Shown piece after piece: positions 1 through 64,000 of a DNA stretch of 64,000 bases; the first letter of the stretch is position 1, and every line of letters begins with the position of its first letter. Source of the DNA: Streptomyces katrae (GTDB lineage Bacteria > Actinomycetota > Actinomycetes > Streptomycetales > Streptomycetaceae); NCBI RefSeq assembly GCF_000717655.1, contig NZ_JNZY01000013.1:1-64000 (forward strand), given 5' to 3'. A program made the position numbers and the translations under genes. The notes below the pieces were generated by a model that saw only the letters and a program-made list of their open reading frames with translations, ran no database searches and had not been told where the DNA came from.

Positions 1-46
1 TGGCACGCTGTTGAGTTCTCAAGGAACGGACGCTTCCTTTGTACTC
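1..46 (-). other. 16S rRNA operon leader (5' part)
   Basis: Read on the minus strand, this edge carries the conserved actinobacterial pre-16S leader block CTTGAGAACTCAACAGCGTG. The motif normally sits in the leader upstream of 16S rRNA and is linked to antitermination and processing of the precursor. It implies that a 16S-23S-5S operon begins just left of base 1 and is transcribed leftward. The rRNA gene itself is outside the window. Confidence 0.8.
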
Positions 47-83
47 ACCCTCTCGGGCTTTCCTCCGGGCTTTCGTTCTTCGT

Positions 84-340
84 TTCCGACTCTATCAGAG
101 TCAGTCCCGCTTGCTTTCCGGGGTCTTCGCTTTCGCGCTTTCCCTTTCCGGCGATGCCGACCCTACCAGAAGTTTTCCACCGGATTTCCCGGCTTCGGTT
201 TCCTGGATGAGTGGTCGACGGTGCCCCAGTGGAATTCAATTCCTTGGGGGCGAGAGAGATGTTAAGCGATCACTGCCGAACTTGTCCAGTTCGAGGCAAC
301 CGTTAAAATCTACCTCCCCACGGCGCCTGTGTCAACAGTC
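84..340 (-). promoter_or_regulatory. tandem rRNA operon promoters (four -10/-35 sets)
   Basis: Four sigma-HrdB-like -10 hexamers lie on the minus strand. The outermost is near consensus: TTGACA at 335-330, a 17-base spacer, then TAGATT at 312-307. The next is TGGACA at 289-284, an 18-base spacer and TAACAT at 265-260. Two inner -10 boxes, TAGGGT at 165-160 and TAGAGT at 94-89, have poor -35 regions. Streptomyces rRNA operons are known to have about four tandem promoters, so the layout fits. The 1-368 interval holds no credible protein gene. Confidence 0.75.
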
Positions 341-368
341 GCTGCGGGACGACGAGGAGACTAGCAGC

Positions 369-1397
369 TCAGCCGGGTCGTACGCACATCAGGCCGCGGT
401 CGGCAGCGTGGCCCGTCTGGTCGGCTGCCTCCACGTCGCCCGCCTCGCCCGCGCGCGAGGCCCGGCCACCCAGGACGTAGACGTACGCCAGGAACGCGGC
501 CTCGGCGACGACGCCGATCGCGATGCGGGCCCAGGTCGGGAGGCCGGAGGGGGTTACGAAGCCCTCGATCAGGCCCGAGACGAACAGGACCGCCGCCAGG
601 CCGATCGCCATGCCCAGCGCCGCGCGGCCCTGCTCGGCGAGGGCGGCGCGGCGGGTGCGGGGGCCCGGGTCGATGATCGTCCAGCCGAGGCGGAGACCGG
701 TGCCCGCGGCGACGAAGACCGCGGTCAGTTCGAGCAGGCCGTGCGGCAGGATCAGGCCGAGGAACACGTCGAGGCGGTCGGCCGAGGCCATCAGGCCGAT
801 GCCGGTGCCGAGGTTGAGCATGTTCAGGAAGAGGATCCAGAGCACCGGAATCCCCAGGAACGCGCCCAGGACCAGGCATATCGCGGCGGCCTGGGCGTTG
901 TTCGTCCAGACCTGCGCGGCGAACGAACCCGCCGGGTTGCTGGAGTAGTACGTCTCGTACCCGCCGCCCGGCTTCGTGAGCGCCTTCAGGTCGTCCGGGG
1001 CCGCAATGGCGCTCTGGACCTCCGGGTGGATGGCTATCCACCAGCCCAGGAGCACCGCGATCGCGACGGAGATCAGAGCCGTCGGTATCCACCAGCGGCG
1101 GCTGCGGTAGACCGCCGCCGGGAAGCCGACGGTGAAGAAGCGGGCCGCGTCGCGCCAGCCGCCGCGGCGGGTGCCGGTCACCGTGGCACGGGCGCGGGCG
1201 ACCAGCTGCGTCAGCCGGCCCGTGAGCCTGGGGTCGGGGGCGCTGGACTGGATCAGGGAGAGGTGCGTGGAGGCCCGCTGGTAGAGCGCGACCAGCTCGT
1301 CCGCCTCGGCGCCGGTCAGCCTGCGGCCGCGGCCCAGCAGCTGTTCGAGGCGGTCCCATTCCGCCCGGTGGGCCGTCACGAAGACGTCGAGATCCAT
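369..1397 (-). CDS. stage II sporulation protein M-like membrane protein
   Basis: A 342-residue integral membrane protein of the SpoIIM/DUF95 family. A soluble N-terminal helical part (about residues 1-95, beginning MDLDVFVTAHRAEWDRL) precedes several membrane segments, with a typical GxGIGLM-type segment in the middle. In Bacillus SpoIIM acts in engulfment; in actinomycetes the role is unknown. The start at 1397 is chosen because MDLDVFV begins the conserved region and longer versions run into the divergent RDD gene. Divergent to the RDD gene with 111 bases between them; this SpoIIM/RDD pairing is, from memory, common in actinobacteria. Its 3' end is followed by the rRNA promoters on the same strand. 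Confidence 0.85.
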   Translation of the reverse strand: MDLDVFVTAHRAEWDRLEQLLGRGRRLTGAEADELVALYQRASTHLSLIQSSAPDPRLTGRLTQLVARARATVTGTRRGGWRDAARFFTVGFPAAVYRSRRWWIPTALISVAIAVLLGWWIAIHPEVQSAIAAPDDLKALTKPGGGYETYYSSNPAGSFAAQVWTNNAQAAAICLVLGAFLGIPVLWILFLNMLNLGTGIGLMASADRLDVFLGLILPHGLLELTAVFVAAGTGLRLGWTIIDPGPRTRRAALAEQGRAALGMAIGLAAVLFVSGLIEGFVTPSGLPTWARIAIGVVAEAAFLAYVYVLGGRASRAGEAGDVEAADQTGHAADRGLMCVRPG

Positions 1398-1508
1398 CCG
1401 GTTGCCGCTCCCCTGCCCCAGGACCCTGCTTCTGCTTACTCCTACCGTGGTCAGCTTGGCAGACTGGACGACCAAGGGGCGGGTCCGGTCACGGGAAAGG
1501 TGTGCAGG

Positions 1509-2498
1509 GTGAGCGATCTGGTGACGGGGGACGCGGTCGTCCTGGGTTTGCGGCCGGCGAGGCTGCCGAGCCGGGCGCTGGCCGTCTTCCTCGACCTGCT
1601 CGTGTACCTCACCGGGTACCTGATCATCTCGATCGGGCTGACCTTCGCGACCGCCTCGCTGGACGTGGCCGCGCAGGCCGCGGTGTCGGTGGCGAGCTTC
1701 GTCCTGGTGCTGGTCGGCGTGCCGATCGCGGTGGAGACGCTGTCCCGCGGACGCTCGCTCGGCAAGCTCGCCTGCGGGCTGCGCGTGGTGCGCGACGACG
1801 GCGGGCCGATCCGGTTCCGGCATGCGCTGGTGCGCGGGGCGATGGGGGTCGTGGAACTGCTGGGGACCTTCGGGGCCGTGGCCTGCATCGCGTCGCTTGT
1901 GTCGGCGCGGGGGCGCCGGCTCGGGGACGTGTTCGCCGGCGCACTGGTCGTGCGGGAGCGGGTGGCGGGGGCGCCGGTGATGCCGGTGCCTCCGCCGCCG
2001 CCCTGGCTGGCCGGACGGTTCTCCGGACTGGATCTGTCGGCCGTACCGGACGGGCTGTGGCTGGCGATACGGCAGTACCTGACGCGGATGAACCAGCTGG
2101 ACCCGCAGGTGGGAGCCGCGATGGCGGCGAAGCTCGCGGACGACCTGGTCGCGCGTACGGGGACGCCGCCGCCGGTGGGGGTGCCGGCTGCCGCGTTCCT
2201 GATGGCGGTGGTGCACGAGCGGCAGACCCGGGACGCGGCCCGCGCCTTCGGCACCGGTCCCATTGCGCCCGGGGTGCCCGGGACCGTGGCGGGCCTGTCC
2301 GGGATGGCTCCGGGGACGCCGCCCGCGTGGGGGCACCCGGCTCCCGGGGCGCCCGTACCGCAGGCCGGACCGCACGCGGGTCAGCCGGCCCCGGTCCCGG
2401 GCGGGGCGCCCGCGGCGCCCGCCGCCCCGGTGGTGGCGCCCGCTCCGGCGGCTCCCGTGCCGCCGCGGCCCGCGACCGGGTTCGCGCCCCCGGCGTGA
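1509..2498 (+). CDS. RDD family membrane protein
   Basis: A 329-residue protein. Residues about 15-150 form an RDD domain with two or three membrane helices, including the phrase RGRSLGKLACGLRVVRDDG, which is the RDD signature region. The remainder is a cytoplasmic helical stretch and a long Pro/Ala/Gly-rich tail of low complexity. The family is poorly characterised and has been linked to ion transport. GTG at 1509 is preferred because GGAAAGG ends 8 bases upstream; the in-frame GTG at 1500 would sit on that ribosome site. Divergent from the SpoIIM-like gene. Confidence 0.85.
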   Translation: MSDLVTGDAVVLGLRPARLPSRALAVFLDLLVYLTGYLIISIGLTFATASLDVAAQAAVSVASFVLVLVGVPIAVETLSRGRSLGKLACGLRVVRDDGGPIRFRHALVRGAMGVVELLGTFGAVACIASLVSARGRRLGDVFAGALVVRERVAGAPVMPVPPPPPWLAGRFSGLDLSAVPDGLWLAIRQYLTRMNQLDPQVGAAMAAKLADDLVARTGTPPPVGVPAAAFLMAVVHERQTRDAARAFGTGPIAPGVPGTVAGLSGMAPGTPPAWGHPAPGAPVPQAGPHAGQPAPVPGGAPAAPAAPVVAPAPAAPVPPRPATGFAPPA

Positions 2499-2516
2499 TC
2501 ATCTAGCCTGCACGGC

Positions 2517-2822
2517 ATGTCTGCGAACGTCTCCTTCACCTTCCGCGTCACGGGCATCGAGGACGAGGCCCGGGCGCTGGCGGTCGTCGAGGAGCTCCGG
2601 GAGCTGATGCGGGACGAGAGCATCGGCGGCCAGGTGAGCATCGGCATCGTGCCGGAGCGCGACGGGCAGGTCGTCACCGGCGGGACCGACTTCCCGGTCT
2701 CCGTCAGCCGCGCCCACCTGTGGTGCCCGGAGTTCGAGAAGTCCCTCGCCTGGTACGCGAAGGAGGCCGCGCCTTCGGCGACGTGCGCGGTCGAGTGGAG
2801 CCACCCGGACGAGGAGCACTGA
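2517..2822 (+). CDS. small conserved hypothetical protein
   Basis: A 101-residue protein that I do not recognise. It begins MSANVSFTFRVTGIEDEARAL, is acidic, and has no signal peptide, membrane segment or clear motif. It starts 18 bases after the RDD stop codon. A TAGCCT hexamer at 2504-2509 lies 7 bases before the ATG and there is no Shine-Dalgarno sequence, so it may have its own leaderless transcript although it is close to the RDD gene. Confidence 0.7.
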   Translation: MSANVSFTFRVTGIEDEARALAVVEELRELMRDESIGGQVSIGIVPERDGQVVTGGTDFPVSVSRAHLWCPEFEKSLAWYAKEAAPSATCAVEWSHPDEEH

Positions 2823-2866
2823 CGCGGGGCGGGGCCGCGGAGCCGGGCCGGGATTGCCGGGCCGCT

Positions 2867-3487
2867 TCAGTCCTCGGGGAACGTCGAGGGCGGGGTCTCC
2901 AGGTGTTCGAGCTCGATGCCCGGGGCCGCGAGGACCACGTCCCCGGCCAGGTGGACCGTGTGGACCTCGCCGGTGTCCAGGGCGGTGACCCGGTATTCAT
3001 CCACCACGAGCGGCCCGCTGTCCGTCGCGTGCTCGGCGCGCCCCAGCAGCGCCCAGGCCTGGTCGACCGTACGGGGCGCCAGCACCGGGTCGGTGAGTGC
3101 GACGAGCCGGACCCGGGTGGCGGGGGCGCCGGGGGTCAGGCGCAGCAGGCGGGCCGTCGCGACGAGGAAGGCCGGCGACGTGCCGGTGAAGCCCGCGGCG
3201 GGGACGTTGCCCTCGGTGGCCTCGGTGCCGGTGGGGTCGGAGCGCACCCAGGTGACACCGTCGATGGCGGCACCGCGCACCTGCCAGCTGGAGGCGTTCA
3301 CCTCGAGGCGGATGGGGCGGCCGAGTTCGTCGACCGCCAGGTCGACCGAGCCGCGGTGGTCGCCGCCCGGGCCGGTGAGCTGGGAGACGTAGCGCCAGCC
3401 GGAGGGGCCGGGGGCGCAGTGGAAGTGCTCCTCGCCGAGCGGGGCGTGGTCGTGCGGGTCGTGGAGCGAGTAGCGGCCGCGGGGCAT
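2867..3487 (-). CDS. hypothetical protein downstream of ahcY
   Basis: A 206-residue soluble protein beginning MPRGRYSLHDPHDHAPLGEE. It has a central hydrophilic stretch (SVDLAVDELGRPIRLEVNAS) and a C-terminal hydrophobic beta-rich part. I do not recognise a domain and no function is assigned. An AGGA ribosome site is 8 bases from the ATG. It lies downstream of ahcY on the same strand but beyond a strong terminator hairpin, so it may be expressed by read-through or by its own promoter. Confidence 0.7.
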   Translation of the reverse strand: MPRGRYSLHDPHDHAPLGEEHFHCAPGPSGWRYVSQLTGPGGDHRGSVDLAVDELGRPIRLEVNASSWQVRGAAIDGVTWVRSDPTGTEATEGNVPAAGFTGTSPAFLVATARLLRLTPGAPATRVRLVALTDPVLAPRTVDQAWALLGRAEHATDSGPLVVDEYRVTALDTGEVHTVHLAGDVVLAAPGIELEHLETPPSTFPED

Positions 3488-3514
3488 CGTGTCGGTCCTT
3501 GCCTGAGTACGGGG

Positions 3515-3544
3515 CAGGCCCCCGGCATCTCCGCCGGGGGCCTG
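3515..3544 (-). terminator. terminator hairpin after ahcY
   Basis: A perfect 12-base stem (CAGGCCCCCGGC with GCCGGGGGCCTG) around a 6-base loop, 33 bases past the ahcY stop codon. No T-run follows, which is usual for Streptomyces. Confidence 0.75.
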
Positions 3545-3576
3545 CGTGACGTGCTGTCGCTCCTGCCGCGTGGGGA

Positions 3577-5013
<1,437 letters not shown>

Positions 5014-5280
5014 GGGTACTGCTCCTCATGGTTCGAGAGGGTGGGTACGGCTGAGCCGGGCATCGCCCGTGGGGACGGTGCACCGAGCACTCAGTCCGTC
5101 GGGGGCCCTCTCTCCCCTCGGCCGGTCGCGAGGACCGCCCGACCGCCATCAGCAGCGACGCCTGACACTGACGACGAATCTACACCGAAGCATGTCCCGT
5201 CCGGCGGGCGGTATTCAGGTCTTCCGGATCTTTTGAACCTCCCCTCGAGTGTGGGAGACGCAGGGCTCCATCGGTGCAGA

Positions 5281-5325
5281 CGAAGGCCACCGCCGGGCGC
5301 GAGACGCGCGCGGCGGGGGCCTTCG
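5281..5325 (-). terminator. terminator hairpin after the cation transporter
   Basis: A GC-rich hairpin with outer stem CGAAGGCC (5281-5288) and GGCCTTCG (5318-5325) and further pairing inside. It begins 18 bases past the stop codon of the cation diffusion facilitator gene. Confidence 0.65.
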
Positions 5326-5343
5326 CAGGGGTGCGGCGCCTGG

Positions 5344-6279
5344 TCAGGCCTTGGCGGAGGGGTCCGACTCCGCGTGGTAGATGTCCGGCTCCAGGTAGAT
5401 CACGCGGGCGATCGGGACCGCCTCGCGGATCCGGGCCTCGGCGGCGTTGATCGCGTCGGCCACCTGCGTCGCGGTGTCGTTGCCCTCGACCGCGATCTTG
5501 GCGGCGACCAGGAGCTCCTCCGGGCCGAGGTGGAGGGTGCGCATGTGGATCACGCGGGTGACGACGTCGCCGTCGACGAGGGCGGCCCTGATCTTCTCGA
5601 CGTCCTCCGTGCCCGCGGCCTCGCCGAGCAGCAGGGACTTGGTCTCGGCGGCCAGCACGACGGCGATGACGAGCAGCAGGGTGCCGATGCACAGGGTGCC
5701 GATGCCGTCCCAGACGCCGTTGCCCGTCGCGAGCGCGAGGCCGACGCCGCCGAGGGCGAGGACCAGGCCGACGAGGGCGCCGAAGTCCTCCAGGAGGACC
5801 ACCGGCAGCTCGGGGGCCTTGGCGCGCTTGATGAACTGACTCCACGACAGGGAGCCGCGGATCTCGTTCGACTCCTTGATCGCCGTACGGAACGAGAAGC
5901 TCTCGGCGATGATGGCGAAGACGAGCACGCCGATCGGCCAGTACCAGGCCTCGATGGGGTGCGGGTGCTGGACCTTCTCGACGCCCTCGTAGATGGCGAA
6001 CATGCCACCGACGGTGAAGAGCACGATGGAGACGAGGAAGGCGTAGATGTAGCGTTCGCGCCCGTACCCGAAGGGGTGTTGCGGCGTCGCCTCGCGCTGG
6101 GCCTTCTTTCCGCCGAGGAGCAGCAGCCCCTGGTTCCCGGAGTCGGCCAGCGAGTGGACGCTTTCCGCGAGCATCGACGACGAGCCGCTGAAGACGAAGG
6201 CCACGAACTTGGCTACAGCGATGGCGAGATTGGCGGCGAGTGCCGCCACGATCGCCCTGGTACCGCCCGACGCGCTCAT
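5344..6279 (-). CDS. cation diffusion facilitator family transporter
   Basis: A 311-residue inner-membrane transporter of the CDF family, which exports divalent metals such as zinc or iron in exchange for protons. The N-terminal half holds about six membrane helices, with the early metal-site phrase MLAESVHSLADSGNQ (HSLAD) in helix 2. The C-terminal 90 residues form the cytoplasmic metallochaperone-like domain with MRTLHLGPEELLVAAKI. The ATG at 6279 begins the typical MSASGGTRAIVAAL N-terminus; longer in-frame versions have no support. It lies 92 bases downstream of manA on the same strand and may share its transcript. The metal cannot be told from the sequence. Confidence 0.9.
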   Translation of the reverse strand: MSASGGTRAIVAALAANLAIAVAKFVAFVFSGSSSMLAESVHSLADSGNQGLLLLGGKKAQREATPQHPFGYGRERYIYAFLVSIVLFTVGGMFAIYEGVEKVQHPHPIEAWYWPIGVLVFAIIAESFSFRTAIKESNEIRGSLSWSQFIKRAKAPELPVVLLEDFGALVGLVLALGGVGLALATGNGVWDGIGTLCIGTLLLVIAVVLAAETKSLLLGEAAGTEDVEKIRAALVDGDVVTRVIHMRTLHLGPEELLVAAKIAVEGNDTATQVADAINAAEARIREAVPIARVIYLEPDIYHAESDPSAKA

Positions 6280-6371
6280 GGGTTTCCGGAGTCCCTTCCT
6301 CGGTGCGGCGCCCCTGCCGGGACGCCGCGCTACGGCGGCACATTGTTGCAGCCGCAGCGCCAGGCGCCACG

Positions 6372-7529
6372 TCAGAGGACGACGGTGGCCCGGAAGATGC
6401 TGCCGATTCCGGACAGTTCGACCTTTTCGCCTGCCGGGACGAAGACCGACTCTCCGGGGGCCAGCGTCACTTCGCCGGCCTTCGGGCGGCCCGCCGTGCA
6501 CAGCAGGATCTGCGGGGCGTCGTCCGGGAGGGTGTGCGGGGCGGCGCCGGCGGCCAGGGCGAAGCGGGAGAGGCGGAATTCGTCGATGGGGGTCTCGTAG
6601 ACCTCCTCGCCGTTGCCCTCGGGGCGCTGCACGGCCGGGTCGCCCGGCTCGAACCGCACGATCTTCAGCAGCTCGGGCACGTCCACGTGTTTGGGGGTGA
6701 GTCCGGCGCGCAGGACGTTGTCGGAGTTGGCCAGCAGCTCCACGCCGAGGCCGTCGAGGTAGGCGTGCGGGACTCCGGCACCGAGGAACATGGCCTCGCC
6801 GGGCTGGAGTCGGACGTGGTTGAGGAGCATGGCCGCGATCACGCCCGGATCGCCGGGGAAGTGGTGCACGAGCGAGGCGTACGGCGCGTACCGGCCCCCG
6901 AGGCGTTCGATCGCGGCGCCGGTCTCGGCCACCGTACGGGCCATCTCGGCGCGGTCCGCGGTCAGTACGGCGGAAAGCATCTCGCGCAGGGCCGCCTCCT
7001 CCGGGTGGGCCCGGAGCAGGTCGACGTACGGAACGAGGGAGTTGACGCCCAGGCCCGCGAGCAGGTCGGCGGCCTCCAGCGGCGGGCGGAAGCCGCACAG
7101 GCCGTCGAAGGGGGTGAGCGCGCAGATCATCTCGGGCTTGTGGTTGGGGTCCTTGTAGTTGCGGTGGGCCCCGTCGGCGGGGATCCCGCGGCGCTCCTCG
7201 TCGGCGTAGCCCTCCTTCGCCTGCGCGAGGTCGGGGTGGACCTGGAGGGAGAGCGGGGCCCCGGCTGCGAGGATCTTCAGGAGGAAGGGCAGCCTGGGGC
7301 CGAATTTGGCGACGGCGGCCGCGCCGAGCTCGCGCTCGGGGTCGGCGGCGATGACGTCCGCGAGGGTGGTCTCGCCGGCACCGCGGTCGAGGCGGGACGG
7401 GGCGCCCGGGTGCGCGCCCATCCACATCTCGGCCTGGGGTTCCCCGGTGGGGGCGACGCCGAGGAGCTGGGGGATCGCGGTGGTCGATCCCCAGGCGTAG
7501 GGGCGGATCGTGTTCGTCAGGCGGTCCAT
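6372..7529 (-). CDS. manA: mannose-6-phosphate isomerase, class I
   Basis: Zinc-dependent isomerase that interconverts fructose-6-phosphate and mannose-6-phosphate, the entry to GDP-mannose for glycans and glycoproteins. The 385-residue sequence has the class I signatures: the N-terminal NTIRPYAWGSTTAIPQLLG, the zinc-site phrase LSLQVHPD, and a cupin C-terminal half with GVPHAYLDGLGVELLANSDN. It is followed by the CDF gene and preceded 43 bases upstream by the SIS-domain gene, and with the Trm112-like gene and manB it makes a mannose-metabolism cluster. Confidence 0.95.
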   Translation of the reverse strand: MDRLTNTIRPYAWGSTTAIPQLLGVAPTGEPQAEMWMGAHPGAPSRLDRGAGETTLADVIAADPERELGAAAVAKFGPRLPFLLKILAAGAPLSLQVHPDLAQAKEGYADEERRGIPADGAHRNYKDPNHKPEMICALTPFDGLCGFRPPLEAADLLAGLGVNSLVPYVDLLRAHPEEAALREMLSAVLTADRAEMARTVAETGAAIERLGGRYAPYASLVHHFPGDPGVIAAMLLNHVRLQPGEAMFLGAGVPHAYLDGLGVELLANSDNVLRAGLTPKHVDVPELLKIVRFEPGDPAVQRPEGNGEEVYETPIDEFRLSRFALAAGAAPHTLPDDAPQILLCTAGRPKAGEVTLAPGESVFVPAGEKVELSGIGSIFRATVVL

Positions 7530-7572
7530 CTTCGTCCGTCTTCCTGGATGAAGGGCCGGCACGGTGGCGTGC

Positions 7573-8706
7573 TCAGCCGTGTCCCCTGCTCGCCAGCGCC
7601 AGGTAGGCGGTGGCGAAATCCGTGACGGCGAGGAGTTCGGCGAGCTGTTCCAGTTCGCCGCCTTCCTCTGGTTCGAGCTCGCTGATGGCCGTGTCGTGGC
7701 TGAGGGCGAGCTCGCGCGCGGCCGGGGCGGCGGTGAGGCCGCCCGTGGGCCGGTCGCGCAGCAGGACGATGCGGGCGCGGAGGGCCTGGGGCTCCTCCAC
7801 CCGGTCACGGAAGAAGTCCTCGGGATCGGCACCGGCGGCGAAGGAGCCGGCGAGCAGGACCCCGTGGGCGGGCAGCGCCTCGGGGAGGTCGGCGGCCAGT
7901 GCGGGGCGGCCGGCGAGTTCGGCGAGGGTGGCGGCGAAGCGGCGGCCGGCCGGGCCCGCGCCGGCGCCCTCGCTCCAGATGAGCGGGAGGGTGTCGGCGA
8001 GCTCGGCGGCGAGGGTCTTGGCCGGATTGGAGTACGTGGCGATGGCCGGTCCGCAGCGCTCGGCGGTGCGGTCGAGCCGGTCGGCGACGCGCTGGAGGGT
8101 GTCCGGGGCGGCGGTGATCAGCCCGACCTTGTCGAGGAGCAGCAGCAGCGGGGTCAGCAGGGCCCACAGGGCGCCGGGCCCGGCCGCGGCGGATTCGTCG
8201 TACTCCTGGTACGGCGCCTTGGCCATCGGGACGAGGAGCCCGTGCGCGCCGTCCACGGCCTCGCTCAGCGGGGAGCGCTCGGGGGCGACGGCGACGACGG
8301 AGCAGCCGCGCCGGTAGGCCTGCTCGGCGAGGACGGCGAGCCCGGGTTCGGTGCCGTCGGTGGTGGCGATGAGCAGCAGGTCGACGGATCCGGCCCAGCC
8401 GGGCAGCGCCCAGCGCAGGGCGCCGGCGGCGTGCGCGACCCCGGTGGGGTGCAGGCGGGTGACGGGTGCGGAGGCTCCGGCGAGGGCGCCGAGCAGGTCG
8501 GCGACGCCGGTGGCGGCGGTGCCGGGGCCCGCGATGAGGACGGCGCGGGGCCGGCCGTCGGGGCGCAGGTCGGCGAGGCCCGCCTCGGTCGCGTGCCGGG
8601 ATGCGGTACGGACTCTGGCCCCGGCCTCGGCGGCGCCGCGGAGCAGGCCGCGGCGGTCGGCGCGGGCGAGTTCGTCCGGTGCGTCGAGGAGCGACTCGTC
8701 GAGCAT
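7573..8706 (-). CDS. SIS-domain protein, phosphosugar isomerase-like
   Basis: A 377-residue protein of the actinobacterial SIS-domain family usually placed between manA and manB. Residues about 50-180 form a sugar-isomerase fold (VLIAGPGTAATGVADLLGAL, then DLLLIATTDGTEPGLAVLAEQA), and the C-terminal half resembles the second domain of bifunctional glucose/mannose phosphate isomerases. The catalytic Glu/His pair of active isomerases is not obvious to me, so it may be a divergent isomerase or a sugar-phosphate binding regulator. GGAGG lies 6 bases before the ATG. Its place in the man cluster is the main functional clue. Confidence 0.8.
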   Translation of the reverse strand: MLDESLLDAPDELARADRRGLLRGAAEAGARVRTASRHATEAGLADLRPDGRPRAVLIAGPGTAATGVADLLGALAGASAPVTRLHPTGVAHAAGALRWALPGWAGSVDLLLIATTDGTEPGLAVLAEQAYRRGCSVVAVAPERSPLSEAVDGAHGLLVPMAKAPYQEYDESAAAGPGALWALLTPLLLLLDKVGLITAAPDTLQRVADRLDRTAERCGPAIATYSNPAKTLAAELADTLPLIWSEGAGAGPAGRRFAATLAELAGRPALAADLPEALPAHGVLLAGSFAAGADPEDFFRDRVEEPQALRARIVLLRDRPTGGLTAAPAARELALSHDTAISELEPEEGGELEQLAELLAVTDFATAYLALASRGHG

Positions 8707-8845
8707 TGCGGCCTCCGGCTGACAGCTGGTTCAGAAGGGCGGGCGACTCGGTTGCTCGGGCGCCCGGCGCTGCGACGGGCGCCCCGTGGAGCCTGTGCGG
8801 TACCTGCGCGGCCTGGGGCTGGACGCCCCGGGGCCGGGCGGCGGC

Positions 8846-9031
8846 TCAGGCGGGGCGGCGTGCCTCGTCGACGAGGAGGACCGGGATGCCGTCGCGGACC
8901 GGGTAGGCGAGGCCGCAGTCCCGGCCGGTGCAGATCAGCTCGGGAGCCGCTTCGTCGGCCGACTTGTCCTCGAGGGGCGAGTGGCAGGCGGGGCAGGCGA
9001 GGATCTCCAGAAGGCCGGCTTCGAGCGGCAT
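8846..9031 (-). CDS. Trm112-family small zinc-binding protein
   Basis: A 61-residue protein with four cysteines in a CPAC...C....C pattern (residues 13, 16, 34, 39) and the C-terminal [11 protein letters not shown] phrase typical of the Trm112/YcaR family. In eukaryotes Trm112 activates methyltransferases; in bacteria the role is open. The start at 9031 ([11 protein letters not shown]) has a GAAGGGA ribosome site, whereas the upstream ATG at 9052 has none. It lies between manB and the SIS gene on the same strand, 86 and 139 bases away. Confidence 0.85.
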
Positions 9032-9117
9032 GGGGCGGTTCCCTTCGAACATGCGGATTGGGCGAGGTCAGCGTACCGCCGGGCCGCACGTCGCGCGGCC
9101 CGGCGGTGACGCGGTGC

Positions 9118-10488
9118 TTACGCGCGGACCAGGGCCAGGACCTCGTCGCGGACCTTGGCGAGGGTCACGGAGTCGCGGGCTTCGACGTTGAGGCGCAGCA
9201 GCGGCTCGGTGTTGGAGGCTCGCAGGTTGAACCACCAGTCGGCGGAGCTGGCGGTCAGGCCGTCGAGCTCGTCGAGGGTGATGCCCTCGACGGCGCCGTA
9301 CGCGGCCTTGACGGCGGCGAGCCGGCCGGTCTGGTCGGCGACGGTGGAGTTGATCTCGCCGGAGCCCTCGTAGCGGTCGTAGGAGGCGACCAGCTCGGAG
9401 AGCGGGCCGTCCTGGCCGCCGAGGGCCGCGAGGACGTGGAGCGCGGCGAGCATGCCGGTGTCCGCGTTCCAGAAGTCCTTGAAGTAGTAGTGCGCGGAGT
9501 GCTCACCGCCGAAGATGGCGCCGGACTTGGCCATCTCCTCCTTGATGAAGGAGTGGCCGACGCGGGTGCGGACGGGGGTGCCGCCGTGCTCGCGGACGAC
9601 CTCCGGGACGGACCAGGAGGTGATCAGGTTGTGGATCACGGTGCCGGTGCCGCCGTTGCGGGCCAGCTCGCGGGCCGCGACCAGGGCGGTGACCGCGGAC
9701 GGGGAGACGCCCTCGCCGCGCTCGTCGACGACGAAGCAGCGGTCGGCGTCGCCGTCGAAGGCGAGGCCCAGGTCGGCGCCCTCGGCCTTCACGCGGGCCT
9801 GGAGGTCGACGATGTTCTTCGGGTCGAGGGGGTTGGCCTCGTGGTTGGGGAAGGTGCCGTCCAGCTCGAAGTACATCGGGACGACGTCGAGGGGCAGGCC
9901 GTCGAAGACGGTCGGGACGGTGTGGCCGCCCATCCCGTTGCCGGCGTCCACGACCACCTTGAGCGGGCGGATGCCGCTCAGGTCGACGAGGGACTTGAGG
10001 TGCTCGGCGTACCCGGCGAGGGTGTCCTGCTCGGTGACCGTGCCCGGGACGGTGCCGTCCGCGACGGCCGGGGCGCCCTGGTCGGACCACGTCTCGACGA
10101 GCTCGCGGATGGCGGAGAGGCCGGTGTCCTGGCCGACGGGGGCGGCGCCGGCGCGGCAGAGCTTGATGCCGTTGTAGCGGGCCGGGTTGTGCGAGGCCGT
10201 GAACATCGCGCCGGGCAGGTCCAGCATGCCGGAGGCGTAGTACAGCTGGTCGGTGGAGCACAGCCCGATCAGGGTGACGTCGACGCCGCGGGCGGCGGCG
10301 CCGCGGGCGAACGCGCCGGACAGGGCGGGCGAGGAGGGCCGCATGTCGTGGCCGACGACGATCGCCGTGGCGCCGGTGACCTCGACGAAAGCGGCACCGA
10401 ACAGCTCGGCCAGCGACTCGTCCCACTCGTCCGGTACGACACCACGTACGTCGTACGCCTTGACGATGTTCGAAAGATCTGCGGCCAC
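9118..10488 (-). CDS. manB: phosphomannomutase / phosphoglucomutase
   Basis: Alpha-D-phosphohexomutase of 456 residues that moves phosphate between C6 and C1 of mannose or glucose and provides mannose-1-phosphate for GDP-mannose. The phosphoserine loop TASHNP, the metal-binding DGDADR loop and the C-terminal phosphate-binding RASNTEPLLR are all present. It starts with GTG at 10488 behind a GGAGGG ribosome site. A TAGGTT at 10527-10522 is a possible -10 box. It heads the cluster manB, Trm112-like, SIS, manA, CDF. Confidence 0.95.
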   Translation of the reverse strand: MAADLSNIVKAYDVRGVVPDEWDESLAELFGAAFVEVTGATAIVVGHDMRPSSPALSGAFARGAAARGVDVTLIGLCSTDQLYYASGMLDLPGAMFTASHNPARYNGIKLCRAGAAPVGQDTGLSAIRELVETWSDQGAPAVADGTVPGTVTEQDTLAGYAEHLKSLVDLSGIRPLKVVVDAGNGMGGHTVPTVFDGLPLDVVPMYFELDGTFPNHEANPLDPKNIVDLQARVKAEGADLGLAFDGDADRCFVVDERGEGVSPSAVTALVAARELARNGGTGTVIHNLITSWSVPEVVREHGGTPVRTRVGHSFIKEEMAKSGAIFGGEHSAHYYFKDFWNADTGMLAALHVLAALGGQDGPLSELVASYDRYEGSGEINSTVADQTGRLAAVKAAYGAVEGITLDELDGLTASSADWWFNLRASNTEPLLRLNVEARDSVTLAKVRDEVLALVRA

Positions 10489-10564
10489 TGCCTGCCCTCC
10501 TGAGGTGCTGTGCGTGGAGCAAACCTACCCTGCACGGAGAGCGACTTTTCAGACCATGTGTAGG

Positions 10565-10945
10565 TCAGGAGTCGGGCGAACGCAGGACGCGCAGGTGTCC
10601 TCGACGGGTCTCGCCGGTGTTGCCGCCGCCGCTGCCCGGACGGGTTCCGCCGGCCTCGGCGGCCCGCTCGTGGGGGCGGGCCGCTTCGCGGACGGCGTTG
10701 GCCAGGGCTTCGAGGTCGTCGCCGCTCGGGCGGGACGGCGCGGAGCCGTCGGTGAGGCGCACGACGTCCCAGCCGCGCGGGGCGGTCAGGCGCTCGGAGT
10801 GCTCGGCGCACAGGTCGTAGCAGTGGGGTTCCGCGTAGGTGGCGAGCGGGCCGAGAACTGCGGTCGAATCGGCGTAGACGTACGTCAGTGTCGCGACGGC
10901 AGGGCGGCCGCACGCAGTGCGCGAACAGCGACGTACAAGGCTCAC
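10565..10945 (-). CDS. DUF3499 family protein
   Basis: A 126-residue actinobacterial protein of unknown function. It has two cysteine pairs (residues 7 and 12, 42 and 46) in RRCSRTACGRPA and EPHCYDLCAEHSERL, which look like a small zinc-binding module, followed by a Gly/Arg-rich tail. It starts with GTG at 10945. A TACCGT hexamer 8 bases upstream suggests a possible leaderless transcript. It lies 76 bases upstream of manB on the same strand and is divergent from the zincin-like gene. Confidence 0.85.
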   Translation of the reverse strand: MSLVRRCSRTACGRPAVATLTYVYADSTAVLGPLATYAEPHCYDLCAEHSERLTAPRGWDVVRLTDGSAPSRPSGDDLEALANAVREAARPHERAAEAGGTRPGSGGGNTGETRRGHLRVLRSPDS

Positions 10946-11082
10946 GACGTTGGACGGTACCGCACTCTTGACCGGGCCGCGACGACTCTCCCGCAGGCCA
11001 CTCCCCGTGTCGTGCCTGCGGAGGGGCGCGGCGGGTCCGGAAACCCCCGGGTGGGAGGGGTTGCGGGGGCTACGCTGCGGGG

Positions 11083-11562
11083 GTGACGGACAGCCCCCTG
11101 CCCCCCGGCCCGCCCCGCCCCGCCGAGCCTCCCGCCGAGCCGCGGCCGCGCCGTCGCGACCGGCACGGGCGGGGGATGCGCGGGCCGCTGGCCCCGCCGC
11201 AGGTCCCGCTGTCGGCGAGCCGGGCGGAGCTGTTCGGGGACCTGGTACGGGATTCGGTCGAGCGGCTGGAGCGGCGCTGGCCTCAGCTGGCGGAGGTGGA
11301 GTTCGTGGTCGCGGACGTCCCTGGACCGCCGGGTGGTCCGGACGCCGGCTGGAACGACGAGGCGGTGCCGCTCGGGGCGCTGTCGGAGGCGGCGGGCACG
11401 GGTCGGCCGGCGCGGGTCGTGGTGTTCCGGCGGCCGGTGGAGATCCGCACGAAGAGCCGCGACGAGCGCGCCCTGCTCGTGCACGAGATCGTGGTCGAGC
11501 AGGTGGCGGAGCTGCTGGGGCTGTCCCCGGAGACGGTCGACCCGCGGTACGACCAGGAGTGA
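11083..11562 (+). CDS. metallopeptidase-like (zincin_1 fold) protein, degenerate motif
   Basis: A 159-residue protein. A basic, Pro-rich N-terminal segment of about 45 residues precedes a domain resembling the small bacterial zincin family PF06262 (FGDLVRDSVERLERRWPQLAEVEFVVADVP, then VVFRRPVEIRTKSRDERALLVHEIVVEQ). Active members carry HExxHxxG; here the helix reads HEIVVEQVAELLG, so the second histidine is replaced. It may bind no zinc. GTG at 11083 lies 6 bases after TACGCT, with no ribosome site, so the mRNA may be leaderless. It ends 25 bases from the convergent DUF5719 gene. Confidence 0.75.
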   Translation: MTDSPLPPGPPRPAEPPAEPRPRRRDRHGRGMRGPLAPPQVPLSASRAELFGDLVRDSVERLERRWPQLAEVEFVVADVPGPPGGPDAGWNDEAVPLGALSEAAGTGRPARVVVFRRPVEIRTKSRDERALLVHEIVVEQVAELLGLSPETVDPRYDQE

Positions 11563-11587
11563 CCGGCCGTCCCGCGGGCGCAGTTGG

Positions 11588-13066
11588 CTAGTCGGTCAGG
11601 ACCGTCAGGTCCTGGGTGGCCTTGGGGACCGAGACCATCGCGTGGTCGTCCGACAGCGGCTGGATCGTGAACATCGGGACGCCCTCGTGCGGCAGGGTCA
11701 GGGTGCGGGCCGCGTACACGGGGCCGCCGGAGACGGTCTCGACCGTCAGCGCGTAGGCGCCCTTGGCCCCCGCCGGGGCCAGTGACACCGTCTGCGTCGT
11801 GCCCGCCTTGACCGTGACCTCCTTCGAGGCCGGCTCCCCGGCCTCCGTGCCCGCCGAGGCCGTCACCTTCACCTTCGCGTCGGCGCCGCCCGCCGCCGTG
11901 AGCGCGAGCACCGTCGCGTTCTCGTCGGCCCGGTCGTCGGCGACCGTCGCCCGCGTCCCGACGGGCCCGGTCGCCGGGACGAAGCCCAGCTCCTGCTTGG
12001 CGCCGCTGCCGCGGACCACGCGGACGGCCGCCACCACCGGCACGGCCTTCTTGTCGTTCGCCGGGGCCAGCAGCAGCGAACCCGCCTCGCCGCGGGTCAC
12101 GTCCTTCAGGTCGACGCCCACCGTCATGCCGCCCTTGAGGTGCAGCTGCTCGTTGCCCGCCGGGCTGATCGAGCCGTTCGGCCCGGCCAGCTTGACGGTG
12201 AGGTCCGCGTCCTCCTCGCCGGGCGCGAAGGCGACCAGCCGTACCGAGGTGGCGTCGGCCGGGATCCCGGGCAGCACCAGCGAGCCCGCCGGGTCGGTGG
12301 AGGCCGGCAGCCAGTCGGCGCCCACCCCCTCTTCGCCGACCTGCACGGTGGCGCCGACCCGGCCCGCCCGCGTCGTCACATGGGCGGTGACGTCCGCGAG
12401 CTGGACCCCGGGGGCGAGCGAGGACAGCGAGACGGACTTGGTGGACCTGGGGTCGATCCGGATGTTCTCGCCGGTGCCGCCCTCGGACTTGACCGCCCCG
12501 TCCGGGCCGAACATCTTGATGTCGATCACGGCCGCGGTGTCGTCCGGGTTGGTGAGGTGCACGTAGTCCTCGCGCCCCTTGGCCGTACTCGCGCCGGGGA
12601 ACCAGAAGTCGGTGCCGGGCGCGGTGCAGCTCACGCCGAGGACGCCGCGCGCCCGGCCGACCGAGACCTTCGTGGTCTGCTGTGCGGTCCAGCCGGGAGC
12701 CAGGATCCCGTCGGCGACACCCACCAGTGCGGGCGCCTCCGCGCCGGAGGCGGCGGCCCCGGCCGGCTTGCCGCGCTCCTTGAGCTCGAGCACCGGCTTG
12801 GCCTCCTTGGTCGCGCCGAGGAGGCGGGCCGTGCCCTTGCCGCCTCCGGCCGCGCCGGGGGTGATCGCCGTGTACGTGGTCTCCGCGATGTCCGAGGAGC
12901 TGGGCGCCGGGCAGACCAGCGCGGACCGCTCCACCGGCATCCGGGCCGCGGCCGCCGTCCGGTCGTCGGCGGCCGGGGCGGCGGGGGCGGCGAGGTATCC
13001 GACGCCGGTGACGGCCGCCAGGGCGGCGGCCACCGCCGCCAGCGTCAGGGGTGCGCGCTGCTTCAC
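11588..13066 (-). CDS. DUF5719 family secreted or membrane-anchored protein
   Basis: A 492-residue protein with an N-terminal hydrophobic segment (KQRAPLTLAAVAAALAAVTG) that may act as an anchor or signal, followed by a large extracytoplasmic beta-rich region. Two cysteines, in LVCPAP and GVSCTAPG, could form a disulfide. The family is found in actinobacteria next to a large glycosyltransferase, as here. It starts with GTG at 13066, and the GTGA overlaps the stop codon of the glycosyltransferase, so the two are translationally coupled. A role in export or modification of the glycosyltransferase product is an inference from this coupling. Confidence 0.85.
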   Translation of the reverse strand: MKQRAPLTLAAVAAALAAVTGVGYLAAPAAPAADDRTAAAARMPVERSALVCPAPSSSDIAETTYTAITPGAAGGGKGTARLLGATKEAKPVLELKERGKPAGAAASGAEAPALVGVADGILAPGWTAQQTTKVSVGRARGVLGVSCTAPGTDFWFPGASTAKGREDYVHLTNPDDTAAVIDIKMFGPDGAVKSEGGTGENIRIDPRSTKSVSLSSLAPGVQLADVTAHVTTRAGRVGATVQVGEEGVGADWLPASTDPAGSLVLPGIPADATSVRLVAFAPGEEDADLTVKLAGPNGSISPAGNEQLHLKGGMTVGVDLKDVTRGEAGSLLLAPANDKKAVPVVAAVRVVRGSGAKQELGFVPATGPVGTRATVADDRADENATVLALTAAGGADAKVKVTASAGTEAGEPASKEVTVKAGTTQTVSLAPAGAKGAYALTVETVSGGPVYAARTLTLPHEGVPMFTIQPLSDDHAMVSVPKATQDLTVLTD

Positions 13067-16000
13067 TGCTGGGGGCTCCCGTCCGGACGCGGGTCTTGCT
13101 GTCCGTAGGTGTCGTACGGCTGCTCGTACGGCGGGTAGGGGTACGGCTGCTGCGGCTGCTGCGGGTACCCCTGCTGGGGGTCGTAGCCCTGCTGCGGGTA
13201 CGGGTACTGCTCGTACTCCGGGGCCTGGGCGGGCGCCGGCACGTACGGCTGCTGGGGCTGCTGTGGCTGCTGGTCGTACGCGTGGCCCTGGTCGCCGTAG
13301 GCCTGGTACGCGTAGGTCTCCTCCCCGTACGCCGGCTGCGCCGGGATCTGCGCGTACGGATCGGCGACCGCGCCCGAGGGCTCCTCGGCGGCGGCCGTCG
13401 CGGCGGCCGAGGACTGCGCCTCCGCGCGCAGCCGGCGCGCCCGGCGGCCCTCTCCGGCCTCGCCGGCGGCGGACCGCTCGGCGGCTTCCGCTTCCTCCTC
13501 GGGCAGGTCGTCGTCGAGGCTCGCCCGGCGGCCGGGCAGGGCCATCACGAGCAGCACCAGCGCGAGGAGGCCCTGGGCCCAGTGCCAGGCGGTCCGGGTC
13601 AGCGCGTCCTCGTGCACGAGGTCCAGGCGTCCGCCGGCGGCGGGCAGTTCGAAGCCCTGCGCCCAGCCGTCGAGGGTCTTGGGCTTGAGGGGCTTGCCGT
13701 CGAGGGTGGCCTGCCAGCCGGGGGCGGCCCGGTCGGCGATGCGCAGCATGCGGCCCGCCTCGCCCGCCGGGATCTTGGTGTGGGCCTCGACGGGGCCGGA
13801 GGCGACCGGGATGGGGGCCTCGCCCGGCTTCCCGGAGACGATGGCGGCGCGGGCGACCTGGCGGTCCACGCGCCACAGGGCGCTGCCGTCGAGCTGGCTG
13901 AGGCGGCTGAGGCCCGGGGTGGCGTCGAGGACCTTGCGCATCTGCTGCGGGGCCCCGTCGCGGACCAGGATGTAGCGGATGGCGAAGCCGCTGAGCTGGT
14001 CGGTCTGGTCGGCGCCGGAGCCTGCGACGAGGCTGGAGACGACCTTGTCGAGCTGGGGGCTGCTGCCGGCCGCGGCGGCGAGTTCGGGGTCGCCGAGGCG
14101 GCCGCCGGAGCCACGGACCAGCGTGTAGGACACGGTGGCGGGCGAGGTGCCGCCGAGGACGAGGGTGCGGGCCTGGTCGCGGGTGCCGCTCTCCTCGGCG
14201 ACGAACGCGGGGACCTGGACCGGGTCGCGCCGCTCCAGCGGGCCGTCGGCACCGCTGATCATCCAGCCGGCGGCGCCGAGCAGCGGGCCGGCGACGGCGC
14301 CGAGCGCGATCAGCGCGGCCAGCGGCTGGCGCCAGCCGAAGCTGCTGGCGGCGACCCGCTCCTTGGCCCCCTCGGCGCCGACGGCGGCGGCCGCGAGGAG
14401 GGCCAGTCCGTAGACGAGGGTGGCGGGCCCGGCCCATCCGGTGCGGTTGACGACGACGGCCAGGAGCAGGGCGGCCAGGGCGACGGCCCAGGCGGTGCGG
14501 ACGGCGAACCGGCGCTCGGCGCGCAGCAGGGCGGCCAGGGCGGCGAGGACGATGCCGATGAGCAGCAGGCCGCCGGCGGTACGGGGGCCGCCGGGGCTGA
14601 TGCCGAGCAGGTCGAGGGCGGTGGCCGAGCCGGATCCGTACGCCAGACCGGCCTCGTGCAGGAGCCGGCCGGGGTGCATGAGCAGGCTCAGCGACCAGGG
14701 GGCGAGCACGAGGAGCGGGACGGCGAGCGTGGCGAGCAGGCGCAGGCCGTACGTCTTCCACTCGGCGCGGCGCAGCACGAGGGCGGCGGTGCCGAGGGCG
14801 ACGGCCAGCAGCCATACGACGGGGGTGAAGGCGGTGGCCAGGGTCAGCAGGAGGGTGTACGTCCACACCGGGCGCCGGCCGGCCCGTTCGCCCTCGGCCG
14901 CGCCGTCACCGCCCTTGGGTCCGGCGGAGCCGAAGCCGAAGGCGGCGACCGCCGAGCGGGCGATGAGCGGGAGCAGGATCGCCAGGACGGCGGTGCCGAG
15001 GCGCCCGCCGGCCAGCGCGCCGGTGACGGCGGGCAGGAAGGCGTAGGCGACGGCGGCCCAGGCGCGCAGCAGCCGGGAGTCGACGAGCGGCCGGGAGGCG
15101 AAGTAGGCGGTGAGCCCGGCGAGCGGGACCGAGCAGACCAGCAGCAGGGTCAGCGCCGCGCTGGTGGAGCCGAACAGCAGGGTGGCGAAGGCGCCGAGGA
15201 CGGCGAGGTACGGCGGCGCTCCGGCGGTGGAGCCGGCGGCGACGGGCTGCCAGTCGTCGGTGTAGCTGTGCCAGAGGGCGAGCCCGCTGTCGGGGGCGGG
15301 CAGCAGGGCGCCGCCCATGAGGGAGCCGCCGCCGAGCAGGGCGCGGCAGGCGATGACGGAGACGAGCAGGAGGAGGGCGAAGAGGACGGGCGCGGGGTTG
15401 CGGGCGATCCGCTTGAGGCGCGCGAACTGTTCGATCTCGAGGTAGTCGGCGTCGTCGCCGCCGGGGCCGGACTCGACGGCTCCGCCGTGCCGGCCGATGG
15501 CGGACGCGTCGGTGTCGCGGTCGCCGCCGAAGTACCCGGCGAGCTGTTCGGCGTTGGCCCGCAGGCTCGCGCCGGGCGGCGGGAACAGGGGGCGCAGTTC
15601 CTTGGCGGGGACGGCCGGGCGGCCCCGTCTGCGGCGCGCGCCGAGGATCCGGCCGGGGCGCAGCAGGGTGGCGAGGAGGCCTGTGATCTCGTCGACGGCC
15701 TGGCCGGGGGCCTTGCCGATGAGGTAGGCGAGGGTGCGGAGCACGGTGCCGACGAGGAGGCGCAGCAGGACGTACGGCAGGGCGCGCGCGGAGCTGTTGG
15801 CGAGCACCGTGTAGACGGCGCCGGCCTTGTCGACGCGGTGGGGGCTGGCGCTCGTACGTCCGGCGCAGTCGACGGTGCGGCGCTCGCGGGCGGCTGCCTC
15901 GGCGTGCCGCAGCACGGCGTCGGGGGCGACGAGGACGGTGTGGCCGGCGCTCTGGGCGCGCCAGCAGAGGTCGACGTCGTCCCGCATGAGGGGCAGGCGG

Positions 16001-16719
16001 CGGTCGAAGCCGCCAAGGGCCTCGTACACGTCGCGGCGCACGAGCATGCCGGCGGTGGAGACGGACAGGACCGGGCGGACCTGGTCGTGCTGGCCCTGGT
16101 CCTGTTCGCGGCGGTCGAGGCCCGTCCAGCGGCGGCCGCTGCGGGCGATGGTGACGCCGGCCTCGAGGAGCTGCTTCTTGTCGTACCAGCCGCGCAGCTT
16201 GGGGCCGATGACGGCGGCGTCGGGGTTGTCCTCGGCGACGCGCAGCAGTTCGGTGAGGGCGTCGGGTTCGGGGGCGCTGTCGTCGTGGAGCAGCCAGAGC
16301 CACTGGACGGGTTCGCCGTGCGGGAGTTCGGGGAGGTCGTAGGCGTCGTCGCGCCAGGTGCGGCTGACGGGGTCCCAGCCGCTGGGGCGCTTGAGGTACG
16401 AGAGGTCCTCGGGGCTCAGGGTGCCCGCGGTGCGGGCGGCCTCGTCGACGGCGGCGCCGAAACCGGTGCGGCGGGCGAGGTGGAGGACACGGTCCTCGCC
16501 GAAGGCCTCGCCGAGCAGGCGCGCGGATTCGTCGGCGCTGCCGGTGTCGGCGGCGACATGGCTCTGCGCGGGGCGTTCCTGGCCGAGGAGGCCGGCGAGC
16601 GTCCTCGGTAGCCAGCGGGCGCCGTCGTGGGCGACGAGGACCGCGGTGACCACGTGCCGGGGGAACTCGGGTGTGGCGGCAGCCTGGTAGGAGGCCGTCG
16701 ACTGGCTGTGCAGGGACAT
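13063..16719 (-). CDS. large membrane glycosyltransferase (GT2 plus polytopic domain)
   Basis: A 1218-residue protein. Residues about 18-260 are a GT2 domain (VTAVLVAHDGARWLPRTLAG, acidic motif LLHDDSAPEPDAL, acceptor region MRDDVDLCWRAQ). From about residue 430 to 860 there are a dozen or more membrane helices, then an extracytoplasmic domain, one more helix near 1070 and a cytoplasmic tail that is low-complexity and rich in Gln, Pro and Tyr. The architecture suggests transfer of sugar to a lipid-linked or cell-wall acceptor. The start at 16719 (MSLHSQSTASYQAA) avoids a Pro-rich in-frame extension. It is coupled to the DUF5719 gene. Donor and acceptor are unknown. Confidence 0.9.
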   Translation of the reverse strand: MSLHSQSTASYQAAATPEFPRHVVTAVLVAHDGARWLPRTLAGLLGQERPAQSHVAADTGSADESARLLGEAFGEDRVLHLARRTGFGAAVDEAARTAGTLSPEDLSYLKRPSGWDPVSRTWRDDAYDLPELPHGEPVQWLWLLHDDSAPEPDALTELLRVAEDNPDAAVIGPKLRGWYDKKQLLEAGVTIARSGRRWTGLDRREQDQGQHDQVRPVLSVSTAGMLVRRDVYEALGGFDRRLPLMRDDVDLCWRAQSAGHTVLVAPDAVLRHAEAAARERRTVDCAGRTSASPHRVDKAGAVYTVLANSSARALPYVLLRLLVGTVLRTLAYLIGKAPGQAVDEITGLLATLLRPGRILGARRRRGRPAVPAKELRPLFPPPGASLRANAEQLAGYFGGDRDTDASAIGRHGGAVESGPGGDDADYLEIEQFARLKRIARNPAPVLFALLLLVSVIACRALLGGGSLMGGALLPAPDSGLALWHSYTDDWQPVAAGSTAGAPPYLAVLGAFATLLFGSTSAALTLLLVCSVPLAGLTAYFASRPLVDSRLLRAWAAVAYAFLPAVTGALAGGRLGTAVLAILLPLIARSAVAAFGFGSAGPKGGDGAAEGERAGRRPVWTYTLLLTLATAFTPVVWLLAVALGTAALVLRRAEWKTYGLRLLATLAVPLLVLAPWSLSLLMHPGRLLHEAGLAYGSGSATALDLLGISPGGPRTAGGLLLIGIVLAALAALLRAERRFAVRTAWAVALAALLLAVVVNRTGWAGPATLVYGLALLAAAAVGAEGAKERVAASSFGWRQPLAALIALGAVAGPLLGAAGWMISGADGPLERRDPVQVPAFVAEESGTRDQARTLVLGGTSPATVSYTLVRGSGGRLGDPELAAAAGSSPQLDKVVSSLVAGSGADQTDQLSGFAIRYILVRDGAPQQMRKVLDATPGLSRLSQLDGSALWRVDRQVARAAIVSGKPGEAPIPVASGPVEAHTKIPAGEAGRMLRIADRAAPGWQATLDGKPLKPKTLDGWAQGFELPAAGGRLDLVHEDALTRTAWHWAQGLLALVLLVMALPGRRASLDDDLPEEEAEAAERSAAGEAGEGRRARRLRAEAQSSAAATAAAEEPSGAVADPYAQIPAQPAYGEETYAYQAYGDQGHAYDQQPQQPQQPYVPAPAQAPEYEQYPYPQQGYDPQQGYPQQPQQPYPYPPYEQPYDTYGQQDPRPDGSPQQ

Positions 16720-16839
16720 CGCTCTACTGGCCCTCCGGCCTGGGGATCCCCCCGGACGCGGTCCGGGGAGTGGGTCCGGGGGTGGTTGTGCTCCCGGAGG
16801 CTGCTGGACAGCGCCCCACACTAACGGCTGGGAACACAG

Positions 16840-16878
16840 CGGTCCGCCTCCTGCGGGGAAGGTGCAGGAGGCGGACCG
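16840..16878 (-). terminator. terminator hairpin after whiB
   Basis: A perfect 15-base stem (CGGTCCGCCTCCTGC with GCAGGAGGCGGACCG) and a 9-base loop, about 100 bases past the whiB stop codon and upstream of the large glycosyltransferase. On the plus strand it is followed by TTT. Confidence 0.75.
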
Positions 16879-16976
16879 TTTGCTCTGCTCATTGCTTTGT
16901 TCTGAAGCTTCGTTCCGAAGCTCGTTCTGCGTACTGACCGGTGTTGCCCAGTGTTGTCCTGTGTTGCGCTGCGTGC

Positions 16977-17240
16977 TCAGACCGCGGCTTTTTTCAGCCG
17001 TCGGCGTTCACGCTCGGACAGACCGCCCCAGATGCCGAATCGCTCGTCGTTGGCGAGTGCGTACTCGAGGCATTCGGAGCGGACCTCGCAGGCGAGGCAG
17101 ACCTTCTTGGCCTCGCGGGTGGAGCCGCCCTTCTCGGGAAAGAAGGACTCGGGGTCGGTCTGGGCGCAAAGAGCACGCTCCTGCCATCCGAGCTCTTCGT
17201 CCGCCTCCTCGACCAGCAGTTCCTGAAACAGCTCGGTCAT
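16977..17240 (-). CDS. whiB: WhiB-family iron-sulfur transcriptional regulator
   Basis: An 87-residue Wbl protein. Four cysteines (25, 48, 51, 57) in the C-(22)-CxxC-(5)-C pattern ligate a [4Fe-4S] cluster, followed by the GIWGG turn (69-73) and the basic tail SERERRRLKKAAV. Length and sequence closely match my memory of Streptomyces WhiB, the partner of WhiA that switches aerial hyphae to septation and spores, and the neighbourhood agrees. It stands alone: 643 bases of upstream space and a terminator downstream. A candidate promoter is present at 17343-17314. Confidence 0.92.
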   Translation of the reverse strand: MTELFQELLVEEADEELGWQERALCAQTDPESFFPEKGGSTREAKKVCLACEVRSECLEYALANDERFGIWGGLSERERRRLKKAAV

Positions 17241-17307
17241 GTGCGCCCCTCGCTCTGTCTGTGCGTCCCCGTGGTGGTGCCGTTACTGATCGCTACGTAA
17301 CGACACG

Positions 17308-17343
17308 AGTGAAATTACAAGTGGGCCGCTCCAGCGCAGTCAA
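17308..17343 (-). promoter_or_regulatory. whiB promoter
   Basis: TTGACT at 17343-17338, an 18-base spacer and TGTAAT at 17319-17314, giving a 5' leader of roughly 65 bases for whiB. An AGTGA at 17308-17312 (plus strand) next to the -10 box resembles a BldD half-site; whiB is a known BldD target, but this match is weak. A GTTAC/GTAAC dyad lies in the leader near 17282-17301. Confidence 0.6.
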
Positions 17344-17675
17344 GCCGAGATCTGCTATTGGGCCCCTTATTCACTCTGCGGAACCAAGCGTATGCAGAAA
17401 GTGTTCATATCGCCAAAAATCGTGACACATGCCACTGGCGCCCCACTGTGCCCCTGTTCACCCGCAATCGACGTGTCACTCCGGGGTGCGGTTGCGATCA
17501 AGCCAAAGAAGCGGCGCAGATCACATTCCGGTCACGGTGCGGCGTGTCGCGGCCGGGCGTTCGTGGGCTCCGGCGTCACGTGGAGCGCCACCTCCCCTGC
17601 ATCGGTATGCACAAACCTTTCTCCGAGCACAGCAACCGGATCAGATGAAACTTTCGCGACAAACGAGGCATTGGG
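17344..17675. other. gene-free region between whiB and the cysteine dioxygenase leader
   Basis: No convincing coding sequence; the open frames here lack actinomycete codon bias. The segment nearest whiB (17341-17520) looks less GC-rich than its surroundings and probably holds upstream control sites for the developmental whiB gene. I see no RNA gene. Confidence 0.6.
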
Positions 17676-17705
17676 TTGACAGTCCGGCCCACGACCCGGT
17701 CTCCT
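17676..17705 (+). promoter_or_regulatory. candidate promoter of the Cys leader peptide and cysteine dioxygenase
   Basis: A consensus -35 TTGACA at 17676-17681, an 18-base spacer and a weak -10 TCTCCT at 17700-17705. Transcription would start about 7 bases later, on the ATG of the leader peptide at 17713, making that ORF leaderless. The -35 is strong and the -10 is poor. Confidence 0.5.
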
Positions 17706-17712
17706 TGTCCCC

Positions 17713-17799
17713 ATGTCAGTGACCTCAGCAGCCACCCGGACCCCCATTCGTGGGTTCCTGTGCGCTGCCCAGGTTCGCTGTCGCTGTCGCTGCTGTTGA
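17713..17799 (+). CDS. cysteine-rich leader peptide (upstream ORF)
   Basis: A 28-codon ORF with ATG start and TGA stop, ending 84 bases before the cysteine dioxygenase start. The peptide begins MSVTSAATRTPIRG, has one Cys at residue 17 and ends CRCRCC just before the stop: five Cys, four of them in the last six codons, alternating with Arg CGC codons. Such a density by chance is unlikely. In mycobacteria, leaderless short ORFs with Cys runs are known as cysteine-responsive attenuators. Here the position right before a cysteine-degrading enzyme strongly suggests translation-based sensing of Cys-tRNA. No Shine-Dalgarno is seen and the ATG may be the first transcribed base. Confidence 0.65.
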   Translation: MSVTSAATRTPIRGFLCAAQVRCRCRCC

Positions 17800-17806
17800 T
17801 GCCTTC

Positions 17807-17829
17807 GGAGCCCCCGGCTCCCCTGAGCT
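17807..17829 (+). promoter_or_regulatory. possible attenuator hairpins after the Cys leader peptide
   Basis: Two mutually exclusive small hairpins directly follow the leader peptide: GGAGCC (17807-17812) with GGCTCC (17816-17821), and GCTC (17817-17820) with GAGC (17825-17828). They could switch depending on where a ribosome stalls in the Cys codons. The stems are short and GC-rich sequence makes chance pairing easy, so this is an inference. Confidence 0.3.
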
Positions 17830-17883
17830 CCGGCCACCCCACAGCGACCGCCAGCACGACTGACATCCATCGAGGACTCCCCG

Positions 17884-18432
17884 ATGAACACCACTCCCGC
17901 AACCGTCGAGAGCGACCTCCAGATCGCCGGCGACATCCTCTCCGTCCAGCACCTCCTGCAGCCCGCCCGCGAGCACCCGGCCACCGTCGCCGACTTCGTC
18001 GGCCTCGCGCGCACCATCGCCGCGAACCGCGCCGAGTGGGAGCACCTGGTCGAGTACGACGCCACCACCCGCTGGTACCACCGGCTGCGCACCGTCCCCC
18101 AAGCTCTCGACTCCGCTCGAGCAGGGGGTGCCCCCATCGGCTACGAGGTCTGGCTGCTCAGCTGGGTCCCCGGCCAGGGCAGCGGCCTGCACGACCACGG
18201 CCTCTCCTCCGGCGTCCTGACCGTCCTCGACGGCGAGCTCACCGAGCACGGCCCGCGCGGACCGCTGACCCTCCGCGCCGGCTCCCAGCGCGTCTTCGCC
18301 CCCGGGTACGCCCACGAGGTCGTCAACGACGGCCTCGACGGGGCGGTCAGCCTCCACGTCTACTTCCCGGGCCTGACCGAGATGCCGATGCACCACTGCT
18401 CCCCGGCCCGGCCGGAGACCCTTTCGGTCTGA
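17884..18432 (+). CDS. cysteine dioxygenase, cupin type I
   Basis: Non-haem Fe(II) enzyme of 182 residues that oxidises L-cysteine to cysteine sulfinate, lowering cellular cysteine. The iron ligands are His103 and His105 in GLHDHGLSSG and His144 in GYAHEVVND, and WYHRL and YEVWLLSW are family phrases. A GAGGA ribosome site precedes the ATG. Residues about 71-84 (VPQALDSARAGGAP) look like an extra loop; the DNA there (18095-18137) matches a repeat that I know from Streptomyces intergenic DNA, here inserted in frame. It is preceded by the Cys-rich leader peptide. Confidence 0.88.
   Translation: MNTTPATVESDLQIAGDILSVQHLLQPAREHPATVADFVGLARTIAANRAEWEHLVEYDATTRWYHRLRTVPQALDSARAGGAPIGYEVWLLSWVPGQGSGLHDHGLSSGVLTVLDGELTEHGPRGPLTLRAGSQRVFAPGYAHEVVNDGLDGAVSLHVYFPGLTEMPMHHCSPARPETLSV
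18095..18137 (+). repeat. Streptomyces short repeat inserted in cysteine dioxygenase
   Basis: The unit starts TCCCCCAAGCTCTCG, contains CGCTCGAGCAGGGGG and ends CCCCCAT. Nearly the same unit is widespread between genes in Streptomyces genomes, as I recall. The CCCCC...GGGGG arms can form a hairpin. About 42 bases are added without breaking the frame, giving a 14-residue Ala/Gly-containing loop. Confidence 0.55.
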
Positions 18433-18462
18433 CCGGTCCGCGCACCTGCCAGACTGCCGTGC

Positions 18463-19422
18463 ATGCGCATTGTTGTTCTGGCCGGCGGCATCGGCGGCGC
18501 CCGTTTCCTCCGCGGACTCAAGTCGGCGGTTCCCGACGCGGACATCACGGTCATCGGCAACACCGGTGACGACATTCACCTGTTCGGGCTGAAGGTCTGC
18601 CCCGATCTGGACACGGTGATGTACACCCTCGGCGGTGGCATCAACGAAGACCAGGGCTGGGGCCGCACCGACGAGTCCTTCACCGTCAAGGAGGAGCTCG
18701 CTGCGTACGGGGTCGGACCCACCTGGTTCGGCCTCGGCGACCGCGACTTCGCCACCCACATCGTCCGTACGCAGATGCTCGGCGCGGGCTACCCGCTGAG
18801 CGCCGTCACCGAGGCCCTCTGCGACCGCTGGCGGCCCGGGGTCCGGCTGCTGCCCATGTCCGACGACCGCGTCGAGACCCACGTCGCCGTCAACGACCCC
18901 GAGACCGGCGAGCGCCGCGTCATCCACTTCCAGGAGTACTGGGTCCGGCTGCGCGCCTCGCTCGACGCCGAGGCCGTCGTACCCGTCGGCGCCGAGCAGG
19001 CCAAACCCGCTCCCGGCGTGCTCGAGGCCGTCGCGGCCGCCGACCTGATCGTCCTCCCGCCGTCCAACCCGGTCGTCTCGGTCGGCACCATCCTCGCCGT
19101 GCCCGGCATCCGCGAGGCCGTGGCCTCCGCCGCAGCGCCCGTCGTCGGCCTCTCGCCCATCGTCGGGGGCGCGCCCGTGCGCGGGATGGCCGACAAGGTG
19201 CTCGCCGCCGTGGGCGTCGAGTCCACCGCCGCGGCCGTCGCCCTGCACTACGGCAGCGACCTGCTCGACGGCTGGCTCGTGGACACCGCCGACGCGGCCG
19301 CGGTCGCCGAGGTGGAGGCCGCCGGGATCGCCTGCCGTGCGGTACCGCTGATGATGACCGACCTGGCCGCCACCGCCGCGATGGCCCGCGCCGCGCTGGA
19401 GCTCGCGGAGGCCTCCCGGTGA
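18463..19422 (+). CDS. cofD: 2-phospho-L-lactate / PEP transferase of F420 synthesis
   Basis: CofD (FbiA), 319 residues, joins an activated lactyl or enolpyruvyl phosphate to the deazaflavin Fo to give (dehydro)F420-0. Signatures are the N-terminal [12 protein letters not shown], the [22 protein letters not shown] phrase that binds Fo, and [13 protein letters not shown]. It overlaps the fbiB start by 4 bases (GTGA) and so is translationally coupled to it. CAGACT at 18450-18455 sits 7 bases before the ATG, a possible leaderless start. Confidence 0.95.
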
Positions 19423-20741
19423 GCGTTCCCTCCGCCGCCTCCGCTCCCTCCGCTCCCTCGTACGAGGTGCGCGCCGTCGCCGGGATCCCGGAGGTCCGCC
19501 CCGGCGACGACCTCGCGCGGCTCATCGCGGCGGCCGGGCCGGGGCTGCGGGACGGGGACGTCCTGCTGGTCACCTCGAAGGTCGTCTCCAAGGCGGAGGG
19601 CCGGATCGTCCGCGCCGACTCCCGCGAGGACGCCATGGACGCAGAGACCGTACGGGTCGTCGCGCGCCGGGGCCCGCTGCGGATCGTGGAGAACCGGCAG
19701 GGGCTGGTCATGGCCGCGGCCGGCGTCGACGCCTCGAACACCGAGCCCGGGACGGTGCTGCTGCTGCCCGAGGACCCCGACGCCTCGGCCGCCGCCATCC
19801 GCGCCGGCCTGCGCGAGCTGCTCTCCGTCGACGTCGGCGTCATCGTGACCGACACCTTCGGGAGGCCGTGGCGCACCGGACTGACCGACGTGGCGATCGG
19901 CTCGGCCGGGGTGCGGGTCCTGGACGACCTGCGCGGCGGTACGGACGCCCACGGCAATCCGCTCAGCGCGACGATAGTGGCCACGGCGGACGAGCTGGCC
20001 GCGGCCGGAGACCTGGTCAAGGGCAAGGCGGCCGGGCTGCCGGTGGCGGTCGTACGCGGGCTGGGGCACGTACTCGGCGAGGGTTCGACGGCGGCCGACC
20101 TGGTGCGCTCGCCGGCCGACGACATGTTCCGGCTGGGCACCTCGGAGGCGGTACGGGAAGCCGTGACGCAGCGCCGTACGGTACGGACCTTCACGGCGGA
20201 ACCGGTGGACCCGGGCGCCGTCCGCCGGGCGGTGGCGGCGGCCGTGACGGCCCCGGCGCCGCACCACACGACGCCGTGGCGGTTCGTCCTGCTGGAGTCG
20301 GCGGCGGCGCGGCTGGAGCTGCTGGACGCGATGCGGGACGCCTGGATCGAGGACCTGCGGCGGGACGGCAAGTCCGAGGAGTCCATCGCGAAGCGGGTGC
20401 GGCGGGGCGATGTGCTGCGCAATGCCCCGTACCTGGTGGTGCCGTGCATGGTGACGGACGGCGCGCACGACTACGGGCACGCCCGGCGCGATGCGGCGGA
20501 GCGGGAGATGTTCGTGGTCGCGATGGGCGCGGGCGTGCAGAACTTCCTGGTCGCGCTGGCCGGGGAGCGGCTGGGCTCGGCGTGGGTCTCCTCGACGATG
20601 TTCTGCCGGGACGTGGTGCGCAAGGTGCTCGGGCTGCCGCAGGACTGGGACCCGATGGGCGCGGTGGCCGTGGGCCACGCGGCCGAGGCCCCCCGGGAGC
20701 GGCCGGCACGGTCGGCGGAGGCGTTCATCGAGGTGCGGTGA
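19419..20741 (+). CDS. fbiB: F420-0:gamma-glutamyl ligase / dehydro-F420-0 reductase
   Basis: A 440-residue bifunctional protein. Residues about 1-245 are the CofE glutamate ligase ([44 protein letters not shown]) that adds glutamates to F420-0. Residues about 250-440 are a nitroreductase-like FMN domain ([33 protein letters not shown]) that in mycobacterial FbiB reduces dehydro-F420-0. The length matches actinobacterial FbiB rather than the single-domain archaeal CofE. GTG start inside the cofD stop. It ends 12 bases from the convergent DNA glycosylase gene. Confidence 0.95.
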
Positions 20742-20753
20742 CGCGGACGCCCG

Positions 20754-21794
20754 CTAGATCTTGCCGATGTCGTTGCGGTACATGCGGGGTGCGCGGCGGG
20801 GCGGGGTGTGGCCGGCGAGCAGGATGAGGCGGGCCGCGCGGTGGCGCTGGCCGGCGTACGGGGCGAGCAGCTCCAGCATGGCCTCGTCGTCGGCGTCCCG
20901 GTTCCCGGCGAGGGCGTAGCCGATGATGCCGGGCAGGTGCAGGTCGCCGGTGGTGACTGCGTCGGGGGCGCCGTTGCTGCGCTGGAGGGTCTCGGCGGAG
21001 GTCCAGGGGCCGATGCCGGGTACGGCCTCCAGCCGTTTCGCCGCCGCGGTGAGGTCCATGGCCGCGGCCTCTTCGAGCCGGCTCGCGACCCGGACGGCGC
21101 GGACGATGGTCGCGGAGCGCTTGGCGTCGACGCCCGCCTTGTGCCAGTCCCAGGACGGGATCAGCGCCCAGGTCCGGGCGTCAGGCATGACGTACATGCC
21201 CTGCGGCCGGTGCTCGGGGCCGGGTGCGGGGTCCCCGTACTGGCACACCAGGCGCCGCCAGGCGCGGTACGCCTCGTCGGCGGTGACCTTCTGCTCCAGG
21301 ACGGTCGGGATCAGGGACTCCAGGACCAGTCCGGTACGGGTGAGGCGGAGGCCGGGGCGGCGGCGGTGGCTGGCGTGCAGCAGGCGGTGGCGGGGGACGA
21401 AGACGGTGGGATCGTCGCCGTCGCCGAGGAGGGCGGGGAGTCCGTCGAGCACCCACTCGGCGCCGGGCCCCCAGGCCTCTGCCTCGGCGGCGGTACCGGT
21501 GCCCGGGCGCAGTGCCACGCGGAGGGTGGCCGGGCCCTGGGGGGTGCGGGTGGTCTTCCAGACGGAGCCGTCGGGGGTGGTGCGGAAGGTGGGATCGCCG
21601 GGGCCGCGTCTGAGCGGGCCGAGCGTGAGCCCGAGGTCGACGACGCCCCCTGGGGTCCAGGTCCGGGCCAGGGCCCCGGCCCCGGTGCGGGCGGCCCCCG
21701 TTTCTGCCACGGGCCGCCCGGCGGTGCCTGCGGGCACGGTGGTGCGGCCGCCGCGGACGGCGGTGCGGTTGAGGGGGTCGAAGCGGCCGGCCAT
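20754..21794 (-). CDS. DNA-3-methyladenine glycosylase 2 family protein
   Basis: A 346-residue base-excision repair glycosylase of the AlkA/HhH-GPD type that removes alkylated bases from DNA. The helix-hairpin-helix LEAVPGIGPWTSAETLQR is followed by the catalytic Asp in TTGDLHLPG. The N-terminal 120 residues match the AlkA-like N-domain, after an Ala/Gly-rich segment. The ATG at 21794 has TACGCT 7 bases upstream (21807-21802) and no ribosome site, so leaderless expression is likely. Convergent with fbiB. Confidence 0.88.
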   Translation of the reverse strand: MAGRFDPLNRTAVRGGRTTVPAGTAGRPVAETGAARTGAGALARTWTPGGVVDLGLTLGPLRRGPGDPTFRTTPDGSVWKTTRTPQGPATLRVALRPGTGTAAEAEAWGPGAEWVLDGLPALLGDGDDPTVFVPRHRLLHASHRRRPGLRLTRTGLVLESLIPTVLEQKVTADEAYRAWRRLVCQYGDPAPGPEHRPQGMYVMPDARTWALIPSWDWHKAGVDAKRSATIVRAVRVASRLEEAAAMDLTAAAKRLEAVPGIGPWTSAETLQRSNGAPDAVTTGDLHLPGIIGYALAGNRDADDEAMLELLAPYAGQRHRAARLILLAGHTPPRRAPRMYRNDIGKI

Positions 21795-21847
21795 GCCATT
21801 GAGCGTAGCCCTGCGGGGCCGGTCCCCTGCCCGCCCTGCCCCTCTTC

Positions 21848-21935
21848 CCCGGCTCCGCCCGGACCCCCCGCACGGCTGCGGCGCCGCTGCTGGGGGCCGG
21901 ATCCCCCAGACCCCGCGCCTCGAAAGCCGGCGGGA
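21848..21935. repeat. Streptomyces intergenic GC repeat, copy 1
   Basis: Contains GGCTCCGCCCGGACCCC, then further on CCCCGCGCCTCGAAAGCCGGCGG. This resembles a short element scattered between Streptomyces genes; a second partial copy lies at 58957-59005. Confidence 0.45.
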
Positions 21936-21954
21936 CTTTGACGACACCCCCTGG

Positions 21955-23379
21955 CTAGGGACGGCCCTGGAGCTTGGCCGAGGAGGTGCGGGTGGGCGGG
22001 AGTTGTCCGTACAGGAGCTTGCCCGGGCATTCCGTGGCGAAGCCGTCGCGGTGGCCCGAGATGACGTTCAGCTTCACGTTCGTGCCCTTCGCGAACTTGT
22101 TGCCGCCGCCCGACTTCAGGGTGGTCTTCGCCCGCGGGTCCCGGTTGAACAGGCCCAGCTTCCAGGCCGTCAGCTGCGCCACCGCTTTCACCGCGGCGGC
22201 GGGTGGCGCGGTGGTCGAGTACGTACCGATCACCGCGATGCCCATGCTGTCCGTGTTGAACCCCATGGTGTGCGCGCCTTGCACCGCCTTGGCGACTCCG
22301 CCCGCCCGGCCCTCGTACACCGTGCCGCACTTGTCGACGGCGAAGTTGTAGCCGATGTCGCGCCAGCCGCTGCTGACCACGTGGTAGCGGTACAGGCTGC
22401 GCAGCACCTTCGGGGCGTCCTTGCAGGTGTAGTTGTTGCCCGAGGCGCTGTGGTGGACGAAGGCGGCCTTGACCGTGCTCGTGTAGACGAAGCCCGGCTC
22501 GCGCAGGGATTCGTCCGCGCCCCAGCCGAGCCGCGTGACGATCCGCGGCCGCGGGCCGATGTACGGGCGGGCCGCCGCGCTGAGGGTGCCGTCGCTGGCG
22601 AGCACCGCGTCGGCGGTGGAGTCCGCCTTGTTGAGCGCGGTGATCTCCATCGCCCCGAGCGGGGCCAGCGGGACGTTGGCGGAGGAGGACTCCGCCGTCT
22701 CCATGCTCATGCCCGGCAGGGCCTCCACGTCGCCCTTGTCGTCGCCCTCGGGCTCGTCGGAGGTGCCCGAGGCGCCGTTCTTGGCGTCGATCACCGTCAC
22801 CGGGTCCGACGCGCCGGGGTCGACGAGTTCGATCCGCATGCCCGAGGGGAGCCGGGCCGCCGCGCGGGCGGCCGGGGCGCCCGGTTCCGCCTGGACGCGG
22901 ACCTCGATCCCGTCGGAGTCGCCGACCCACAGCGGGGCCGTGCTGCCGCGGACCCGGCCGGTGCCGCTCTCCGCGGTGCCGAGGTCGGGGGCGTGTTCGC
23001 TGTTGCGGGTCTCGAGGTCCTGCCAGTCGGACCAGGTCCCGGTCGCCACCGCGCGGGTGCGGACCTGGACCCGGCCGGACAGCTCGGTGCTCGCGTCGTC
23101 CCAGACGACGCCGACCAGCGAGAACCTCTTGACCTCGCGCGGCGGCAGACCCTGGGTCTCGGGCAGCCGCGGCGAGGCGCTCATGCCGGGGACGCCGGGC
23201 GACCGGTCGGCCGCGGGCCCCAGGGGGGCGAGCGGCAGCGACTCGGTCGACCCGGCCGGGGCCACGGGGGCGGCCGCGCCCATGGACGGCGCGGCCAGGG
23301 CCGGAGTGGAGAGCGCGAGCGGCAGGGCCAGAGCGGCGGCCGTCGCGACACCGATGGAGGAAGCAAGGAATCCACGCAT
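21955..23379 (-). CDS. secreted N-acetylmuramoyl-L-alanine amidase (PGRP type)
   Basis: A 474-residue exported protein. The signal peptide is residues about 1-30 (MRGFLASSIGVATAAALALP...ALA). A central region with an acidic linker is followed by a C-terminal amidase_2/PGRP domain (about residues 255-440): RLGWGADESLR, zinc ligand in VHHSASGNNY, GRAGGVAKAVQGAHTMGFNTDSMGIAVIG, and HRDGFATECPG. It likely cleaves the lactyl amide of peptidoglycan. The ATG at 23379 starts a good signal peptide; the GTG-led form at 23406 adds nine residues of no clear use. Divergent from the TIGR03089 gene. Confidence 0.9.
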   Translation of the reverse strand: MRGFLASSIGVATAAALALPLALSTPALAAPSMGAAAPVAPAGSTESLPLAPLGPAADRSPGVPGMSASPRLPETQGLPPREVKRFSLVGVVWDDASTELSGRVQVRTRAVATGTWSDWQDLETRNSEHAPDLGTAESGTGRVRGSTAPLWVGDSDGIEVRVQAEPGAPAARAAARLPSGMRIELVDPGASDPVTVIDAKNGASGTSDEPEGDDKGDVEALPGMSMETAESSSANVPLAPLGAMEITALNKADSTADAVLASDGTLSAAARPYIGPRPRIVTRLGWGADESLREPGFVYTSTVKAAFVHHSASGNNYTCKDAPKVLRSLYRYHVVSSGWRDIGYNFAVDKCGTVYEGRAGGVAKAVQGAHTMGFNTDSMGIAVIGTYSTTAPPAAAVKAVAQLTAWKLGLFNRDPRAKTTLKSGGGNKFAKGTNVKLNVISGHRDGFATECPGKLLYGQLPPTRTSSAKLQGRP

Positions 23380-23519
23380 GAAAGCGATGCTGAGCACAGT
23401 CACCACGAAGCGCCATCGGAGAACTGACGGTCCGTCCGATCCGGTGCGCGTGTCCCTCGCCCGTACGGAGGAGCCGGTGCCCGCCGTACGGACGAGGGCC
23501 CGCGCGTAGGCTGGGGCGG

Positions 23520-24272
23520 GTGAACGCCACTGACCGCACCCCTGCCGACCTGCTGCGATCCGCGCTCGCCGCCGATCCGGGCCGCCCTCTCGTCACCTTC
23601 TACGACGACGCCACGGGCGAGCGCGTCGAATTGTCCGTCGCCACCTTCGCCAATTGGGTGGCCAAGACCGCCAATCTGCTCCAGGGCGACCTGGGCGCCG
23701 AGCCCGGCGACCGGCTCGCGCTGCTGCTCCCCGCGCACTGGCAGAGCGCCGTGTGGCTGCTCGCCTGCGCCTCGGTCGGGGTCGTCGCCGAGGTGGGCGG
23801 GGACCCGGCCGGTGCCGATCTGGTGGTGAGCGGGCCGGACACCCTGGAGGAGGCCGCGGCCTGCTCCGGCGAGCGGGTCGCGCTCGCGCTGCGGCCGCTG
23901 GGCGGGCGGTTCCCTCAGCCGCCCGCCGGGTTCGCGGACTACGCGGTGGAGGTGCCGGGGCAGGGCGACCGCTTCGCCCCGTTCGTCCCCGTGGACGCGG
24001 ACGGCCCGGGGCTGGTGGTCGGCGATGAGGAGTTCTCGTACGCCCGGATCGTCGACCGGGCCCGCGAGGACGCGGCGAAGCTCGGCCTCGGCACGGGTTC
24101 GCGGCTGCTGTCCGGGCTCGGCTACGACAGCTGGGACGGGCTGTCGGCAGGGCTGTACGCCGCGCTGGCGGCGGGCGGGTCCGTGGTGCTGTGCCGGAAC
24201 CTGGACCGGCTGCCTGCGGACGGCCTGGCGCAGCGGATCGAGAGCGAGCGCGTCACCCACACCGCCGCCTGA
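23520..24272 (+). CDS. TIGR03089 family protein (AMP-ligase fragment-like)
   Basis: A 250-residue actinobacterial protein related to the N-terminal part of AMP-binding acyl-CoA synthetases (VTFYDDATGERVELSVATFANWVAKTANLL, LLPAHWQSAVWLLAC), but without the ATP-binding core motifs, so catalysis is doubtful. Function unknown. GTG at 23520 lies 7 bases after TAGGCT with no ribosome site, which fits a leaderless mRNA. It opens the envelope block and is followed by a hairpin and the first LCP gene. Confidence 0.85.
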   Translation: MNATDRTPADLLRSALAADPGRPLVTFYDDATGERVELSVATFANWVAKTANLLQGDLGAEPGDRLALLLPAHWQSAVWLLACASVGVVAEVGGDPAGADLVVSGPDTLEEAAACSGERVALALRPLGGRFPQPPAGFADYAVEVPGQGDRFAPFVPVDADGPGLVVGDEEFSYARIVDRAREDAAKLGLGTGSRLLSGLGYDSWDGLSAGLYAALAAGGSVVLCRNLDRLPADGLAQRIESERVTHTAA

Positions 24273-24362
24273 CCGGTTCCCGCCGCAGGGCGGCGCCGTC
24301 ACTCACTCCGCCCCACCGCAAAGCGGGGCGATCTGTCACCCGGACGGCCCTAGACAGGGGCC

Positions 24363-24394
24363 TGCCCCCGGGCCACCGCGACGGGCCGGGGGCA
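24363..24394 (+). terminator. possible terminator after the TIGR03089 gene
   Basis: A 12-base stem with one mismatch (TGCCCCCGGGCC with GGGCCGGGGGCA) around an 8-base loop, 90 bases past the stop codon and before the first LCP gene. Confidence 0.5.
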
Positions 24395-24476
24395 CGATCG
24401 GCAGAGGCCGTGCATCCACCCGTACGGCCCGCACGAGTCACCGACGCAGCCGGTGCGGCGAGGGGACGGAACGCGA

Positions 24477-25685
24477 GTGACGGACAGCGCAGGCATACCG
24501 GGCGGCACCCCGGCCGACGGAGGCTCCTCGAAGCCTCCGCGCGGCCGCCGGCGCCGTCTGCTGCGCTGGATCGGGCTCGGGCTGGCCCTGCTGGTCCTGG
24601 CCGGGGCGGCCACCGGCTGGTGGCTCTACCGCAAGCTCGACGCGAACATCACCGAGGACACGTCCGCGGCGGCCGAGCTCGAGCGCTACGAGCGGGAGCG
24701 CCCCACGCACCTCGTGGGCGGCGCGCAGAACATCCTGCTGATCGGCTCGGACTCGCGCTCCGGCGAGGAGAACGCCCGGTACGGGCAGGACCGGGGCACC
24801 GAGCGCTCGGACACCGCGATCCTGCTGCACCTGCCCGCGGACCGCAGGAGCGCGACGGCGGTCTCGATACCCCGGGACCTGATGACGCGGATCCCCTCCT
24901 GCCTGACGGAGGGCGGGAGCCGGACCGTCGAGCGGCTCGCGCAGTTCAACTGGGCGTTCCAGTGGGGCGGTGCCGCCTGCACGATCCGCACGGTGGAGAA
25001 AATGACCGGAATCCGGGTCGACCACCACATGGTGGTGGATTTCGGCGGATTCAAGAAGATGGTCGACACGGTCGGCGGGGCGGAGGTCTGCCTCAAGCAG
25101 CCGATGAACGACCCGGAGGCGAAGCTGAAGCTGCCGGCCGGCCGGCAGACCCTGCACGGGGAGCAGGCCCTCGGCTTCGTCCGCGCCCGGCACAGCCTGG
25201 GCGACGGCAGCGACACCGAACGGATGGAGCGCCAGCAGCAGTTCCTCGGCTCGCTGGTCAAGAAGGTGCAGAGCAACGGTGTCCTGCTGAACCCGGGCCG
25301 GCTGTACCCGCTGCTGGACGCGGCGACCTCCTCCGTGACCACGGACCCGGGACTGGCCTCGCTGCGCGACCTGTACGAACTGGTGCGGAGCATCCGGGAC
25401 ATACCGGCCGAGCAGGTCAAGTTCCTGACGGTGCCCCGTCGCCCGTACGCCGCCGACCCGAACCGGGACGAACTGGTGCAGCCGGCCGCGGCCCAACTCT
25501 TCGAGCAGCTGCGGACGGACCGGCCGCTGACGGTGACCCCGCCGACGGCCGAAACCGAACAGCTCCGGGAGACCGCCCGCGCCGGCGAATCCGACGCCTC
25601 CGCACCCCCGCCGGGAACCGGTTCCGCCCCGGCCCCCGTCCCCACCTTCACGGGGACCACGGCGGGCACGGCCGATTGCCGGTAA
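24477..25685 (+). CDS. LCP family protein 1 (cell-wall glycopolymer ligase)
   Basis: A 402-residue LytR-CpsA-Psr protein with a short cytoplasmic Gly/Pro/Arg segment, one membrane helix (about 35-57) and an extracytoplasmic LCP domain. LCP enzymes transfer lipid-linked glycopolymers to peptidoglycan. Core phrases: NILLIGSDSRSG, SDTAILLHLPADRRSATAVSIPRD, DHHMVVDFGGFKKMVDTVGG, and LHGEQALGFVRARHSLGDGSDTERMERQQQFL. No C-terminal LytR_C domain; it ends in a Pro-rich tail with a final Cys. GTG at 24477 is preferred over the GTG at 24453, which would add eight residues. First of five LCP genes within 10 kb. Confidence 0.9.
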   Translation: MTDSAGIPGGTPADGGSSKPPRGRRRRLLRWIGLGLALLVLAGAATGWWLYRKLDANITEDTSAAAELERYERERPTHLVGGAQNILLIGSDSRSGEENARYGQDRGTERSDTAILLHLPADRRSATAVSIPRDLMTRIPSCLTEGGSRTVERLAQFNWAFQWGGAACTIRTVEKMTGIRVDHHMVVDFGGFKKMVDTVGGAEVCLKQPMNDPEAKLKLPAGRQTLHGEQALGFVRARHSLGDGSDTERMERQQQFLGSLVKKVQSNGVLLNPGRLYPLLDAATSSVTTDPGLASLRDLYELVRSIRDIPAEQVKFLTVPRRPYAADPNRDELVQPAAAQLFEQLRTDRPLTVTPPTAETEQLRETARAGESDASAPPPGTGSAPAPVPTFTGTTAGTADCR

Positions 25686-25909
25686 AGCAATCCCCAAAGG
25701 CGGGGCCCGTACAGAAGGGGTTGGGGGGTTTGGGCCGTTATAAGGGGAGTGGAATTTGTCACCACCATGGTTTGCAGTTGACCTGGCCGGATAAGGTGAG
25801 CGATCCGGTGCCCCGGCCAGCAAAGAGGCCGTGCACCAGCAGCCGGATCGTTGACCGGGCGTCTTGGGGGAGGCGCGTCGCGAGGCACCGACGGAGGATT
25901 CGAGCAACC

Positions 25910-27646
25910 GTGGATGCGCAAAGCCGTGGGCGGGCGAACGAGATCGACCCCGCAGACCAGTGGGTGCTCAATCCCCGCACAGGCAACTACGAACTGCAAC
26001 TGGACCGCTCCGCTGCGCAGCAGCAGCCGTCGGTCGCAGCGCCCCGCAGATCGTCCTCCGCCCGCCCCGGAGCGCCGGCAGCCCCCAAGGCCCCCTCCCC
26101 GGCGGTGCCCGGCCCGCGGCGCGGCGACGGCCCGCCCGGGCGGCGCGGCGGACGTCCGCGCAAGGGCGGCGGGGGCGGCGGCCGGCGCAAGAAGGTCCTG
26201 GTCGTCACCGGCGGCACCCTGGCCTTCCTGCTGGTCGCCGGTTCGGTGGGCGCGTACCTCTACTACGACCACCTGAACAACAACCTCAACGTCACCGACG
26301 TCGGCGACGCGGGCACGGGCGGGTTCAAGAAGGACCAGCCCATCAACATCCTGGTCATCGGCACCGACAAGCGCAGCGGCGCGGGCAACCAGGGCTACGG
26401 GGACGCGGAGAGCGTCGGCCACGCCGACACCACGATCCTCTTCCACGTCGCCAAGGACCGCAGCAACGCCACCGCGCTGTCCATCCCGCGCGACCTGATC
26501 ACGAACATCCCGGCCTGCCCGACGAAGCAGCCCGACGGTTCGACGAAGACCATCCCCGGTCAGAAGGGGACGCGGTTCAACGTCAGCCTCGGCCAGGAGG
26601 GCCGGGACCCGGGCTGCACCATGCGCACGGTGAAGGAGCTCACCGGGATCACGGTCGACAACTTCATGATGGTCGACTTCAACGCGGTGAAGGTGCTGAG
26701 CACGGCGGTCGGCGGCGTTCCGGTCTGCCTCGCGAAGCCCGTGGACGACAAGGACTCCAAGCTGAAGCTGGACGCCGGCGAGCACCGGCTGCAGGGCGAG
26801 CAGGCCCTGGCCTTCGTACGGACCCGGCACTCGTTCGGGAACCACGGCGACCTCGACCGGATCAAGACCCAGCAGCAGTTCCTGGGCTCGATGATGCGCG
26901 AGATGAAGTCGAAGGAGACGCTGACCAGTCCGAAGAAGTTCTTCTCCCTCGCGGAGGCGGCCACCAAGTCGCTGACCGTCGACTCGGGCATAGGGTCCAT
27001 CGACAAACTCACCAACCTCGCCGGCGAGTTGAAGGACATCGACCTGAAGAACATCACCTTCACCACGCTCCCGGTGCTCGACAACCCTGCCGAGCCCGAG
27101 GGCAAGAAGGCGACCGTCATCGTCGACCAGCGCGTGGCCGACCCCCTGCTGAAGATGATCCAGGGCGACGTCTCGCTGACGGAGGTCGAGGAGAAGGAGC
27201 AGGCGGCGAAGGACGCGGCCGACGCGGAGGCCAAGAGCAAGGCGGACGCCCTGCTCCAGGGCAACCGCGCGCCCGCGGGCGACGTACGGGTGGACGTCTA
27301 CAACGGCGGCGGACCCGGAGGCGCCGCCTCCAGCACCCTGACCTGGCTGCAGAACAGCAAGGGCGTGAACAAGGCCAGCAACCGCGGCAATGCGCCCGCC
27401 AAGGTCGACGCGACCCAGCTGGAGTACGCGCCCAACCAGGCCGACCAGGCCCGGGCGCTGGCCGACATGATGGGCCTGCCGGCCACGGCACTGAAGATGG
27501 GCCCGGCGGACGCCGCGCCCAAGACCCCGATGAAGCTGACGCTCGGCGCGGACTTCAAGGGGGCGGGGGTCCCGCTGACGGCGCCTCAGAAGGCGCCGGA
27601 GGAGGTTCAGCGGGTCGAGGCCGACAAGGCGGTCTGCGCCAAGTAG
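25910..27646 (+). CDS. LCP family protein 2 with LytR_C domain
   Basis: A 578-residue protein. The N-terminal 80 residues are a cytoplasmic segment (DPADQWVLNPRTGNYELQLD, then basic low complexity), followed by one membrane helix (about 95-117), the LCP domain (INILVIGTDKRSGAGNQGYG, ATALSIPRDLIT, LQGEQALAFVRTRHSF, LDRIKTQQQFL) and a C-terminal LytR_C domain starting near DVRVDVYNGGGPGGAA. It probably ligates a wall polymer to peptidoglycan. GTG at 25910 has GGAGGA 11 bases upstream. The 224 bases before it hold no gene. Ends with a Cys near the C-terminus, as do LCP 1, 3 and 4. Confidence 0.9.
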   Translation: MDAQSRGRANEIDPADQWVLNPRTGNYELQLDRSAAQQQPSVAAPRRSSSARPGAPAAPKAPSPAVPGPRRGDGPPGRRGGRPRKGGGGGGRRKKVLVVTGGTLAFLLVAGSVGAYLYYDHLNNNLNVTDVGDAGTGGFKKDQPINILVIGTDKRSGAGNQGYGDAESVGHADTTILFHVAKDRSNATALSIPRDLITNIPACPTKQPDGSTKTIPGQKGTRFNVSLGQEGRDPGCTMRTVKELTGITVDNFMMVDFNAVKVLSTAVGGVPVCLAKPVDDKDSKLKLDAGEHRLQGEQALAFVRTRHSFGNHGDLDRIKTQQQFLGSMMREMKSKETLTSPKKFFSLAEAATKSLTVDSGIGSIDKLTNLAGELKDIDLKNITFTTLPVLDNPAEPEGKKATVIVDQRVADPLLKMIQGDVSLTEVEEKEQAAKDAADAEAKSKADALLQGNRAPAGDVRVDVYNGGGPGGAASSTLTWLQNSKGVNKASNRGNAPAKVDATQLEYAPNQADQARALADMMGLPATALKMGPADAAPKTPMKLTLGADFKGAGVPLTAPQKAPEEVQRVEADKAVCAK

Positions 27647-27681
27647 GCCGAGCGGGCCTGACAGGCCGAGCAGGGCAAGAA

Positions 27682-27741
27682 GGCCGGACGGCCCGGACCG
27701 GCTGTCCGGCCGGGGGCCGGCCTGTGCCGGTGGACCGGCAC
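27682..27741 (+). terminator. two hairpins between LCP genes 2 and 3
   Basis: GGCCGGAC (27682-27689) pairs with GTCCGGCC (27704-27711), and GTGCCGGT (27724-27731) pairs with ACCGGCAC (27734-27741). They could end or attenuate the LCP 2 transcript before LCP 3. Confidence 0.45.
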
Positions 27742-27774
27742 ACCACGACACGAAGTGAATCTTGAGGGGGACGT

Positions 27775-29400
27775 GTGAGGCACAGCAGTGTGCGAGGGGA
27801 GGGGGCGCCCGCCCAGTCCGACGGTGGCATATCCGGCGCCGGAGCCGGCAGCGGCGGCCCGAAGCGACGGGGCCGCCGGCGCGTGCTGCGCTGGGTGTCC
27901 TCCGTACTGTCGCTCCTCATACTCGCGACGGCGGCGGGCGGCTACCTCTACTACCGCCACCTCAACGGCAGCATCAAGACGGACGCACTGAACCTCGGCG
28001 AGACCAAGCTGGGCGGCTCCAAGCCCAACGCCTTCGGGCAGACCCCGCTGAACATCCTCCTCATCGGCTCCGACGCCCGTGACGACGCGGCCAACCAGGC
28101 CCTCGGCGGGGCCAGGGACACCTTCGACGGCCCGCCCCTCGCGGACGTGCAGATGCTGCTGCACCTGTCGGCGGACCGCAGCAACATGTCGGTCGTGTCG
28201 ATGCCGCGCGACACGATGCTGATGATGCCGAAGTGCACCGAGCCGGGCGGCAAGGTCCACCAGGCCAGCAGGGGCCTCGTCCAGACCAACGAGTCCCTCA
28301 GCCGGGGCGGGCCGGGCTGCACGGTCGCCGCCTGGCAGGAGCTCACGCACATCCCGATCGACCACTTCATGATGATCGACTTCAAGGGCGTGGTGACGAT
28401 GGCGGACGCCATCGGCGGCGTCCCGGTCTGCGTCCAGCAGAACGTGGAGTCGCGCACCAAGGACGGCAAGGGCTCCGGCCTGAAACTCCCCGTCGGGACG
28501 AACACCATCCAGGGCGAGCAGGCCCTGCAGTGGCTGCGCACCCGCTACGGCTTCGAGGACGGCACCGACCTCGGCCGTACCCACGCCCAGCACATGTACA
28601 TGAACTCGATGGCCCGCGAATTCCGCAAGAACGCCAAGCTCAGCAACCCGGTGAAGCTCAACAGCCTGGCGCAGGCGGCCATCAAGGCCATGGTCGTGGA
28701 CCCCGGCCTCAACAAGATCGACAAGCTGTACGACCTCAGCACGGAGCTCAAGAAGGTCCCCACCGGGCGGATCACCATGACCACCATGCCGTGGGTGTAC
28801 AGCACCCGCGAGGAGGGCCGGGTCGAGCCCAAGCCGGTCGAGGCCGAGGGCCTGTTCCGGATGGTGCGCGAGGACATCGCACTCGACGGCAAGGGGTCCG
28901 GTAACCCGGCCGCCGATCCGTCGGCGCCGGCCGCCTCCGGGTCCCCCGCGGCCCCGTCCCAGCCGGCCGCCGACCCGGCCGCACCCCCGGCGAAGATCCC
29001 GGTCACGGTGCGCAACGCGACCGGCGGCAAGGACGGCGCCCAGACCCGGGTCAAGGGCCGGGCCGACGACGTCGCCGCCCTCCTGGTAGGCAAGGGCTTC
29101 ACCAAGGCCTCGTCCACCACGCAGACCGCGGCCGAGGACACCACCGTGATCCGCTTCTCGAGCCCGGACCAGGCGGGTGACGCGGCGGCCGTGGCCACCG
29201 CGCTCGGCCTGCCGGCGAGCGCCCTGGAGAAGTCCGACGACGTCACCGGGATCGTCCTGTTCGTCGGCAAGGACTGGCGGACCGGCAACGCGCCGACCCC
29301 GCCGCCGCCCGCCCCGACCAAGGCGCCGGACTCGGCCCGCCCGTTCAACGGCGACGACGACAAGGAGTGCATGGCGATCCAGCCGGGCTTCACCTGGTAG
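27775..29400 (+). CDS. LCP family protein 3 with LytR_C domain
   Basis: A 541-residue LCP protein with one membrane helix (about 42-62), the LCP domain (LNILLIGSDARDDAANQ, ADVQMLLHLSADRSNMSVVSMPRD, IDHFMMIDFKGVVTMADAIGGVPVC, IQGEQALQWLRTRYGF) and a LytR_C domain near IPVTVRNATGGKDG. The usual R-x-x-x-QQ-x-F segment after the ExAL motif is divergent here (LGRTHAQHMYM), which sets it apart from its neighbours. GTG at 27775 has a strong GAGGGGGA ribosome site. Ends at a 44-base palindrome. Confidence 0.9.
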   Translation: MRHSSVRGEGAPAQSDGGISGAGAGSGGPKRRGRRRVLRWVSSVLSLLILATAAGGYLYYRHLNGSIKTDALNLGETKLGGSKPNAFGQTPLNILLIGSDARDDAANQALGGARDTFDGPPLADVQMLLHLSADRSNMSVVSMPRDTMLMMPKCTEPGGKVHQASRGLVQTNESLSRGGPGCTVAAWQELTHIPIDHFMMIDFKGVVTMADAIGGVPVCVQQNVESRTKDGKGSGLKLPVGTNTIQGEQALQWLRTRYGFEDGTDLGRTHAQHMYMNSMAREFRKNAKLSNPVKLNSLAQAAIKAMVVDPGLNKIDKLYDLSTELKKVPTGRITMTTMPWVYSTREEGRVEPKPVEAEGLFRMVREDIALDGKGSGNPAADPSAPAASGSPAAPSQPAADPAAPPAKIPVTVRNATGGKDGAQTRVKGRADDVAALLVGKGFTKASSTTQTAAEDTTVIRFSSPDQAGDAAAVATALGLPASALEKSDDVTGIVLFVGKDWRTGNAPTPPPPAPTKAPDSARPFNGDDDKECMAIQPGFTW

Positions 29401-29413
29401 CGCCTGCACGGGA

Positions 29414-29457
29414 AAGGGGCCCGGGGTGCTGTCGGCCGACAGCACCCCGGGCCCCTT
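29414..29457. terminator. bidirectional terminator, perfect 44-base palindrome
   Basis: A perfect palindrome with 22-base arms, outer sequence AAGGGGCCCGGGG and centre GTCGGCCGAC, located between the convergent ends of LCP 3 and a glycosyltransferase. It should act in both directions. Confidence 0.85.
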
Positions 29458-29479
29458 CACATGGAGGTGCGCGGCCTGC

Positions 29480-30508
29480 TCAGACCTCGCTGGCGAAGTC
29501 GCGGCGCACCGCCGGGCGGCGGCTCGCGATGACCTTGGCCGCGAGCGAGCGCGGGCTGGTCAGGAAGCCGAAGCCCCAGGACATGTGCATGGTGGCCATG
29601 GCCACCGGGATCTGCGCCCGCGCCTTCAGGGACAGGCCCTTGCCGGCCGGGATCGAGCCGACGGTGATCGCCGCGAGGTAGCCCGCCGGGACCACGAAGC
29701 CCCACGGGCTGACGACCGCACCGGCCAGCACGCCGGCCGCGATCGCGCACAGGGCGGTCGGCGAGGCGAGGTAGCGCAGGTTGATCGAGCCCGAGTGGTA
29801 GCGGGCCACCACGTGCCGCCAGCGCCCGTAGTCCTTGTACTGCTTGGCGAGCGCCCGTACGGACGGCCGCGGGCGGTACTGGACCTTCAGCTCGGGCGAG
29901 AACCAGATGAGCCCGCCGGCCTCGCGGATGCGGAAGTTCAGCTCCCAGTCCTGGGCGCGGATGAACTCCTCGTTGTACCCGCCTGCCAGCTCCAGCGCCT
30001 CGCGGCGGAAGACGCCCAGGTAGACGGTGTCGGCCGGGCCGGCCTTGCCCCCGGTGTGGAAGGCCGCGTTGCCGACGCCGATCTTCGAGGTCATCGCGGC
30101 GGCGACGGCGTCCTCCCAGGCGTTCTCGCCCTCGGCGTGCATGATGCCGCCGACGTTCTGCGCACCGGTCTCCTCCAGGAGGCGGACCGCGGTGGCGATG
30201 TAGTTCGGCGAGAGCATGCCGTGGCCGTCGACGCGCACCACGACGGGATGGCGCGAGGCCTTGATGGCGGCGTTGAGGGCGGCCGGGGTGCGGCCGGAGG
30301 GGTTCGGAACGGTGACGACGCGGGGGTCCTCGCGTACGAGCTCGGCGGCGATCTCGTCGGTGCGGTCCTTGGACGGCCCCAGCGCGATCACCACCTCCAT
30401 CTCACCGGCGTACTCCTGTCCGAGGATGTGGCGGACGGAGTCACGCAGATGGCGCTCCTCGTTGAGCACCGGCATGATCACCGAGACTGCGGGCTGCTGG
30501 GCGGGCAT
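29480..30508 (-). CDS. glycosyltransferase family 2 protein with C-terminal membrane segments
   Basis: A 342-residue protein. Residues about 5-230 are a GT2 domain: VSVIMPVLNEERHL, the acidic motif in VVVRVDGHGML, and the acceptor motif region IRAQDWELNFRIREAGG. Two or three hydrophobic segments follow (LCAIAAGVLAGAVVSP, VPAGYLAAITVGSI), so it is probably membrane-associated. It resembles succinoglycan-type glycosyltransferases that build polymers on lipid carriers. The ATG at 30508 has GAAGGA 5 bases upstream; the TTG at 30520 does not. It lies inside the LCP cluster on the opposite strand. Confidence 0.88.
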   Translation of the reverse strand: MPAQQPAVSVIMPVLNEERHLRDSVRHILGQEYAGEMEVVIALGPSKDRTDEIAAELVREDPRVVTVPNPSGRTPAALNAAIKASRHPVVVRVDGHGMLSPNYIATAVRLLEETGAQNVGGIMHAEGENAWEDAVAAAMTSKIGVGNAAFHTGGKAGPADTVYLGVFRREALELAGGYNEEFIRAQDWELNFRIREAGGLIWFSPELKVQYRPRPSVRALAKQYKDYGRWRHVVARYHSGSINLRYLASPTALCAIAAGVLAGAVVSPWGFVVPAGYLAAITVGSIPAGKGLSLKARAQIPVAMATMHMSWGFGFLTSPRSLAAKVIASRRPAVRRDFASEV

Positions 30509-30683
30509 GTGGTCCTTCAAGGTCGGGTATCGGTGTCACGTTACCGCGTACGGGGGAAACGGGTGCGCGCCGCATGATCGGTAGGGACAGAGGCTGATCG
30601 TATGGGCCTACTGTTCTGACGATCTGCCCGCTGTGTCTGGTTCGTTCCTGTCGGCCCCTGCTGCCCCCGCGGAGGTGTCCCCC

Positions 30684-32237
30684 GTGCCCCAGCCACACCG
30701 CCCCACCCGACCCGCCCGGCCCCCGCAGCCGCAGCGCGCGCGGCGGGGCGGTGGTCCGGCCCGGCGCCGGGGGGACCGGCCGCGGTGGGGGGTACGGCTG
30801 GCGGCCGGGCTTGCCGTGGCGGTGCTGGGCTCCGGGGCGATCGGGCACGCGGTGATGACCGGCCTGGACACCGGGATCGAGCGGGTGGACCCGTTCAAGG
30901 ACATGAAGAACCGGCCGCAGGCCGGGCACGGCCTGAACTTCCTGCTGGTCGGCACCGACGGCCGGGACAAGATCACCCGGCAGGACAGGCGCGAGTACCG
31001 CCTCGGCGGCGCCCCCTGCCACTGCACCGACACCGTGATGCTCGTGCACCTCTCCGCGAACCGGCAGCGGGCCAGCGTCGTCAGCCTGCCCCGCGACAGC
31101 TACGCCGAGCTGCCCGCGCACCGGGACGAGTCCAGCGGGAAGCAGCACGGGCCGCACGCCGTGAAGCTCAACGCGGCGTACGCGGAGGGCGGGCCCCAGC
31201 TGACCGTGCGGACGGTCGAGAACCTGACCCGGGTGAAGATCGACCACTACCTGGAGGTCGACTTCAGCAGCTTCATGAAGACCGTCGACGCGATGGGCGG
31301 CGTGGAGATCTGCACCGCCAAGGCCCTGCACGACAAGAACACCGGCCTGGACCTGCTGCCCGGCACCCACCGGCTCAGCGGCGGACAGGCCCTGCAGTAC
31401 GTGCGCTCGCGCCACGTGGACGGGGCCGCCGACCTCGGCCGCATGCAGCGCCAGCAGCGGTTCGTCGCCGCCCTGGTCAAGCAGGCGACCGGCGGCGGAG
31501 TACTGCTGAACCCGGTGAAGTTCAAGGAGGTCAGCTCCACGCTGCTGGGGTCGGTCCGGGCCGACCGGGGCTTCGGATCGGAGCAGATGCTGGCCCTGGG
31601 CCAGGCCCTGCGCGATTTCACCCCGGCCTCCTCGGAGTTCGCCTCGGTGCCGATCGGGAACCCCTCGTACCCCGTCAAGGGCATCGGCTCGACGGTGAAA
31701 TGGGACGAGCCGAAGGCCGCGGAGCTCTTCGAGGCGCTGCGCCAGGACCGGCCGCTGGCCGCCCCCGCCGCACCGGGACCGGTGCCTGGGCAGGTCCAGG
31801 CCCAGGCCCAGGCACAGGGGCAGGCACAGGGGCGGTCCGGGCGCCGGGCACAGCGGCAGCCGGCGGTGCCGGTGGACGTGCCGCCGCAGCAGATCCGGGT
31901 CCAGGTGGAGAACGGGACCCGGATCGACGGGCTGGGCGGGCGGGTGGACTCCGCACTGCGCGCCACCGGCTTCGACACCACCCGGGCCCCGGTGGGCGGC
32001 GCGAGCCGCAACGTCAAGCGCACGGTGATCGCGTACGACCCGCGCTGGGACCGCTCGGCCCGTACGGTCTCGACCGCGCTGCCGGGCAGTGAACTGCGGG
32101 CGGTGGCGGGCCAGGGCCGGACGGTCCTGGTGATCGCCGGAGCGGACTACCGGAAGGTGGTGCCCGTCCGCCCGGAGGACCCCTACCAGGGCCGGTTCGG
32201 GGTGGTCACGGGAGACCAGGTGGTCTGCGGGAAGTAA
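30684..32237 (+). CDS. LCP family protein 4 with LytR_C domain
   Basis: A 517-residue LCP protein with a basic Pro-rich cytoplasmic segment, one membrane helix (about 34-54), an LCP domain (GLNFLLVGTDGRDKITR, TDTVMLVHLSANRQRASVVSLPRD, LSGGQALQYVRSRHVDGAADLGRMQRQQRF), a Gln/Ala-rich linker of QA repeats, and a LytR_C domain (IRVQVENGTRIDGLGGRVDSAL). GTG at 30684 is chosen because GGAGG lies 8 bases before it; the in-frame GTG at 30633 would lengthen the product by 17 residues. It ends 18 bases from the convergent thioesterase gene. Confidence 0.88.
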   Translation: MPQPHRPTRPARPPQPQRARRGGGPARRRGDRPRWGVRLAAGLAVAVLGSGAIGHAVMTGLDTGIERVDPFKDMKNRPQAGHGLNFLLVGTDGRDKITRQDRREYRLGGAPCHCTDTVMLVHLSANRQRASVVSLPRDSYAELPAHRDESSGKQHGPHAVKLNAAYAEGGPQLTVRTVENLTRVKIDHYLEVDFSSFMKTVDAMGGVEICTAKALHDKNTGLDLLPGTHRLSGGQALQYVRSRHVDGAADLGRMQRQQRFVAALVKQATGGGVLLNPVKFKEVSSTLLGSVRADRGFGSEQMLALGQALRDFTPASSEFASVPIGNPSYPVKGIGSTVKWDEPKAAELFEALRQDRPLAAPAAPGPVPGQVQAQAQAQGQAQGRSGRRAQRQPAVPVDVPPQQIRVQVENGTRIDGLGGRVDSALRATGFDTTRAPVGGASRNVKRTVIAYDPRWDRSARTVSTALPGSELRAVAGQGRTVLVIAGADYRKVVPVRPEDPYQGRFGVVTGDQVVCGK

Positions 32238-32255
32238 CGGCGGCTGGGCGGCGGC

Positions 32256-32807
32256 TCAGTCGGTGTCGAAGCCCTGGGCCGCGCGCTCCTCGCGCAGCGC
32301 CATGATCGCCCGGCGGCGGGCGAGCCGGTGTGTGCGGCGGATCTGGGCCTCCTGGTTGCGGCGCCGGTCCTGGTCGGTCTCGGGGAGCACCGGCGGGACC
32401 GTACGGGGCTTGCCCTCGGCGTCCACGGCGGTGAAGACGAGGTAGGCGCTGCCGACCTGGGTGGCGGGGGTCGACTCGTTCCACCGCTCGGCCAGGACCC
32501 GTACGCCGATCTCCATGGAGGAGCGGCCGGTCCAGTTGCACTGGGCCTTCACGTGGACCAGGTCGCCGACGCGGACCGGTGCGAGGAAGGCCATCTCGTC
32601 CATGGACGCGGTGACGGCGGGCCCGCCGGAGTGGCGCCCGGCGACGGCGCCGGCCGCGTCGTCCACCAGCTTCATGATCACACCGCCGTGCACCGTGCCG
32701 AGGAGGTTGGTGTCATTGGCCGTCATGATGTGGCTGAGGGTGGTCCGCGAGGCCGAGATCGGCTTGCCCTGCAGGTCGCCAGCCGTGGCGCCCGGTATCT
32801 CTGTCAT
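32256..32807 (-). CDS. acyl-CoA thioesterase, hotdog fold
   Basis: A 183-residue hot-dog thioesterase of the YciA/BFIT-like type that hydrolyses acyl-CoA. Key phrase: NLLGTVHGGVIMKLVDDAAGAVAGRHSGG with the active-site Asp, and MAFLAPVRVGDLVHVKAQ for the second strand. The C-terminal 50 residues are a basic helical extension. TAAGGT at 32819-32814 lies 6 bases before the ATG and suggests a leaderless message. Its link to the envelope genes around it is not clear. Confidence 0.88.
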   Translation of the reverse strand: MTEIPGATAGDLQGKPISASRTTLSHIMTANDTNLLGTVHGGVIMKLVDDAAGAVAGRHSGGPAVTASMDEMAFLAPVRVGDLVHVKAQCNWTGRSSMEIGVRVLAERWNESTPATQVGSAYLVFTAVDAEGKPRTVPPVLPETDQDRRRNQEAQIRRTHRLARRRAIMALREERAAQGFDTD

Positions 32808-32913
32808 GCGCCCACCTTAAAGCCGACGCGCAGGCATCAGCTCTGCAACAGCAACGGAACGAAGCTCCGCCCGGACTGTCGGGCACCCCGTCCGGCCAGG
32901 CATCCTAGGCGGC

Positions 32914-34266
32914 ATGAGTGAGTGGCCCCAGGGGCGCAACGACAGCGGCGACGACCGGTACGGACGCGGCAGCGCACAGGCGCAGCCGGAGGGTGCCCGG
33001 CGGATGCCGCATGTCCAGCGCCGGCAGCAGCGGCCGGTGCCGCAGCAGCAACCGCAGCGACCGGCGCATCCGCCGGCCCGGCCGGGGCAGCCGCCCGCGT
33101 ACGGGGTACCCCCGCAGCAGGCCCCGGGCCACGACACGTACGGCGGCTACGACAGCGGCTACAACACGGGCCAGGTCTACGGGCGCCCGCAGACCAGCCC
33201 GGCGGGTCCGGAGGGCCCGGGTGCGCCGAGCGGGCCCGGCGGCCCCGGGGGTCCCGGCGGGCCGGGCCGCAGGCCGGCCGGACCGGCTCCGGACTGGCGC
33301 AAGCGGATCAAGATCGGCTCCATCGTGCTGGTCACGGCGCTGCTCGCGACCACGATCGGCACGTACTTCTGGGCCGACTCCAAGGTGCGCCGTGAGGTCG
33401 ACCTCTCCAAGGTCATCGAGCGCCCGAAGGAGGGCGACTGCACGACGTACCTGATCGTGGGCTCCGACAGCCGCGAGGGTCTGTCCGACGAGGACAAGAA
33501 GAAGCTCCACACGGGCTCGGCCGAGGGCAAGCGCACCGACTCGATGATGATCCTGGCGGCCTGCTCCAGCGGGAACACCATGATCTCGCTGCCCCGCGAC
33601 TCCGACGTGGAGATCCCCTCCTTCGTCGGCTCCCAGTCGGGCAAGAAGTTCCCGGCGCAGGGCCGGCACACCAAGCTCAACGCGGCGTACGCGGAGGACG
33701 GCCCGGAGCTGCTGGTGCGCACCGTCGAGCACAACACGGGGCTGCGCATCGACCACTACGCGGAGATCGGCTTCGCCGGTTTCGCGAACATCGTGGACGC
33801 GCTCGGCGGTGTCGACATGAACATCGAGAAGGGCTTCAAGGACGAGAAGTCGGGCGCCGACTTCAAGGCCGGCGAGCAGACGCTCAACGGCGAGCAGGCC
33901 CTCGCCTTCGTCCGGACCCGGTACGCGTTCGCCGAGTCGGACCTGGCGCGTACGAAGAACCAGCAGAAGTTCCTGGCGACGCTGGCCAACCAGGCGGCCA
34001 CGCCGGGCACGATCCTCAACCCGTTCAAGCTCTACCCGGTGCTGGGCGCGGGCCTGGACACGCTGATCGTGGACAAGGACATGTCGCTGTGGGACATGGC
34101 CGACATGTTCTTCGCGATGAAGGGCATCAGCGGCGGCGAGGGCGTGTCGATGAACATGCCGATCGCGGGCGAGCGCGGCGGCAACCTGCTCTGGGACAAG
34201 GCGAAGGTGCAGCAGCTCGTCAAGCAGATCCAGAACGACGAGAAGGTCACCGTCACCGCCAACTAG
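32914..34266 (+). CDS. LCP family protein 5
   Basis: A 450-residue LCP protein without a LytR_C domain. A cytoplasmic Gln/Pro/Gly/Tyr-rich segment of about 130 residues precedes a membrane helix (about 134-152) and the LCP domain: TTYLIVGSDSREGL, TDSMMILAACSSGNTMISLPRDSDVEIP, IDHYAEIGFAGFANIVDALGGVDMNI, and LNGEQALAFVRTRYAFAESDLARTKNQQKFL. It probably transfers a wall polymer to peptidoglycan. CATCCT 7 bases before the ATG may be a -10 box of a leaderless transcript. A strong terminator follows. Confidence 0.9.
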   Translation: MSEWPQGRNDSGDDRYGRGSAQAQPEGARRMPHVQRRQQRPVPQQQPQRPAHPPARPGQPPAYGVPPQQAPGHDTYGGYDSGYNTGQVYGRPQTSPAGPEGPGAPSGPGGPGGPGGPGRRPAGPAPDWRKRIKIGSIVLVTALLATTIGTYFWADSKVRREVDLSKVIERPKEGDCTTYLIVGSDSREGLSDEDKKKLHTGSAEGKRTDSMMILAACSSGNTMISLPRDSDVEIPSFVGSQSGKKFPAQGRHTKLNAAYAEDGPELLVRTVEHNTGLRIDHYAEIGFAGFANIVDALGGVDMNIEKGFKDEKSGADFKAGEQTLNGEQALAFVRTRYAFAESDLARTKNQQKFLATLANQAATPGTILNPFKLYPVLGAGLDTLIVDKDMSLWDMADMFFAMKGISGGEGVSMNMPIAGERGGNLLWDKAKVQQLVKQIQNDEKVTVTAN

Positions 34267-34270
34267 CCGG

Positions 34271-34314
34271 ACATGACGATGCCGCCGACCGAAAGGCCGG
34301 CGGCATCGTCATGT
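34271..34314. terminator. bidirectional terminator after LCP gene 5
   Basis: A perfect 17-base stem (ACATGACGATGCCGCCG with CGGCGGCATCGTCATGT) and a 10-base loop between the convergent ends of LCP 5 and the nucleotidyltransferase gene. Confidence 0.85.
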
Positions 34315-34323
34315 CATGCGTTC

Positions 34324-35403
34324 TCAGCGGTCGGAGGAGAAGCGGACGGCGGCGGAGGGCAGTTCGGCCCCGCACCACACCCGCGCGCCCGCGCGCAGTT
34401 CGTTGTCGGATCCGACGACGGACCCGTCCCCGAGGACCGCGCCGTCCAGGACGGTGCGCGTGCCCACCGAGGCGCCCACGCCGATCAGGCTGGCGCGCAC
34501 CTGGGTGTCCGGGCCGATGACCGCGCCGTCGAGCACGATGGAGCCGTCGACGACCGCGCCCGCGGCGATACGGGCTCCGGCGCCCACTACGGTGCCTCCG
34601 GACAGCTTGGCTCCGGCCGCCACCTCGGCACCCGGGAGCACCAGGGACTCGCCGCGCGGGCCCGGGACGGCCGGGGAGGGGACGACTCCGCGTACGAGGT
34701 CGGCCGAGGCCTGGACGAAGGACTCGGGCTTGCCGAGGTCCAGCCAGTACGTGTTCTCGGTGACCCCGTGCAGCTTCGCGCCGGAGGCGAGCAGCCCGGG
34801 GAACGTCTCCCGCTCGACGGAGACGGGGCGCCCCTGCGGAATCGAGTCGATGACACTGCGCCGGAACACGTAGCAGCCGGCGTTGATCTGGTCGGTGATG
34901 ATCTCCTCGGGGGTCTGCGGCTTCTCGGTGAAGGCCAGCACCCGCCCCTCGGGATCGGTGGGGACCAGGCCGAAGGCCCGCGGGTCGTCCACCCGCACCA
35001 GGTGCAGGGAGACGTCGGCGGCGGCCGCCCGGTGCGAGTCGACGAGCCCGGCGATGTCCAGGCCCGTGAGGATGTCGCCGTTGAAGACGAGTACGGAGGA
35101 GTCCGGTCCGCCGGTCAGCCGCTGCGCGGCGTTGCGGATGGCTCCGCCGGTGCCGAGCGGCTCGTCCTCGACGACGTACTCGAGCGAGACGCCGAAGGCG
35201 GAGCCGTCACCGAAGTACGGCTCGAAGACCTCGGCGAGGTAGCAGGTGGCCATCACGATGTGCGTGACACCTGCGGCGGCGGCCCTGGCTATCTGGTGGG
35301 CGAGGAACGGGACCCCGGCCGCGCGCACCATGGGCTTGGGGGTGTTGACCGTGACGGGGCGCAGACGCGTCCCCTGCCCCCCGACCAGCAGGATGGCTTC
35401 CAA
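34324..35403 (-). CDS. mannose-1-phosphate guanylyltransferase-like nucleotidyltransferase
   Basis: A 359-residue NDP-sugar synthase. The N-terminal domain has the signature GGQGTRLRPVTVNTPKPMV and the metal/sugar phrases VFNGDILTG and AFTEKP; the C-terminal 100 residues are a left-handed beta-helix of hexapeptide repeats (GGTVVGAGARIAAGAVVDGSIVLDG). It makes an activated sugar, most likely GDP-mannose given manA and manB nearby, though glucose-1-phosphate as substrate cannot be excluded. The lone gene sits between the LCP cluster and the RHS locus. Confidence 0.85.
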   Translation of the reverse strand: MEAILLVGGQGTRLRPVTVNTPKPMVRAAGVPFLAHQIARAAAAGVTHIVMATCYLAEVFEPYFGDGSAFGVSLEYVVEDEPLGTGGAIRNAAQRLTGGPDSSVLVFNGDILTGLDIAGLVDSHRAAAADVSLHLVRVDDPRAFGLVPTDPEGRVLAFTEKPQTPEEIITDQINAGCYVFRRSVIDSIPQGRPVSVERETFPGLLASGAKLHGVTENTYWLDLGKPESFVQASADLVRGVVPSPAVPGPRGESLVLPGAEVAAGAKLSGGTVVGAGARIAAGAVVDGSIVLDGAVIGPDTQVRASLIGVGASVGTRTVLDGAVLGDGSVVGSDNELRAGARVWCGAELPSAAVRFSSDR

Positions 35404-35476
35404 AATTGTTTCTCCCCACCCGGTTCGGGAGTCCGAAGGTCTCCAAAGTTAGCCCATCCGGGAGGCGGCACAGGCC

Positions 35477-35506
35477 GGAGGCGGCTCAATTGTGTTCGCC
35501 GCCTCC
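35477..35506 (-). terminator. terminator hairpin after the RHS/immunity operon
   Basis: A 9-base stem (GGAGGCGGC with GCCGCCTCC) and a 12-base loop, 45 bases past the stop codon of the putative immunity gene. Confidence 0.65.
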
Positions 35507-35550
35507 TTCCGACAGGCGCTGACGCCCTCCTGAGAGGCCGCCGGGTCGTT

Positions 35551-36645
35551 CTACTGGAAGCTGAGCCGGTGCGGATGCGTCGGGGTGGCGGGGCAGGTGT
35601 GGACGCGCATGAGGCCGCGGCCGAGGTAGACGCCTGCCGGGTCACTGATCCGGTCGTCCGGTACGGAGTCCCGGTCCTCCAGCGGGATCCAGCTCTCGGA
35701 GGCTCCGTCCCATTCGCCGCCGGCCACGGTGAGCAAGGGGGGCATGGTTGCTCCGCAGACCTCGCAGCCGATGTGCACCGGGTCGGTGAGGTGCCACGAT
35801 GCGAAGCCTCCGACCTTCCAGCCGGGCGGGATGGACAGATCACCTCGGTAGGTGACCTCGTTCTCCCCGTCCTCACCGGCGCGCGCGGCGGCCATGGCGG
35901 CCTCGTACTCCTCGTACGTGTCGAAGCTGGAGGGCGAGGCCGAGGAGTCGAAGGCGTCGTCCTCTTCGTCGTCTCCTGTCTCCCACGCTTCGATGGCCTC
36001 CTGAAGGTCTTCGTCCAACAGGCCTTCGTACTCGTGCTCCACCACTTGTTCGGGGTGAAGCTCGCAGGTGTTCGGAACGCATTCGGCCCTGCCCACCACC
36101 ACGGGCTCCGGGATCACGGCGAGGGCCTCGCTCACGTCTTGGGAGCGCCGCCACTTCAGCACGACGTCGATGGTCCGGCCGGGCCCGTGCACTTCGAAGG
36201 GGCACCAGAGGACCTGGAGGAGGTCACAGCCCTCAGGTCCGGTGAGGTCGGGGATGTCGCGTGCGAAGAGCTGCGCGGCGGCGAGCAGCGGAATCGGGTC
36301 CGCGTCGTCGATCCGGGGGGCGTGCGGTCCCGGCACAAGGGTGTCCAGGACCGCACGTTCGGCGTCGGTGGGACCAGTTCCGGGATCCCGGTGCCAGGCC
36401 TCGTCGAGGATCCGCCGCCGGAGGCGCACGTCTGACAGCCGGTGGCCCCAGCCCTTGGGGTGGACCACGGTGCACACGGGCCACGGCTCGTCCGCGGGCC
36501 ACAGGAACGGGCCGGCCACCGAACTGTCGTCCGCCTTCGGGGAGCCGTGGCGCGGGTGCAGGCGGGTGCTGGTGCGGCGGTGGTCGGCGAGTGCGGGGAA
36601 CAGGCCCTCGGCATCGACCGGGCGGGGCGGGGTGGTGCGGGTCAT
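35551..36645 (-). CDS. putative immunity protein of the RHS toxin
   Basis: A 364-residue acidic soluble protein that I do not firmly recognise. Parts (FLWPADEPWPVC, IPLLAAAQLFARDIPDL, GCDLLQVLWCPFEVH) recall YwqG/DUF1963-like proteins, which are often found beside polymorphic toxins. The C-terminal region carries VHIGCEVCGATMPP, a possible metal site. It starts 30 bases after the RHS stop codon on the same strand and ends at a terminator, the usual place for the immunity gene. The call rests on position; it could instead be an unrelated protein of the same operon. Confidence 0.55.
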   Translation of the reverse strand: MTRTTPPRPVDAEGLFPALADHRRTSTRLHPRHGSPKADDSSVAGPFLWPADEPWPVCTVVHPKGWGHRLSDVRLRRRILDEAWHRDPGTGPTDAERAVLDTLVPGPHAPRIDDADPIPLLAAAQLFARDIPDLTGPEGCDLLQVLWCPFEVHGPGRTIDVVLKWRRSQDVSEALAVIPEPVVVGRAECVPNTCELHPEQVVEHEYEGLLDEDLQEAIEAWETGDDEEDDAFDSSASPSSFDTYEEYEAAMAAARAGEDGENEVTYRGDLSIPPGWKVGGFASWHLTDPVHIGCEVCGATMPPLLTVAGGEWDGASESWIPLEDRDSVPDDRISDPAGVYLGRGLMRVHTCPATPTHPHRLSFQ

Positions 36646-36675
36646 GTGGTCCTCACTTGCTGTTCGGGGCGAGTG

Positions 36676-39600
36676 CTACACGCCGGTCCTGACGCCGGAC
36701 GCAGGATTCTCGAGGCTGTGGGTGAAGGTGAAGCCCTTGTTTCCGAAAGCTGTGAAGTCCAGACGGATGGGGATGGGGTTGGCTCCCGCGTAGACGGGCA
36801 CGATGCTGTACTGGATGACTTCACCATTACCCTTCTTGACCGCGTCGAAGATCACCTGTTCTACCTGGTCCCGCTGGTCCGGTGAGTTCGTGGGGTCCTG
36901 CGTCTGGGTGACCAGGTTGTGATAGGCCTTCGTTCCGGTCCCGGCTCCGCCGAGCCGATCGGCCAGCAGATGGCCGCGCGCCTCGTTGAAGTCCGTTCCG
37001 TTGCCACGCCAGCCCGGGGGCTTGAGCTTGCCGGCGGCCGTCCCCTTCTTCGCGTCCAGGATTTCGGGGCGAAGGCAGGCGTGGACGCCGGTAGGGCGTC
37101 CGAGGTGGTCGAGACGGCCGTAGCGGATGCTCCCGTCCCAATCGTATGCGTCCATCTGGCAGCGCTTGGGTGCCAGACCCAATGGGTCGCTCCACACCCA
37201 TGGGTTGAGGACGTACGTCGAGGGGTTGGGCGCTGGTGACAGGCCGAGCGGGTCGGGGCTGGTGTAGCGGGCGGTGTCCGGGTCGTAGTGGCGGAAGTAG
37301 TTGTAGTGCAGACCGGTCTCGGGATCGGCGTACTGGCCGGGAAAGCGCAGCGGGGTGTACGCGGTTGCGTCCTTGCCCCAGCCGGTCGTGCCCCAGCAGG
37401 CCGAACGGGCCCGCCAGGCCGTCTCGCCGGACTCGGCCACCAGCTCGGTCGGCGCACCGACCAGGTCGGTGATGATGGCGAAGAAGCGGCTGTCGACCTC
37501 TGCGTCGTCCAGTTCCCGGCGCTCGTACTGGCTCAGCGGGCGGTGGCCCTCGTACTCCCAGGTGAGCACGGTCCGGGTGGCGGAGTCGGACTGCTCGACC
37601 AGCAGAGATCCGTCCCATGTGAACCGGACGGTCTCGGTGACCGTCAGGCCGTCGGGGGACATGCGGTGTTTGGCGGTACGCCGTCCCAGTGGGTCGTAGG
37701 AGTATTGCCACACGGCGCCGTCCGGGGTGGTGCACGAGACCAGATGGTCTTCGGCGTCGTAGGTGTAGCGCCATATGTCGGGCTTGCGGGAGAGTCTCGT
37801 GACCCGTCGCATGACCACGCGGCCCGCCGCGTCGTGTTCGTAGGTGACGGCGCCTGCGGATGTCACACGGGTTCCGGCGTAGGTGCGGGACCCGCGGGCC
37901 TCGCCGTGGCCGGCTGCTCTCGGCCAGTCGGCCTGCGTCTGGTTGCCCGCGCCGTCGTACGCGTACGTCTCCGTCCAGCCGGGTGCTTCGATGCTGAGCG
38001 GACGCCCCACGGGGTCGAGTGAGATCTGCTTGTCCCACCTGGCCCCGGCCACCGACTCCGTGATCCGCACCGGATACCCGTCGGCGCGATACGCGTAGTT
38101 CCGGACGGGTGAGGCGGTGCCGCCCCTGGTCACGGACTGGCTCACGGGCCGACTACGGCTGTCCCACGCCGTATGCAGGGAGACGGGAGCCGACTGCGAT
38201 CCCCACGTGCGAGTCAGTTCCCGGCCGAGCACATCGTGGGTGAAGGCGATCGTGTGTCCGTCGGTCGTGAGTGAGAGGCGGTCACCCGCTTCGCCGTAGG
38301 TGGTGTGGCTGACGGCACCCGAGGGTGTGGTGCGGGAGACGCGGCGGCCCAGCAGGTCGTAGCCGTAGCGGCTGGTTCGACCGTCGACGGTTTCGGAGAT
38401 CAGCCGTCCCATGACGTCGCGTTCCATGACGACGGCGGAGGCCGCCGACCGGGCGGAGACGAGCTCGCCTGCCCGGTCGTAGGTGTAGCGGACGAGGTGT
38501 CCTTCGACCTGCCGGGAGGTCAGCCGGTCCATGGAGTCCCACGTGTACGCGACCGACACCCCTTGAGGGCTCGTACGGCAGGTCAGACGGCCCGCCTGAT
38601 CGTAGGCGTAGCGAGTCCGGCGGCCGTCGAAGTCGTCCTCGGCCACGAGCCGTCCCGCGCTGTCGTAGGTGTAACTCCACTTTTGCCCGAGCGGGTTGGT
38701 CACCTGGGCCAGACGCAGTTCGGTGTCGTAGCGCAGCTCGTGGCGGGCGCCGTCTGCCGCGATACGGGCAAGTGGCTTGTCGAAATGGCCGTACTCGGTG
38801 GCCGAGACACCACCATGGGCATCGGTATGGGCGAGGCAGTTGCCCTCAGGATCCCAGCGCCAGGACTCACGGCTGCCGTCGGCGGTGACGCGGTGCAGCA
38901 GCCGGTCGTCCGCATCCCAGGTGAAGTGCTGCGCACTGCCCGCGGGATCGGCGATGCGGGTGGGGCGGCCCCGGTGGTCGCGCTCCACCGTGGTGACACC
39001 CCCGTCGGAACTGGTGATCTCCACGGGAAGTCCCGCGCGGTTGGCGCGGATGTGCGTAGTGGAGCCGAGAGCATCCGTGAACGACGCGACCGCACCGGTG
39101 CGGTCGTGGGTGAACCGGGTGAGAGCGTGGTCGGGCCCGCGGGTGCCGGTGCAGTTGCCGAGTTCGTCGAAGTACTGCTCCCATACGGTGCCGTCCGGGG
39201 CCGTGACCTCGACCGGCAGGTTCAGCGCGTTGTAGCGCGCCGTGGAGACCGAACCGTCCGGGAGTCGGACGGCGGTGAGATTGCCCGCTTCGTCCCAGGT
39301 CAGCTCGGTGGTCTGACCGAGCGGATCGATACGGCTCAGGGGGCGGTCGTATGCGTCCCAGGTCAGCTGGGTCGTATGGCCGAGCGGATCGGTCTCGGAA
39401 ACGACCTGGAGCCGGTCGTTGAGGTGGAGGACCGTGGTGGCGCCGGTGGAGTCGGTGTAGCAGGTGACCCGGTGCCCTGTCTGAGGGTGTACGTCGTAGG
39501 TGAAGTGCGAGGAGAGGATGCCGTCGGGGCCCACGGTGCTGACGACACGGCCGTCCGCGTCGTAGACGTACCGGAACGTGGACAGGTTCCGGTCGGTCCA

Positions 39601-41463
39601 CGAGGTGACGCGACTGTCGGCGTCGTAGGTGAACCGCATGGGGGGAGCGTCGAGACTCTCCGAACCGGTCAGTGACGTAAGGTCACCGGCCGCGTCGTAG
39701 CCGTAGCGGAGGACCGTTTCCGCGCCCTCCGGTCCTTCGAGGGCGATCGCTGTGACGCGGGAGGTGTCGGCCGTGACTCTGACCGTGTATCCACCGGAGT
39801 GGACGACCGAGAGGGGCGCTCCGTCGGAACGGCGGTTGAAACGGATGCGGTTGTCGTTGCGATCGCAGACTTCGGCCAGCCAGTGGGCGGGAGAGTCCCG
39901 GTAGGGGCTGCCGGTGAACGTTCGAGTGACCCCGCCGGCCGCGTCGAAGACCGTGTACCGGCTCTCGCCCTCGTCTTCGCCGTCGTGGACAAGAGGCAGG
40001 CGATCACCTTCCAGCGGCATCACCTGCTCCCCATCCGGACGGGGAAGCCGCGGGTAGACCAGCAGTGAGCCGTCCTCCCGGACCCAGACGGCACCGAAGC
40101 CGACCGGGTCGACTTCGATCCGTTCGTCGAGAGTGGAGGCCCAACTGCGGCCGAACCAGTGTCCGTACCGGTAGGTGGACACGTGCGTACGGCGAAGTGC
40201 CACGGGCAGTACACCGGGCAGGGTCAGGTCCGTCTGCGGGAGCAGCATCTTGCCGGTGGCCACGTCGACGGGATCGTTTTTGCAGACGGTCTTGTCGAGG
40301 GAAATGGCGTTGCTGCGAGGGGCGTCCTTGGCTTCCTGAGCCGAGTTCGGCTTGGTGCGGGCCGAGTCCTCACCCTTGCCGTAGCCGGCCGGATCCTTTC
40401 CCCCCGGCCCCTTGCCGCCGTGGCCGCCCTTGCCCTTCAGGCGGTTGAAGTCGTCATGGAGGGCCTGGTCGTTCTTCTTGTGGTCGGTGGAAATCTGTTT
40501 GACGGCTTTGGGCAGGGTGGTGCCGACGTGGTCGCCCATGGCCTTGGTGGCCTTGGTGAGGGCTGCCATGGCCTTGTCTGCGACCGGGTCGATGGCCTGG
40601 GCGATGGAGTCGCGGCCCCTGGTGCGGCCGTGGTGGTGCTTGGCCTTGGTCAGTTTCGCGGTGGTCTTGCCGTGGATGTTGGTGCTGACGTGGTTGAGGT
40701 TGGTGCCGGCACGGGCGTGCTCGGAGTGCTCGATGTGGAGGTCGACCAGGCCGGTCCCTCCACCGTTTCCGGAACCGCTGCCGCCTGCGGAGGCGAGGTG
40801 GAGGGACTCCTTGCCGGACTGGACGCCGTCGTTGAAACCGTCCTTGCCCGCTTTCTTCGTCTGGTCGAGGTCGACGCCGTCCTGGAAGCCGAGGGCCATC
40901 GAGCCGAGCTGGACGACGAGGTCGGCGGCCATGCCCTCCAGGGCCGCGACGGCCGGTTCGGTCATCGCCGAGACGATGTAGCCGACGGCTTCCTCGACAC
41001 ACTCCTTGATGAGGCGTTTGATGACCTCTTGGGTTGCGCGCATGGCCCCTGCGCCGATCAGCATCGACAGACCGCCGGTGACCGGAATGAGGGAGAGTGC
41101 GATACCCGCTTCGGAGGCGAGGTACCCGAGCTGTACCAAGGCGGCGGTCTTCATGCCGACGACCGCACCGGCGGCCAGGTCCATCGCCCCGGCGATGGTG
41201 CGGGCCGCACCTGCGATGTCCTTGAAGTGCTTTCCCTTGACCTTGTTCCAGTGCTCGTTCAGCGCCTCGATCGACTCGCCTTTGCTGGCCGACAGCAGGC
41301 GCTCGACATGGTTGTTGGCCAGCTGGCCGTCGTCCAGGAGGTCATCCGCGAACTCGCGGAGCGAGTCGGCCATCTCCCGGTAGGCGTCCTCGTCGACATT
41401 CGGCCAAGCCACACCGATCAAGTCCAGCAGCGTGTCGGCCCAGTCAGGCAGCGTGACAGACAT
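36676..41463 (-). CDS. RHS-repeat polymorphic toxin with nuclease C-terminus
   Basis: A 1595-residue protein. Residues about 1-100 are a WXG100-like/CpnT-type N-terminal domain (LIGVAWPNVDEDAYREMADSL), then hydrophobic and basic linkers. A DUF6531 block starts near 400 (CKNDPVDVATGKML), followed by many YD/RHS repeats forming the cocoon and the core end signature YFRHYDPDTARYTSPDPLGL. The C-terminal 160 residues resemble DNA/RNA non-specific endonucleases of the Endonuclea_NS_2 family: the phrase ARGHLLADRLGG (His about 1498) and YHNLVTQTQDPTNS. It is likely a secreted contact-dependent or T7SS-linked effector. No secretion genes are in the window. G+C appears slightly lower than its neighbours (not measured). 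Confidence 0.85.
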   Translation of the reverse strand: MSVTLPDWADTLLDLIGVAWPNVDEDAYREMADSLREFADDLLDDGQLANNHVERLLSASKGESIEALNEHWNKVKGKHFKDIAGAARTIAGAMDLAAGAVVGMKTAALVQLGYLASEAGIALSLIPVTGGLSMLIGAGAMRATQEVIKRLIKECVEEAVGYIVSAMTEPAVAALEGMAADLVVQLGSMALGFQDGVDLDQTKKAGKDGFNDGVQSGKESLHLASAGGSGSGNGGGTGLVDLHIEHSEHARAGTNLNHVSTNIHGKTTAKLTKAKHHHGRTRGRDSIAQAIDPVADKAMAALTKATKAMGDHVGTTLPKAVKQISTDHKKNDQALHDDFNRLKGKGGHGGKGPGGKDPAGYGKGEDSARTKPNSAQEAKDAPRSNAISLDKTVCKNDPVDVATGKMLLPQTDLTLPGVLPVALRRTHVSTYRYGHWFGRSWASTLDERIEVDPVGFGAVWVREDGSLLVYPRLPRPDGEQVMPLEGDRLPLVHDGEDEGESRYTVFDAAGGVTRTFTGSPYRDSPAHWLAEVCDRNDNRIRFNRRSDGAPLSVVHSGGYTVRVTADTSRVTAIALEGPEGAETVLRYGYDAAGDLTSLTGSESLDAPPMRFTYDADSRVTSWTDRNLSTFRYVYDADGRVVSTVGPDGILSSHFTYDVHPQTGHRVTCYTDSTGATTVLHLNDRLQVVSETDPLGHTTQLTWDAYDRPLSRIDPLGQTTELTWDEAGNLTAVRLPDGSVSTARYNALNLPVEVTAPDGTVWEQYFDELGNCTGTRGPDHALTRFTHDRTGAVASFTDALGSTTHIRANRAGLPVEITSSDGGVTTVERDHRGRPTRIADPAGSAQHFTWDADDRLLHRVTADGSRESWRWDPEGNCLAHTDAHGGVSATEYGHFDKPLARIAADGARHELRYDTELRLAQVTNPLGQKWSYTYDSAGRLVAEDDFDGRRTRYAYDQAGRLTCRTSPQGVSVAYTWDSMDRLTSRQVEGHLVRYTYDRAGELVSARSAASAVVMERDVMGRLISETVDGRTSRYGYDLLGRRVSRTTPSGAVSHTTYGEAGDRLSLTTDGHTIAFTHDVLGRELTRTWGSQSAPVSLHTAWDSRSRPVSQSVTRGGTASPVRNYAYRADGYPVRITESVAGARWDKQISLDPVGRPLSIEAPGWTETYAYDGAGNQTQADWPRAAGHGEARGSRTYAGTRVTSAGAVTYEHDAAGRVVMRRVTRLSRKPDIWRYTYDAEDHLVSCTTPDGAVWQYSYDPLGRRTAKHRMSPDGLTVTETVRFTWDGSLLVEQSDSATRTVLTWEYEGHRPLSQYERRELDDAEVDSRFFAIITDLVGAPTELVAESGETAWRARSACWGTTGWGKDATAYTPLRFPGQYADPETGLHYNYFRHYDPDTARYTSPDPLGLSPAPNPSTYVLNPWVWSDPLGLAPKRCQMDAYDWDGSIRYGRLDHLGRPTGVHACLRPEILDAKKGTAAGKLKPPGWRGNGTDFNEARGHLLADRLGGAGTGTKAYHNLVTQTQDPTNSPDQRDQVEQVIFDAVKKGNGEVIQYSIVPVYAGANPIPIRLDFTAFGNKGFTFTHSLENPASGVRTGV

Positions 41464-41644
41464 CCCCCACCCCCGTGGTTGAACCAGAACATCAATCGAA
41501 CAGTCCTACCACGTAACCAACCTGACGGATAATCCGATGATCACGGTCTGCTCAGGGGGCCGTCCTGTACCGGCCTGCGGCGGGAAGGCGTCCCGAGCGG
41601 GGCGGGATCCCGAACCGCCCTGCCCGCCGGGACGGTCAAGCAAC
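41464..41644. other. gene-free region upstream of the RHS gene
   Basis: About 180 bases between the RHS start and the acyl-CoA dehydrogenase terminator. It should contain the RHS promoter; I see no clear -10/-35 pair and no RNA gene. Confidence 0.5.
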
Positions 41645-41680
41645 GCAAGAAGCCCCTGCCGATCGGCCGGGGCTTCTTGC
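41645..41680 (-). terminator. terminator hairpin after the acyl-CoA dehydrogenase
   Basis: A 12-base perfect stem (GCAAGAAGCCCC with GGGGCTTCTTGC) enclosing a second palindrome GCCGATCGGC, about 50 bases past the stop codon. Confidence 0.8.
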
Positions 41681-41731
41681 GGAAGTGTCATCACGGAGAG
41701 GCGGCGAAAGCGCCTGACCGCGAAAACCTTG

Positions 41732-42889
41732 CTACGGAAGGTTCCTCGCCATGACGATCCGCTGGACCTGGTTCGTGCCTTCATAAATCTGGGTGATCTT
41801 CGCGTCGCGCATCATGCGCTCGACCGGGTAGTCGCGGGTGTAGCCGTAGCCGCCGAGGAGCTGGACGGCGTCCGTGGTGACCTCCATCGCGATGTCGGAG
41901 GCGAAGCACTTGGCCGCGGCGCCGAGGTAGGTGAGGTCGGCGTCGCCGCGCTCCGAGGCGGCGGCCGCCTGGTAGGTCAGCGCGCGGGCGGCGGAGACCT
42001 TCATGGCCATGTCCGCGAGCATGAACTGCACGCCCTGGAAGTCGCCGATCGGCTTGCCGAACTGCTTGCGCTCCCGGACGTAGCCCTTGGCGTAGTCCAG
42101 GGCGCCCTGGGCGATGCCGAGCGCCTGGGCGGCGATGGTGATGCGGGTGTGGTCGAGGGTCTTCATCGCGGTGGCGAAGCCGGTGCCCTCGGCGCCGATC
42201 ATGCGGTCGGCGGGGATCCGCACGTTGTCGAGGTAGACCTCGCGGGTCGGGGAGCCCTTGATGCCGAGCTTCTTCTCCGGGGCGCCGAAGGAGACGCCCT
42301 CGTCGGACTTTTCGACGACGAAGGCGCTGATGCCCTTCGAGCGCTTCTCCGGGTCCGTCACGGCCATGACCGTGTAGTACTCGGAGACGCCCGCGTTGGT
42401 GATCCAGCGCTTGACGCCGTTGAGGACCCAGAAGTCCCCGTCGCGCACGGCGCGGGTCTTCATGCCGGCGGCGTCGGAGCCGGCGTCGGGCTCGGAGAGG
42501 CAGTACGAGAACATGCCGTCGCCCTTGGCCAGCGGGCCGAGGTACTTCTTCTTCAGGTCCTCGGAGCCGGAGAGGATCACCGGGAGCGAACCGAGCTTGT
42601 TCACCGCCGGGATCAGGGAGGAGGAGGCGCAGACGCGGGCCACCTCCTCGATCACGATCACGGTGGCGAGGGCGTCCGCGCCGGCGCCGCCGTAGGTCTC
42701 CGGGACGTGGACGGCGTGCAGGTCGTTGGCGACGAGCGCGTCGTGGGCCTCCTGCGGGAAGCGTGCTTCCTCGTCGACCGCGGCTGCGAACGGCAGGATC
42801 TTCGCTTCGGCGAGCGAGCGGACGGACTCGCGGAGCATGTCGTGCTCCTCGGCCGGGCGGTACAGGTCGAAGTCGGCAGAACCCGCCAA
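41732..42889 (-). CDS. acyl-CoA dehydrogenase
   Basis: A 385-residue FAD enzyme that oxidises acyl-CoA to enoyl-CoA and passes electrons to ETF. Family phrases: MFSYCLSEPDAGSDAAGMKTRA, WITNAGVSEYY, LGIKGSPTREV, FGKPIGDFQGVQFMLADMA, and the catalytic Glu in AKITQIYEGTNQVQR. It may serve beta-oxidation or branched-chain amino-acid degradation. The TTG at 42889 is chosen because GGGAG lies 8 bases upstream and the product starts near MAGSADFDLYRP as family members do; GTG starts further out overlap that ribosome site. Confidence 0.92.
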   Translation of the reverse strand: MAGSADFDLYRPAEEHDMLRESVRSLAEAKILPFAAAVDEEARFPQEAHDALVANDLHAVHVPETYGGAGADALATVIVIEEVARVCASSSLIPAVNKLGSLPVILSGSEDLKKKYLGPLAKGDGMFSYCLSEPDAGSDAAGMKTRAVRDGDFWVLNGVKRWITNAGVSEYYTVMAVTDPEKRSKGISAFVVEKSDEGVSFGAPEKKLGIKGSPTREVYLDNVRIPADRMIGAEGTGFATAMKTLDHTRITIAAQALGIAQGALDYAKGYVRERKQFGKPIGDFQGVQFMLADMAMKVSAARALTYQAAAASERGDADLTYLGAAAKCFASDIAMEVTTDAVQLLGGYGYTRDYPVERMMRDAKITQIYEGTNQVQRIVMARNLP

Positions 42890-43073
42890 GACTCTCACTC
42901 CCCAAGTGTGATGCGCGTGCGATGCGCGTGCGGCGCATGTGCGCTGCGTGATGCTAACTACCGTTAAGTAACCCAAATCTTAGTGTCCGGCGTCGTGGCA
43001 GCGATATGTACGAGGTACGTGAGCTGCGTGACAGCCGGGTCTCCTGGGGAACGTCCCCTCGGACCGGCCCGAC

Positions 43074-43079
43074 TATGCT
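43074..43079 (+). promoter_or_regulatory. candidate -10 box of the UDP-glucose dehydrogenase gene
   Basis: TATGCT on the plus strand, 37 bases before the ATG. The -35 region (ACGTCC at 17-base spacing) is poor. Confidence 0.4.
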
Positions 43080-43116
43080 CAGTGGCCGCAAACGGCCCCG
43101 CACCTCTGGAGCACCC

Positions 43117-44460
43117 ATGGCCCCCCTCAGGATCACTGTGATCGGCACCGGCTACCTCGGCGCGACCCATGCCGCGGCGATGGCGGAGCTGGGCTTCGAG
43201 GTGCTCGGGCTGGACGTGGTGCCGGAGAAGATCGAGATGCTGTCCGCGGGCCGGGTGCCGATGTACGAGCCCGGGCTCGAGGAACTCCTCGCCCGGCACG
43301 TCGCGGGCCTGCCGGGTTCCACCGGGCGGCTGCGCTTCACGCAGTCCTGGGAGGAGGTCGGCGCCTTCGGCGACGTCCACTTCATCTGCGTGAACACCCC
43401 TCAGAAGCACGGCGAGTACGCGTGCGACATGTCGTACGTCGACTCCGCGATGCAGTCGCTGGCCCCGCACCTGACCCGGCCGGTGCTGGTCGTCGGCAAG
43501 TCCACCGTGCCGGTGGGTTCGGCCGAGCGGCTCGCCGTGAAGCTGGCCGAGCTGGCCCCGGCGGGCGGCGAGGCCGAGCTGGCGTGGAACCCGGAGTTCC
43601 TGCGGGAGGGCTTCGCCGTGCAGGACACCCTGCACCCCGACCGGATCGTGATCGGCGTCCAGGGCGAGCGCGGCGAGAAGCTGTTGCGCGAGGTGTACGA
43701 GACGCCGATGTCGGAGGGCACCCCGCTGGTGGTGACCGATTTCCCGACGGCCGAGCTCGTGAAGACCGCCGCGAACTCCTTCCTCGCCACGAAGATCTCC
43801 TTCATCAACGCGATGGCGGAGGTCTGCGAGGCCGCCGGCGGCGACGTGGTCAAGCTGGCCGAGGCCATCGGCTACGACGAGCGGATCGGCGCGAAGTTCC
43901 TGCGCGCCGGCATCGGCTTCGGCGGCGGCTGCCTGCCCAAGGACATCCGGGCGTTCATGGCGCGCGCCGGCGAGCTCGGCGCGGACCAGGCGCTGACCTT
44001 CCTGCGCGAGGTCGACTCCATCAACATGCGCCGGCGCGGCCACATGGTCGAGCTGGCCCGCGAGGCCGTCGGCGGGTCCTTCCTCGGCAAGCGCGTCGCC
44101 GTGCTCGGCGCCACCTTCAAGCCGGACTCGGACGACGTCCGCGACTCCCCCGCGCTGAACGTGGCCGGGCAGATCCACCTCCAGGGCGGCCAGGTCACCG
44201 TCTACGACCCGAAGGGCATGGACAACGCCCGCCGCGTCTTCCCGACGCTCGGGTACGCGGACTCGGCGCTGGAGGCGGCCCGCGGCGCGGAGGTCGTCCT
44301 GCACCTGACCGAGTGGCGCGAGTTCCGCGACCTCGACCCGGTGGAGCTGGGCGAGGTCGTCACCGACCGGCTGATCCTCGACGGCCGCAACGCCCTCGAC
44401 ACCGACCGCTGGCGCGCGGCCGGCTGGACGTACCGCGCGATGGGCCGTCCGCGGGCCTAA
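43117..44460 (+). CDS. UDP-glucose 6-dehydrogenase
   Basis: A 447-residue NAD-dependent enzyme oxidising UDP-glucose to UDP-glucuronate for envelope polysaccharides such as teichuronic acids. The Rossmann motif ITVIGTGYLGATHAAAMAELGFEV opens the protein; the catalytic Cys is in GIGFGGGCLPKDIRAF; GATFKPDSDDVRDSPAL starts the C-terminal domain. The ATG at 43117 has GGAG 5 bases upstream; the longer in-frame version from 43006 lacks any family match. Ends 7 bases from the convergent dipeptidase-like gene. Fits with the nearby LCP and glycosyltransferase genes. Confidence 0.95.
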   Translation: MAPLRITVIGTGYLGATHAAAMAELGFEVLGLDVVPEKIEMLSAGRVPMYEPGLEELLARHVAGLPGSTGRLRFTQSWEEVGAFGDVHFICVNTPQKHGEYACDMSYVDSAMQSLAPHLTRPVLVVGKSTVPVGSAERLAVKLAELAPAGGEAELAWNPEFLREGFAVQDTLHPDRIVIGVQGERGEKLLREVYETPMSEGTPLVVTDFPTAELVKTAANSFLATKISFINAMAEVCEAAGGDVVKLAEAIGYDERIGAKFLRAGIGFGGGCLPKDIRAFMARAGELGADQALTFLREVDSINMRRRGHMVELAREAVGGSFLGKRVAVLGATFKPDSDDVRDSPALNVAGQIHLQGGQVTVYDPKGMDNARRVFPTLGYADSALEAARGAEVVLHLTEWREFRDLDPVELGEVVTDRLILDGRNALDTDRWRAAGWTYRAMGRPRA

Positions 44461-44467
44461 GGGCTGT

Positions 44468-45571
44468 CTACGCCGGTCTGCGGTGCTGGGCGGCGCGGGC
44501 CGTGAATTCCGCGTCGCGCAGCACCCGCTGGGTGTTTTCCCAGGTCAGCAGGGCCAGGTCGGTCTCCGGCCAGCCCCGTTCGAGCAGTTCCGCGATCAGC
44601 CGCGGATAGCCCGAGGGGTCGGTCAGGCCGGTCGGCCGTGGGGTGGCCTGCTCGGAGCCGAAGGTGGCGCCGAGGCCCACGCAGTGCGGGCCCGCGACGG
44701 CCCGTACGTGTTCCACGTGGTCGGCGACCGCGTGGAGCGAGTCCCCGGTCTGCTCGGCGTCGAAGGTGACCATCGCCAGACCGTTCGCCGCCCGCAGGGC
44801 CAGCAGCACCTCGTCGGTCACGTTCCCCGGATGCGGGTTCAGCGCGGCCGCCGCGGTGTGCGAGACGATCACCGGGGCCTTGGACGCCCCCGCGAGCTGG
44901 CAGGCCACCTCCGGCGTACAGCCGGTCAGGTCCACCAGCATCGCCAGCCGGTTCATCTCCCGGACCACCTCGTGGCCGAACGGCGTCAGGCCGTGGTGGG
45001 CCCAGGGCGCTCCCGCGGGCGCGAGGGCCCGTACGCCCAGGGCGTGGAACGCGCGCAGGGCGCCCAGCGAGTCGGTCAGCGTACGGCCGGGCACGGGGCC
45101 CAGGAACGAGGCGATCCGGCCCCGGTTGCGGGCATCGGCCATGTCGTCCGCGGTCAGCGCAAGGCACAGGCCGTCCGGGTAACGGCGCGTCAGGGCGAGC
45201 GCCACGTCGATCTGTTCCAGGGTCTCGGACACCACCTGGTCGGCGTCCCCGGCCTCGCGCGGCAGCAGCATCGACCAGAACTGGGCGCCGACCCCGCCGG
45301 CGCGCAGCCGCGGGATGTCGGTGTCGACGCCCGAGTCCGGGGTGTCGATGTCGTGGTACGGGCTCTGGCGCAGCGTCCGGACCAGCGTGTTGTGCCCGTC
45401 GGCGACGGGATGCACGGACAGCAGCGCGACGGCCCGCTCCAGGGCGCTGCCCGGTACCGCGGCGGGCAGGTCCTCGGCTCCGGGGGAGCCGGAGCCCGCG
45501 GGGGGCGTATCAGCGTCGTATGCGGTGTGTGCGGTGTACGCGGCGTTCTGTTCATCCTGCAGGTCGGCCAT
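44468..45571 (-). CDS. degenerate membrane-dipeptidase (M19) homologue
   Basis: A 367-residue protein clearly homologous to the intact dipeptidase next to it, with the same layout ([41 protein letters not shown]). The metal ligands are mostly lost: the HxD motif reads GHNT (His60, Thr62), the bridging Glu of EGGHS is gone (GPVPGRT), the THND His is replaced (APAGAP), DLSH has become DLTG, and GGDYDG has become GATFGS. Only the SH of VIVSHTA remains. It is probably catalytically inactive but the frame is intact, so it may keep a binding or regulatory role. Start 45571 has GGAG 9 bases upstream. Confidence 0.85.
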   Translation of the reverse strand: MADLQDEQNAAYTAHTAYDADTPPAGSGSPGAEDLPAAVPGSALERAVALLSVHPVADGHNTLVRTLRQSPYHDIDTPDSGVDTDIPRLRAGGVGAQFWSMLLPREAGDADQVVSETLEQIDVALALTRRYPDGLCLALTADDMADARNRGRIASFLGPVPGRTLTDSLGALRAFHALGVRALAPAGAPWAHHGLTPFGHEVVREMNRLAMLVDLTGCTPEVACQLAGASKAPVIVSHTAAAALNPHPGNVTDEVLLALRAANGLAMVTFDAEQTGDSLHAVADHVEHVRAVAGPHCVGLGATFGSEQATPRPTGLTDPSGYPRLIAELLERGWPETDLALLTWENTQRVLRDAEFTARAAQHRRPA

Positions 45572-45708
45572 GGCGTTCGCTCCGGTCTCGGCGGCAGCAG
45601 GGAGGGATGCTGCCACGGTGACACGCCGGACGGCCGGATCGCCCGGCGGATGTGGCGTTCGGGTGTAACCCGCAGGTCACACCCCTCGCCACAGCCGCCG
45701 GGCCGCGG

Positions 45709-46905
45709 CTACAGGATCGCGTTGGAGGGGCCGCGGGACGCCGAGAGCTCGCGCGCCACCGCTTCGGCGTCGCGCAGCGCCCGTACGGCGTTGGACCAGG
45801 TCAGCTTGGCCAGGTCGGCGTGCGACCAGCCGCGCGTGAGCAGCTCCGCGATCAGGTTCGGGTAGCCGGCCACGTCGTCCAGTCCGGCCGGGGTGAAGGC
45901 CGTGCCGTCGTAGTCGCCGCCGATGCCGATGTGGTCGACGCCGGCCACCTCGCGCATGTGGTCGAGGTGGTCGGCCACCGTGGCGGCCGTGGCCACCGGG
46001 CGCGGCCGCTCCGCCTCGAAGGCGCGGTGCAGGGCCATCGCCCCGGGCGAGGTGTCCAGGTGGTGGAAGCCGTGCGCCCGCAGGTTCTCGTCCGCGGCCA
46101 GGGTCCACTCGACCGCTGCCGGGAGGATGAACTTCGGTACGAACGTGGCCATCGCGACACCGCCGTTGGCCGGCAGCTGCGCCAGCACGTCGTCCGGGAT
46201 GTTGCGCGGGTGGTCGCACATCGCCAGCGAGGACGAGTGCGAGAAGATCACCGGCGCGGCCGAGACGGCGAGCGCGTCGCGCATCGTCGTCGCGGCGACG
46301 TGCGAGAGGTCGACGAGCATGCCGATGCGGTTCATCTCGCGGACGACCTCGCGGCCGAAGTCGCTCAGGCCGCCGTGGCGCGGCTCGTCGGTCGCCGAGT
46401 CCGCCCAGTCGATCGTGTCGTTGTGCGTGAGCGTCATGTACCGCACGCCCAGCTGGTGCAGGGCGCGCAGCGTGGCGAGCGAGTTGTTGATGGAGTGGCC
46501 GCCCTCGGCGCCCATCAGCGAGGCGATCCGGCCGTCGGCGCGGGCCGCCTCCATGTCGTCCGCCGTCAGCGCCCGCACCAGGTCCGCCGGGTAACGGTCG
46601 ATCAGCTGGGCGACGGCGTCGATCTGCTCCAGGGTGGCGCTGACCGCCTCGTCGCCGGCGAAGTCGGAGCGGACGTAGACCGACCAGAACTGCGCGCCGA
46701 CGCCGCCGGCGCGCAGCCGCGGGATGTCGGTGTGCAGCAGGCCGCGCTGGTCGCCGGCGATGTCGCGCTGCGCCAGGTCGTAGCGGACCTGCTCGCGCAG
46801 GGCCCAGGGCAGGTCGTTGTGCCCGTCGACCACCGGATGTGCGGCGAGCAGCTCGCGGGCCTCGGCGAGGCGGTCCGCCGCCACGGACGTGTGCGCCGCG
46901 CTCAC
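45709..46905 (-). CDS. membrane dipeptidase family (M19) protein
   Basis: A 398-residue binuclear zinc dipeptidase that hydrolyses L,L- or L,D-dipeptides. All expected ligands are present: HND (His29, Asp31) in [10 protein letters not shown], the bridging Glu in [11 protein letters not shown], His in MTLTHND, VDLSHVA and VIFSHSS, and Asp in [12 protein letters not shown] at 46905 overlaps the purE stop by 4 bases, so it is translationally coupled to purE. It forms the end of a purK-purE-dipeptidase operon; the degenerate paralogue lies 137 bases downstream. Confidence 0.93.
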
Positions 46906-47438
46906 TTGCCGAACCCGAAGGACTCCGCGCCCGCGACCTTCGTCCGCAGCCGCTTGCCCTTCTCGGTGGCCTGGTCGTTGAGCTCCTGCTGGAATTCCTT
47001 CATCCTGCCGAGCAGCTCGGGGTCGTGGGCGGCCAGCATCCGTACGGCCAGCAGCCCGGCGTTGCGCGCCCCGGCGACGGAGACGGTGGCGACGGGAACC
47101 CCTGCGGGCATCTGGACGATCGACAGCAGGGAGTCCATGCCGTCGAGGTACTTCAGCGGCACCGGGACGCCGATGACGGGCAGCGGGGTCACCGAGGCGA
47201 GCATGCCGGGCAGGTGGGCGGCCCCGCCGGCGCCGGCGATGATCGCCTTCAGGCCGCGCCCGGCGGCCTGCTCCCCGTACGCGACCATCTCGCGCGGCAT
47301 CCGGTGCGCGGAGACGACGTCGACCTCGTAGGGGATCTCGAACTCGTCCAGGGCCTGGGCGGCGGCCTCCATGACGGGCCAGTCGGAGTCCGAGCCCATG
47401 ACGATGCCGATGAGGGGACCTGCGGTGGAGGTGCTCAT
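46902..47438 (-). CDS. purE: 5-(carboxyamino)imidazole ribonucleotide mutase
   Basis: Class I PurE, 178 residues, which converts N5-CAIR to CAIR in de novo purine synthesis. Motifs [42 protein letters not shown] and VGVPVP-like PVIGVPVPL are all present. It overlaps purK by 4 bases (ATGA) and the dipeptidase by 4 bases (GTGA). Confidence 0.97.
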
Positions 47439-48574
47439 GAGGTGATCGTTCCCCTGAGGTAGCCGGCTGCGTGGCGTGCGCGTTCCAGCACATCGTCCAG
47501 GTCGTCGCCGTAGGTGTTGACGTGGCCGACCTTGCGGCCGTGTTTCACGTCCTTGCCGTACATGTGGATCTTGAGCTGCGGGTCGTGGGCCATGCAGTGC
47601 AGGTACGCCGCGTACATGTCGGGGTAGTCACCGCCGAGCACGTTCGCCATGACCGTCCAGCGGGCCCGGGGGCGGGGGTCGCCCAGGGGGAGGTCCAGGA
47701 CCGCGCGGACGTGGTTGGCGAACTGGGAGGTGATCGCACCGTCCTGGGTCCAGTGGCCGCTGTTGTGCGGGCGCATCGCCAGCTCGTTGACGAGGATCCG
47801 GCCGTCGGCGGTCTCGAACAGCTCCACGGCCAGGTGGCCGGTGACGCCGAGCTCCTCGGCGATGCGCAGGGCGAGGGCCTGGGCCTCGCCCGACAGGGCC
47901 TCGGACAGGTTCGGGGCGGGCGCGATCACCGTGTCGCAGACGCCGTCCACCTGGACGGACTCGACGACGGGGTAGGCCACGGCCTGCCCGTGCGGGGAGC
48001 GGACGATGTTCGCCGCGAGCTCGCGGACGAAGTCGACCTTCTCCTCCGCCAGGACCGGGACGCCCGCCTTGAAGGGGGCCTCCGCGTCCTCGGGGGTCCG
48101 GACGAACCAGACGCCCTTGCCGTCGTATCCGCCGCGCACGGTCTTGAGGATGACCGGGAAGCCGCCCACCTCCTGGGCGAAGGCCGCCGCGTCCGCCGGA
48201 TCGCTCACGATCCGGTGGCGGGGGCTCGGGGCGCCGATCTCGTCGAGCTTGGCGCGCATCACCCCCTTGTCCGCGGCGTGCATCAACGCGTCGGGCCCCG
48301 GGCGGACGGGGATGCCGTCCGCTTCCAGGGCCCGCAGGTGTGCGATGGGCACGTGCTCGTGGTCGAAAGTGATCACATCGCAGCCGCGCGCGAAGGCGCG
48401 CAACGTCTCCAGGTCGCGATAGTCGCCGATGACGACATCGCTCACGACCTGGGCCGCCGAGTCCTGTGGGGTGTCACTGAGGAGCTTGAATCTGATGCCG
48501 AGGGGGATGCCCGCCTCGTGGGTCATGCGGGCGAGCTGTCCGCCGCCGACCATGCCGACTACCGGGAACGTCAC
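47435..48574 (-). CDS. purK: 5-(carboxyamino)imidazole ribonucleotide synthase
   Basis: ATP-grasp enzyme of 379 residues that carboxylates AIR with bicarbonate, supplying PurE. Signatures are [17 protein letters not shown] at the N-terminus, [24 protein letters not shown] and the C-terminal [14 protein letters not shown]. The GTG at 48574 is chosen because [13 protein letters not shown] begins the domain. TACTCT (48586-48581) ends 6 bases before it, a possible leaderless start, although GGAGG is also nearby. Divergent from the GtrA gene. Confidence 0.96.
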
Positions 48575-48810
48575 CCCTCCAGAGTATCCGCCGGTATTCC
48601 GCCATCCGGACACGGGCCTGGCCCGTACTGATCGGCGCCCGTCGTCGCGCGCGTCGCCGTCACGTCCGCGTGTGCCGTGCGTCGCACGGCGTGCGAAGGC
48701 ACAGACGGGCCGGTGGGACGACACTTAGCATGTCTGGGTTGACCGAAGGCGGCACACGCCTCCACGGACGCCTCCGCGCGGGGCGGCGAAGGACAGGACC
48801 GATCCATCAC

Positions 48811-49368
48811 ATGAGCACCCCGCAGCAGGGATCCGCCCTCGACCGCCTCCGCGGCCTGGGCCGCGAGGTCGCGAAGTTCGGGGCCGTCGGCGGCGTGGGC
48901 GTGCTCGTCAACCTGGGTGTCTTCAACCTGATCCGCCACACGACGGACCTGCAGGTGGTCCGGGCGAGCGTCATAGCCACCGTCGTGGCGATCGTCACCA
49001 ACTACATCGGCTTCCGGTACTTCACCTACCGCGACCGCGCGCACACCGGGAGCTCCCGCGAGCTGCCGCTGTTCGCGGCCTTCAGTGTGATCGGCCTGGT
49101 GGTCGAGAACGGCGTGCTGTACACGGCCACCTACGGGTTCGGCTGGGACGGCCCGCTCGCCACGAACGTGTTCAAGTTCATCGGCATCGGCACGGCCACC
49201 GTGTTCCGCTTCTGGTCGTACCGGACGTGGGTCTTCAAGGCCCTGCCGGAACCCGCCCCGGCCCAGGCTGCGGTCCAGGCCCCGGGCCCGGCCCCGGTCG
49301 CCGCGCTGCGCGGCGGGGCCGAGAGCGGCGAGAGCGCCGCACGCGCCCCCGAGCCCGCCGGCAAGTAG
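48811..49368 (+). CDS. GtrA family membrane protein
   Basis: A 185-residue GtrA-like protein with four membrane helices between residues about 22 and 140 (VAKFGAVGGVGVLVNLGVFNLI, VVAIVTNYIGFRYFTYRDR, LFAAFSVIGLVVENGVLYTATYGFG, FIGIGTATVFRFWSYRTWVF). The family is thought to flip lipid-linked sugars or to anchor glycosyltransferases. A Pro/Ala-rich cytoplasmic tail follows. ATG at 48811 (MSTPQQGSALDRL) is preferred; an upstream in-frame ATG at 48730 is possible. Confidence 0.88.
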   Translation: MSTPQQGSALDRLRGLGREVAKFGAVGGVGVLVNLGVFNLIRHTTDLQVVRASVIATVVAIVTNYIGFRYFTYRDRAHTGSSRELPLFAAFSVIGLVVENGVLYTATYGFGWDGPLATNVFKFIGIGTATVFRFWSYRTWVFKALPEPAPAQAAVQAPGPAPVAALRGGAESGESAARAPEPAGK

Positions 49369-49442
49369 CCGCACTCGCCGCTGCGGGCGCCCGGCCGGCT
49401 CAGCGGACGGCTGCCGCGGACCGCAGCGGCCCTCCCGCCCGC

Positions 49443-50708
49443 TCAGCGGACCGTCTGCTCCGGCTCCGGCCGCTCCGGCGCCGTCCGGCTCAGGAACAGC
49501 GCGAACACCGGCGGCTGCGTCTGCAGCAGCTCCAGGCGCCCCCCGTCGGCCTCCGCGAGGTCCCGTGCCACCGCCAGACCGATCCCGGTGGAATTGCGGC
49601 CGCTGATGGCGCGCTCGAAGATCCGGTTGCCGAGGTCCGCCGGGACCCCCGGGCCTTCGTCCGTGACCTCCAGCACCGCCTGGTTCCCGATCACCCGGGT
49701 ACGCAGCGCCACCGTGCCGCCCCCGTGCATCAGCGCGTTCTCCACGAGCGTGGCCAGCACCTGCGAGACCGCCCCGGGGGTGCCGACGGCCCGCATGCCC
49801 GTCTTGCCGGAGCGCACGATTGCCCTGCCCGCGCTGCGGTAGGCCGGCCGCCACTCCTCCACCTGCTGCTTGACGACCTCGTCCAGGTCGAAGGGGACCG
49901 CCGAGCCCGTCCGCGGGTCCCGCGAGTTCGTCAGCAGCCGTTCGACCACGTCCGTGAGCCGCTCGACCTGGGTGAGGGCGATGCTCGCCTCCTCCCGTAC
50001 GGTCTCCAGGTCCTCGGTGACCGTGATCTCCTCGAGCCGCATCGACAGGGCCGTGAGGGGGGTGCGCAGCTGGTGCGAGGCGTCCGCGGCCAGCCGCCGC
50101 TCGGCGGTCAGCATCCGGCCGATCCGCTCGGCGCTGGAGTCCAGCACGTCCGCGACCCGGTCCAGCTCGGGGACCCCGTACCGCTTGTGCCGGGGCCGCG
50201 GGTCGCCGGAGCCCAGCCGCTCGGCCGTCTCGGCCAGGTCCGTGAGCGGGGAGGCCAGCCGGTTGGCCTGCCGTACGGCGAGCAGGACGGCCGCCACGAC
50301 GGCGAGCAGCGCCACCGCGCCGACCACCGCCAGGGTCCGCCCGACCTCGCGGGTCACCGTGGAGCGGGACTCCTCGACGACGACGGTCTCGCCCTGCTCG
50401 CCCCTGGCGGTGCCGCGGATGACGCTGTCGGGGATCCGGTCGCCGACCTCCACGGGCGGCTGCCCGGGCACGGTGATGCGGGCGTAGCGGCCCATGTCCA
50501 GCTGCTCGGCGAGGGCCTGGGCGTCGATGGGCCTGCGCTCCAGGACGCTCGCCTCGACGATGCCGACCAGGCGCAGCGCCTCGGACTCGATGCGGTCCTG
50601 GGCACTGCTGGTGATCGTCCGGGTCTCCACGATCACGAGGGAGACCCCGAAGACGGCGATGACGACGAGCACCACGGCGAGCGTGGAGTTGATCAGACGG
50701 CGGCGCAT
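49443..50708 (-). CDS. two-component sensor histidine kinase
   Basis: A 421-residue membrane kinase. Helix 1 (about 8-27) and helix 2 (about 125-146) flank an extracytoplasmic sensor of about 95 residues; a HAMP region follows (RLASPLTDLAETAERL), then the phospho-acceptor in DASHQLRTPL (His about 212) and the ATPase motifs LVENALMHGGG, VTDEGPGVPADL and STGIGLAVARDLAEADGG. It should phosphorylate the response regulator encoded 12 bases upstream. The signal is unknown; the wall and peptide genes around are only a hint. Confidence 0.93.
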   Translation of the reverse strand: MRRRLINSTLAVVLVVIAVFGVSLVIVETRTITSSAQDRIESEALRLVGIVEASVLERRPIDAQALAEQLDMGRYARITVPGQPPVEVGDRIPDSVIRGTARGEQGETVVVEESRSTVTREVGRTLAVVGAVALLAVVAAVLLAVRQANRLASPLTDLAETAERLGSGDPRPRHKRYGVPELDRVADVLDSSAERIGRMLTAERRLAADASHQLRTPLTALSMRLEEITVTEDLETVREEASIALTQVERLTDVVERLLTNSRDPRTGSAVPFDLDEVVKQQVEEWRPAYRSAGRAIVRSGKTGMRAVGTPGAVSQVLATLVENALMHGGGTVALRTRVIGNQAVLEVTDEGPGVPADLGNRIFERAISGRNSTGIGLAVARDLAEADGGRLELLQTQPPVFALFLSRTAPERPEPEQTVR

Positions 50709-50720
50709 GCTCCGGTGCCG

Positions 50721-51398
50721 CTAGCTCTTCTCGAAGCGGAAGCCGACGCCGCGGACGGTGGCGATGTAGCGCGGGTTGGCGGCGTCGTCGCCGAGCTTCT
50801 TGCGGAGCCAGGAGATGTGCATGTCGAGGGTCTTGGTGGAGGACCACCAAGTGGTGTCCCAGACCTCGCGCATCAGCTGGTCACGGGTGACGACCCGGCC
50901 GGCGTCGCGGACCAGGACCCGCAGCAGGTCGAACTCCTTGGCCGTGAGCTGGAGCTCCTCCTCCCCCATCCAGGCGCGGTGCGACTCGACGTCGATCCGC
51001 ACCCCGTGGGTGGCGGGGGCCTGGGCGGCTTCGTTGGCGCCGCGCCGCAGCAGGGCCCGTACCCGGGCCAGCAGCTCGGCGAGGCGGAAGGGCTTGGTCA
51101 CGTAGTCGTCGGCGCCGGCGTCCAGGCCGACGACCGTGTCGACCTCGTCCGCCCGGGCGGTGAGCACCAGGATGGGGAAGCCGTGGCCCTCGGCGCGCAG
51201 CCGGCGGGCGACCTCGAGGCCGTCCATGCCGGGCAGGCCCAGATCCAGGACGACGAGGTCGACGCCGCCCTGCAGTCCCGCGTCCAGGGCGGTGGGGCCG
51301 TCCTCCCGGACCTCGACCTCGTATCCTTCCCGGCGCAGGGCGCGGGCCAGGGGCTCCGAGATGGATGCGTCGTCCTCGGCGAGCAGTACACGCGTCAT
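50721..51398 (-). CDS. OmpR/PhoB-family response regulator
   Basis: A 225-residue regulator with a receiver domain (acidic pocket EDD at 8-10, phosphorylated Asp52 in VLDLGLPGMDG, Lys102 in YVTKPF) and a C-terminal winged-helix DNA-binding domain (LTAKEFDLLRVLVRDAGRVVTRDQLMREVW, ANPRYIATVRGVGFRFE). ATG at 51398 begins MTRVLLAEDD. TACCAT at 51411-51406 sits 7 bases before it with no ribosome site, so the mRNA is probably leaderless. In operon with the histidine kinase. Confidence 0.95.
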   Translation of the reverse strand: MTRVLLAEDDASISEPLARALRREGYEVEVREDGPTALDAGLQGGVDLVVLDLGLPGMDGLEVARRLRAEGHGFPILVLTARADEVDTVVGLDAGADDYVTKPFRLAELLARVRALLRRGANEAAQAPATHGVRIDVESHRAWMGEEELQLTAKEFDLLRVLVRDAGRVVTRDQLMREVWDTTWWSSTKTLDMHISWLRKKLGDDAANPRYIATVRGVGFRFEKS

Positions 51399-51891
51399 GT
51401 GGGTGATGGTAGTCCGCGGGGACGATGTGGAGGGGCGCACCTGCACACCCCTGCCGATCTGGTCTTATGTCTGAGGGCGGCCTTCGAATGTGACCAAACG
51501 GTTCCCTGACCGCCTGTGATCCATCTCTCAAGTCCTTTCATATGCCGCAGTGTCGTGTCGTATGGTGGCGAGACGCCTGATGCACTACCTCTGAGACCTT
51601 TGTGCCGAAAAGCGAGCCGAAGGTCTCGATTCTGTCCGGATCGATCAGGGGGTCTTGACGACCTGCCTCTTCGACTTCGGTGACAGTGAATGACCTGTGG
51701 GCCGGGCCCCGCGCGCGAAAGGTGCGCCTGGGGCGTGGATCCCGGTTACGGATATCCCTCTGCCCCCCTCCTGTCCGGACGGGGGCAGACCCCTGGGCGT
51801 GGGGCGGGAACCCGTCGCCGGTGCCGGCCGCCCCCCACCGGGCGCTGTTCCGCTCACGAAGCGAAGCGTCCCGACCAAGCAAGGATCGACC
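51399..51891. promoter_or_regulatory. long control region between the response regulator and the POT transporter
   Basis: About 490 bases with no convincing gene. The left end holds the response-regulator promoter. For the transporter a possible promoter is TTCATA at 51537-51542, an 18-base spacer and TATGGT at 51561-51566. An inverted repeat GAGACCTT (51593-51600) / AAGGTCTC (51620-51627) lies in what would be the long leader. A TTGACG at 51655 has no good -10. The leader of roughly 300 bases suggests post-transcriptional control. Confidence 0.45.
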
Positions 51892-53409
51892 ATGGCTTCC
51901 AGCCTGACGAGGGACTCGGCGGATCCGTCCACCGAGAAGACCTTCTTCGGCCACCCCCGTGGCCTGGCCACTCTGTTCATGACCGAGATGTGGGAGCGCT
52001 TCTCCTACTACGGCATGCGTGCACTCCTGGTGTACTACCTGGTCTCGGGCGGCGCCGACGCCGCCACGGGCAGCCAGGGTGGCGGTCTGGCCATGACCGC
52101 GGCCACGACCACGGCCATCTACTCCGTGTACGTCTCCATGGTCTACCTGATGGCCATGCCGGGCGGCTGGTTCGGTGACCGCGTCTGGGGCGCCCGCAAG
52201 ACCGTCGCCATCGCAGGCTTCGTGATCATGGCCGGTCACCTGTCGCTGGCCCTGCCGGGCCAGGCGATGTTCTTCGTCGGTCTGATCCTCGTCGCGGCGG
52301 GCTCCGGCCTGCTGAAGGCCAACATCTCCACGATGGTCGGCCACCTGTACGACGGTCCCGAGGACCCGCGCCGTGACGGTGGCTTCACGCTCTTCTACAT
52401 CGGCATCAACCTCGGTGCCTTCGTCGCCCCGCTCGTCGTCGGAACGGTCGGCAAGGAGCACAACTGGCACCTGGGCTTCGCCCTCGCCGCCGTCGGCATG
52501 GGCCTGGGTCTGACCCAGTTCCTGCTCGGCACCAAGCACCTGAGCCCGAAGAGCAGCCTGGTCCCGAACCCGCTGACGCCGGAGGAGCGCAAAGCCGTCC
52601 TCACCAAGGTCGTCCTCGCGGTCGTGGGCATCGCCGTCTTCTACGGTGCCGTGGTCTTCCTCGGCGCCTACACGCTGAACTGGGCCCTGGTCCCGCTGAC
52701 GCTGGCCGGTCTGTTCATCCCGATCGCCGTCCTGACGCGCATCAAGCGCGACAAGGACCTGTCGGGCGCCGAGCAGTCGAAGATGACCGCGTACATCTGG
52801 TTCTTCATCGCCGCCGCCGTCTTCTGGATGATCTACGACCAGGGTGGCTCGACGCTGTCCCTGTTCGCCGACGACAAGACCGCCAGCACCGTGTTCGGCC
52901 TCGGCTTCTCGGCCACCTGGTACCAGTCGCTGAACCCGCTGTTCGTGATGGCGCTGGCCCCGGTCTTCGCCTGGCTGTGGGTGTGGCTGGCGCGCAAGAA
53001 CCAGGAGCCGAACACCATCGTGAAGTTCGCGATGGGACTGGTCCTGATCGGTGCCTCGTTCTTCGTCTTCATCATCCCGATGAACATGGCGGGCGGCGAC
53101 GTCAAGGTCTCCCCGATGTGGCTGGTCTCGATCTACATGATCCAGACCATCGGCGAGCTGTGCGTCTCCCCGGTCGGCCTCTCCGTCACCACGAAGATGG
53201 CGCCGCAGAAGTACGCCTCCCAGATGATGGGTGTCTGGTTCCTCGCGGTCACCGCCGGTGACTGCATCACCAGCCTGCTCTCCATCGCCGGTGTGGACCT
53301 GAACGGCCTCGGGGTGATCGCCCTGCAGGCGGCCGCCGCCGCACTGGCCGGCTTCGCGGTCTACGCGTACCGCAAGAAGGTCCAGGCGCTGATGGGCGAC
53401 GTGCACTGA
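51892..53409 (+). CDS. POT/PTR family proton-dependent peptide transporter
   Basis: A 505-residue major-facilitator protein that imports di- and tripeptides with protons. The ExxER motif is in helix 1 (TEMWERFSYYGMRALLVYYL), followed by PTR phrases GGWFGDRVWGARKT, KANISTMVGHLY and GFTLFYIGINLGAFVAPLV; about 12-14 helices are visible. ATG at 51892 has AAGGA 6 bases upstream. Codon choice is strongly C-ending, which suggests good expression. A terminator follows. Confidence 0.93.
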   Translation: MASSLTRDSADPSTEKTFFGHPRGLATLFMTEMWERFSYYGMRALLVYYLVSGGADAATGSQGGGLAMTAATTTAIYSVYVSMVYLMAMPGGWFGDRVWGARKTVAIAGFVIMAGHLSLALPGQAMFFVGLILVAAGSGLLKANISTMVGHLYDGPEDPRRDGGFTLFYIGINLGAFVAPLVVGTVGKEHNWHLGFALAAVGMGLGLTQFLLGTKHLSPKSSLVPNPLTPEERKAVLTKVVLAVVGIAVFYGAVVFLGAYTLNWALVPLTLAGLFIPIAVLTRIKRDKDLSGAEQSKMTAYIWFFIAAAVFWMIYDQGGSTLSLFADDKTASTVFGLGFSATWYQSLNPLFVMALAPVFAWLWVWLARKNQEPNTIVKFAMGLVLIGASFFVFIIPMNMAGGDVKVSPMWLVSIYMIQTIGELCVSPVGLSVTTKMAPQKYASQMMGVWFLAVTAGDCITSLLSIAGVDLNGLGVIALQAAAAALAGFAVYAYRKKVQALMGDVH

Positions 53410-53429
53410 CGCACCCCCGCAACGCGCGC

Positions 53430-53465
53430 AGCGGCCCGGCACACCTCCTGGTGTGCCGGGCCGCT
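53430..53465. terminator. terminator after the POT transporter
   Basis: A perfect 16-base stem (AGCGGCCCGGCACACC with GGTGTGCCGGGCCGCT) and a 4-base loop TCCT between the convergent ends of the transporter and the surface-protein operon. Confidence 0.85.
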
Positions 53466-53490
53466 GTGTTGTACGAGGACGACGTACGGG

Positions 53491-54822
53491 TTACCGCGTG
53501 CCGCGCAGCCGGCGCCACGGGGTGAAGGTGAAGACCGCGCCGCCGAGCAGGATCACCGTGCCCGCGACCAGGGCGAGGGCCTTGATGCCGCCCTCGTCCT
53601 CGGCGCCCGTCTCGGCCAGACCGCCCGAGGCGGTGGTGGAGCCGGTGGTGGCCGGCGAGCCGGAGCCGCCCTCCTGGGCCGTGGTGTCGAGCTCCAGCGA
53701 GACGCCGCTGCTGGCCGCCTTGCAGGGCACGTTGATCGGCGTGGACCCGGGGGCCATCGTGACGTCGATCGTCAGCTGGTCCGGGCTCAGCGTGACCTTG
53801 CCGGTCTTGCCGGGCTTGTAGGTGCCGGTCATGTCGCTGAGGCTGACCGGGGCCTTGTCCGGGATCGGCTCCGCGTTGGCCGGCCCGGAGACCTTGACCA
53901 TGCCGCTGTCGGCGCCGCCGAGCTTGACGTTCATCGAGGGCTTGAGGGCCCCCGCCGGCAGGGCCATCGGGCTGGCCATCGCGCCCTTGGCGGTCTTGAC
54001 GGTCAGGTCGTAGCTGCCGCCGTTCTTCTTGGCGTTGATCGTGACCGGGGTCTTGATGCCCCCGGGGACGACCGGACCGCAGTCGAAGGCGACCTCGACG
54101 GGCTTGCCCGGGAAGTCGGTCTGGCCCCCGCCGCCCCCGCTGGTGGACCCGCCGTTGGCCGAGCCGCCACTGGTGGACCCACCGTTGGCCGACCCGCCGT
54201 TCGTGGACCCGCCGTTCGTGGAGCCGCCGTTCGTGGAGCCGCCGTTCGTGGAACCGCCGTTCGTCGTGCCGCCGCTGGTGCCGGCCGCCACGTCGATGGT
54301 GGCCCCGACGCCCACGGCACCCGTGGGTGCGCACTTGGTGACGAAGGTGCCGAAGGGGAAGGTGACCGCGACGTCGTACTTGCCGGGGGTCAGGGTGATC
54401 TTGCCGGCCTTGGTGAGCTTCAGCTTCCCCTTCATCGTCGACATCTGCATGGGGGCCTTCTTGGGGATCGGCGGGTTCTTCTTCTCCCCGACGACCTTCA
54501 GCTCGCCGCCCCCGCCGCCCACCGTGATCCAGCCGGTGGGCTGGACCGAGTCCTGCGGGATGTCCATCAGGTCCGTGTTGTTCGACGCCGGCTTCACGGT
54601 CTCCCAGGACACGTCGACCTCGTCACCGACCTTCGCCGAGGCCGGAGCGGTGACCTTGGCGGTGGTCTCGCCCTCCACCGGGTCGCCACCGCCCGCCGGC
54701 GGCACGCACTTGACGTTGAACTTGGTCTCGGCCGCCTGGGCGGGAGTGGCCCCGATGGCCATGCCGGCGCCGCCGAGCAGCAGCGCGATCACGGCCGCGC
54801 TCACCCTCCGATGGGTCTTCAC
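53491..54822 (-). CDS. sortase-anchored surface protein (LAETG), two-domain
   Basis: A 443-residue exported protein: signal peptide about 1-30 (AVIALLLGGAGMAIGATPAQA), a beta-rich domain (about 32-175), a TNGGS-type linker of nine repeats, a second related domain (about 228-370), and a C-terminal sorting signal with LAETG at 402-406, a hydrophobic helix and a WRRLRGTR tail. LAxTG is the motif of actinobacterial class E sortases. Both domains share the layout of the LPQTG protein of this operon, so they look like duplicates. Start GTG at 54822 overlaps the previous stop. Function unknown, probably wall-linked. Confidence 0.85.
   Translation of the reverse strand: MKTHRRVSAAVIALLLGGAGMAIGATPAQAAETKFNVKCVPPAGGGDPVEGETTAKVTAPASAKVGDEVDVSWETVKPASNNTDLMDIPQDSVQPTGWITVGGGGGELKVVGEKKNPPIPKKAPMQMSTMKGKLKLTKAGKITLTPGKYDVAVTFPFGTFVTKCAPTGAVGVGATIDVAAGTSGGTTNGGSTNGGSTNGGSTNGGSTNGGSANGGSTSGGSANGGSTSGGGGGQTDFPGKPVEVAFDCGPVVPGGIKTPVTINAKKNGGSYDLTVKTAKGAMASPMALPAGALKPSMNVKLGGADSGMVKVSGPANAEPIPDKAPVSLSDMTGTYKPGKTGKVTLSPDQLTIDVTMAPGSTPINVPCKAASSGVSLELDTTAQEGGSGSPATTGSTTASGGLAETGAEDEGGIKALALVAGTVILLGGAVFTFTPWRRLRGTR
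54137..54280 (-). repeat. tandem 15-base repeat encoding the Gly/Ser/Thr/Asn linker
   Basis: Nine units of the CCGCCGTTCGTGGAG type, coding TNGGS, ANGGS or TSGGS, in the surface protein at 53491-54822. The linker is likely a flexible spacer; copy number may vary between strains. Confidence 0.85.
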
Positions 54823-55910
54823 AAAGGTCCTTTCGTCGTCGGGCTGTTCTCAGACGGTGCGGACGCCTGTGGTACGTGTGGGGATCTCGGCCCGGGCGCG
54901 CTGTCCGGGGTGAACCACGGCAGGACCGCCGTGGTGGTCTGGGGGGAGTCCTGCGCCGCCGCCGGCCCGGCCTCGGCAGTGCCCGGCTCCGGGGCCTGCG
55001 CGCCCCGGTGGCGGCCGCCGGCCGGCGCCGTACGCGGCCGGACCCTGTCGACGACGGCCATGCCGATCCGGAAGACCGCGGCCGGGATCACCAGCAGGAG
55101 CAGGCCCCAGAACAGCAGCACCCCGTACGGGCGGTCCACGCCCCAGGGCTGGGTGGCCACGACCGTGTCGCCGTACTTGAGGGAGACGGTGTAGTCCCCG
55201 TGGGCCCCCGCGGCGAGGCTGACGTCCAGCCGGACCTCCGCCTTGCCGCCCGGCGGGATCGTGCCCTTCCACCGGACCTCGTCCCACAGCGGTGCGAACA
55301 CCCCGTGGGCGGTGCCGAGCTGGAAGACCGGGTCCTTGACCGGGGCCGAGCCGAGGTTGCCGACGGTGACCGTGAACTTCCTGCCGGGCGGGGCGCCGAA
55401 CCAGGTCAGCACCCCGTCCTCGCCCTCGAGCCGGACCCCGGTGAGCATCGCCAGGCGCGCCGTGCCGGACTCGGCGGGCAGCTCGGCCACCGGGTGGTCG
55501 GTGATCTTCAGCGGGGCGGCGACGGTGGACTGGTCCCCGTTGACGGAGGTGACGTTGACGACGCAGGGGCAGGGCTTGGGCGGTGCCACCACGGGCAGCC
55601 GGGCGGTGAAGTGCCCGTCGTCGCCGACCGAGACGGCGGTTCCGTCGGCGTTGGCGCAGCTGTTGGTGCCGCCGATCATGTTCTGTCCGCAGACCAGCAG
55701 CATCACCAGGGTCTTCGCCCGCCAGCCGGTGCCGGTGACGGTGATCTCCGTGCCCTTCGCGGCCTCCTGGAGCGAGAGCGCCACGGCGGGCTTGCCCTCA
55801 GCGGCCACCGCGGCCGGGGCCGGGAACAGGACCAGGGCGCACACCGCCAGCCCCGCCGCGAGCAGGGCCCCGGCCTTGCCGCCGGCCGTTCCGCCGACCT
55901 TGGCGCTCAC
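54819..55910 (-). CDS. exported membrane-anchored surface protein, unknown function
   Basis: A 363-residue protein with a signal peptide (about 1-40), an extracytoplasmic domain with two CxxxC-like cysteine groups (LLVCGQNMIGGTNSC, PPKPCPCVV) that recalls neocarzinostatin-like beta sandwiches, a second beta domain (about 150-260), one membrane helix near 272-292 (YGVLLFWGLLLLVIPAAV) and a Pro-rich cytoplasmic tail. The cysteine pairs suggest disulfides. GTG overlaps the DUF916 stop (GTGA) and its own stop overlaps the next start, so it is coupled on both sides. No firm function. Confidence 0.75.
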   Translation of the reverse strand: MSAKVGGTAGGKAGALLAAGLAVCALVLFPAPAAVAAEGKPAVALSLQEAAKGTEITVTGTGWRAKTLVMLLVCGQNMIGGTNSCANADGTAVSVGDDGHFTARLPVVAPPKPCPCVVNVTSVNGDQSTVAAPLKITDHPVAELPAESGTARLAMLTGVRLEGEDGVLTWFGAPPGRKFTVTVGNLGSAPVKDPVFQLGTAHGVFAPLWDEVRWKGTIPPGGKAEVRLDVSLAAGAHGDYTVSLKYGDTVVATQPWGVDRPYGVLLFWGLLLLVIPAAVFRIGMAVVDRVRPRTAPAGGRHRGAQAPEPGTAEAGPAAAQDSPQTTTAVLPWFTPDSAPGPRSPHVPQASAPSENSPTTKGPL

Positions 55911-56893
55911 CTGGATGCTCCCGTCAGCTCGTGATCCGGTGCCCGGTTCCCCGCGGGTACGGGCTCCTCGTACGCCGGCGGCTCCCTGCGGCTGCGCCGG
56001 CTGCGTACGAGGAGCAGCGCGGCCGCGGTGACCCCGCCGAGGCCGAGCAGCCCGGCGCCCGACCGGGCCGCGATGCCCCAGGGCACGAACCACGCCGAGG
56101 CGGTGGCGGTGGCCGGGGCGGCGCCGGGGGCAGTGACCGTGAGGGTGAGGGCGACGTCGTCGAGGACCGGCGCGCCGGGCCAGGGCTCGGTCAGCGACAC
56201 CCGCTGGCCGGGGAGCAGCTCCACCGGCAGGGCGCGGGCGGTCCGGCCCGGGACCTCGCCGAAGAGGCCCTCGGCGCGCAGGGCCAGTTCGGGGGCGAGG
56301 GCCACGTTGCCGCGGTTGACCAGGGTGTACGCGACCACCGCGGCCGCGCCCTTGCCGCGTACGGAGACGTCCTCGACCGTGAGGGCGGCCAGCGTCGGGC
56401 CGCCGACGCGCAGGTCGACCCGTACGCCCACCTCGCGGCCGTCCTCGGTGGCGACCACGGCGGCCGGGTGGTCGCCGGGCAGGGCCGCGGGCGGCAGGGT
56501 GACGGTGAAGGGGACCACCGCGCGGGTGCGGGGCGGGACCTTCACGGCGGCGGCGGTCCCGAAGCTGATCCAGGACCCGGCGCCGGCCGATTCCTGCTCG
56601 GGGCGCACGGCGAAGGCGCCGCCGGCCGTGTTGTAGGCCTCGGCCCCGCGCAGGGTGACGGTGCGCTCCCGGTCGGAGGTGTTGGTCAGGGCCAGCCGGT
56701 CCTCCAGGACGGTGCCGGCGGGTCCCGCGAGGTAGAAGGACGGCCGGGCCGCTGCGGCGCCGCCCGCGGCGGGCTCGGCGGTCCAGCCGGGCTCGTCGGC
56801 GGCGGCCCCCGCCGCGGACCCGTACAGCAGGGCCGCGGCGAGCAGCGCGAGACACGGGCGCCGGACGGAAGCGGGGGTGTGGAGCACGGGCAT
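55907..56893 (-). CDS. DUF916-like (WxL peptidoglycan-domain) surface protein
   Basis: A 328-residue protein: signal peptide (about 1-33), a DUF916-type beta domain (RPSFYLAGPAGTVLEDRLALTNTSDRERTVTLRGAEAYNT, PPRTRAVVPFTVTLPPAALPGDHPAAVVA), a second immunoglobulin-like domain, and a C-terminal membrane helix (about 275-297) with a basic tail. In Firmicutes DUF916 proteins bind peptidoglycan and hold WxL surface proteins. Here it is coupled to another membrane-anchored protein and flanked by two sortase substrates, suggesting a wall-surface complex. Confidence 0.82.
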   Translation of the reverse strand: MPVLHTPASVRRPCLALLAAALLYGSAAGAAADEPGWTAEPAAGGAAAARPSFYLAGPAGTVLEDRLALTNTSDRERTVTLRGAEAYNTAGGAFAVRPEQESAGAGSWISFGTAAAVKVPPRTRAVVPFTVTLPPAALPGDHPAAVVATEDGREVGVRVDLRVGGPTLAALTVEDVSVRGKGAAAVVAYTLVNRGNVALAPELALRAEGLFGEVPGRTARALPVELLPGQRVSLTEPWPGAPVLDDVALTLTVTAPGAAPATATASAWFVPWGIAARSGAGLLGLGGVTAAALLLVRSRRSRREPPAYEEPVPAGNRAPDHELTGASR

Positions 56894-56910
56894 GGCCGGG
56901 GGTGCTCCGT

Positions 56911-57576
56911 TCAGGACCGGGCCCGCTGGCCGCGCCGGGTCAGCCAGAGCACGCCGGCGGCGCCGGTGAGCAGCACGGTGCCGCCGAGGGTGCCGAGGGC
57001 GAGGGCGGAGTCGGTGGGCCCGGTCTGCGGGAGGGTTTCCCCCGGGGTGCTGCCCCCGGACTGCGGACCCGCCGTCACGTCCAGCTCCAGGGACGGCTTG
57101 GGGCTGTTGCCGGGGGTGCAGGTGGTGGTGGTCCCCAGCGCCTTGATGGTGAGCACGCCCGCGGTGAAGGTGACCTTGCCGCTCTTCTTGGGCGTGTAGG
57201 TGCCCGAGAGGTCAGTGATCTTGATGGGGGTGTTGGCGGGCACGGCCTCGGGGTTGGGCGGCCCCGAGACCGGCACGGACACCTTCTCCGCGCCGTCGGC
57301 CAGGATGACGGCGCTGGGGCTCATCGCGCCCTTGCCGAGTTCGACGGGGCTGGACGAGACGCCCTTCTGGAAGGACATCGTCAGCTTGTAGCCGTCGCCC
57401 TCCTTGACGGCCTTGATGTCGATGGGCGACACCGCCGACTTGTCCCCGATGGGGGTCTTGCAGTCGTACGCCACGTCGACGACGTCGGCCTGGGCTGCGG
57501 GGGCGGCCAGCAGGACCGCCGTTCCGGCCAGCGCGGAGGCCAGCGCAAGCGCGGTGGAGCGTTTCCGGTCGGTCAC
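56911..57576 (-). CDS. sortase-anchored surface protein (LPQTG), single domain
   Basis: A 221-residue exported protein: signal peptide (about 1-30), one beta-rich domain with a Cys at each end (VVDVAYDCKTPIGDKS ... TTTTCTPGNSP), then the sorting signal LPQTG at 182-186, hydrophobic helix and RRGQRARS tail. The domain is clearly related to the second domain of the LAETG protein of the same operon (VPVSGPPNPEAVPANTPIKITDLSGTYTP versus VKVSGPANAEPIPDKAPVSLSDMTGTYKP). GTG at 57576 follows a GGGGAAGA ribosome site. First gene of the four-gene operon. Confidence 0.85.
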   Translation of the reverse strand: MTDRKRSTALALASALAGTAVLLAAPAAQADVVDVAYDCKTPIGDKSAVSPIDIKAVKEGDGYKLTMSFQKGVSSSPVELGKGAMSPSAVILADGAEKVSVPVSGPPNPEAVPANTPIKITDLSGTYTPKKSGKVTFTAGVLTIKALGTTTTCTPGNSPKPSLELDVTAGPQSGGSTPGETLPQTGPTDSALALGTLGGTVLLTGAAGVLWLTRRGQRARS

Positions 57577-57665
57577 CTTCGTCTTCCCCTCGGGCCACAA
57601 GTTACTGACGACACATCAGATTGGTGGCTCAAGGTACGCCCGGGACCTTGCGGAGGGAAGACACG

Positions 57666-57715
57666 GGACAGGCCTGGATCCACGGCCTTTCGGCCGCCTG
57701 GATTCAGGCCATGTC
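57666..57715 (-). terminator. terminator hairpin after hutI
   Basis: An imperfect long hairpin: outer arms GGACA/TGTCC, main stem GGCCTGGATCCA with TGGATTCAGGCC (one wobble), inner CGGCC/GGCCG and loop TTTC. It begins 20 bases past the hutI stop codon. Confidence 0.75.
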
Positions 57716-57734
57716 CGGGCGTAGCGGCGGTCGT

Positions 57735-58913
57735 TCAGGCGGCGCGGACGCCTCGCTGCCAGACGGCGCGGACGAGCGGGACACCGGGCCGGTAGGCCAG
57801 GTGGACGTGGCTCGGGGCCTCCAGGAGGGCCAGGTCGGCGCGGGCTCCGGGGGCGATCCGGCCGAGGTCGCTGCGGCGCAGCGCCCGCGCGCCACCGGCG
57901 GTGGCCGCCCACAGCGCCTCGTCCGGGGTCATCCGCATGTCCCGGACCGCGAGCGCGATGCAGAACGGCATGGAACTCGTGTACGAGGAGCCCGGGTTGC
58001 AGTCGGTGGACAGCGCGACGGTGGCGCCCGCGTCGATGAGGCGGCGGGCGTCGGGCCACTGGGCGCGCGTGGAGAACTCGGCGCCGGGCAGAAGCGTCGC
58101 GACGGTGGTGTCCGCGGCCTGCACGAGGGCGTCGACGTCGGCGTCGGTGAGATGGGTGCAGTGGTCGGCGGAGGCGGCCTCCAGCTCGACGGCGAGCTGC
58201 ACGCCGGGGCCGTAGGACAGCTGGTTGGCGTGCACGCGCGGGATCAGCCCGGCGGCGGCGCCGGCGGTGAGGATCGCGCGCGCCTGGTCGCCGTCGAAGG
58301 CGCCCTTCTCGCAGAACACGTCCACCCAGCGGGCGTACGGGGCGCAGGCCGCCAGCATCTCGCCGGTGACGAGGTCGACGTAGCCGGCCGGGTCCTCGGC
58401 GTAGTCGGGGGACACGATGTGCGCGCCGAGGTAGGTGACCTCCTCGGTGTGCGCGGCGGCGATGCGCAGCGCGCGGGCCTCGTCCTCGACCGTGAGGCCG
58501 TAGCCGGACTTCGTCTCGAAGGTGGTGGTGCCCTGGCGGCGGGCCTCGTCGAGGTGGCGCAGCAGGTTGGCCTCGAGCTCGGCGTCTGTGGCGGCACGGG
58601 TGGCGGCGACGGTGGTGCGGATGCCGCCGGCGGAGTAGCTGCGCCCGGACATCCGGGCGTTGAACTCGGCGGTGCGGTCGCCGGCGAAGACGAGGTGGGA
58701 GTGGGAGTCGACGAAGCCGGGGATCAGCGCTCGGCCCTGCGCGTCGAAGGCCGAGTCGGCGGCGGGGGCGTCGGCGGCCGGGCCGACCCAGGCGATGGTC
58801 TCGCCGTCGATCACGACGGCCGCGTCCCGGACCAGGCCGAGGGGGCTGCCGTCGCCGAGGGCGGGGTCGTTGGTGACGAGGCTGCCGATGTGGGTGACGA
58901 GGGTGGTGGTCAT
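57735..58913 (-). CDS. hutI: imidazolonepropionase
   Basis: Metal-dependent amidohydrolase of 392 residues that opens imidazolone-5-propionate to N-formimino-L-glutamate, third step of histidine degradation. The metal site [12 protein letters not shown], the [11 protein letters not shown]is motif and the [16 protein letters not shown] active-site strand are typical. It lies about 200 bases downstream of hutF on the same strand. Confidence 0.95.
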
Positions 58914-58956
58914 GGTTCCTCTCCAGATTTCTCTCCCCGCCCCGCCCTTTCGGCGT

Positions 58957-59005
58957 TTCCCGGGGCTCCGCCCCGGACCCGCGCCTCAAACGCCGGCGGG
59001 GCCGG
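58957..59005. repeat. Streptomyces intergenic GC repeat, copy 2
   Basis: Contains CCCGGGGCTCCGCCCCGG and GCGCCTCAAACGCCGGCGGGG, in the 199-base gap between hutI and hutF. Such elements occur between many Streptomyces genes. A related copy lies at 21848-21935. The hairpin-forming arms could reduce transcription into hutI. Confidence 0.5.
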
Positions 59006-59112
59006 TTTCTCCGGCCCGCGCGGCGTTCGGGCGCACGCACGCACAGCGCACGTAGGTGGTCCGGGGGCTCGCCCCCGATGTCGGGAAGGGGCGGGGTGGG
59101 GGGAAGACGACG

Positions 59113-60447
59113 TCAGCCGCGTACGGCTGCGATGGACTCGGACAGGGCGGACGGTACGTCCGGGACCCGGGTGTGCGACCCGTCGCGGACGATGTGGCGG
59201 CCGCCCACCACCGTGTGCCGGACATCGGCGGCCGTCGCCGCGAACACCGCCGTCTCGGCGCCGAGCCGCGGCAAGGGACCGGCGGTACGGACGGAGTCCA
59301 ACGCGATCGTGGTGAAGTCCGCGAGCGCACCCGCCTCCAGACGCCCCGCGGCGGCCAGGCCGAGGGCCGCATGACCATCCGCCGTCGCCGCCGTCAGCAG
59401 CGCGTTCGCCGTCCAGTGGCCCCGGGTCCGGCTGCGCAGGCGCTCGTTGAGCTCCATCGCCCGCGACTCCTCCAGCAGGTCGATCACCGCATGGCTGTCG
59501 CTGCCGAGCGAGAGCGGGCTGCCGGCCTGCTGGAGCCGACGGGCCGGGCCGATGCCGTCGGCGAGGTCCCGCTCGGTGGTGGGGCACATGCACGTACCGG
59601 TCGCGGTCCCGCCCAGGAGCGCGATGTCCCCGTCCGTCAGGTGCGTGTTGTGGACGCCGGTGGTCCGCGGGCCGAGCACCCCGTGGTCGGCCAGGAGCTG
59701 GGTCGGGGTGCGCCCGTGCGCGGCCCGGCAGGCCTCGTTCTCGGCGGTCTGCTCGGAGAGGTGGACGTGCAGCGGGGCCTGCCGCTCCTCGGCCCAGCGG
59801 GCGACCGTGGCCAGCTGCCCGGCCGGTACGGCGCGCACGGAGTGGATCGCCGCGCCGATCAGGGCGTGTTCGCGGGGCTTGAGCGCCGAGACGCGCTCGG
59901 CCCAGGCGTCGGCCGTCCCGTCGGAGAACCGCAGCTGGTGCGGGTTGGGCGCCTCTCCGAAGCCGGACGACAGGTATGCCGTGTCGAGCAGCGTGATCCG
60001 GATGCCCGCCTCCGCGGCCGCCTCGATCAGGGCCTCGCCCATGGCGTTGGGGTCCGCGTACGGGGCGCCGCCGGGCGCGTGGTGGACGTAGTGGAACTCG
60101 CCGACGTTGGTGATGCCGGCCAGCGCCATCTCCGCGTACACCGCGCGCGCGAGCGCGAAGTACGTGTCGGGGGTGAGGTTCTGGGCGACCTGGTACATGA
60201 ACTCGCGCCAGGTCCAGAAGGTCCCGGAGCCCACCTGAACCAGCGAGCGCAGCGCGCGGTGGAAAGCATGGGAGTGCGCGTTGGCCAGCCCGGGGACGGT
60301 CAGCCCGCGCAGTACCTCGGCCCCCGGCGGCGGGGCGTCGGCCCCGGTCCGCAGGGCCGCGATCCGCCCGTCGGCGCCCGCCTCGAGGGCCACGCCCGGC
60401 TCGACGTGTGTTCCGAGCCAGGCGTGTTCCAACCAGTACGTCTTCAC
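59113..60447 (-). CDS. hutF: formimidoylglutamate deiminase
   Basis: A 444-residue amidohydrolase that converts N-formimino-L-glutamate to N-formyl-L-glutamate and ammonia, the branch of histidine degradation that bypasses HutG-type direct hydrolysis. Metal motif NAHSHAFHRALRS, substrate phrases EFHYVHHAPGG, HVHLSEQTAENEAC and the metal Asp in LGSDSHAVIDLLEE. GTG at 60447 overlaps the preceding gene by 4 bases. Confidence 0.93.
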   Translation of the reverse strand: MKTYWLEHAWLGTHVEPGVALEAGADGRIAALRTGADAPPPGAEVLRGLTVPGLANAHSHAFHRALRSLVQVGSGTFWTWREFMYQVAQNLTPDTYFALARAVYAEMALAGITNVGEFHYVHHAPGGAPYADPNAMGEALIEAAAEAGIRITLLDTAYLSSGFGEAPNPHQLRFSDGTADAWAERVSALKPREHALIGAAIHSVRAVPAGQLATVARWAEERQAPLHVHLSEQTAENEACRAAHGRTPTQLLADHGVLGPRTTGVHNTHLTDGDIALLGGTATGTCMCPTTERDLADGIGPARRLQQAGSPLSLGSDSHAVIDLLEESRAMELNERLRSRTRGHWTANALLTAATADGHAALGLAAAGRLEAGALADFTTIALDSVRTAGPLPRLGAETAVFAATAADVRHTVVGGRHIVRDGSHTRVPDVPSALSESIAAVRG

Positions 60448-61669
60448 CGGCAGGCCAGTCCTTCCAGTACGTCGGCCAGAGCCAGGACACCGGCCACGCA
60501 GTCGTCCTCGGGGGCGAACTCCCTCGGCGAGTGGGAGACGCCGGTCGGGTTCCGTACGAACAGCATCGCGGTCGGCACGGCTGCGGAGAGGATTCCGGCG
60601 TCGTGTCCCGCCCCGGTCCCGAGGACGGGGACGCAGCCGCCGAGGATCCGGTTCATCTCGTCGCGCAGCGCGTGCTCGAACTCGACGACCGGGGTGAAGG
60701 ACTCCCGGACGATGGCCAGGTCGATCCCGTCCTGGTCGGCGCGCTCGCGGGCGGCCTTCTCGATGGCGGTGACCACCGCGTCGAGGGTGGCCTGGTCGGC
60801 GGCGCGGGAGTCGAGCCAGCCGCGTACGAGGGACGGGATGGCGTTGACCCCGTTCGGCTCGACGGCGATCTTGCCGAAGGTCGCGACGGCGCCGGCGAGG
60901 GCCGCCTCCGTACGGGCGGCCAGGACGGTCGCCGCGTACGTGAGCATCGGGTCGCGCCGGTCCACGAGGCGGGTGGTGCCGGCGTGGTTGGCCTCGCCGT
61001 GGAAGTCGAACCGCCAGCGGCCGTGCGGCCAGATCGCGGACGCGATGCCGACGGCGTCACCGGACAGGTCCAGCGCCCGGCCCTGCTCGACGTGCAGCTC
61101 GACGAACGCGCCGATGCGGGCGAGGCGTTCCGGGTCGGCGCCGATGGCGTCGGGGTCGTATCCGGCGGCCTCCATGGCCCGGGGCAGGCTGATCCCGTCG
61201 GCGTCGCGGAGCTCGTACGCCTTCTCCTTGGTCAGCTGCCCGGCGGCGAGCCGGGAGCCGACGCAGGCGAGGCCGAAGCGGGCCCCTTCCTCGTCGCCGA
61301 AGTTGGTGATGGCCAGTGGCCTGGCGAACTCCGCCCCTCTCCTGCGGAGTTCGTCCAGGGCCGCGAAGGAGGACACCACGCCGAGGGGGCCGTCGAAGGC
61401 GCCGCCGTCGGGCACGGAGTCCAGGTGGGAGCCGGTGACGACGGCGTCACCGGCGAGGGGGTCGCCGAGCCAGGCCCACTGGTTGCCGTTGCGGTCGGTC
61501 TCGTACGTGAGGCCGCGGGCCTCCGCCTGGGCCTGGAACCAGGTCCGGCAGTCGGCGTCGGCTCCGGTCCACGCGTAGCGGCGGTACCCGCCGGAGTCGG
61601 CGTGGCGGCCGAGGGGGGCGAGCTCGTTCCACATGCCGTGGAACGAGGTCGCCCCTGCGGGGTTGTCGC

Positions 61670-61673
<4 letters not shown>
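60444..61673 (-). CDS. M20-family amidohydrolase (allantoate amidohydrolase-like) in the hut operon
   Basis: A 409-residue metallo-hydrolase of the M20 allantoate/N-carbamoyl-amino-acid hydrolase family. Metal ligands are visible: His83 and Asp94 in [18 protein letters not shown], Glu in [17 protein letters not shown], and the C-terminal His in GAGHDAG and SHSPRE. Family members cleave carbamoyl or formyl-type N-acyl groups. It overlaps hutU and hutF by 4 bases each. In this position one would expect HutG (N-formylglutamate deformylase), so it may hydrolyse N-formyl-L-glutamate. The alternative is a real allantoate enzyme. Confidence 0.88.
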
Positions 61674-63334
<1,661 letters not shown>

Positions 63335-63359
63335 GGCGGTGCCTCCTCCGATGTTGGTC

Positions 63360-63399
63360 AATCTATTCACATCCTGGCTTCCTGAATAGATTCAGTCAA
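63360..63399 (-). promoter_or_regulatory. hutU promoter with inverted-repeat operator
   Basis: Minus strand: TTGACT at 63399-63394, a 17-base spacer and CAGGAT at 63376-63371. A perfect 10-base inverted repeat AATCTATTCA (63360-63369) and TGAATAGATT (63383-63392), 13 bases apart, places one half-site in the spacer and the other just past the -10. This is the geometry of a repressor operator, probably a histidine- or urocanate-responsive regulator. It may also control the divergent gene. Confidence 0.7.
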
Positions 63400-63438
63400 C
63401 AGCTGCGGGCCGACCCGCCGGATGATTGGCTGACGGAC

Positions 63439-64000
63439 ATGCCTGCCGAGATGCACGCGAGGAACGCGGTGACGCGCCGGGACATGGCCGTACGGGCCGC
63501 GGTCGAGCAGGGTCTGGTGGGCGGGGCGGACGCTGCGGAGCCGCTGGTCTGCCTGCTGGACGTGACCGGGATCCGGTCCTCCGCCGACGCCCTGACCAGC
63601 GCCTTCGCGGGCGCGCTGACACCCGGCACCCCCGTCCTGCACGCCTTCGCGGTGAAGGCCTGCCCGCTCGTGCCGGTGCTGCGGCTGCTCGCGGACTGCG
63701 GCCTCGGCTGCGAGGTGGCGAGCCCCGGCGAGCTGGCGCTGGCCCGGGCGGCCGGGGTCGAGCCGGAGCGGACGGTTCTGGACTCCCCCGCCAAGACGGT
63801 GGCCGAGCTGCGCGAGGCGCTGGCGCTCGGGATCGCCGTCAACGCCGACAACCGGCAGGAACTGGAACGCCTGGACGCCCTGGTCGCCGAGGCCCCCACG
63901 ACGGCCCCTCTGGGGATCCGGATCAACCCGCAGACGGGCGCGGGCACGATCGACGCCCTCTCCACGGCCACCGCGACGTCGAAGTTCGGGATCGCGCTAC
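63439..64000 (+). CDS. PLP fold-type III decarboxylase/amino-acid deaminase-like enzyme, truncated at window end
   Basis: The first 187 residues of a PLP enzyme with the alanine-racemase/ornithine-diaminopimelate decarboxylase fold. The PLP lysine is in LHAFAVKACPLVPVLRLL; CEVASPGELALARAAGV, VLDSPAKTVAELREAL and GIRINPQTGAGTIDAL are typical barrel strands. Without the C-terminal half I cannot tell decarboxylase from deaminase. ATG at 63439 (MPAEMHARNAVTRR) or at 63451; no clear ribosome site. Divergent from hutU with the inverted-repeat operator between them, so it may be co-regulated with histidine use. Confidence 0.75.
   Translation, partial: MPAEMHARNAVTRRDMAVRAAVEQGLVGGADAAEPLVCLLDVTGIRSSADALTSAFAGALTPGTPVLHAFAVKACPLVPVLRLLADCGLGCEVASPGELALARAAGVEPERTVLDSPAKTVAELREALALGIAVNADNRQELERLDALVAEAPTTAPLGIRINPQTGAGTIDALSTATATSKFGIAL

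Follow-up and report, generated by a model that had tools for sequence, protein, structure and literature searches.

Why should a gene for a cysteine-degrading enzyme be preceded by a short open reading frame that closes on a run of cysteine codons, and what would a ribosome paused on that run do to the gene? This arrangement lies upstream of a cysteine dioxygenase (CDO) gene in the 64,000-nt stretch of Streptomyces katrae DNA analysed here (the window; Table 1). To our knowledge, the amino-acid codon leaders already known govern synthesis, import or tRNA synthetases, not breakdown. A sequence-only reading of the locus had proposed a leaderless upstream ORF (uORF) that senses cysteine through its codons, with a reversed logic in which abundant Cys-tRNA permits expression. 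Our analysis supports the first part of this proposal in that the leader ORF before CDO, with its Cys codons and leaderless geometry, is conserved. We judge that a cis-acting leader read by a ribosome upstream of CDO is probably the right explanation of the locus, and that the uORF very probably acts as a Cys-codon sensor; the direction in which it would act is taken up below.

Table 1. Features of the CDO leader region in the window, in order of position.
Feature	Position	Strand	Basis
TTGACA, -35-like element	17676..17681	+	TTGAC 36 or 37 nt 5′ of the uORF start in 123/127 loci
TCTCCT, non-standard -10-like element	17700..17705	+	Position-specific conservation in 127 loci; TSTCCT in most relatives
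uORF	17713..17799	+	28 codons, MSVTSAATRTPIRGFLCAAQVRCRCRCC*, read from the sequence; related ORF in 127/128 loci with upstream DNA
End helix, 5′ arm AUGUCAGU, including the uORF start codon	17713..17720	+	At least 7 contiguous pairs in 31/34 window-clade loci
Cys tract TGT CGC TGT CGC TGC TGT	17779..17796	+	TGT positions fixed in the window clade
Tract:antitract helix, 5′ arm GUCGCUGU	17780..17787	+	8 contiguous pairs in an alifold consensus of 30 window-clade loci, 7 mismatch-free
C-rich, G-poor spacer (rut-like)	17800..17871	+	C/G ratio comparison
Two mutually exclusive post-stop hairpins	17806..17832	+	Sequence; GGAG/CUCC pairs in 30/30 window-clade loci
Antitract, 3′ arm ACAGCGAC	17841..17848	+	Motif present in 34/34 window-clade loci
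End helix, 3′ arm ACUGACAU, immediately 5′ of the CDO Shine-Dalgarno	17859..17866	+	Pairing count 31/34
Hairpin CAUCG..CGAUG with the CDO Shine-Dalgarno (GAGGA, 17872-17876) and start codon	17868..17886	+	Each of 7 pairs kept in 28-30 of 30 window-clade loci
Cysteine dioxygenase (PF05995)	17884..18432	+	53.2 bits, gathering cut-off 23
cofD/fbiA, next gene	18463..19422	+	Follows CDO in 80/80 loci checked, at 12-200 nt

The 28-codon ORF with its CRCRCC ending is present as had been claimed, and the sequence confirms four Cys codons (TGT, TGT, TGC and TGT) among its final six sense codons, ahead of a cysteine-catabolic gene. The TTGACA hexamer stands 18 nt from a weak -10-like element, as described, and 37 nt 5′ of the uORF ATG at 17713, with the CDO gene 3′ of the uORF; the spacing is conserved among relatives. 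Of the 156 ATG-initiated ORFs of 15-55 codons on both strands of the window, the uORF is the sole one with at least three Cys among its last six codons, and also the sole one with TTGAC 36 or 37 nt upstream. Furthermore, the composite pattern TTGAC-N18..20-TSTCCT-N5..9-ATG matches twice in the 8.58-Mb genome, compared with no match for a reversed-pattern control. In the -10-like region, numbered relative to the ATG, T at -8 is conserved in 96% and C at -1 in 97% of the 127 loci, and the other positions from -13 to -6 in 76-89%, the exception being -12, which is C or G in 88%. A consensus scan gave no match at TCTCCT because the element lacks an A at position 2, which is expected of a -10 of the form TAnnnT (PMC8079986). 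TSTCCT departs from this form, yet is well conserved in the relatives of the window, and may be recognised by an activator or by a sigma factor of an unusual kind. The promoter-to-ATG geometry, on which the term leaderless rests here, predicts a transcription start such that the mRNA most likely begins at the uORF AUG.

The downstream gene is a CDO by family, the solved chains that score best against its product being named cysteine dioxygenase, and cysteine is its predicted substrate. Upstream of it lies a divergent WhiB gene. The coding sequence at 18104-18127, with its flanks, holds an in-frame insert relative to some relatives (PQALDSARAGGA, with the palindrome-like CTCTCGACTCCGCTCGAGCAGGGG); a similar insert is found in L004 and none in L005, L008 and L080.

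We examined how far the uORF extends among relatives. A contig scan with the CDO protein gave 526 loci; among the best 80, all but one titled Streptomyces, each of the 79 with enough upstream DNA carries a short ORF whose tail is rich in Cys. Every one of 150 Streptomycetaceae genomes searched contained a CDO match; this search added 29 loci from the same genus, all with the ORF, and loci from 15 other genera, 18 of 19 with the ORF. Across the window genus and these 15 genera, a Cys-tailed short ORF is found at 127 of 128 Streptomycetaceae loci with upstream DNA, L043 (93 bp upstream only) and L115 (a placeholder) having been excluded before counting. The single locus without it is one of two copies, and its sister copy in the same genome has the ORF. 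This count, and the frame tally given next, are partly built in because the ORF search used Cys content, picking ORFs with at least three Cys in the last seven residues (80 rows) or with TTGAC and at least two Cys (the other 47 rows). Among ORFs so chosen, 125 of 127 have at least three Cys within the last ten residues and 118 at least four, and in-frame Cys triplets in the last ten codons of the 109 Streptomyces loci number 540, against 1 and 1 in the other frames. The 18 ORFs from other genera, 26-51 codons long, were selected on TTGAC and only two Cys; 17 of them show at least three Cys in the last ten residues, and their Cys triplets fall 70 in frame against 5 and 3 out of it, again partly by construction. 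Promoter spacing is independent evidence for the 80 rows, and Cys clustering beyond two residues for the other 47; the TTGAC spacing and the clustering in other genera weigh more than the raw 127 of 128. The comparison of relatives bears out the expectation that the Cys codons at the uORF end would be conserved, and this conservation rules out a chance occurrence of the uORF.

Outside Streptomycetaceae, an ORF with at least three Cys in the last ten residues was obtained at 6 of 40 CDO loci, a sample drawn from 125 genomes with a CDO match. L195 and L199, from a single genus, have ORFs ending in MCCGVMRCCCCA and MCHGVMRCRCCA some 160 nt 5′ of CDO, as estimated from the profile match. Their shared genus, similar peptide and similar distance make it plausible that these Cys ORFs are genuine, and they are possibly an independent case. 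Those of L214, L220, L222 and L228 were judged not plausible. In another genus (L200, L201), an ORF reading MHLE(T/P)LHWSNLPVDLRRQASALC... and containing DLRRQASALC follows TTGAC immediately 5′ of the CDO match.

For structural comparison the leaders were split by uORF N-terminus into groups A, B and C, C being the remainder. Group A, the window clade of 34 loci, is the group for which single-branch status was established: in a tree that included 9 others, a branch with full support separates it from them. The CDO start could be located for all but L117, L118 and L120, leaving 124 leaders in the pairing, energy and spacer analyses; for L097 (spacer 42) the assigned start is probably wrong.

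At 72 of the 75 loci in groups B and C, the Cys tract and CDO codons 2-5 are complementary over 11-12 of 12 bases. By group, complementarity of at least 11 of 12 is found at 34 of 36 loci in B, 38 of 39 in C, 9 of 34 in the window clade and 0 of 15 in the other genera, and 12-mers from the CDO body given the same treatment reach 11 in 0.5-1% of cases; kinship inflates the counts in B and C. The real tract:CDO-start pairings sum to 870, above all 300 within-set swaps (maximum 869), and against random coding 27-mers the median rank of the CDO start as a tract partner is no better than the 8th percentile in B and the 3rd in C. The CDO gene starts with ATGAACAGCGACAGC at 52 of the 75 loci, and its Ser codons are AGY in 141 of 141 cases within codons 1-6, compared with 250 of 755 further on. 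In group B, TGTTGTYGCTG tracts accompany 6 of 9 genes with AAC as codon 5 and 7 of 27 with AGY (p 0.046, kinship ignored). In addition, the varying pairs of a short hairpin around the uORF stop are kept in 331 of 350 cells across 70 loci, above all 2000 shuffles, where the 3′ arm was taken as the best-pairing candidate, a choice that favours the observed value.

Opening energies, modelled for the 124 leaders, point the same way in groups B and C. With the tract covered, the cost to open the CDO start falls from 14.5 to 8.9 kcal/mol in group B and from 16.6 to 8.7 kcal/mol in group C, a mean drop of about 5.6 and 7.9 kcal/mol for a modelled ribosome on the tract. Placed at the uORF stop, the ribosome gives 9.4 (B) and 12.4 (C) kcal/mol, and a control ribosome at codon 6 does not open the start (15.4 and 17.3 kcal/mol). 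Since the tract is complementary to CDO codons 2-5, a ribosome on it is predicted to turn CDO on in groups B and C, and by this pairing 72 of the 109 Streptomyces leaders point to that outcome. At the 15 loci from other genera the tract:CDO-start pairing is lacking, which implies that the family as a whole does not use this helix as its output.

Conservation, promoter geometry, codon choice and complementarities, all read directly from the DNA, suggest a mechanism in which the leaderless start, uORF translation, Cys sensing and sign are predicted steps. Transcription would begin at the uORF AUG, and a ribosome would read 28 codons ending in a Cys cluster, mostly TGT, its dwell time on the tract being set by the supply of charged Cys-tRNA. 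The tract would also be one arm of an RNA switch: for most of the Streptomyces examined, it would hide the CDO start through codons 2-5, and a ribosome on it would free that start, so that slow Cys decoding should raise CDO output. We give this sign, ribosome on the tract and CDO on, an even chance in the relatives and a somewhat less than even one in the window strain. For a cysteine-degrading enzyme, switching on under Cys-tRNA shortage makes little metabolic sense.

The window clade appears to have been rewired. Most of its CDO genes have variable N-terminal codons; a four-locus branch (L021, L030, L036, L086) retains the ATGAACAGCGACAGC start, which we read as the older state. With the CDO N-terminal codons changed, the tract would now be partnered with ACAGCRAC in the leader, and 5′ AUGUCAG would hold CUGACAU beside the CDO Shine-Dalgarno, itself in its own hairpin. 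In line with this, alifold of 30 window-clade loci pairs the tract with ACAGCRAC inside the leader, and one tract:antitract pair varies without mismatch (UA in 17, UG in 9, CG in 4). On the tree this variation needs three changes and is compatible with a single origin, and we therefore treat the covariation as weak. A simple motif test for it failed (p 0.39) because three loci also matched the motif by way of codons 21-22. In 31 of 34 loci the end helix joins AUGUCAG to CUGACAU, which lies at -28 to -22 relative to CDO; the remaining three loci read CUGACAC, and none of its control windows has seven or more contiguous pairs. The window leader folds with a z of -3.69, none of 200 shuffles being equally stable. 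In the window strain, opening the CDO start is predicted to cost 8.3-9.2 kcal/mol, almost regardless of where the ribosome sits. In the model the start was not released by a ribosome, whether it occupied the tract, stood at the stop or waited in a queue at the AUG; as ribosome position leaves start access unchanged there, no sign can be derived for this clade.

The sign proposed by the sequence-only reading would restore the metabolic sense of a degradative enzyme: with Cys-tRNA abundant, the ribosome would reach the stop and CDO would be expressed; with the ribosome stalled, Rho acting on the C-rich spacer, or the post-stop hairpins, would turn CDO off. The spacer is indeed C-rich and G-poor, which leaves room for a Rho-based reading of either sign: C/G exceeds 1.5 in all 108 Streptomyces spacers measured and in 12 of the 15 from other genera, versus 3 of the window's 25 upstream regions, the uORF-CDO spacer itself being among the three. 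A released ribosome, however, would expose that spacer as well. Rho has also been weakly predicted for the mycobacterial Cys leaders by Seliverstov et al. (PMC1262725). As to the hairpins, two can be drawn after the stop (GGAGCC/GGCTCC at 17807-17821 and CGGAGC/GCTCCG at 17806-17832) and they are mutually exclusive, as had been proposed, and in the window clade a ribosome at the stop would cover them; but no U tract follows them, and the GGAG/CUCC hairpin is, by eye, conserved in the window clade only. A simple consensus scan of the + strand from 17241 to 18500 found no hairpin with a U-run terminator, and in the window no Rfam family matched above its gathering score. Nor do the structures of groups B and C favour the reversed logic: there, a ribosome placed on the tract in the model opens the CDO start, and 72 of 75 pairings imply the same. 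We regard it as unlikely.

Codon choice in the uORF bears on what the leader reads. Across the 127 loci, 453 of 660 uORF Cys codons (69%) are TGT and 207 TGC, compared with TGT 0 and TGC 10 in four genes of the window. At 33 window-clade loci of equal length, codons 23, 25 and 28 are TGT in 33 of 33, and codons 24 and 26 are exclusively TGC or CGC. The remaining groups show a few TGT/TGC exchanges, and the third codon position is the most variable in none of six equal-length sets. The sequence-only reading had expected third-base variation in the conserved Cys codons; the result is the contrary, with third bases nearly fixed, so that selection seems to act on codon or RNA identity, beyond the amino acid alone.

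In Escherichia coli, tnaC, the leader of the tryptophanase operon, senses free Trp via an arrested peptide and has one Trp codon. Like the leader described here, it precedes a degradative amino-acid gene with a spacer open to Rho; here, in contrast, Cys codons are clustered. A comparable arrest peptide might sense free cysteine or a thiol through the nascent chain and not through codon supply, and an AAQVRC / AVQARC / AARARC / AASALC-like stretch before the tract in several groups would suit it, as would the leader of the second CDO copy (below), which is peptide-conserved with the third codon position the most variable. The window family, however, shows no such excess of third-position variation; its uORFs differ in N-terminus and length (26-51 codons in the other genera) and some Cys residues are replaced by Arg, and we consider an arrest peptide improbable. 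It is very improbable that an RNA or DNA site alone is conserved, with the Cys codons incidental and the ORF no sensor: third codon positions are as constrained as the others and the tolerated TGC to CGC changes preserve pairing with G, but the 18 other-genus loci keep Cys codons beside the stop (59 TGT and 31 TGC, with the partly built-in excess of 70 in frame over 5 and 3) without any tract:CDO-start pairing (0 of 15 testable).

The CDO domain is nearly cysteine-free in every set, with or without a polycysteine leader. In 109 proteins the first 150 matched residues contain 2 Cys, and the full lengths 110, mostly near the C-terminus. Low Cys content as a hint of synthesis under Cys shortage was rejected because second-copy CDOs (1 Cys in 4019 residues) and 40 other actinobacterial CDO domains (4 in 4554) are just as Cys-poor.

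A second CDO gene of the same genome (C36:37219-37638, L184) has a short Cys ORF of its own, MTGNDVRLWRRVHMDLLRYAGCVCRPSC. At each of the 24 second-copy loci examined (L162-L185), all from the window genus, the Cys leader differs in type from that of the window and is a variant of VTDTDVRLWRRVHMDLVRYAGCVCRPSC, conserved at the peptide level. Both of the two variants scanned exceed the cut-off of NCBIfam NF042934, that of the window genome scoring 36.9 bits against a cut-off of 27. The window uORF peptide, in contrast, matches neither NF042933 (cut-off 45 bits) nor NF042934 (27 bits) at E up to 10, and an NCBIfam scan of seven window-family peptides, from the window and 6 relatives, matched no model at the same limit. 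Elsewhere in the genome, a search with TGYTGYTGYTGY hit 54 places, and the 30 loci examined contained one short ORF of the uORF kind, apparently accidental; two Cys-leader patterns run across the genome gave no match; and the regions of sulfite reductase and cysK, scanned for Cys ORFs that have a promoter hexamer, yielded nothing convincing. Upstream in the sulfite-reductase region (G000:C4, L246:3017) there is a short ORF, MNGAGIALVSRRHVDLGRMSSAICPAS, that by eye is NF042934-like.

The closest known counterparts are the mycobacterial polycysteine leaderless short ORFs, reportedly described by Canestrari and colleagues in 2020 (Mol Microbiol 114:93). They share with the leader described here the leaderless geometry, the terminal Cys run, a sulfur-metabolism gene downstream and a tract able to hide the downstream start, the last in groups B and C, where the modelled sign is also the same (ribosome on the tract, gene on). 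The mycobacterial tract is said to pair with the ribosome-binding site, whereas here it pairs with coding codons 2-5. Here, too, the gene is cysteine-degrading and the bacterial family another, and the window clade mostly lacks the tract:CDO pairing. The mycobacterial ORFs are covered in the citing papers PMC9031893, PMC9094748 and PMC13236596. NF042933 (Ms5788A family Cys-rich leader peptide) and NF042934 (putative leader peptide, cis_reg_atten) likewise describe Cys-containing leader peptides, and differ from the window family in the lack of a match noted above. In the available text of Seliverstov et al. 2005 (PMC1262725), Cys-run leader peptides precede cys operons of Mycobacterium and P. 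acnes and cbs of B. longum. These resemble our leaders in their Cys runs near the stop, the absence of a conserved terminator hairpin, pyrimidine spacer motifs and a suggested role of Rho, and differ in that the operons are biosynthetic, Streptomyces does not figure among the Cys leaders and the word 'dioxygenase' is absent from the main text. The same source gives changes of the regulatory codons in the S. coelicolor ilvB leader as without effect, which counts against codon sensing here. The Streptomyces lividans attenuators of PMC8079986 are also short, partly leaderless ORFs before amino-acid genes; of the eight in its Table 4, none is for cysteine and none precedes a CDO gene. Among titles and abstract openings returned by our literature queries, in part for the broad ones, no paper concerned a Cys leader before CDO.

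In Streptomycetaceae, then, such a leader stands family-wide before a catabolic enzyme, with its Cys tract complementary to the enzyme's first codons in most Streptomyces examined. If the usual sign is true, CDO would have an unexplained role under cysteine shortage; if the alternative is true, the same kind of leader would have been rewired to the opposite sign. We also put forward a further possibility, which we hold to be unlikely: both Streptomyces CDO copies may be under Cys-codon leaders, and in the window clade the switch may be a closed lock, with the start codon of the uORF held in a helix next to the CDO ribosome-binding site and the Cys tract in one within the leader. The uORF would then be loaded only during leader synthesis, and whether ribosomes were already on the Cys tract would decide CDO output. 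If this is true, the speed of the ribosome would read out cysteine breakdown as well as supply.
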